From: a virus
IMG/VR virus record: IMGVR_UViG_3300025122_003874
Coordinates: 1 to 20,032 of that record
DNA: 20,032 nucleotides
Direction: 5' to 3' (one strand)
Part shown: one piece after another, positions 1 to 20,032 of the stretch
How positions within the stretch are numbered: the stretch's first letter is position 1
Layout of the letters: the number at the start of each line of letters is the position of its first letter
The notes under the pieces: model-generated
The model's input: the letters and a program-made list of their open reading frames with translations, nothing else
What the model was told of the DNA's origin: nothing
Database searches by the model: none
Position numbers and translations under genes: made by a program

Positions 1-2
1 GT

Positions 3-1548
3 GCGAAAAAGAATACGGACAAGAAAAGCAACGGAGCAAACCTCGGCTTCGAGGCCACGCTATGGTTGGCCGCCGACAAGATGCGAAACAACTTAGACGC
101 GGCAGAATACAAGCATGTAGTCCTAGGCCTTATCTTCCTCAAGTACATCTCCGATGCCTTCGAGGAGCAGCATGAGAAGCTGGTCGCCGAGAAGAAGAAA
201 GGGGCCGATCCCGAAGACCCCGACGAGTACCGAGCGGTCAATGTGTTCTGGGTGCCCAAGGAGGCCCGATGGAGCCATCTCCAGGGCAACGCCAAGCAGC
301 CCACGATCGGAAAGACCGTCGACGATGCGATGGTCGCTATCGAGCGCGACAACAAGAGCCTCAAGGGAGTCCTGCCCAAGGACTTCGCCCGGCCCGGCCT
401 CGATAAACAGCGACTAGGAGAACTGATCGACCTGGTCGGCACCATCGGGCTTGGGGATAAGGAAAACCGCTCCAAGGACATCCTCGGACGCGTCTACGAG
501 TACTTCCTGGGTCGATTTGCCAGTGCCGAGGGGAAAAAGGGAGGACAGTTCTACACTCCCCGATGCGTGGTTCGGCTATTGGTCGAGATGCTCTCGCCTT
601 ACAAGGGACGAGTGTTTGACCCCTGCTGTGGCTCGGGGGGTATGTTCGTCCAGAGCGAGAAGTTCGTCGAGGCCCACGGTGGAAGGATCAACGACATCGC
701 TATCTTCGGGCAGGAGTCTAACCCGACAACGTGGCGATTGGCCAACATGAATCTCGCGATCCGCGGCATTGAAGTTCACCTAGGACCCGAACACGCCGAC
801 AGCTTCCACCGTGACCTGCACAAGGACCTCAAGGCCGACTACGTCCTGGCCAATCCACCGTTCAACGACAGCGACTGGCGTGGTGATCAACTACGCGACG
901 ATGTTCGTTGGAAGTACGGTGTTCCCCCTGTCGGGAACGCCAACTTTGCGTGGGTGCAGCACTTCCTCCACCACCTTGCCCCAAACGGAATGGCCGGGTT
1001 TGTCCTGGCCAATGGTTCGATGAGTTCGAACCAATCGGGTGAGGGTGACATTAGAAAGGCCATTATCGAAGCCGATCTTGTCGATTGCATGGTCGCCCTG
1101 CCCGGACAGCTCTTTTACTCAACCATGATACCGGCCTGTCTGTGGTTCCTATCGCGAAACAAGACGGAAAGTCGGTTTCGCGGTCGACGGGACGAGACGT
1201 TGTTCATTGATGCACGGAAGATGGGAACCCTCATTGACCGTGTCCACCGGGAGCTAACGGAGGAGGATATTGGGCGGATCGCTGGAACCTATCACGCCTG
1301 GCGAGGTGACAAGGGAGCCGGGAAGTACGTGGATGTCCCAGGATTTTGTATGAGTGCTGCAAAGGACAAGATCGTGGGTCACGGCTACGTTCTGACTCCA
1401 GGCCGGTACGTGGGGGCTGAGGAAGCAGAAGACGATGGAGAACCGTTTGAGGAGAAGATGCAGCGGCTCACGGTAAGGCTTCGCGGCCAGATGGCCGAGG
1501 GACGGAAGATCGACGACGCGATTGGGGCCAATCTGAAGGAGCTGGGAT

Positions 1549-1559
<11 letters not shown>
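3..1559 (+). CDS. hsdM: Type I restriction-modification DNA methyltransferase subunit HsdM (5' end off window)
   Basis: This is the M subunit of a type I restriction-modification complex. It transfers a methyl group from S-adenosylmethionine to adenine in the site chosen by HsdS. The frame is open from base 3 and reads A-K-K-N-T-D before the HsdM N-terminal helical domain (about 30-560). A TTG at 66 is an internal codon: the N-terminal family sequence G-F-E-A-T-L-W continues upstream of it, so the true ATG is probably one or two codons outside the window. The SAM-binding motif FDPCCGSGG lies near 614-640 and the catalytic NPPF at 852-863, both intact. About 518 residues are present, the normal family length. 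It overlaps hsdS by 11 bases, so the two are translationally coupled. I see no disruption. Identification is secure; the exact start is not visible. Confidence 0.96.
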
Positions 1560-2873
<1,314 letters not shown>

Positions 2874-2877
<4 letters not shown>

Positions 2878-2909
2878 CTGGCTTTGCCGAGTCCGATGTC
2901 GAGGAGGCT
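2874..2909 (+). pseudogene. hsdR: Truncated start of type I restriction endonuclease gene hsdR
   Basis: An ATG at 2874 overlaps the hsdS stop (ATGA). It opens a frame beginning M-T-G-F-A-E-S-D-V-E-E-A, which matches the usual HsdR N-terminus (FTES-VVEEA type). After about codon 12 the similarity ends. The frame drifts through the start of the next gene and stops at 3023. The expected HsdR of about 1,000 residues, with its PD-(D/E)xK nuclease and DEAD helicase motifs, is absent from the window. So the motor/nuclease subunit is missing here and the locus could methylate but not restrict, unless the rest of hsdR lies elsewhere. Recognition rests on a short stretch, but the overlap and operon position support it. 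Confidence 0.7.
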
Positions 2910-2934
2910 GGCAGCGGAGAATTAGGAGAAATCT

Positions 2935-3435
2935 ATGTCGGAACAGAAAGTGAATCTCAAGCTACAGCTTGGCCGGAGCTTAAAGAGGTCAGGATTGCCG
3001 CAAAGAAATATCAGACGCATTGACCCAACTGAGGTTGACGAGTGCATTGCCTTGGTAGACTGGTTGAATGTCCACCACGTCATCTTTACCCACATCCCGA
3101 ACGAAGGCAATTTAAACCGCATGGGGCAACTCAAAAACATGGGATTGCAGCCCGGATTCCCGGATTACATGATCCTAGACACACCCCCTTCTAGGCCAAA
3201 ATTAAAAGGCCTGGCGATCGAGATGAAGTCAGAGAGGGGCAAAGCCACACCGACTCAACGAGACTGGCTCCTCAAGCTGGAGAGGCGGGGATACTACACG
3301 GCGGTTTGTAACTCCGCCGACAGTGCCATAGGACTCTGCATGGAAATGGGTTATCATCGATTGCACCTGGACCGGCGCGAGTATGATCGACAGGCAACGG
3401 AAGGTGCGGTTTGGAGGAAAGGGAGGAAGAGATGA
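2935..3435 (+). CDS. VRR-NUC domain nuclease
   Basis: This 166-residue protein has the VRR-NUC fold of the PD-(D/E)xK nuclease superfamily. The core reads GFPDYMIL (Asp77) followed by GLAIEMKSERG (Glu96, Lys98), with a conserved TPTQRDW (Gln108) after it. Those are the metal-binding and catalytic positions of the family. Stand-alone VRR-NUC proteins are common in phages, where they are thought to act on branched DNA or in packaging; the exact substrate is not known. A good ribosome site (AGGAG, six bases upstream) sets the ATG. The stop overlaps the next gene as ATGA, so it is coupled to the terminase genes. It is the first phage gene after the hsdR remnant. Confidence 0.88.
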   Translation: MSEQKVNLKLQLGRSLKRSGLPQRNIRRIDPTEVDECIALVDWLNVHHVIFTHIPNEGNLNRMGQLKNMGLQPGFPDYMILDTPPSRPKLKGLAIEMKSERGKATPTQRDWLLKLERRGYYTAVCNSADSAIGLCMEMGYHRLHLDRREYDRQATEGAVWRKGRKR

Positions 3436-3770
3436 GATTCACGAAGGGCAACAAGATGGCACCGGGCGGTCCGCGTCCGGGATCCGGGGGGCCGACCAAG
3501 GCCGAGATGCAGCTACGCAGGGCTGAGGTCATTGGATTGGAAAAGGCCAGAGCGACCCTGGAGAAGGAGCTGGCCGGTTACGCGGAGCAGATCGCGGAAC
3601 GCTACGTTACCCGTGCCTTGCAGGAGAAAGCGGATGCGGTCCTGATGGATGCCGTTAGAAAGATCATGCCCGATTCCCACCAAGAGGTCGATGTGAACCA
3701 CCGACACGCCGTAGTGATCCAGATGTTCGATGGAAACGCAGAGCGCAGAAAACGAATCGCCAAGGATTGA
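3432..3770 (+). CDS. Probable terminase small subunit
   Basis: This 112-residue protein sits directly before the large terminase and overlaps it by 41 bases, the normal place for TerS, which recognises phage DNA and regulates packaging. The N-terminus is a flexible Gly/Pro-rich basic segment (GGPRPGSGGPTKAE), followed by a long helical region (about 30-85) and a basic tail. I cannot point to a diagnostic helix-turn-helix, so the assignment rests on position and size. An in-frame ATG at 3411 also exists. I chose 3432 because GGGAGG lies just before it and it overlaps the nuclease stop as ATGA. It could instead be another small packaging accessory protein. Confidence 0.6.
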   Translation: MRFTKGNKMAPGGPRPGSGGPTKAEMQLRRAEVIGLEKARATLEKELAGYAEQIAERYVTRALQEKADAVLMDAVRKIMPDSHQEVDVNHRHAVVIQMFDGNAERRKRIAKD

Positions 3771-5223
3771 GTACGATCCGGGTCCGGTAGCTCAAGCGGC
3801 ACACCTTTCCCTTGCGTCGGTTAAATTGGTTTGGGGTCCGTTGGGTACGGCAAAGACTACTTGGTTGTGCTGGCGTTTTCTCTACTTGGCGCAAATGGCG
3901 GCGGAGGCTGGCCTTTCCCTTGAAGGTCTGATGGTCCGCGATACCTACCGAAACTTAGCCGATAGCACCCTCAAAACATTCTTATCGTGGTTCCCGGAAG
4001 GTGTTTGTGGGTACAAGAGCAAATCAGAGCCGTGCGACTTCAAGCTATGGGTTGGTGAGAGGTATCACACCTTGAGCTTCCGCCATGGTCAAACAGAACA
4101 GGATGCCTCCATGTTCCTATCCAGGGAATACGACTTCATTGGGCTTGAAGAGATTGCACCGGCTTACTTGCCGGGGGAGGCGAAGGTCAGTCCCGGCATA
4201 GCCGAGGGCGTCTTCGATATGGCGATAGCCCGGCTTACCAGGGACCGGCGAAGGGCGGAAGCCATTGGCGGCGGGGAACTTGCCATGACCTGCAATAGCC
4301 CACCGTTGATCCATTGGGCATCGAAGCGGATCATCGACAAGTCACCTGAGTACCTCAGATCCCTCAACTGGGCGCACTGGATGTTCCCTGTGAGCGATAA
4401 CGCCAAGAACTTGAGGCCTGACTACTACTCGACCCTCGAACGTGCCTGGGAGGGCAAGAGGGCCCTCATACAGCGGTTCCTGAAGGGCGAGCGGATCGCG
4501 GTCTTTGTGGGGGTGCCGCGTTTCAACATTGATAGGCTGGACGAGATGCTTAACGAGGTTGTGGAGCCCAAGTTCAGGGGTTGGTTGACCCCAACGGAGG
4601 GCAACTTCCTCCATGTGCGCCTGGAGGAGAACGACCAGGGATGGGTCAGAATGTGGGATCCGCCGAGGGCAACCGGGCGGTATGTGATCGGGGCGGATGC
4701 AGCGGCGGGGTTGGAAGGAGCGGATTATTCCGCTGCCCATGTCCTTGATACGGAGAACATGAGCATCGCGGCCACCTTTCACGGGCACCTGGAGCCGTCC
4801 AAGTTCGCCGACGAATTGGCAAAATTGGGATACACCTACAACCGGGCCATGATCGCCATTGAAACCGAGCCTTCCGCCCATGGACTCACCTCGGCAACCA
4901 AGCTCCGGGACAACGGATACCCGCGTTTGTACTACACCAAGCAGCTTGCGTCGCGGACCAGGAGGGCCGTTGAAAGGGTTGGATGGTTGAGTTCGGCAGG
5001 GACCAAGCGGGTGTTGATTGATGGGCTGGCCAACTTCTTAGATGATCGGGGTGCCGTGGTGGACCGCGACACCATCAGCGAGTTAATGACCTACGGGGTC
5101 ATGGAGAACGGTAAGATGGAAGCCCAGGACGGTTGCCACGATGACCGGGTGATCTCGATGGCATTGGCGATCTATCTCACTAACCACACGGGACTGAGCA
5201 GGTTGTATCCGAGTCTGAGATGA
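3730..5223 (+). CDS. terL: Terminase large subunit (packaging ATPase/nuclease)
   Basis: TerL pumps phage DNA into the empty head and cuts it. The 497 residues contain both domains. In the ATPase, a variant Walker A GPLGTAKTT (36-44) is followed by Walker B YDFIGLEE (134-141), with the catalytic glutamate at 140 or 141. In the RNase H-like nuclease, the metal ligands are probably Asp323 (VIGADAAAG), Glu378 (AIETE) and the HDD triad at 470-472 near the C-terminus. Length is typical. The ATG lies within the small-subunit gene, with only a weak ribosome site, suggesting coupled translation. It looks intact. It is unusual that the next phage structural genes come more than 6 kb downstream. Confidence 0.93.
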   Translation: METQSAENESPRIEYDPGPVAQAAHLSLASVKLVWGPLGTAKTTWLCWRFLYLAQMAAEAGLSLEGLMVRDTYRNLADSTLKTFLSWFPEGVCGYKSKSEPCDFKLWVGERYHTLSFRHGQTEQDASMFLSREYDFIGLEEIAPAYLPGEAKVSPGIAEGVFDMAIARLTRDRRRAEAIGGGELAMTCNSPPLIHWASKRIIDKSPEYLRSLNWAHWMFPVSDNAKNLRPDYYSTLERAWEGKRALIQRFLKGERIAVFVGVPRFNIDRLDEMLNEVVEPKFRGWLTPTEGNFLHVRLEENDQGWVRMWDPPRATGRYVIGADAAAGLEGADYSAAHVLDTENMSIAATFHGHLEPSKFADELAKLGYTYNRAMIAIETEPSAHGLTSATKLRDNGYPRLYYTKQLASRTRRAVERVGWLSSAGTKRVLIDGLANFLDDRGAVVDRDTISELMTYGVMENGKMEAQDGCHDDRVISMALAIYLTNHTGLSRLYPSLR

Positions 5224-5236
5224 AAGGAGATTTAGC

Positions 5237-5332
5237 ATGAAGAAGAAGCAAAGAACCCAAAAGCCTACCCCTATCAAAAAGAAGCGGGTGAAAGGAAAGA
5301 GGCAAACGGTTCCACCTCTTGCATTAGAGTAA
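5237..5332 (+). CDS. Very short basic peptide after terL
   Basis: A 31-codon frame starts at an ATG with a strong ribosome site (AAAGGAGA, six bases upstream), 13 bases after the terL stop. The peptide is about 40 percent Lys and Arg (MKKKQRTQKP at the start) and ends in a short hydrophobic PPLALE tail. I do not recognise it. Its charge suggests nucleic acid binding, but that is a guess. The quality of the ribosome site is the main reason to think it is translated. It is the last phage-like element before the inserted hsdS and pdaD genes. Confidence 0.5.
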   Translation: MKKKQRTQKPTPIKKKRVKGKRQTVPPLALE

Positions 5333-5338
5333 TCCTTT

Positions 5339-7069
5339 ATGTATTCATTCAATAGGAATTCATCTAGTTCTACCAACAAGGCCAATTTTGGGCTATTGGC
5401 CGACACACCAAACGGCATCAGAAAACTTCGGGCAATGATCCTTCAGCTGGCAGTACGGGGGAAATTAGTTGAACAGAATCCCCAGGAAGAGCCTGTATCC
5501 GTACTGCTGGAGAGAATCAAAGCAGAAAAAGAAAGACTAATTGCTAGCGGCAAGCTCAGGAAAGAAATGCCGCTGCCACCAATTGAACCCAACGAGATAA
5601 TTTATCAACTTCCAGCCAGTTGGGAATGGGTGAGGATTGGTAATATTTTTCGAGTCGTTGGTGGTGGAACCCCCCGGACAAACGACAGCACTCTTTACGC
5701 CGAAAGAGATATTCCATGGCTCACTCCAGCTGATCTCTACGGATTTCGTGGCAAGTATGTTCAACAAGGACGCCGGGATATTTCTAAGGATGGACTCGCC
5801 AAGAGTTCTGCGCAATTGATGCCCGCAGGAAGCGTTCTCTTCTCAAGCAGAGCACCAATTGGTTACGTAGCCATAGCCGCAAATGAGGTTACAACAAACC
5901 AAGGTTTTAAATCATGCGTCCCCTATGTGGACGGGATGAGTGACTATATTTATCGCTACTTGCAACATGCCGCCGATGAAATCAACAATAATGCCAGTGG
6001 AACTACATTCAAGGAAATCTCGGGAAAGGAAATGAGATTTCTTTCCTTTCCTCTCCCTCCCCTCGCCGAACAAAAGCGTATCGTCGCAAAAGTAGACGAA
6101 CTGATGACTCTCTGCGATAAACTGGATGAAAGGAATAAGAAACGTGATGAAGTTCGTGTGAGAATGAACGGGGCATGCCTCCACACGCTCACTGCGCCCG
6201 TGATAGAGGTGTCCCGAAAGGGCTGGACCCGGATACGGGACCATTTCGACCTCCTCTACGATACTCCAGAAAACGTCGCCGCCCTGCGCCAGTCGATCCT
6301 CCAACTTGCCGTCATGGGCAGACTGGTCCCTCAGGACTCCAACGATGAACCCACCTCAGAGCTATTGAAGAAGATCGCCGCCGAAAAGGAGCGGCTTATT
6401 GCTGATAGGAGGATCAAGAAATCGAAGCACTTACCACAAATCGATCCTGATGAAGCACCATATAAGTTACCGAAGGGTTGGGAATGGGTAAGATTGGGAG
6501 ATCTCAGCACTCAGGTGGCTGACGGCCCTCACTTCTCGCCGAGTTACGTCCGGAGAAACGAAGGCGTCCCCTTCCTTTCTTCGCGCAACGTGTTTGTCGA
6601 CCGCTTTGAGTTGGATAGCGTTAAGTATGTATCAAAGGCTGATCACGAGGAGTTCTGTAAGCGAGTATGTCCGGAGCAAGGAGATATCCTTTACACGAAG
6701 GGAGGCACAACAGGGGTTGCAAGAGTTAACACCTTGGATTTCCAATTCAGTGTCTGGGTTCACTTAGCTGTGCTGAAATACCCTAAGGATTTAATTGTTC
6801 CAGAATACCTTGCAATGACCCTAAATTCACCACACTGTTATGCACAGTCGCAAATGTATACCCATGGCATTGGTAACAGGGATCTTGGACTCACCCGTAT
6901 GATTCTAATTACCCTGTCACTGCCCCCCTTGCCTGAACAAAGACGCATCGTCACCAAGATTAACCATGTCATGGGAGTGTGTGACGACCTCGAATCCAAA
7001 CTCCACCAGTCCCGCACCGACGGCGAAAGGCTGATGGAAGCCGTCGTCCATCACTTGGCCACCGCTTAG
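5339..7069 (+). CDS. hsdS: Orphan type I specificity subunit HsdS, different family from the first
   Basis: This is a full-length 576-residue HsdS with no HsdM or HsdR beside it. It is built from two similar halves. Each begins with a LRxxILQLAVxGxLV helix (near residues 30 and 317), then EPxSxLL, AEKERLIA and a LPxxWEWVRxGxL motif that opens each recognition domain. Each half ends in a PLPPLAEQKRIV or PLPEQRRIV motif and a coiled-coil helix. This is the long N-terminal-extension family, unlike the first HsdS at 1549. The ATG has no clear ribosome site. It could act with an HsdM elsewhere in the host and redirect its methylation, or it could be passive cargo. Both recognition domains look complete. 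Confidence 0.93.
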   Translation: MYSFNRNSSSSTNKANFGLLADTPNGIRKLRAMILQLAVRGKLVEQNPQEEPVSVLLERIKAEKERLIASGKLRKEMPLPPIEPNEIIYQLPASWEWVRIGNIFRVVGGGTPRTNDSTLYAERDIPWLTPADLYGFRGKYVQQGRRDISKDGLAKSSAQLMPAGSVLFSSRAPIGYVAIAANEVTTNQGFKSCVPYVDGMSDYIYRYLQHAADEINNNASGTTFKEISGKEMRFLSFPLPPLAEQKRIVAKVDELMTLCDKLDERNKKRDEVRVRMNGACLHTLTAPVIEVSRKGWTRIRDHFDLLYDTPENVAALRQSILQLAVMGRLVPQDSNDEPTSELLKKIAAEKERLIADRRIKKSKHLPQIDPDEAPYKLPKGWEWVRLGDLSTQVADGPHFSPSYVRRNEGVPFLSSRNVFVDRFELDSVKYVSKADHEEFCKRVCPEQGDILYTKGGTTGVARVNTLDFQFSVWVHLAVLKYPKDLIVPEYLAMTLNSPHCYAQSQMYTHGIGNRDLGLTRMILITLSLPPLPEQRRIVTKINHVMGVCDDLESKLHQSRTDGERLMEAVVHHLATA

Positions 7070-7150
7070 ATAGCTGGGTCGGCAAGCCAAGGCTTAGCGT
7101 GTGGGAACTCGCAACGAAGTGATTTCTCCTTTCCGCTTCAGTAACAGACT

Positions 7151-7708
7151 ATGAGTAACCATGGGTTCACTCCTTCTAAAATTTTCCTGACCAAGGGAGT
7201 CGGCAAACACCGAGAGAAGCTGGCCAGCTTTGAGATGGCCTTGCGTCACGCGGGGATCGCTCAATTCAACCTCGTGCGCGTCACCAGCATCCTTCCGGGC
7301 GACTGCAAGCTGATATCCCGAGAGGAGGGTCAGAAGTTCCTCACTCCTGGGCAGATTGTCTTTTGCGTGATTAGCGACAATGCGACTTGTGAACCCCATC
7401 GCCTCATTGCCGCTTCCGTTGGGGTGTCCATACCCAATGAACCCTCCCATTACGGATATCTCTCGGAGCACCACAGCTTCGGAGAAACCGAAGAAAAGGC
7501 GGGGGACTATGCCGAGGACCTGGCCGCATCCATGCTAGCCACGGTGCTGGGAGTGGAATTCGACCCCAACACGAGTTACGATGAACGCAAAGAGGTCTGG
7601 CGCTTGAGCCAAGAGATCGTCGTCACCCGCAACGTCACCCAATCCGCCATCGGCGACAAGGACGGGCTATGGACCAGCGTGGTGGCCGGGGCCATCTTTG
7701 CAAATTGA
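7151..7708 (+). CDS. pdaD: Pyruvoyl-dependent arginine decarboxylase (PdaD/AaxB family)
   Basis: The enzyme converts arginine to agmatine and CO2, the first step of one polyamine route and of some acid-resistance systems. The 185-residue proenzyme self-cleaves to create a pyruvoyl cofactor. Here the expected cleavage site is Thr45-Ser46 in LVRVTSILPGD. Archaeal enzymes have Ser-Ser; the Chlamydia enzyme has Thr-Ser, so this is the bacterial style. The conserved acid is probably Glu106 (YLSEHHS). Length fits the family, and no frameshift is visible. No ribosome site precedes the ATG. The neighbours are an orphan hsdS and phage regulators, with no other polyamine genes, so this looks like transferred cargo or a phage-borne metabolic gene. 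Confidence 0.93.
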   Translation: MSNHGFTPSKIFLTKGVGKHREKLASFEMALRHAGIAQFNLVRVTSILPGDCKLISREEGQKFLTPGQIVFCVISDNATCEPHRLIAASVGVSIPNEPSHYGYLSEHHSFGETEEKAGDYAEDLAASMLATVLGVEFDPNTSYDERKEVWRLSQEIVVTRNVTQSAIGDKDGLWTSVVAGAIFAN

Positions 7709-8033
7709 TAAGATCGAACCTCGCCCCGACCCTCTAAAACAGATTCATTTCACCATATCTCATTCTGCCACCACGGGATTACTCTGTATGGCCCAGTTAC
7801 ACAAATTCAATTACTTAGAAGGGGAAACCCTACCAGAGGACTTAGAGGATCCGGAGATCCGGAGACCGAGAGGAATTTAGAGGATTTAGAGGATTGTGAG
7901 GGGTCCCCCAAAAAAACCCCACTCCGCACCCTCAGAGGACTCAGAAATGAGGAATCGGGGAACGAAGAGCAGGTTCCCTGTCGGGAACCAGAGGGCTATG
8001 AAGACCTCGATCAGATCCCCCCGGTTTCTCTTG
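7709..8033. other. Gene-free spacer after pdaD
   Basis: No convincing gene lies here. A 30-60 codon frame ending at 7880 lacks a ribosome site and recognisable sequence. The left part has three copies of TTAGAGGA (7842-7849, 7877-7884, 7886-7893), followed by short C and A runs around 7904-7920. The right part holds the hairpin at 7972-7989. The spacer separates the + strand cargo from the minus-strand regulatory genes. Confidence 0.6.
7972..7989 (-). terminator. Perfect 7-bp hairpin downstream of the minus-strand operon
   Basis: GGTTCCC-TGTC-GGGAACC is a perfect dyad with a four-base loop. Read on the minus strand it lies 45 bases after the stop of the Cys-rich gene, and a moderately T-rich stretch (TGCTCTTCGTTCC) follows. 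It may be a weak terminator for that operon. It could also be a protein-binding site. Confidence 0.4.
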
Positions 8034-8219
8034 TTAGTGTAGCACCCAAGCGGGGAGCAGCGTTATAATCGCCTCCCTCGACGTTCCTGGGTGCTCGCCC
8101 CGACGACATCGCTGACAGACACCCTGGAAATAGCGGGGGTGCGGACACTCGCACCCCGCGAAAAACTGGCATCCGCAATCGCAACTGCAAGTGTGCCAAT
8201 GCGGGGGTGCCGTACTCAT
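8034..8219 (-). CDS. Cys-rich zinc-ribbon-like mini-protein
   Basis: This 61-residue protein has a dense metal-binding pattern: Cys at 11, 13, 15, 17, 23 and 25, then CQRC at 35-38 and His43. It resembles the small CxCGC...CxxC proteins often seen in phage genomes, which have no known function. The start overlaps the stop of the upstream HTH gene as ATGA, so translation is probably coupled. A longer overlapping minus-strand frame (up to 8313) lacks these signals. Metal binding is inferred from the cysteine spacing only. Confidence 0.62.
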   Translation of the reverse strand: MSTAPPHWHTCSCDCGCQFFAGCECPHPRYFQGVCQRCRRGEHPGTSREAIITLLPAWVLH

Positions 8220-8791
8220 AATTCCCCCTTGGTACGAGCATCTGCCAGCTCAATGCTGTACTGCTCCGCTCGGTCTCGTTCGTTCGCAGAGCAGGCGCAG
8301 TTATCCCTCTCATCCTCGTTTATAAATCGCTCGTCACAGTGTTGGCAAAACCACTCGCTGACCGAGCGAATCTGGAGACCATAGCACCACCGGCCATCGT
8401 CGAGAGTGAACTCGTATTGGCTCTTCTCTTCGTACAACACCTTGTTGTAGTTATTGATCTGATGGTCATCCCTGCCGATTTCGATCACTCTGGCGGTGCG
8501 GGACCACGGACTCTCGTTCAGGGGGGGGTCGATAGGCTGATACTCGACCTCGTCACCAACGTAAATCCATTTCGAATTAATCATTGTTTTTTCTCCTTTT
8601 TTTCTCATTAAGGCAGCTTCAGGCTGGTATACTCTCTCCTTGAGCCAACTCTCCAGTGCAGAAGGCTGGAATCTTAGTGCGCCACGCACCTTCATAAAGG
8701 GAATTGTCCGACGGGACACCCATACATAGATTGTTCCAGGTTGAACCCCCAACAGTTTTGCCACCGTTTTATGGTCAATCAATTGCTCCAT
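8216..8791 (-). CDS. Excisionase-type HTH protein fused to a second domain with a zinc knuckle
   Basis: Residues 1-55 form a winged HTH of the excisionase/MerR-like (HTH_17) class: LIDHKTVAKLLGVQPGTIYV, then the wing and SALESWLKER. Such proteins bind short DNA sites to control excision or transcription. From residue 70 a different domain begins (MINSKWIYVGDEVEY), ending in FCQHCDERFINEDERDNCAC, a likely Zn knuckle. AAGGAGG precedes the ATG by seven bases. A second perfect AAGGAG lies just before Met70 (ATG at 8584), next to an A7 run, so the two domains may be separate proteins in other copies (see findings). The stop overlaps the Cys-rich gene as ATGA. Expression is probably driven by the promoter at 8879-8906. 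Confidence 0.75.
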   Translation of the reverse strand: MEQLIDHKTVAKLLGVQPGTIYVWVSRRTIPFMKVRGALRFQPSALESWLKERVYQPEAALMRKKGEKTMINSKWIYVGDEVEYQPIDPPLNESPWSRTARVIEIGRDDHQINNYNKVLYEEKSQYEFTLDDGRWCYGLQIRSVSEWFCQHCDERFINEDERDNCACSANERDRAEQYSIELADARTKGEL

Positions 8792-8878
8792 GGACTCGCC
8801 TCCTTTTCAATAACATGATGTTCCTGGTTATTCGGGCTACTGCCCTACGCTAATAAGCAGATTCTGTATTGAGCTTTA

Positions 8879-8906
8879 AATCTAGCATTTTGTGCTAGTA
8901 AGTCAA
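8879..8906 (-). promoter_or_regulatory. Sigma70-type promoter with embedded palindromic operator
   Basis: On the minus strand TTGACT (-35, 8906-8901) and TAGATT (-10, 8884-8879) are spaced 16 bases apart. Inside the spacer and touching the -10 is the palindrome CTAGCA-CAAAA-TGCTAG (8882-8898). A protein bound there would block RNA polymerase. The likely target is the HTH gene starting at 8791, about 90 bases downstream; the repressor may be that protein or the MerR-like one at 9672. Confidence 0.55.
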
Positions 8907-9046
8907 CACTGAAACAAGGAGAAATGAAAATAAATGGTAAGTGGATCGGTTTTGTTTGCCTTTTCAGAAACTGAAGCTGCGCTCGATAGCTCTTAGATTG
9001 GTCTTCCAGGTGCGTTGTCTGTTTTTTAAATAAACAACAGTAGGGA

Positions 9047-9090
9047 CCCTTTCCCCCTTTCCCCCCCCTATGTCTAGGAAAGGGGGGAAA
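9047..9090. repeat. C-tract/G-tract hairpin with G-quadruplex potential
   Basis: The + strand runs CCC-TTT-CCCCC-TTT-CCCCCCCC, followed by CTAGG-AAA-GGGGGG-AAA. TTTCCCCCTTTCC (9050-9062) pairs with GGAAAGGGGGGAAA (9077-9090), apart from one extra G. The minus strand of 9047-9068 has enough G runs separated by AAA to fit the usual G-quadruplex pattern. No T tract follows, so it is not an ordinary terminator. Confidence 0.5.
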
Positions 9091-9190
9091 ACAGGAAAAC
9101 CCCCTAGAACTGCCCCTATTACTGCCATTCTTTTTAAATAGCTACCCGCTAACTGGACAAAATCGTCTCCTCTAGTAGGAGGGCATCCAC

Positions 9191-9400
9191 ATGTTACATG
9201 ACAGATTTCGTATCGGCTTGGTGTTCACCCCTATGGGGATCGAGTCAGTAGGGGTGCTGAACGGAAATCAACCAGAAGCCTATGAGTTCATGGGGAAGAT
9301 CCGCCCACTCATCGATGAATTCATGGAACGAGTCCGAGCCGAGTCGCTGGGAACCCAACGAAGCAAAGTGGACAGATCCGTCTCCTCCCCGGGAGCTTAA
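9191..9400 (+). CDS. Hypothetical 69-residue protein
   Basis: The frame begins MLHDRFRIGLVF and contains an acidic helix near the middle (EAYEFMGKIRPLIDEFMERV). A good AGGAGG lies about eight bases before the ATG, which supports translation. I do not recognise it and see no catalytic motif. The ribosome site can pair with CTCCT just upstream (9167-9171), so initiation may be controlled. It converges with the minus-strand HTH gene, and the terminator of that gene lies immediately beyond its stop. Confidence 0.55.
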   Translation: MLHDRFRIGLVFTPMGIESVGVLNGNQPEAYEFMGKIRPLIDEFMERVRAESLGTQRSKVDRSVSSPGA

Positions 9401-9435
9401 AAAGAACCCCCAGCAGGCGCCAACCAGACTGGGGG
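9399..9435 (-). terminator. Rho-independent terminator of the MerR-like gene
   Basis: On the minus strand CCCCCAG (9435-9429) pairs perfectly with CTGGGGG (9413-9407) across a 15-base loop. TTCTTTTT (9406-9399) follows at once. It lies 46 bases past the stop of the HTH gene ending at 9481. Confidence 0.68.
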
Positions 9436-9480
9436 CTAAGAAAAGATGTGGTAGGGCAGCCAACCGCACGGACTTCCTGT

Positions 9481-9672
9481 TTAAACGTTCTCCCTTTTCT
9501 CACCCCCACCACCGTAGAGTTCCAGGAGTTTTTCGATAGTGTCCTCGGAATATCGGCGCCAGCCATTGATGTCCCGGACCGATGAAATCAGGCCCCTCTT
9601 TTCCGCTCGGCGGACCGTGTCCGGATGCATCTTTGCCCCTTTTGCGACTTGTGAAGCTAAGAGTTTTGCCAT
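9481..9672 (-). CDS. MerR-like HTH transcription regulator, short
   Basis: This 63-residue protein is almost only a MerR/HTH_17-type DNA-binding domain: an HTH at about 7-28 (ASQVAKGAKMHPDTVRRAEK), then the wing GWRRYSEDTIEKLLELY. It has no effector domain. I place the start at ATG 9672, with GGAGG four bases upstream; a TTG eight codons earlier is less likely. A strong terminator follows. It stands alone on the minus strand and probably regulates nearby phage promoters, perhaps through the palindrome at 8882-8898. That link is inference. HTH identity is clear; the target is unknown. Confidence 0.75.
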   Translation of the reverse strand: MAKLLASQVAKGAKMHPDTVRRAEKRGLISSVRDINGWRRYSEDTIEKLLELYGGGGEKRENV

Positions 9673-9738
9673 AGACCCTCCCCCTAGTTGGAGCAACCTA
9701 AAGCAATAAGGGTGTGCGTAGCAAGATGGTGTTAAATG

Positions 9739-9784
9739 TCCCTCGGCCAGTTTAGACCGTGGGGATTACAACCCTATCGAGGGA
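9739..9784 (+). repeat. Compact structured dyad upstream of the 9890 gene
   Basis: TCCCTCG (9739-9745) pairs perfectly with CGAGGGA (9778-9784). Within it a second small hairpin, GGG-GATTACAA-CCC, can form. The 7-bp outer stem is tRNA-like in length, but there is no anticodon arm or T loop. It may be an RNA element or a protein-binding site. Confidence 0.4.
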
Positions 9785-9840
9785 TGAACTGAGGACTGTA
9801 TTTCTAAGATAAGGAGATCAACAGGCATTGGGCTAGTCCT

Positions 9841-9880
9841 TTCTTCGGTCTTATTTTCTTTCTTTTCTTTTCTTCTTTCT
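9841..9880 (+). other. Polypyrimidine tract before the 9890 gene
   Basis: About 40 bases, nearly all C and T, broken mainly by GG and a single A (TTCTTCGGTC at the start, TTTCTTTCTTTTC later), end just before the ribosome site GAGG of the gene at 9890. It may keep the leader unstructured or mark a regulatory site. Its role is unknown. Confidence 0.4.
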
Positions 9881-9889
9881 GAGGTGGTT

Positions 9890-10558
9890 ATGTCAGGGGA
9901 TAACACTTTTTTTAATGACTCAGTATATTTCCCTTGCTCTTGGACAGAAAATCAGTATGCTGACAAGGCCATGATTCTTGGCTACAAGAAGAATCTTCCG
10001 GGCGATCCCTATTGGTTTGGCGATTTCGAGGAGGAGCAAAAACAGTTCATCCGCGTATGCTGTGGCCTTGCGCTCCCTCAGTTCGACAGATCTAACGGGG
10101 CCTTGGTGGTCATTGGGGAATCGCTACGGCCATCCGGGCCTCAAGACTTTACTGCGGTCGGTGGGGTGGTCGGTGCCTGGCCCACCATCGAGAATGCGCT
10201 TGTCCAATACCGCATGGATCTGAAATTCAGCCACGTCGTTACCGAAACCGTGGAAGCTCGGCAACTTATCTGGAGGATGCCCAAACTCAGCTACGGCAGC
10301 GGGGAGATCCCGCTTGTGAGCTATGAGGCCCCCAAGTACGCTTTCGATGAGTTGGGCCGACAAAAGGTTGAGGGGTTGATTGCCGAGGATCGGCTGCGTC
10401 TGGATGAGGTCAGAGCGGACCTGGAGGAAGAAACCCAAGCGTCAGGCAGAGCCTTACAGGCGGTCATTTGTTGGATGAGTGAGAACAAGACGATCTACGC
10501 ATCGAACGCAAAGAAACGCGAACCGCTGCGTGCGGTATGGGGATTGCAGGGATTATGA
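9890..10558 (+). CDS. Hypothetical protein, 222 residues
   Basis: This is the first + strand gene of the block before the virion genes. I do not recognise the family. The N-terminal half is rich in aromatic residues (NDSVYFPCSW, DPYWFGDFEEE). The C-terminal part has a charged helical segment (EDRLRLDEVRADLEEE) that may be a coiled coil, followed by a short basic tail. There is no signal peptide or membrane segment. I start it at ATG 9890, with GAGG five bases before; an in-frame GTG two codons earlier is weaker. It is not obviously a virion protein. Confidence 0.75.
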   Translation: MSGDNTFFNDSVYFPCSWTENQYADKAMILGYKKNLPGDPYWFGDFEEEQKQFIRVCCGLALPQFDRSNGALVVIGESLRPSGPQDFTAVGGVVGAWPTIENALVQYRMDLKFSHVVTETVEARQLIWRMPKLSYGSGEIPLVSYEAPKYAFDELGRQKVEGLIAEDRLRLDEVRADLEEETQASGRALQAVICWMSENKTIYASNAKKREPLRAVWGLQGL

Positions 10559-10577
10559 AAATAACATTCAAGTGAGC

Positions 10578-10796
10578 ATGGCAGAGCAACCTAAAATCGA
10601 GAACCTATCAGGGGATACAGGTCGCGGTAGCGACGATGCGTTACTCAAGTCGAAGACCCGCCAACTGATGGAGAAGTACTGGGGTCCGCATGAGCGAACA
10701 GAGGCAGAGATGGATGAACTCGCAAAGGAGAGCCATGGCACTCATGTTTCAGCTAAAAAGCGAAGTAAGGCTAAACGAGCCAATCGTAACAAGTGA
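10578..10796 (+). CDS. Hypothetical small protein with basic tail
   Basis: The 72-residue frame starts MAEQPKIENL, 20 bases after the previous stop. It is acidic and helical in the middle (KTRQLMEKYWGPHERTEAEM) and ends in a Lys/Arg-rich tail (SAKKRSKAKRANRNK). The family is not recognised. The ribosome site is poor. The frame is open further upstream, but that part overlaps the previous gene and reads as shadow. Its close spacing suggests it is translated with its neighbours. Confidence 0.55.
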   Translation: MAEQPKIENLSGDTGRGSDDALLKSKTRQLMEKYWGPHERTEAEMDELAKESHGTHVSAKKRSKAKRANRNK

Positions 10797-10797
10797 C

Positions 10798-10959
10798 ATG
10801 GAGGAGTGCTGGTGTTCGAGTAAGCCGGTCATGGTTATCAACAAAATGTTGATCACAGTGGATTATGTAAAAATCCAGAAGCGGTGTAGCAACTGTCGCA
10901 CGTTTGAGATTGCCGGGACGCTGATCGCGTTGGGAGGAGTAGCCGATGGGGCACATTAA
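10798..10959 (+). CDS. Small CxC/CxxC zinc-ribbon-like protein
   Basis: The 53 residues carry two Cys pairs: CWC near the N-terminus and CSNC about 25 residues later, a zinc-ribbon spacing. The start at ATG 10798 is one base after the previous stop. An in-frame ATG at 10735 has a better ribosome site (AAGGAG) but would overlap the previous gene by 62 bases, so I prefer 10798; the longer form is possible. It is followed by another short gene and a second Cys-rich protein. Function unknown. Confidence 0.5.
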   Translation: MEECWCSSKPVMVINKMLITVDYVKIQKRCSNCRTFEIAGTLIALGGVADGAH

Positions 10960-11047
10960 GAGTGCCAGCTACGAGTTCGAGGGCGCGGCGAAAGCGGCAA
11001 AGCAGCACAGGAAGCAACGGCAATGTCTTTCAGCATTAACGACCTGA
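10946..11047 (+). CDS. Possible 33-residue basic peptide
   Basis: ATG 10946 follows GGAGGAG at good spacing and opens a frame starting MGHIKSASYEFEGAAKAAKQ, basic afterwards. It overlaps the end of the previous gene by 14 bases and the start of the next by 25. The ribosome site is the main support. No family is recognised. Confidence 0.35.
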   Translation: MGHIKSASYEFEGAAKAAKQHRKQRQCLSALTT

Positions 11048-11406
11048 AAGAGTGCGCTTGTGTGGCTTGCGGCAAGGGATCCGCGCATACCAACCTTTGC
11101 CGGTTGAATCCTTCCGGGAACGCTTATGTGTGCGCTTCGTGCGCGATCCGGTTCGGCAAGGAAAAGCTCTGGGCCGAGTTTGACCGCCAGCTTGGCAAAA
11201 CGGTGGGGGTCAAGCCTACACTCCGGTCATGCGTTAGAGGATGCGGGAGGCCGGTGTTCACCAAGCCCGACGGGGTACTCCCGGTGTTTTGCAGCCAGTG
11301 TGAGGAGGAATGGAGGAGGCTCCAGCGCGAAGCGAAATCAGAGAAGGAATACAGGAGAAGTCACGGCAAGAAAACCCAAACCGACATACTAGACGAACAG
11401 TTGTAA
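11023..11406 (+). CDS. Protein with two zinc-ribbon-like Cys clusters
   Basis: The 127-residue protein has one cluster, CACVACGKG with His22 and then CASC (about residues 12-40), and a second, CVRGCGRPV with FCSQC (about 70-93). A charged, probably helical tail follows (EEEWRRLQREAKSEKEYRR). Such double Zn ribbons can bind DNA, RNA or protein. The family is not recognised, and the ribosome site is weak. It is the last gene before the structural module and the third Cys-rich protein in the island (with 8034 and 10798). Confidence 0.62.
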   Translation: MSFSINDLKECACVACGKGSAHTNLCRLNPSGNAYVCASCAIRFGKEKLWAEFDRQLGKTVGVKPTLRSCVRGCGRPVFTKPDGVLPVFCSQCEEEWRRLQREAKSEKEYRRSHGKKTQTDILDEQL

Positions 11407-11481
11407 GACCCTTGGGTGCCAATGCGAATGTGCTGGGGAGCATTACCTGAATGGGGTTGAAATAAAAAGGGGGATAAACCA

Positions 11482-11820
11482 ATGGCGGTATCGACAGAGA
11501 GATGGAGAAACGCAACGCTCACGATTGCGAATGCAGGGACAGAGACCGACGAACTGGATCTCCAGTTGAATGGTGCGAGGCGGCAGATGGTGATGAGCAT
11601 TCTCGCGCCGTCGGCACTCACCGGCACCGTCAAGGTTCAGGTAGCGGAGAAGGCCGGTGGGACGTACCGCGATCTCCAGAGCGGAGGATCGGATGTCAAT
11701 GTCACGGCTGGCAACTCAGTGACCATCGATCCGCTGATCGGGGGGGCGATGAAGCTAGTGTCCAGCGGGGCCGAGGGAGCGGAGAGAGCCTTCCACCTCC
11801 GAGGAAATGCTAAGAGCTAA
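11482..11820 (+). CDS. Small beta-rich phage protein before portal
   Basis: The 112 residues are rich in short beta-like segments (ATLTIANAGT, GTVKVQVAEK, NSVTIDPLIG) with many Gly, Ser and Thr, and there is no signal peptide. A small virion or head-associated protein is likely from its place: the stop overlaps the portal start as TAATG. A G-rich ribosome site (GGGGG) precedes the ATG. I cannot name the family. A decoration or head-completion role is a guess from position and composition. Confidence 0.7.
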   Translation: MAVSTERWRNATLTIANAGTETDELDLQLNGARRQMVMSILAPSALTGTVKVQVAEKAGGTYRDLQSGGSDVNVTAGNSVTIDPLIGGAMKLVSSGAEGAERAFHLRGNAKS

Positions 11821-13838
11821 TGGCTGATGAAATTGTAGCGGCAAGTAATCCGCAGGGCGGCGGGATACGAGAGACTGATCAGCCCACGGAGTCTAGGTTG
11901 GCTCATGGGACGAGCCTCCACCAGGAGATCATCTCGCGTCTGATCGCCCGGCGGCAACTGTCCGAGCGGGTGGTATCGAACCGAGCTGATGATTGGAACC
12001 GGGTAGATGAGCATCTGAGAATGTACATCGACCTGGGCCGACAGGCGAAGAAGGGCGATGCGTCGGTGGACCCTAACAAAAAGGAAATGCCTTGGGAGCG
12101 GTCAATCGTTGTCCCGCTGTCTTACGCCATCGAGCAGGTTCATAAGACTGAGCTGATGGGTATCTTTATGCGCCAGAACCCGATCCTGAAGGTGATGGGT
12201 ATCGGGCCCGAGGATGTCGAGCCAGCAAAGATGATGCAAGCGGTCCTGAGTTACGACCAGGAACAGACGGCGTTCCCTCTCCAGGTGTTTAGCGGTGTGG
12301 GTGACTCCATCCGGTACGGCCAGGGGACGTTCTATGTCAGCTTCGAGAGGGAGATGGGCTGGAAGCACTGGTCGGCACCGTCGAAGTTCCAGGCCATACT
12401 ACAGGCCATGAAGATGCCGACGGAGAGAAGGAGCTGGGAGACCCTCCGCGAGTACAGCCTCATCCATACCGTGGACCCGTTTCTGAGATGGCGTGATCCC
12501 CGCGTATCCATCGCCGATCTCCAGAATGGGGAGTTCACCGGTCACCGGGTCTACCGAGGGACGATGTGGATCAAGGAGCGCGACAAGAAAAACGGCGGGG
12601 TCTATTTCAATGTCGATAAGATCAGTAAGGGTGCAATTGGCGGGGCCAGGCAGACCTCCAGGGGCCGTGGGAGCTTCGGCAGGACGATCAATAAGTTCGA
12701 TACCTCCCGGTTCAGGATGACTGGGTCGGTGGACGAGCTGGATCACGGCTTCCATGCCATCGACCATCTCCAGGTGAAATTGATCCCCAAGGAATGGAAG
12801 CTTGGACCCGGTACCCTGCCAGAAATCTGGTGGTTCTCATGGATCGATGATCAGGTAATTATTCGGGCGCACCGCACCGAGTACCAACACGAGAAATTCA
12901 CTTACGCGGAGGCCGAGGCGCACCCAGATCCGCACGTTGGTGAGAACCCAGGATTGATTGAGAATCTCGATGGAATTCAGCGGTTTATGAACTGGATCTT
13001 CAACTCCCACATCCAGAACGTGATGCGGCACCTTAACAACTCCATGGTCTACGGGCCGAGCTTTGTGGAGGAAGCCGATCTGTTTGACCGCGATGCTGGG
13101 GGCCATTTCCGCCTCTCCCAGTTAGGGGAGCAAATGTTGATAGAGGGGCGGCTTTCCATCGATCAGATGATGCACCAGATGAACCTGTCCGACGTTACCC
13201 GGCCAATGCTGCAAGACAACAACGTGCTGATGGATATGGCTCTTAGAATGATGGCCGTATCGGAGACTAGTCAGGCTAGGGGTACCACTCAAAAACGCAC
13301 GCTAGGGGAGAATAAGCTCATTCAGGCGGGTGCTGGTAAGAGGATGGTACTTCACGCGGTCCTGTTCGATATTATGGCGTTCAATCCCATGGCCCGGCAG
13401 TTGATATCGAACCGCCAGCAATTCACCGAAATGGAGCAGTTTTTGAGGATTAGCGGGGATCTCGCCCGTGAGGTGGGTGAAACGTCCATGATGGTCCGCC
13501 CCGAGGACCTCCACGGGAACTTCGATTATGTGGGTAGATCGGCGGTCATGCCACCGGATGCCCAAGATCTCCCTGAAGTCTGGGACAGGATCGGAGCGCA
13601 ACTCTCCCAGAACCCGATGCTCCTTCAGCCACGGGCTGACGGCAAGATGCTCGACATCCATGAGCTGTTCAAGGAAGGCGTGGAGGCCACCGGGGTGCGT
13701 AACCTCGAATCGTTCTACAAAGATCCCCGCCAGATCCAGCAAATGCCCCAGGCACCCCCGGTAACGGTCCTTCCCGATGAGGAAGTGGCCCGGCAGCAAC
13801 AAGCGGGGGATATTATCCCGGCCAACGCGGCGGCATGA
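11820..13838 (+). CDS. Portal protein (head-to-tail connector)
   Basis: The portal forms the ring at the head vertex through which DNA enters and leaves, and docks the terminase and neck. At 672 residues it is in the size range of podovirus portals such as that of P22. It shows the mixed helical/beta layout with a long central region rich in Trp and Phe (IPKEWKLGPGTLPEIWWFSW near 321) and helical stretches after it. The C-terminus is Gln/Pro-rich and flexible. The ATG overlaps the preceding stop and lacks a ribosome site of its own. The capsid, scaffold and SU10-type adaptor downstream support the call. No single motif proves it. Confidence 0.82.
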   Translation: MADEIVAASNPQGGGIRETDQPTESRLAHGTSLHQEIISRLIARRQLSERVVSNRADDWNRVDEHLRMYIDLGRQAKKGDASVDPNKKEMPWERSIVVPLSYAIEQVHKTELMGIFMRQNPILKVMGIGPEDVEPAKMMQAVLSYDQEQTAFPLQVFSGVGDSIRYGQGTFYVSFEREMGWKHWSAPSKFQAILQAMKMPTERRSWETLREYSLIHTVDPFLRWRDPRVSIADLQNGEFTGHRVYRGTMWIKERDKKNGGVYFNVDKISKGAIGGARQTSRGRGSFGRTINKFDTSRFRMTGSVDELDHGFHAIDHLQVKLIPKEWKLGPGTLPEIWWFSWIDDQVIIRAHRTEYQHEKFTYAEAEAHPDPHVGENPGLIENLDGIQRFMNWIFNSHIQNVMRHLNNSMVYGPSFVEEADLFDRDAGGHFRLSQLGEQMLIEGRLSIDQMMHQMNLSDVTRPMLQDNNVLMDMALRMMAVSETSQARGTTQKRTLGENKLIQAGAGKRMVLHAVLFDIMAFNPMARQLISNRQQFTEMEQFLRISGDLAREVGETSMMVRPEDLHGNFDYVGRSAVMPPDAQDLPEVWDRIGAQLSQNPMLLQPRADGKMLDIHELFKEGVEATGVRNLESFYKDPRQIQQMPQAPPVTVLPDEEVARQQQAGDIIPANAAA

Positions 13839-13868
13839 CTGAGTTTGAGAGATCTATCCGTATTGAAA

Positions 13869-14168
13869 ATGGCTGAAGATCCAGTAACTCGATCAATAGA
13901 AGCGAAGAAGACGAAGCTAAAACTCCTTGAGACCACCTACAAACGCGCCCTGGAGCTGATCAAGTCCGAGGAGTGGACAGAGAAGCGAGAAAAGGCCCTG
14001 GAGAGGGTCGGTAGGCTAGTGAGATCGTACCAGGGAGGTGAGGCGACCCAGGCGGTCTACATCATGGGCCAGGTCAGAGAGATAATCAGCGAGGCAGACG
14101 GTCCCTTACAGGTGATTCGGGAGTACGAAAGCGAGAGAAAGAGCCTTCAAGAGTTGAGCAAGAGGTAG
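13869..14168 (+). CDS. Hypothetical coiled-coil protein in virion module
   Basis: The 99 residues are almost entirely charged helix (TKLKLLETTYKRALELIKSE, then EKREKALERVGRLV), a likely coiled coil. The family is not recognised. An in-frame TTG at 13845 would add eight residues; I prefer the ATG, although neither has a clear ribosome site. It sits between portal and scaffold and is followed two bases later by an HTH mini-protein. A head-assembly accessory role is possible. Confidence 0.6.
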   Translation: MAEDPVTRSIEAKKTKLKLLETTYKRALELIKSEEWTEKREKALERVGRLVRSYQGGEATQAVYIMGQVREIISEADGPLQVIREYESERKSLQELSKR

Positions 14169-14170
14169 CA

Positions 14171-14365
14171 ATGGAAAATCATTTATTAACCGTCGATCAA
14201 GTGGCGGCATACCTCCAGGTCCACCCTAAAACGATCTATAAATTCATGCGCGAAAAGGCGTTCCCGCGTGGCTCAAAAAGGTGGAATTGTCGGCGGTGGT
14301 ATCGATCCGAGATCGATGAATGGCTCAAGAATGACGAAAAAGTAGCCCACAGTAGCGCAGCGTAG
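14171..14365 (+). CDS. Excisionase-type HTH mini-protein inside structural genes
   Basis: The 64 residues are a single HTH_17 domain: LTVDQVAAYLQVHPKTIYKF followed by a basic wing (RGSKRWNCRRWY) and SEIDEWLKN. These proteins bind DNA as excisionases or small regulators. An AGAGG site precedes the ATG. It lies two bases after the coiled-coil gene and 204 bases before the scaffold gene, whose leader carries a long dyad. A regulator here is odd: it may control late genes, or be an insert. It is the third such HTH in the window. Confidence 0.8.
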   Translation: MENHLLTVDQVAAYLQVHPKTIYKFMREKAFPRGSKRWNCRRWYRSEIDEWLKNDEKVAHSSAA

Positions 14366-14455
14366 CCAACTCCTAACCTTTTCCTTCCTTCCCAAGCTTC
14401 CCTTCTTTACAATTACCCCAACGCGCACTCCGCGAAGTTTCCAAGAACCCGCAAG

Positions 14456-14530
14456 GGCAATCTTGGCTTTGAGCGCGAGGCCGATCTGGTTCGGAGGCCG
14501 GGAGCCATGTGAAAGGAACCCAAGATTGCC
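14456..14530 (+). promoter_or_regulatory. 11-bp dyad enclosing a structured leader upstream of the scaffold gene
   Basis: GGCAATCTTGG (14456-14466) and CCAAGATTGCC (14520-14530) are perfect complements 53 bases apart. Inside, CCGA-TCTGGT-TCGG and two GGCC copies could form smaller stems. No T tract follows. The scaffold ATG is 40 bases downstream. It may be a folded RNA leader, a processing site or a protein-binding site. Confidence 0.5.
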
Positions 14531-14569
14531 GACCTGCATAGCGGGAGCAATCACGGGAGAGGTATTTTT

Positions 14570-15568
14570 ATGGCAGAAGCAAAAGATAAAAACGCCCTAG
14601 TGGAACGTCTGAGCAGTCCACGGTTGCCAGCGAAGAAAACGCCAACACGGACTCCAGCCAAGGAGCCGACAGAGAACGCCGAGGTTCCGACCAGGCCGAC
14701 TGCACGGCGGACGCACCCACCTGAGTCCATCCCTGGACAACCAAATGAGCCCAGCACCGAAGTTATCCCAGCGGATGAGCGGTCAAAACCCGTCACTGAG
14801 TTCTACAAGGTCAACGGCCAGGAGTACACCCTCGATCAGTTAAAAGAGCAGGGGATGCTCCCCAAGCTCGTCACCACCTACGATCAGCACCAGCACCTCC
14901 AGAGCAAGTACCTCGATAACTTGAAGGAACTCGACGAGTTAAAGAAAGCCCCCGCGCAAGCACCGGCCCGACAGGCTTCGCCGGAGGAAATCTGGAAAAG
15001 CGTCAAGCAGCAATACGGCCCCTTGGTAAAGCAAGCGATCCAACGGGACATCGAAACCGGGGAGATGGAAGCCGATGTGGTGGAAATGTACCCGGAAACC
15101 ATCAACACGCTATACACCCGCCTTCTGTTCCAGGAAGGCAAGATTGAGGATCTGCGCCAAGCCGTGTGGGAACTTCAGCAAGCAACGTCCGGTGTAAGGC
15201 GGAAGGAAGTAAAGACTGAGATCGAGGATAAGATCGGCGCGCAACTCGATATCCTCGCGCCGAGTGACGAGGTTTACGGTTTGTTAAACGATGCAGATAC
15301 CAGGGAAGGTTTTATCGAGTACCTGTTCGACTTGAATCCCAGCTTGGATCAGGTCTCAGGTGATGTGGCCCAGGCGTTTTTAGCTAAGCAATGGTTTGCC
15401 TACAACGCAGATGCACTGAAAGCGGGGCGAGAGCCGAGCAGGGGTAGGGTACCCGCCCAATCCAATGTTAGCGGCGAGGGCCCATCATCTCGCCCTGGAA
15501 CGTACAGTTCCGGGGCGCCTTCGCACCTGGATCAACTCGCGTCGGCAATGCTTCCCGTACCAGAATAA
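14570..15568 (+). CDS. Probable capsid scaffolding protein
   Basis: The 332-residue protein lies just before the major capsid gene, the usual site for scaffold. The N-terminal third is disordered and rich in Pro, Thr and charged residues (TPTRTPAKEPTENAEVPTRP region, about 23-45). The middle is helical with acidic and basic stretches (LDNLKELDELKKAP, KTEIEDKIGAQLDI), and the C-terminus is Ser/Gly-rich. That disordered-helical-disordered build suits scaffolding proteins, which guide shell assembly and then leave. GAGAGG precedes the ATG. The call rests on position and composition, not on a motif. Confidence 0.65.
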   Translation: MAEAKDKNALVERLSSPRLPAKKTPTRTPAKEPTENAEVPTRPTARRTHPPESIPGQPNEPSTEVIPADERSKPVTEFYKVNGQEYTLDQLKEQGMLPKLVTTYDQHQHLQSKYLDNLKELDELKKAPAQAPARQASPEEIWKSVKQQYGPLVKQAIQRDIETGEMEADVVEMYPETINTLYTRLLFQEGKIEDLRQAVWELQQATSGVRRKEVKTEIEDKIGAQLDILAPSDEVYGLLNDADTREGFIEYLFDLNPSLDQVSGDVAQAFLAKQWFAYNADALKAGREPSRGRVPAQSNVSGEGPSSRPGTYSSGAPSHLDQLASAMLPVPE

Positions 15569-15580
15569 AGGAGAAAAACT

Positions 15581-16756
15581 ATGCCAGTATTGGGACTAAG
15601 AGGAACGGGCGATTTCTCAACCGATGAGAGGCCCAAAAATTATCGAGAACTTATCCTATTGCTGTTCCCTAACTCGCCGGTATCGATCACCGCTTTGCTC
15701 TCAAAGTTGAAGGTCGAAGCAACCGACGATCCAGAATTTACCATTTTTACCAAGGGCCTACCGACCCAAACAGCCAGCATTAGCGGGTCACACTCCGCAG
15801 CGATAACCACGCTCACCTTGAGCGGAACGAATCCCGGAAAAGTTTTTAGGAAGGGCCACACCATAATGAACGAGCGGTCGCTCGAAGTTATGTGGGTGAC
15901 TTCGGACCCGTCCGGGAGTTTTGATTCGTTGAGCGTAGCCAGGGGCAAAGGATCCACGGCGGCAACGATGAACGATGCCGACGTAGTGAGAATCGTCGGA
16001 TCGAGCCACCTGGAAGGTGCCAGTGTCCCAACGTCGATCACCTACGATCCCTCAACCACGCTGAACTACACGCAGATATTCAGAACGTCGCTCGACGTAA
16101 CGGGAACGCAGAAGGCCACGCATATCCGTACCGGGAACGACTACCTGGAGCGGCAACGTGAGGCCCTGGAGCTTCACGCCATTGAAAGAGAGATGGCCTA
16201 TATTTTCGGGACCGGAGTGGAGGACACTTCTGGAGTTCAACCGCAAAGAACAACCAAAGGATTCGTTTCCCTCGTCACAACCAATGTGACGGATTTCGCG
16301 GACGCAGTTGACATCGACACCTGGGAGACATTCTTGGAGGATTGTTTCGAGAACGGATCCAACGAGAAGCTGTTCCTGGCCGGTAACACGGCGATCACGG
16401 TTATCAACAAGATGGGCCGCATCCACGGCCAGATCGAGATGACCCCGCGCTCCGAGAGCTTCGGGATGCAGATGCAGACCTACATCACCCCGTATGGCAC
16501 GTTGCAGATTAGGCAACACGCACTGTTCTCCAAGAGTGCCACGTTTAAGGATTGGGGGCTGTTAATTGACCAGAAATATTTGGTCGACAGGCCGCTAATA
16601 GGTAACGGCGAGAACCGGGACACCCATTACAGGGAGAACGTCCAGAGTCCTGGGGATGACCGCGTGACAGACGAGTGGCTTACCGAGATCGGGCTGGAGC
16701 TCGAGCATGAGACCGTCCATGGGGTTGCCAAGAATATGTCCGCCCTGGTGCCGTAA
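15581..16756 (+). CDS. Major capsid protein, SU10-like (HK97 fold)
   Basis: The 391 residues match the pattern of the SU10-type (DUF5309) major capsid family. An N-terminal arm is followed by a beta-rich domain with Gly/Ser/Thr repeats, a YTQIFRTSLDVTGTQKA segment (about 164-180), a long helix beginning LERQREALELHAIEREMAYI (about 190-209), a GTGVED loop and a C-terminal region. A strong AAAGGAG precedes the ATG by seven bases, fitting high expression. It follows the probable scaffold by 12 bases. A hairpin lies 47 bases after the stop. Assigned from memory of the family. Confidence 0.85.
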   Translation: MPVLGLRGTGDFSTDERPKNYRELILLLFPNSPVSITALLSKLKVEATDDPEFTIFTKGLPTQTASISGSHSAAITTLTLSGTNPGKVFRKGHTIMNERSLEVMWVTSDPSGSFDSLSVARGKGSTAATMNDADVVRIVGSSHLEGASVPTSITYDPSTTLNYTQIFRTSLDVTGTQKATHIRTGNDYLERQREALELHAIEREMAYIFGTGVEDTSGVQPQRTTKGFVSLVTTNVTDFADAVDIDTWETFLEDCFENGSNEKLFLAGNTAITVINKMGRIHGQIEMTPRSESFGMQMQTYITPYGTLQIRQHALFSKSATFKDWGLLIDQKYLVDRPLIGNGENRDTHYRENVQSPGDDRVTDEWLTEIGLELEHETVHGVAKNMSALVP

Positions 16757-16803
16757 TCTTCCAACCTGATGCCGGTGTTCAATCCGGTGTAGGCGATTAA
16801 CTT

Positions 16804-16833
16804 CGGGGAAGGGCAGGTAGCTGCCCTTCCCCG
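16804..16833 (+). terminator. Strong 13-bp hairpin after the capsid gene
   Basis: CGGGGAAGGGCAG (16804-16816) pairs perfectly with CTGCCCTTCCCCG (16821-16833) across the loop GTAG. No T tract follows, so it is not a full Rho-independent terminator. It may halt or process the message, lowering expression of later genes or protecting the capsid mRNA. Confidence 0.6.
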
Positions 16834-16849
16834 GATGAAAGGAGCAGTG

Positions 16850-17173
16850 ATGGCTTTAACTTTCACCAAACGAGCCAAGATGCCTCCCTTGCGTGGGGGC
16901 ATGATGATGACCGTGTACGACATCACGTTCGACACGGCAGGGCCGACCTGGGCCGTTACCGCGGCAAATGTGGGGCTTCCTACAAACGGGACGCTTCTGG
17001 CGGTCATACCGGCTGGGGGAACTCCCGGTGGGTATGGGGTGTGGTGGGACCGCGCCAACGCGCTTCTTCGTGCATATGAGGAAGCTGACGGGGCGGCGGC
17101 TATGGGAGTTGCCGATGCCGGGGATCTGAACGGTACGATCATCACCTGTCTGTGTATCGGCTACGGAGGTTAG
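16850..17173 (+). CDS. Small probable head protein after capsid
   Basis: The 107 residues are Gly- and Ala-rich with beta-like segments (TVYDITFDTAGPTWAVTAAN, GTLLAVIPAGGTPGGYGVWW). AAGGAG six bases before ATG 16850 decides this start over an in-frame ATG at 16835 that overlaps the ribosome site. Its place behind the capsid gene suggests a decoration, stabilising or head-completion protein. The family is not recognised, and there is no signal peptide. The preceding hairpin could set its level relative to capsid. Confidence 0.65.
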   Translation: MALTFTKRAKMPPLRGGMMMTVYDITFDTAGPTWAVTAANVGLPTNGTLLAVIPAGGTPGGYGVWWDRANALLRAYEEADGAAAMGVADAGDLNGTIITCLCIGYGG

Positions 17174-17175
17174 TG

Positions 17176-17388
17176 ATGGCATTCAAGAAGAAGGTGGTTG
17201 ATAGCGAGCAAGCAGACCCGGTTGAAGAGGTAGCGGAGATGGCCTTTGTCTGTAACAAGTACAAGGAGCTCAGGATCGGCAAAGACATCAAGTTCGAGAA
17301 TGGCCTGTTCAAGACCACGAATCCGAATGTGATTGCCAAGATGAAAGAAAACGACGGGTGGTTGATGTTCATTCACCCGCGAGATTGA
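17176..17388 (+). CDS. Small phage protein of unknown function
   Basis: The 70-residue protein has a charged N-terminus (MAFKKKVVDSEQADPVEEVA) and a more ordered C-terminal half (RIGKDIKFENGLFKTTNPNV, then IAKMKENDGWLMFI). This resembles small head-module proteins whose core reads F-x-NGLF-x-T-x-NP-x-V; I cannot name the family. GGAGG seven bases before the ATG decides the start over an upstream in-frame ATG at 17152. Two bases separate it from the previous stop, so it is cotranslated. Confidence 0.6.
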   Translation: MAFKKKVVDSEQADPVEEVAEMAFVCNKYKELRIGKDIKFENGLFKTTNPNVIAKMKENDGWLMFIHPRD

Positions 17389-17517
17389 GGTCGTCAATGA
17401 ATTTTGGGGATGGGGGTGTAGGGTAAATTCAAGGCAAAGTAGCCGCAAGCCCGTATCCGGTGCGACTGAGAAGGGCATTAGGCGGTTAGGTGTTATCTGG
17501 GATGCAAGGAGGAAACG

Positions 17518-17706
17518 ATGTACGGACTAAAAGGAACGAGAGTCAGCCGGGCGGACGTTTCAATGTGTAAGGGAAAACCACACAACCGGGCGAGTAAAGG
17601 TCAAGGTGGCGGGGATAAGACCCCGGCAAAGATGGGGTTGAAGTATCCCAAGCGCGGGCATCAATCTGACGTTGACCACGCATTCGGACGCACGCGGTCC
17701 AAGTAA
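17518..17706 (+). CDS. Basic mini-protein, 62 residues
   Basis: The protein is rich in Lys, Arg and Gly (MYGLKGTRVSRADVSMCKGK, later GLKYPKRGHQ) with no membrane segment. A near-ideal AAGGAGG precedes the ATG by six bases, which makes translation likely. It has a positive charge that would suit nucleic acid or virion binding. The family is not recognised. The 129 bases before it hold no gene that I can see. Confidence 0.6.
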   Translation: MYGLKGTRVSRADVSMCKGKPHNRASKGQGGGDKTPAKMGLKYPKRGHQSDVDHAFGRTRSK

Positions 17707-17723
17707 CCAAGAAGGAGACAAAG

Positions 17724-18146
17724 ATGAAACAACTCCGCGAGATAGGGATTGTCACGTTTTTTGTGGTGCTACTGAGCGGTTTGATTACCGGTACCCTTCT
17801 TATAGCTCAGACGAGCCTCCATGAGGTGCGCGGGGCATTGGACTTTGTGCAGTTCGATCCCCAGGTGAGGATCGCCGGGAACATGACCGTCGAAAAGAAA
17901 GACGGGACCGATCTGTTCGAGATGACCGACATTGGGGGATTCCACATCGTTGAAACGTCGGATGTGGCCGAGACCACGGACCTGAGTTCGGATGCCGAGG
18001 TTGCCCTTCTGACCTGTAACGATCAGTTCATCATCCAGTACAACAACGGGGGCGTACTTACCTACATGACGATTGACCTCGACGGCTCAGATACGAGTTG
18101 GGCGCAAAGCACAACCGCACCGACGGGTTGTAGCTTTAATCTGTGA
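17724..18146 (+). CDS. Putative exported or membrane-anchored protein
   Basis: The 140 residues begin with a basic start and a hydrophobic helix (IGIVTFFVVLLSGLITGTLL, residues 7-26), either a signal peptide with a possible site after AQT or a membrane anchor. The rest is polar and beta-rich (DLFEMTDIGGFHIVE), with one Cys near residue 100 and one near 136 that could form a disulfide. GGAG precedes the ATG. An exported protein within the head and neck genes is unusual; it may act in the host envelope during infection. Family not recognised. Confidence 0.6.
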   Translation: MKQLREIGIVTFFVVLLSGLITGTLLIAQTSLHEVRGALDFVQFDPQVRIAGNMTVEKKDGTDLFEMTDIGGFHIVETSDVAETTDLSSDAEVALLTCNDQFIIQYNNGGVLTYMTIDLDGSDTSWAQSTTAPTGCSFNL

Positions 18147-18343
18147 TCCGAAAAGAAGGTCACGGGTATAGGCTCTATTCGACCTCGAAACCTGGCCGGG
18201 CTTTGGGCCCGGTCAGGTTATCCAAGGAAGAAGTAGGGCGGAAAGATGAGAAGCGAGTGCAGTTCTTTAAGAACCTTGGGCACTCGAAAGGCGGACCCGG
18301 TAGTTTGAAGGCCAAGTTTCCCAAGAAAAGCCTCCTCAACTAA
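18143..18343 (+). CDS. Basic small protein of the YKLYSxxxGRxLG phage type
   Basis: The 66-residue protein starts at a GTG that overlaps the previous stop (GTGA). Its core, YRLYSTSKPGRALGPVRLSK, then RVQFFKNLGHSKGG, matches the pattern of a widespread small phage protein (Y-x-L/V-x-S, G-x-x-LG, x-V-x-FFK) of unknown function. The Lys-rich C-terminus could bind nucleic acid. A 13-bp hairpin (18189-18219) falls within the coding region. The pattern match makes this more than a chance frame. No ribosome site is seen, so it depends on coupling. Confidence 0.62.
   Translation: MIRKEGHGYRLYSTSKPGRALGPVRLSKEEVGRKDEKRVQFFKNLGHSKGGPGSLKAKFPKKSLLN
18189..18219 (+). repeat. Long hairpin inside a small coding region
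   Basis: AACCTGGCCGGGC (18189-18201) and GCCCGGTCAGGTT (18207-18219) form a 13-bp stem with one G-U pair and a TTTGG loop. It lies within the 66-residue gene. No T tract follows. It may slow translation or be an mRNA-processing site. Confidence 0.5.
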
Positions 18344-18344
18344 T

Positions 18345-18989
18345 GTGGCAAACACTACACTCACACTCCTACAAGCGGCAATGGGAAATTGGTTGGGTGA
18401 TGTTAATACCACCCGGCTACCCGACGCTATCCGCCTCGATTGCATCAACGCGGCAGTCCGGTTCTTCCTTCGCCAGTACGATCTGAGGTACGGCGAGATA
18501 ACTGACACCTTCGCCACCGTTGCCTCCACATACGATTACAGCGTCCCTACCGGCTGGTTACGACCCCATACCCTTTGGTACACCCATCCTACTAATAGCT
18601 CCACGGTAGTCCTGATTTACCGCGAGAAGGAAGCCTTCGACATTCTGTTCCCCGACCCCAGCAAAGAGGGCGTACCAACCTACTATACGGTGTGGGGTGC
18701 CAATATCCGGTTGGGAAAGACCCCGGATCAGGTTGTTACCCTCAATCGAAATTACTACGGGCTGCTCACCGACCTGGCCTCTGCCAGTGACACCAATGTG
18801 TTTACCGAAGATGCCTGGGAGGCGATCCTGTTCAAGGCCCTGGAGATCGCTTGTGAAGGTTACGGGATCAACGACAGGCGTTTGCCCCAATGGAAGATGC
18901 TTGCTCGTCAGTGGGGGGAGCAGTTGGTTACTTCTCATGCCCGTGCGAGGACGAGCGGGAGAAAGGCCCAGAGTTCGGAACCGGGATGA
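18345..18989 (+). CDS. Head-tail adaptor protein, SU10 type
   Basis: The 214-residue protein matches the SU10-type adaptor pattern. An N-terminal helix (TLLQAAMGNWLGD, then LPDAIRLDCINAAVRFFLRQ) is followed by YDYSVPTGWLRPHTLWYT and a beta-rich core, and a C-terminal helical region ends in a basic tail. Adaptors sit under the portal ring and join the tail or neck. It uses a GTG start at 18345, one base after the previous stop; the overlapping ATG at 18343 is in another frame. The stop overlaps the next gene as ATGA. Together with the capsid protein it supports an SU10-like virion. Confidence 0.8.
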   Translation: MANTTLTLLQAAMGNWLGDVNTTRLPDAIRLDCINAAVRFFLRQYDLRYGEITDTFATVASTYDYSVPTGWLRPHTLWYTHPTNSSTVVLIYREKEAFDILFPDPSKEGVPTYYTVWGANIRLGKTPDQVVTLNRNYYGLLTDLASASDTNVFTEDAWEAILFKALEIACEGYGINDRRLPQWKMLARQWGEQLVTSHARARTSGRKAQSSEPG

Positions 18990-19255
18990 GATCACAAATA
19001 ATTATGGCAATGCTCTTGGCTTGGTTCCTGTTCTCCATAGAGGAAGGAAAAGAGTACGTTCTCAAAATCCCATTCAACAGGCTGGAATGTGAGTTCAGTA
19101 AGGACTTCCACCAACGGTATATCCCGTGGAATTGGTATGAATGCATTAATTTAGGTCTCGGAATCACCAAGGAGGAGGAGACATACCGAGCACTCCAAGG
19201 GTTAATTGCGGATGGCGTACAAGACGCTAAAGGCGGGAGGGAAGGATCAAAATGA
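18986..19255 (+). CDS. Putative small exported protein
   Basis: The 89 residues begin with a hydrophobic helix (MRSQIIMAMLLAWFLFSIEE) that could be a signal peptide or anchor. Two cysteines follow in the polar rest (LECEF and YECIN). The start overlaps the adaptor stop as ATGA, and its stop overlaps the next gene as ATGA. A longer upstream in-frame extension overlaps the adaptor and is shadow. The family is not recognised. Its link with the O-antigen ligase-like gene suggests a shared role at the envelope. Confidence 0.55.
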   Translation: MRSQIIMAMLLAWFLFSIEEGKEYVLKIPFNRLECEFSKDFHQRYIPWNWYECINLGLGITKEEETYRALQGLIADGVQDAKGGREGSK

Positions 19256-20032
19256 TTTTCCCCCCTCTCGCTATTGCCAGCTTGCTCCTGTTCTACACCG
19301 GGATCGTGAATGGGTATGAGTTACCTAAACTTCTGTTTGTCGGGCTGCTTGTAATCTTCGGACTTGGTTACCTGCTAGAATCCAAAAAAGTTTCTCTCCC
19401 GTGCCAGTATCCGATTGCCTTGTTCTTCGCGGGGTCCGTACTGTCGGCCTGGGGGGCGCTGAACCACTACGAGCTGGTGTTGGCGTTGTCCTTGGATCTG
19501 ATGGGGATCTCCCTTTTCTGGATAATCGTCAACGCGGTCAAACCCATGGCCATGGAGGGAATCCTGTGGGGTCTGTCGATGATTGGGGCAACCATAGCCC
19601 TGTTCTTCATATTCCTACCCGGCGATCAGGGATCGATTGGCAACTCCGCACTGGCGGGTATCTTCATGGTGCCGCTTATTCCCATCGCGGTTTACCTGGC
19701 ACCGTGGGGGTTGATCCCCGCCGCGATAATCGGAGCCGGGATTTACGTCACGAACTCCCATGCGGCGTTCCTTGGTGGCCTAGTGATCGTGGCCGTGGTG
19801 ATCTGGCGAAACGCGGCGGTGTGTCCCAAGACGCTTGCCATCATTCCAACCGTGATCGCCTCCCTGCTTATCTTGAAGATGGGGATCGGCGCGGACACTT
19901 CCATACGGTACCGGCTTGATTGGTGGAGAAACAGCGCCTACATGGTTGCCGACCATCCGGTGTTCGGTATAGGGCGCGGCAACTATGTCGTGGTTTATCC
20001 TCAGTATGCCATCCTGGGGGACCGGGTGATGC
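19252..20032 (+). CDS. O-antigen ligase/polymerase-like membrane protein (3' end off window)
   Basis: The visible 260 residues hold about eight hydrophobic segments (FPPLAIASLLLFYTGIVNG at the N-terminus, for example) followed by a periplasmic-type loop. From Arg219, RYRLDWWRNSAYMVADHPVF then GIGRGNYVVVYPQY matches the Wzy_C signature of O-antigen ligase and polymerase proteins (WaaL/Wzy superfamily), which join sugar chains or attach them to lipid A. In a phage, such a gene could change the host surface and exclude other phages. The ATG overlaps the previous stop (ATGA). The C-terminus is beyond the window. Confidence 0.85.
   Translation, partial: MIFPPLAIASLLLFYTGIVNGYELPKLLFVGLLVIFGLGYLLESKKVSLPCQYPIALFFAGSVLSAWGALNHYELVLALSLDLMGISLFWIIVNAVKPMAMEGILWGLSMIGATIALFFIFLPGDQGSIGNSALAGIFMVPLIPIAVYLAPWGLIPAAIIGAGIYVTNSHAAFLGGLVIVAVVIWRNAAVCPKTLAIIPTVIASLLILKMGIGADTSIRYRLDWWRNSAYMVADHPVFGIGRGNYVVVYPQYAILGDRVM

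Follow-up and report, generated by a model that had tools for sequence, protein, structure and literature searches.

A predicted Wzy_C-family glycan transferase gene and a TPR partner gene between the adaptor and fibre genes of an uncultured SU10-like phage

Introduction

Enzymes of the Wzy_C family, such as WaaL, PglL and Wzy, transfer lipid-diphosphate-linked glycans at the outer face of the inner membrane. In the Pseudomonas phage D3, an inhibitor of the host polymerase is encoded beside the Wzy-beta gene. The Wzy-beta proteins of D3 and of the Salmonella phage epsilon15 contain Wzy_C and change the host O-antigen, and that of epsilon15 works beside a host-polymerase inhibitor (PMC4815439).

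Here we describe a Wzy_C gene in a different setting, namely the virion operon of an uncultured phage that, judged by its genes, is an SU10-like short-tailed phage of the podovirus type. The stretch of DNA analysed, hereafter the window, is the entire IMG/VR record IMGVR_UViG_3300025122_003874, with a length of 20,032 bases. A protein scan recovered a second contig of the same genome, 3300025122_003386 (L007), which overlaps the window at both ends.

Results

The virion operon encoded by the window and L007 includes the following features.

Window 11820-13838: portal (Pfam portal family, 1.5e-5, under its cut-off)
Window 14570-15568: scaffold-like gene
Window 15581..16756, plus strand: major capsid protein of the SU10 type, which anchors the phage family (Pfam SU10_MCP, 2.5e-40)
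Window 17724..18146, plus strand: 140-aa protein whose N-terminus is strongly hydrophobic and may be a signal or an anchor (15-residue hydropathy 2.7)
Window 18143..18343, plus strand: conserved 66-aa ORF between the 140-aa gene and the adaptor
Window 18345..18989, plus strand: adaptor (neck) gene (Pfam SU10_adaptor, E=5.7e-17; phrog_2941, 4.5e-10)
Window 18986..19255, plus strand: small 89-aa protein, first gene of the inserted block, with a hydrophobic N-terminus and two conserved Cys
Window 19252..20032, plus strand: predicted membrane glycan transferase of the Wzy_C family; the record stops after codon 260 of about 382
L007 1-532: remainder of the Wzy_C gene
L007 459-899: TPR gene
L007 850-2583: fibre gene with leader, 577 aa
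L007 2585-4126: nozzle-type gene, 513 aa (phrog_3287, 1.8e-22)

The window stops inside the Wzy_C gene, which by itself could point to an assembly artefact or to host polysaccharide DNA at the contig end, the latter a concern raised by the first-pass annotation. The first 164 nt of L007 match the last 164 of the window at 163 positions, and its last 127 nt are identical to the first 127 of the window (127/127); the two contigs therefore form a circle of about 38.7 kb. Beyond the window end, the full enzyme gene was recovered in L007, followed by the TPR, fibre and nozzle genes and further virion genes, and thus the right side is not host DNA. In addition, a related lineage (L011) holds the whole arrangement on a single 30-kb contig, and the arrangement recurs in four other near-identical contigs. 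An artefact is hence barely conceivable, and host DNA at the contig end was dropped as ruled out by the L007 overlap. A tRNA scan for hints of the host returned none. The TPR partner, the fibre leader and the insertion status escaped the first-pass annotation because the window ends before them.

The block was found in the window phage (window and L007) and in two further lineages (L011, and L012 together with L018), so that the adaptor, small-protein and enzyme genes predicted to travel together as a phage module do recur in relatives and continue into tail genes. The third lineage keeps the arrangement, TPR gene included, with 57% identity in the enzyme. Across the three lineages, identities are 90-94% for the adaptor, 57-89% for the enzyme and 41-66% for the small protein. 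Against L012 the values are 90% for the adaptor, 94% for the capsid, 57-58% for the enzyme and 41-45% for the small protein; the capsid is likewise 94% identical in L011. The 66-aa ORF shows 92% identity in L011 and 81% over 42 residues in L012.

In relatives with 48-58% capsid identity (L026, L027, L029 and L079), a fibre-like gene comes immediately after the adaptor, with the nozzle gene next, and no Wzy_C was detected in these four. Since they run directly from adaptor to fibre, gene-order comparison indicates that the block, roughly 1.9-2.1 kb long, was inserted at this junction and is specific to the lineage. The small protein is absent from relatives outside the three lineages. The 140-aa protein upstream of the adaptor is also confined to this clade (present in three lineages and in no more distant relative), and is possibly a member of the same exported set as the inserted block. 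Among 59 more distant records, none has Wzy_C at the adaptor-fibre position, and only one, G017, has it elsewhere in the genome. The enzyme has no PHROG match and no tblastn match among 50,697 phage records, and a literature search found no paper describing an adaptor-Wzy_C-TPR-fibre arrangement. The suggestion that this is an undescribed module fits these searches.

Comparisons of window/L007 with L011 gave dN/dS values of 0.10-0.18 for the enzyme, 0.19 for the TPR gene, 0.29 for the small protein and 0.20 for the fibre, versus 0.04-0.08 for the capsid, adaptor and nozzle genes. The ratios are quoted where dS was unsaturated, as dS was saturated in several comparisons with L012. The adaptor, small protein and enzyme are thus kept beyond chance, judging from their presence in three lineages and from dN/dS well under 1 where dS could be estimated, and the block is maintained by purifying selection but evolves more quickly than the core genes of the virion, a pattern that fits host-facing genes.

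The ATGA overlaps described earlier were both seen, between adaptor and small protein at 18986 and between small protein and enzyme at 19252. ATGA overlaps and overlaps of 1-74 nt are the rule throughout this virion operon; the ATGA overlap alone is therefore no sign of special coupling, and we dropped any special meaning for it. The adaptor/small-protein overlap is kept in all three lineages, while that between small protein and enzyme is not conserved, with an extra ORF between the two genes in L011 and a different spacing in L012. The extra ORF (L011:10868-11134) encodes an 88-aa zinc-ribbon-like protein with CxxC pairs. In L012, a stretch joined in frame to the front of the enzyme may be what is left of this ORF (VKINYHGQEYPAVK). 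Terminator-like signals showed no excess between adaptor and enzyme.

The block might also be moron cargo that serves a lysogen or carrier cell, as in classical seroconversion, with a chance seat in the virion operon and a benefit to the host rather than to the lytic cycle. The characterised phage Wzy proteins in PMC4815439 and PMC9241936 are all from temperate phages or prophages. G014, the closest relative outside the clade, carries a tyrosine integrase, and excisionase-like HTH_17 proteins are encoded in the window. These points are met by a position within an uninterrupted virion operon, by the lack of any promoter above chance ahead of the block, and by the absence of a tyrosine integrase (PF00589) from the two contigs that close the genome, and we regard moron cargo as rather improbable.

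Several other genes of the phage were recorded. HsdM, HsdS and a second, two-domain HsdS are encoded at window 3-2877 and 5339-7069, the second HsdS lying between the terminase and portal genes; no HsdR was seen within the window, and neither the HsdM nor the HsdS genes had a match in the available sequences of the sister lineages. The HsdM start in the window overlaps the end of contig L022, which belongs to the same phage and encodes a sigma-70 region 4 protein (L022:8002-8445) that might steer late transcription. A pyruvoyl-dependent arginine decarboxylase (window 7151-7708; PvlArgDC, 1e-57), also located between terminase and portal, was not found in the available sequences of L011 and L012. 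HTH_17/AlpA-like small DNA-binding proteins are encoded at window 14171-14365 and 8216-8791 (minus strand), one of them between the portal and scaffold genes.

The annotation of the enzyme as an O-antigen ligase/polymerase with a Wzy_C signature was borne out at the level of the superfamily. The truncated copy in the window scores 33.7 bits against Pfam Wzy_C (PF04932; E=3.7e-8), above the curated cut-off of 31.7 bits; full-length copies in relatives reach 51-60 bits (60.0 and 51.4), and all four tested records that carry the gene exceed the cut-off. The enzyme has 11 hydrophobic segments in a sequence-based prediction and an intact HX10G spacing (H281-X10-G292), and it conforms to the superfamily in being a predicted polytopic protein with a large, predicted periplasmic loop that bears the His and HX10G. 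The record ends before the active-site His, which is present in L007 (HNDYL), L011 and L012. PglL_A (PF15864) and Wzy_C_2 were not matched in the enzyme, in which only Wzy_C and one sub-threshold DUF match appeared at E<=0.1. An AlphaFold model of the enzyme, built from four phage sequences, was poor (pLDDT 41), and a PDB sequence search with the enzyme profile gave no match.

Residues were aligned to E. coli K-12 WaaL, in whose sequence R215, R288 and H338 were verified. WaaL R288 and H338 align with phage R221 and H281, whereas the R215 equivalent is His (H170) in all three lineages, so that two of the three catalytic residues are kept. This fixed substitution raises the possibility that the protein has lost its transferase activity and instead, from within the membrane, obstructs the host ligase or polymerase, or DNA entry. 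The equivalents of R288 and H338 and the HX10G spacing are retained, however, and Lys stands at the R215 position in two cellular relatives, L169 and L171, which indicates that the site tolerates change. Loss of activity is accordingly a quite improbable explanation.

The TPR gene is a separate gene with a GTG start, in the +1 frame and overlapping the enzyme gene by 74 nt. As the frames differ by +1, a programmed frameshift joining enzyme and TPR was considered and set aside, with no supporting site. The TPR protein is N-terminally hydrophobic, with a transmembrane segment that precedes the TPR. A scan of genome contigs with the enzyme sequence found no relative; a later profile search of phylum samples found some. 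These cellular relatives came from sampled genomes of three phyla, those of the loci titled Planctomycetota, Acidobacteria and Anaerolineaceae. In 398 genomes from the phylum of G068 (locus titled Sphingomonadales), a search made with no positive control returned no relative of the enzyme at 1e-10. The best-scoring cellular relatives found with the enzyme profile in the sampled genomes are Wzy_C-TPR proteins (L171, 70 bits; L167, 61 bits), which are fusions of 743 and 824 aa, respectively, with the TPR confirmed by Pfam.

The phage pair follows the order Wzy_C, transmembrane helix, TPR, as do the cellular Wzy_C-TPR proteins L171, L167, L170 and L173 from the sampled Acidobacteriota and Planctomycetota genomes. 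The cellular proteins are encoded by one fused gene of 600-1100 codons and bear the motif SR, SK or AK, in contrast to the two overlapping genes and the SH motif of the phage. The Wzy_C-TPR type, with the TPR C-terminal to Wzy_C in one polypeptide, is therefore not what the phage encodes; in the phage, such a cellular protein seems to be divided between the enzyme gene and the TPR gene.

The claim that the small protein is exported is weakly supported. In its favour are an N-terminus that is hydrophobic over a short stretch and the conserved residues C35 and C53, but no clear signal cleavage site was found. Its AlphaFold model was poor (pLDDT 53).

The fibre that follows the block, known from two lineages only, opens with a hydrophobic leader of 34-38 residues (hydropathy 2.6-2.7) with a cleavage-like end, VHAAS. 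The fibre N-terminus of relatives, MALPxQLKSARMT..IDNKVxExEQAL, aligns with the fibre of the window clade directly after the leader, which thus sits exactly before the ancestral start QLKxARMT. An AGGAGG lies 6 nt upstream of the leader ATG in both lineages seen, and the leader has a dN/dS of about 0.4 over 36 codons. No such leader is present in the relatives L026, L027, L029 and L079. In SU10, the adaptor is the docking site of the long-fibre protein (PMC9509320), and by analogy the conserved fibre start is probably the docking end. The unrelated phages L164 and L153, found as fibre homologues, share repeats and have no block, and were rejected. A 793-aa fibre-like protein of one of them (L153:2772-5153) also opens with a signal-like hydrophobic segment (MEGKVGLTWKKVVLALGILFTFSGILYGA), and phage fibres with such leaders may occur more widely.

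The leader bears on the main rival to surface alteration, glycosylation of exported phage proteins. The enzyme could be a protein O-oligosaccharyltransferase, with the TPR protein presenting the leader-bearing fibre for trimming and glycosylation in the periplasm. The fibre would then be added to particles at lysis or remain at the surface of the infected cell. Several features are consistent with such a role: the leader occurs in this clade alone, immediately before the conserved adaptor-proximal start and with its cleavage-like end and AGGAGG site; the fibre gene overlaps the TPR gene; the 140-aa, small and TPR proteins of the same stretch are N-terminally hydrophobic as well; and PglL genes often adjoin the gene of their substrate (PMC3643930). 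However, the cytoplasm is the normal place of tail assembly, and fibres would here have to assemble outside it. The lack of a detectable PglL_A motif, the fibre-like genes of G017, which follow Wzy_C without such a leader, and the observation of the fibre in only two lineages also count against this role, which we consider unlikely, though a serious contender. The fuller proposal, that the phage exports its own tail fibre or fibre-like protein by a newly gained signal peptide and that the Wzy_C/TPR pair O-glycosylates it in the periplasm before it joins particles at lysis or remains on the surface, is less probable still.

A second SU10-like phage carries glycan genes among its virion genes. 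G017 is a 46-kb contig with 43% capsid identity over the best segment, and encodes Wzy_C (353 aa), an FkbM methyltransferase and a UDP-glucose/GDP-mannose dehydrogenase-like gene (L156:6104-9045), located between ejection-protein and fibre-like genes, with HNH-type ORFs nearby. It had no close relatives in IMG/VR or the phage records, and a scan of viral contigs with its enzyme returned only itself. From the gene content of G017, glycan remodelling seems to recur as a late trait.

Discussion

Guided by the analogy of D3, epsilon15 (PMC4815439) and G017, we tentatively favour, with a confidence just short of calling it probable, that the block encodes a late, periplasm-facing glycan transferase that changes the surface of the infected cell. 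In this reading, the DNA that an SU10-like lineage has acquired between adaptor and fibre in its virion operon encodes a small membrane or exported protein, an inner-membrane Wzy_C enzyme with a predicted periplasmic active-site loop, and a TPR protein anchored in the membrane. The block would be late if, as contiguity suggests, it is transcribed together with the neck and tail genes. In the periplasm, the enzyme may accept a host glycan linked to lipid diphosphate and, as ligase or polymerase, join it to an acceptor in a manner unlike the host enzyme, with the TPR partner holding the acceptor or a partner protein. As with Iap in D3 and epsilon15, the small protein may hold the host enzyme in check. 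The surface polysaccharide of the infected cell would thereby be altered, such that further phages and released progeny bind less. Three points weigh against a surface change: the His at the R215 position in three lineages, by which activity may differ or be lost; the absence of any other glycan gene beside the enzyme in the window clade; and the fibre leader, which is left unexplained.

A Wzy_C gene fixed in a virion operon, with a TPR partner, an exported-looking fibre and no tyrosine integrase found, suggests that surface glycans change in the productive cycle, and the independent case of G017 suggests that the window lineage is not unique. The block offers concrete genes through which lytic infection may alter the cell surface.

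Compared with described systems, the locus shares with D3 and epsilon15 a phage-borne Wzy_C membrane enzyme, here preceded by a small hydrophobic protein, a putative functional counterpart of the inhibitor Iap. D3 and epsilon15 are temperate and their Wzy acts in lysogens, whereas here the gene lies between adaptor and fibre in a genome with no tyrosine integrase found, and has a TPR partner. The phage enzyme resembles E. coli WaaL, the ligase that joins O-antigen to lipid A-core, in its Wzy_C region and in the R288 and H338 equivalents, and differs in the R215 to His change, an identity of only 14%, a position outside any LPS locus and the TPR partner. PglL and PglS also belong to the Wzy_C family, have an extra C-terminal periplasmic domain and, for PglL, are often encoded beside their target, but the phage enzyme matches neither PglL_A nor Wzy_C_2. 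SU10 (PMC9509320) and the relatives L026, L027, L029 and L079 have the same order of capsid, adaptor, fibre and nozzle genes as the window phage, and these four relatives, unlike it, have neither the block nor the fibre leader. Phage Wzy_C enzymes are known already; what is new is the position in the virion operon, the split TPR partner and the fibre leader.
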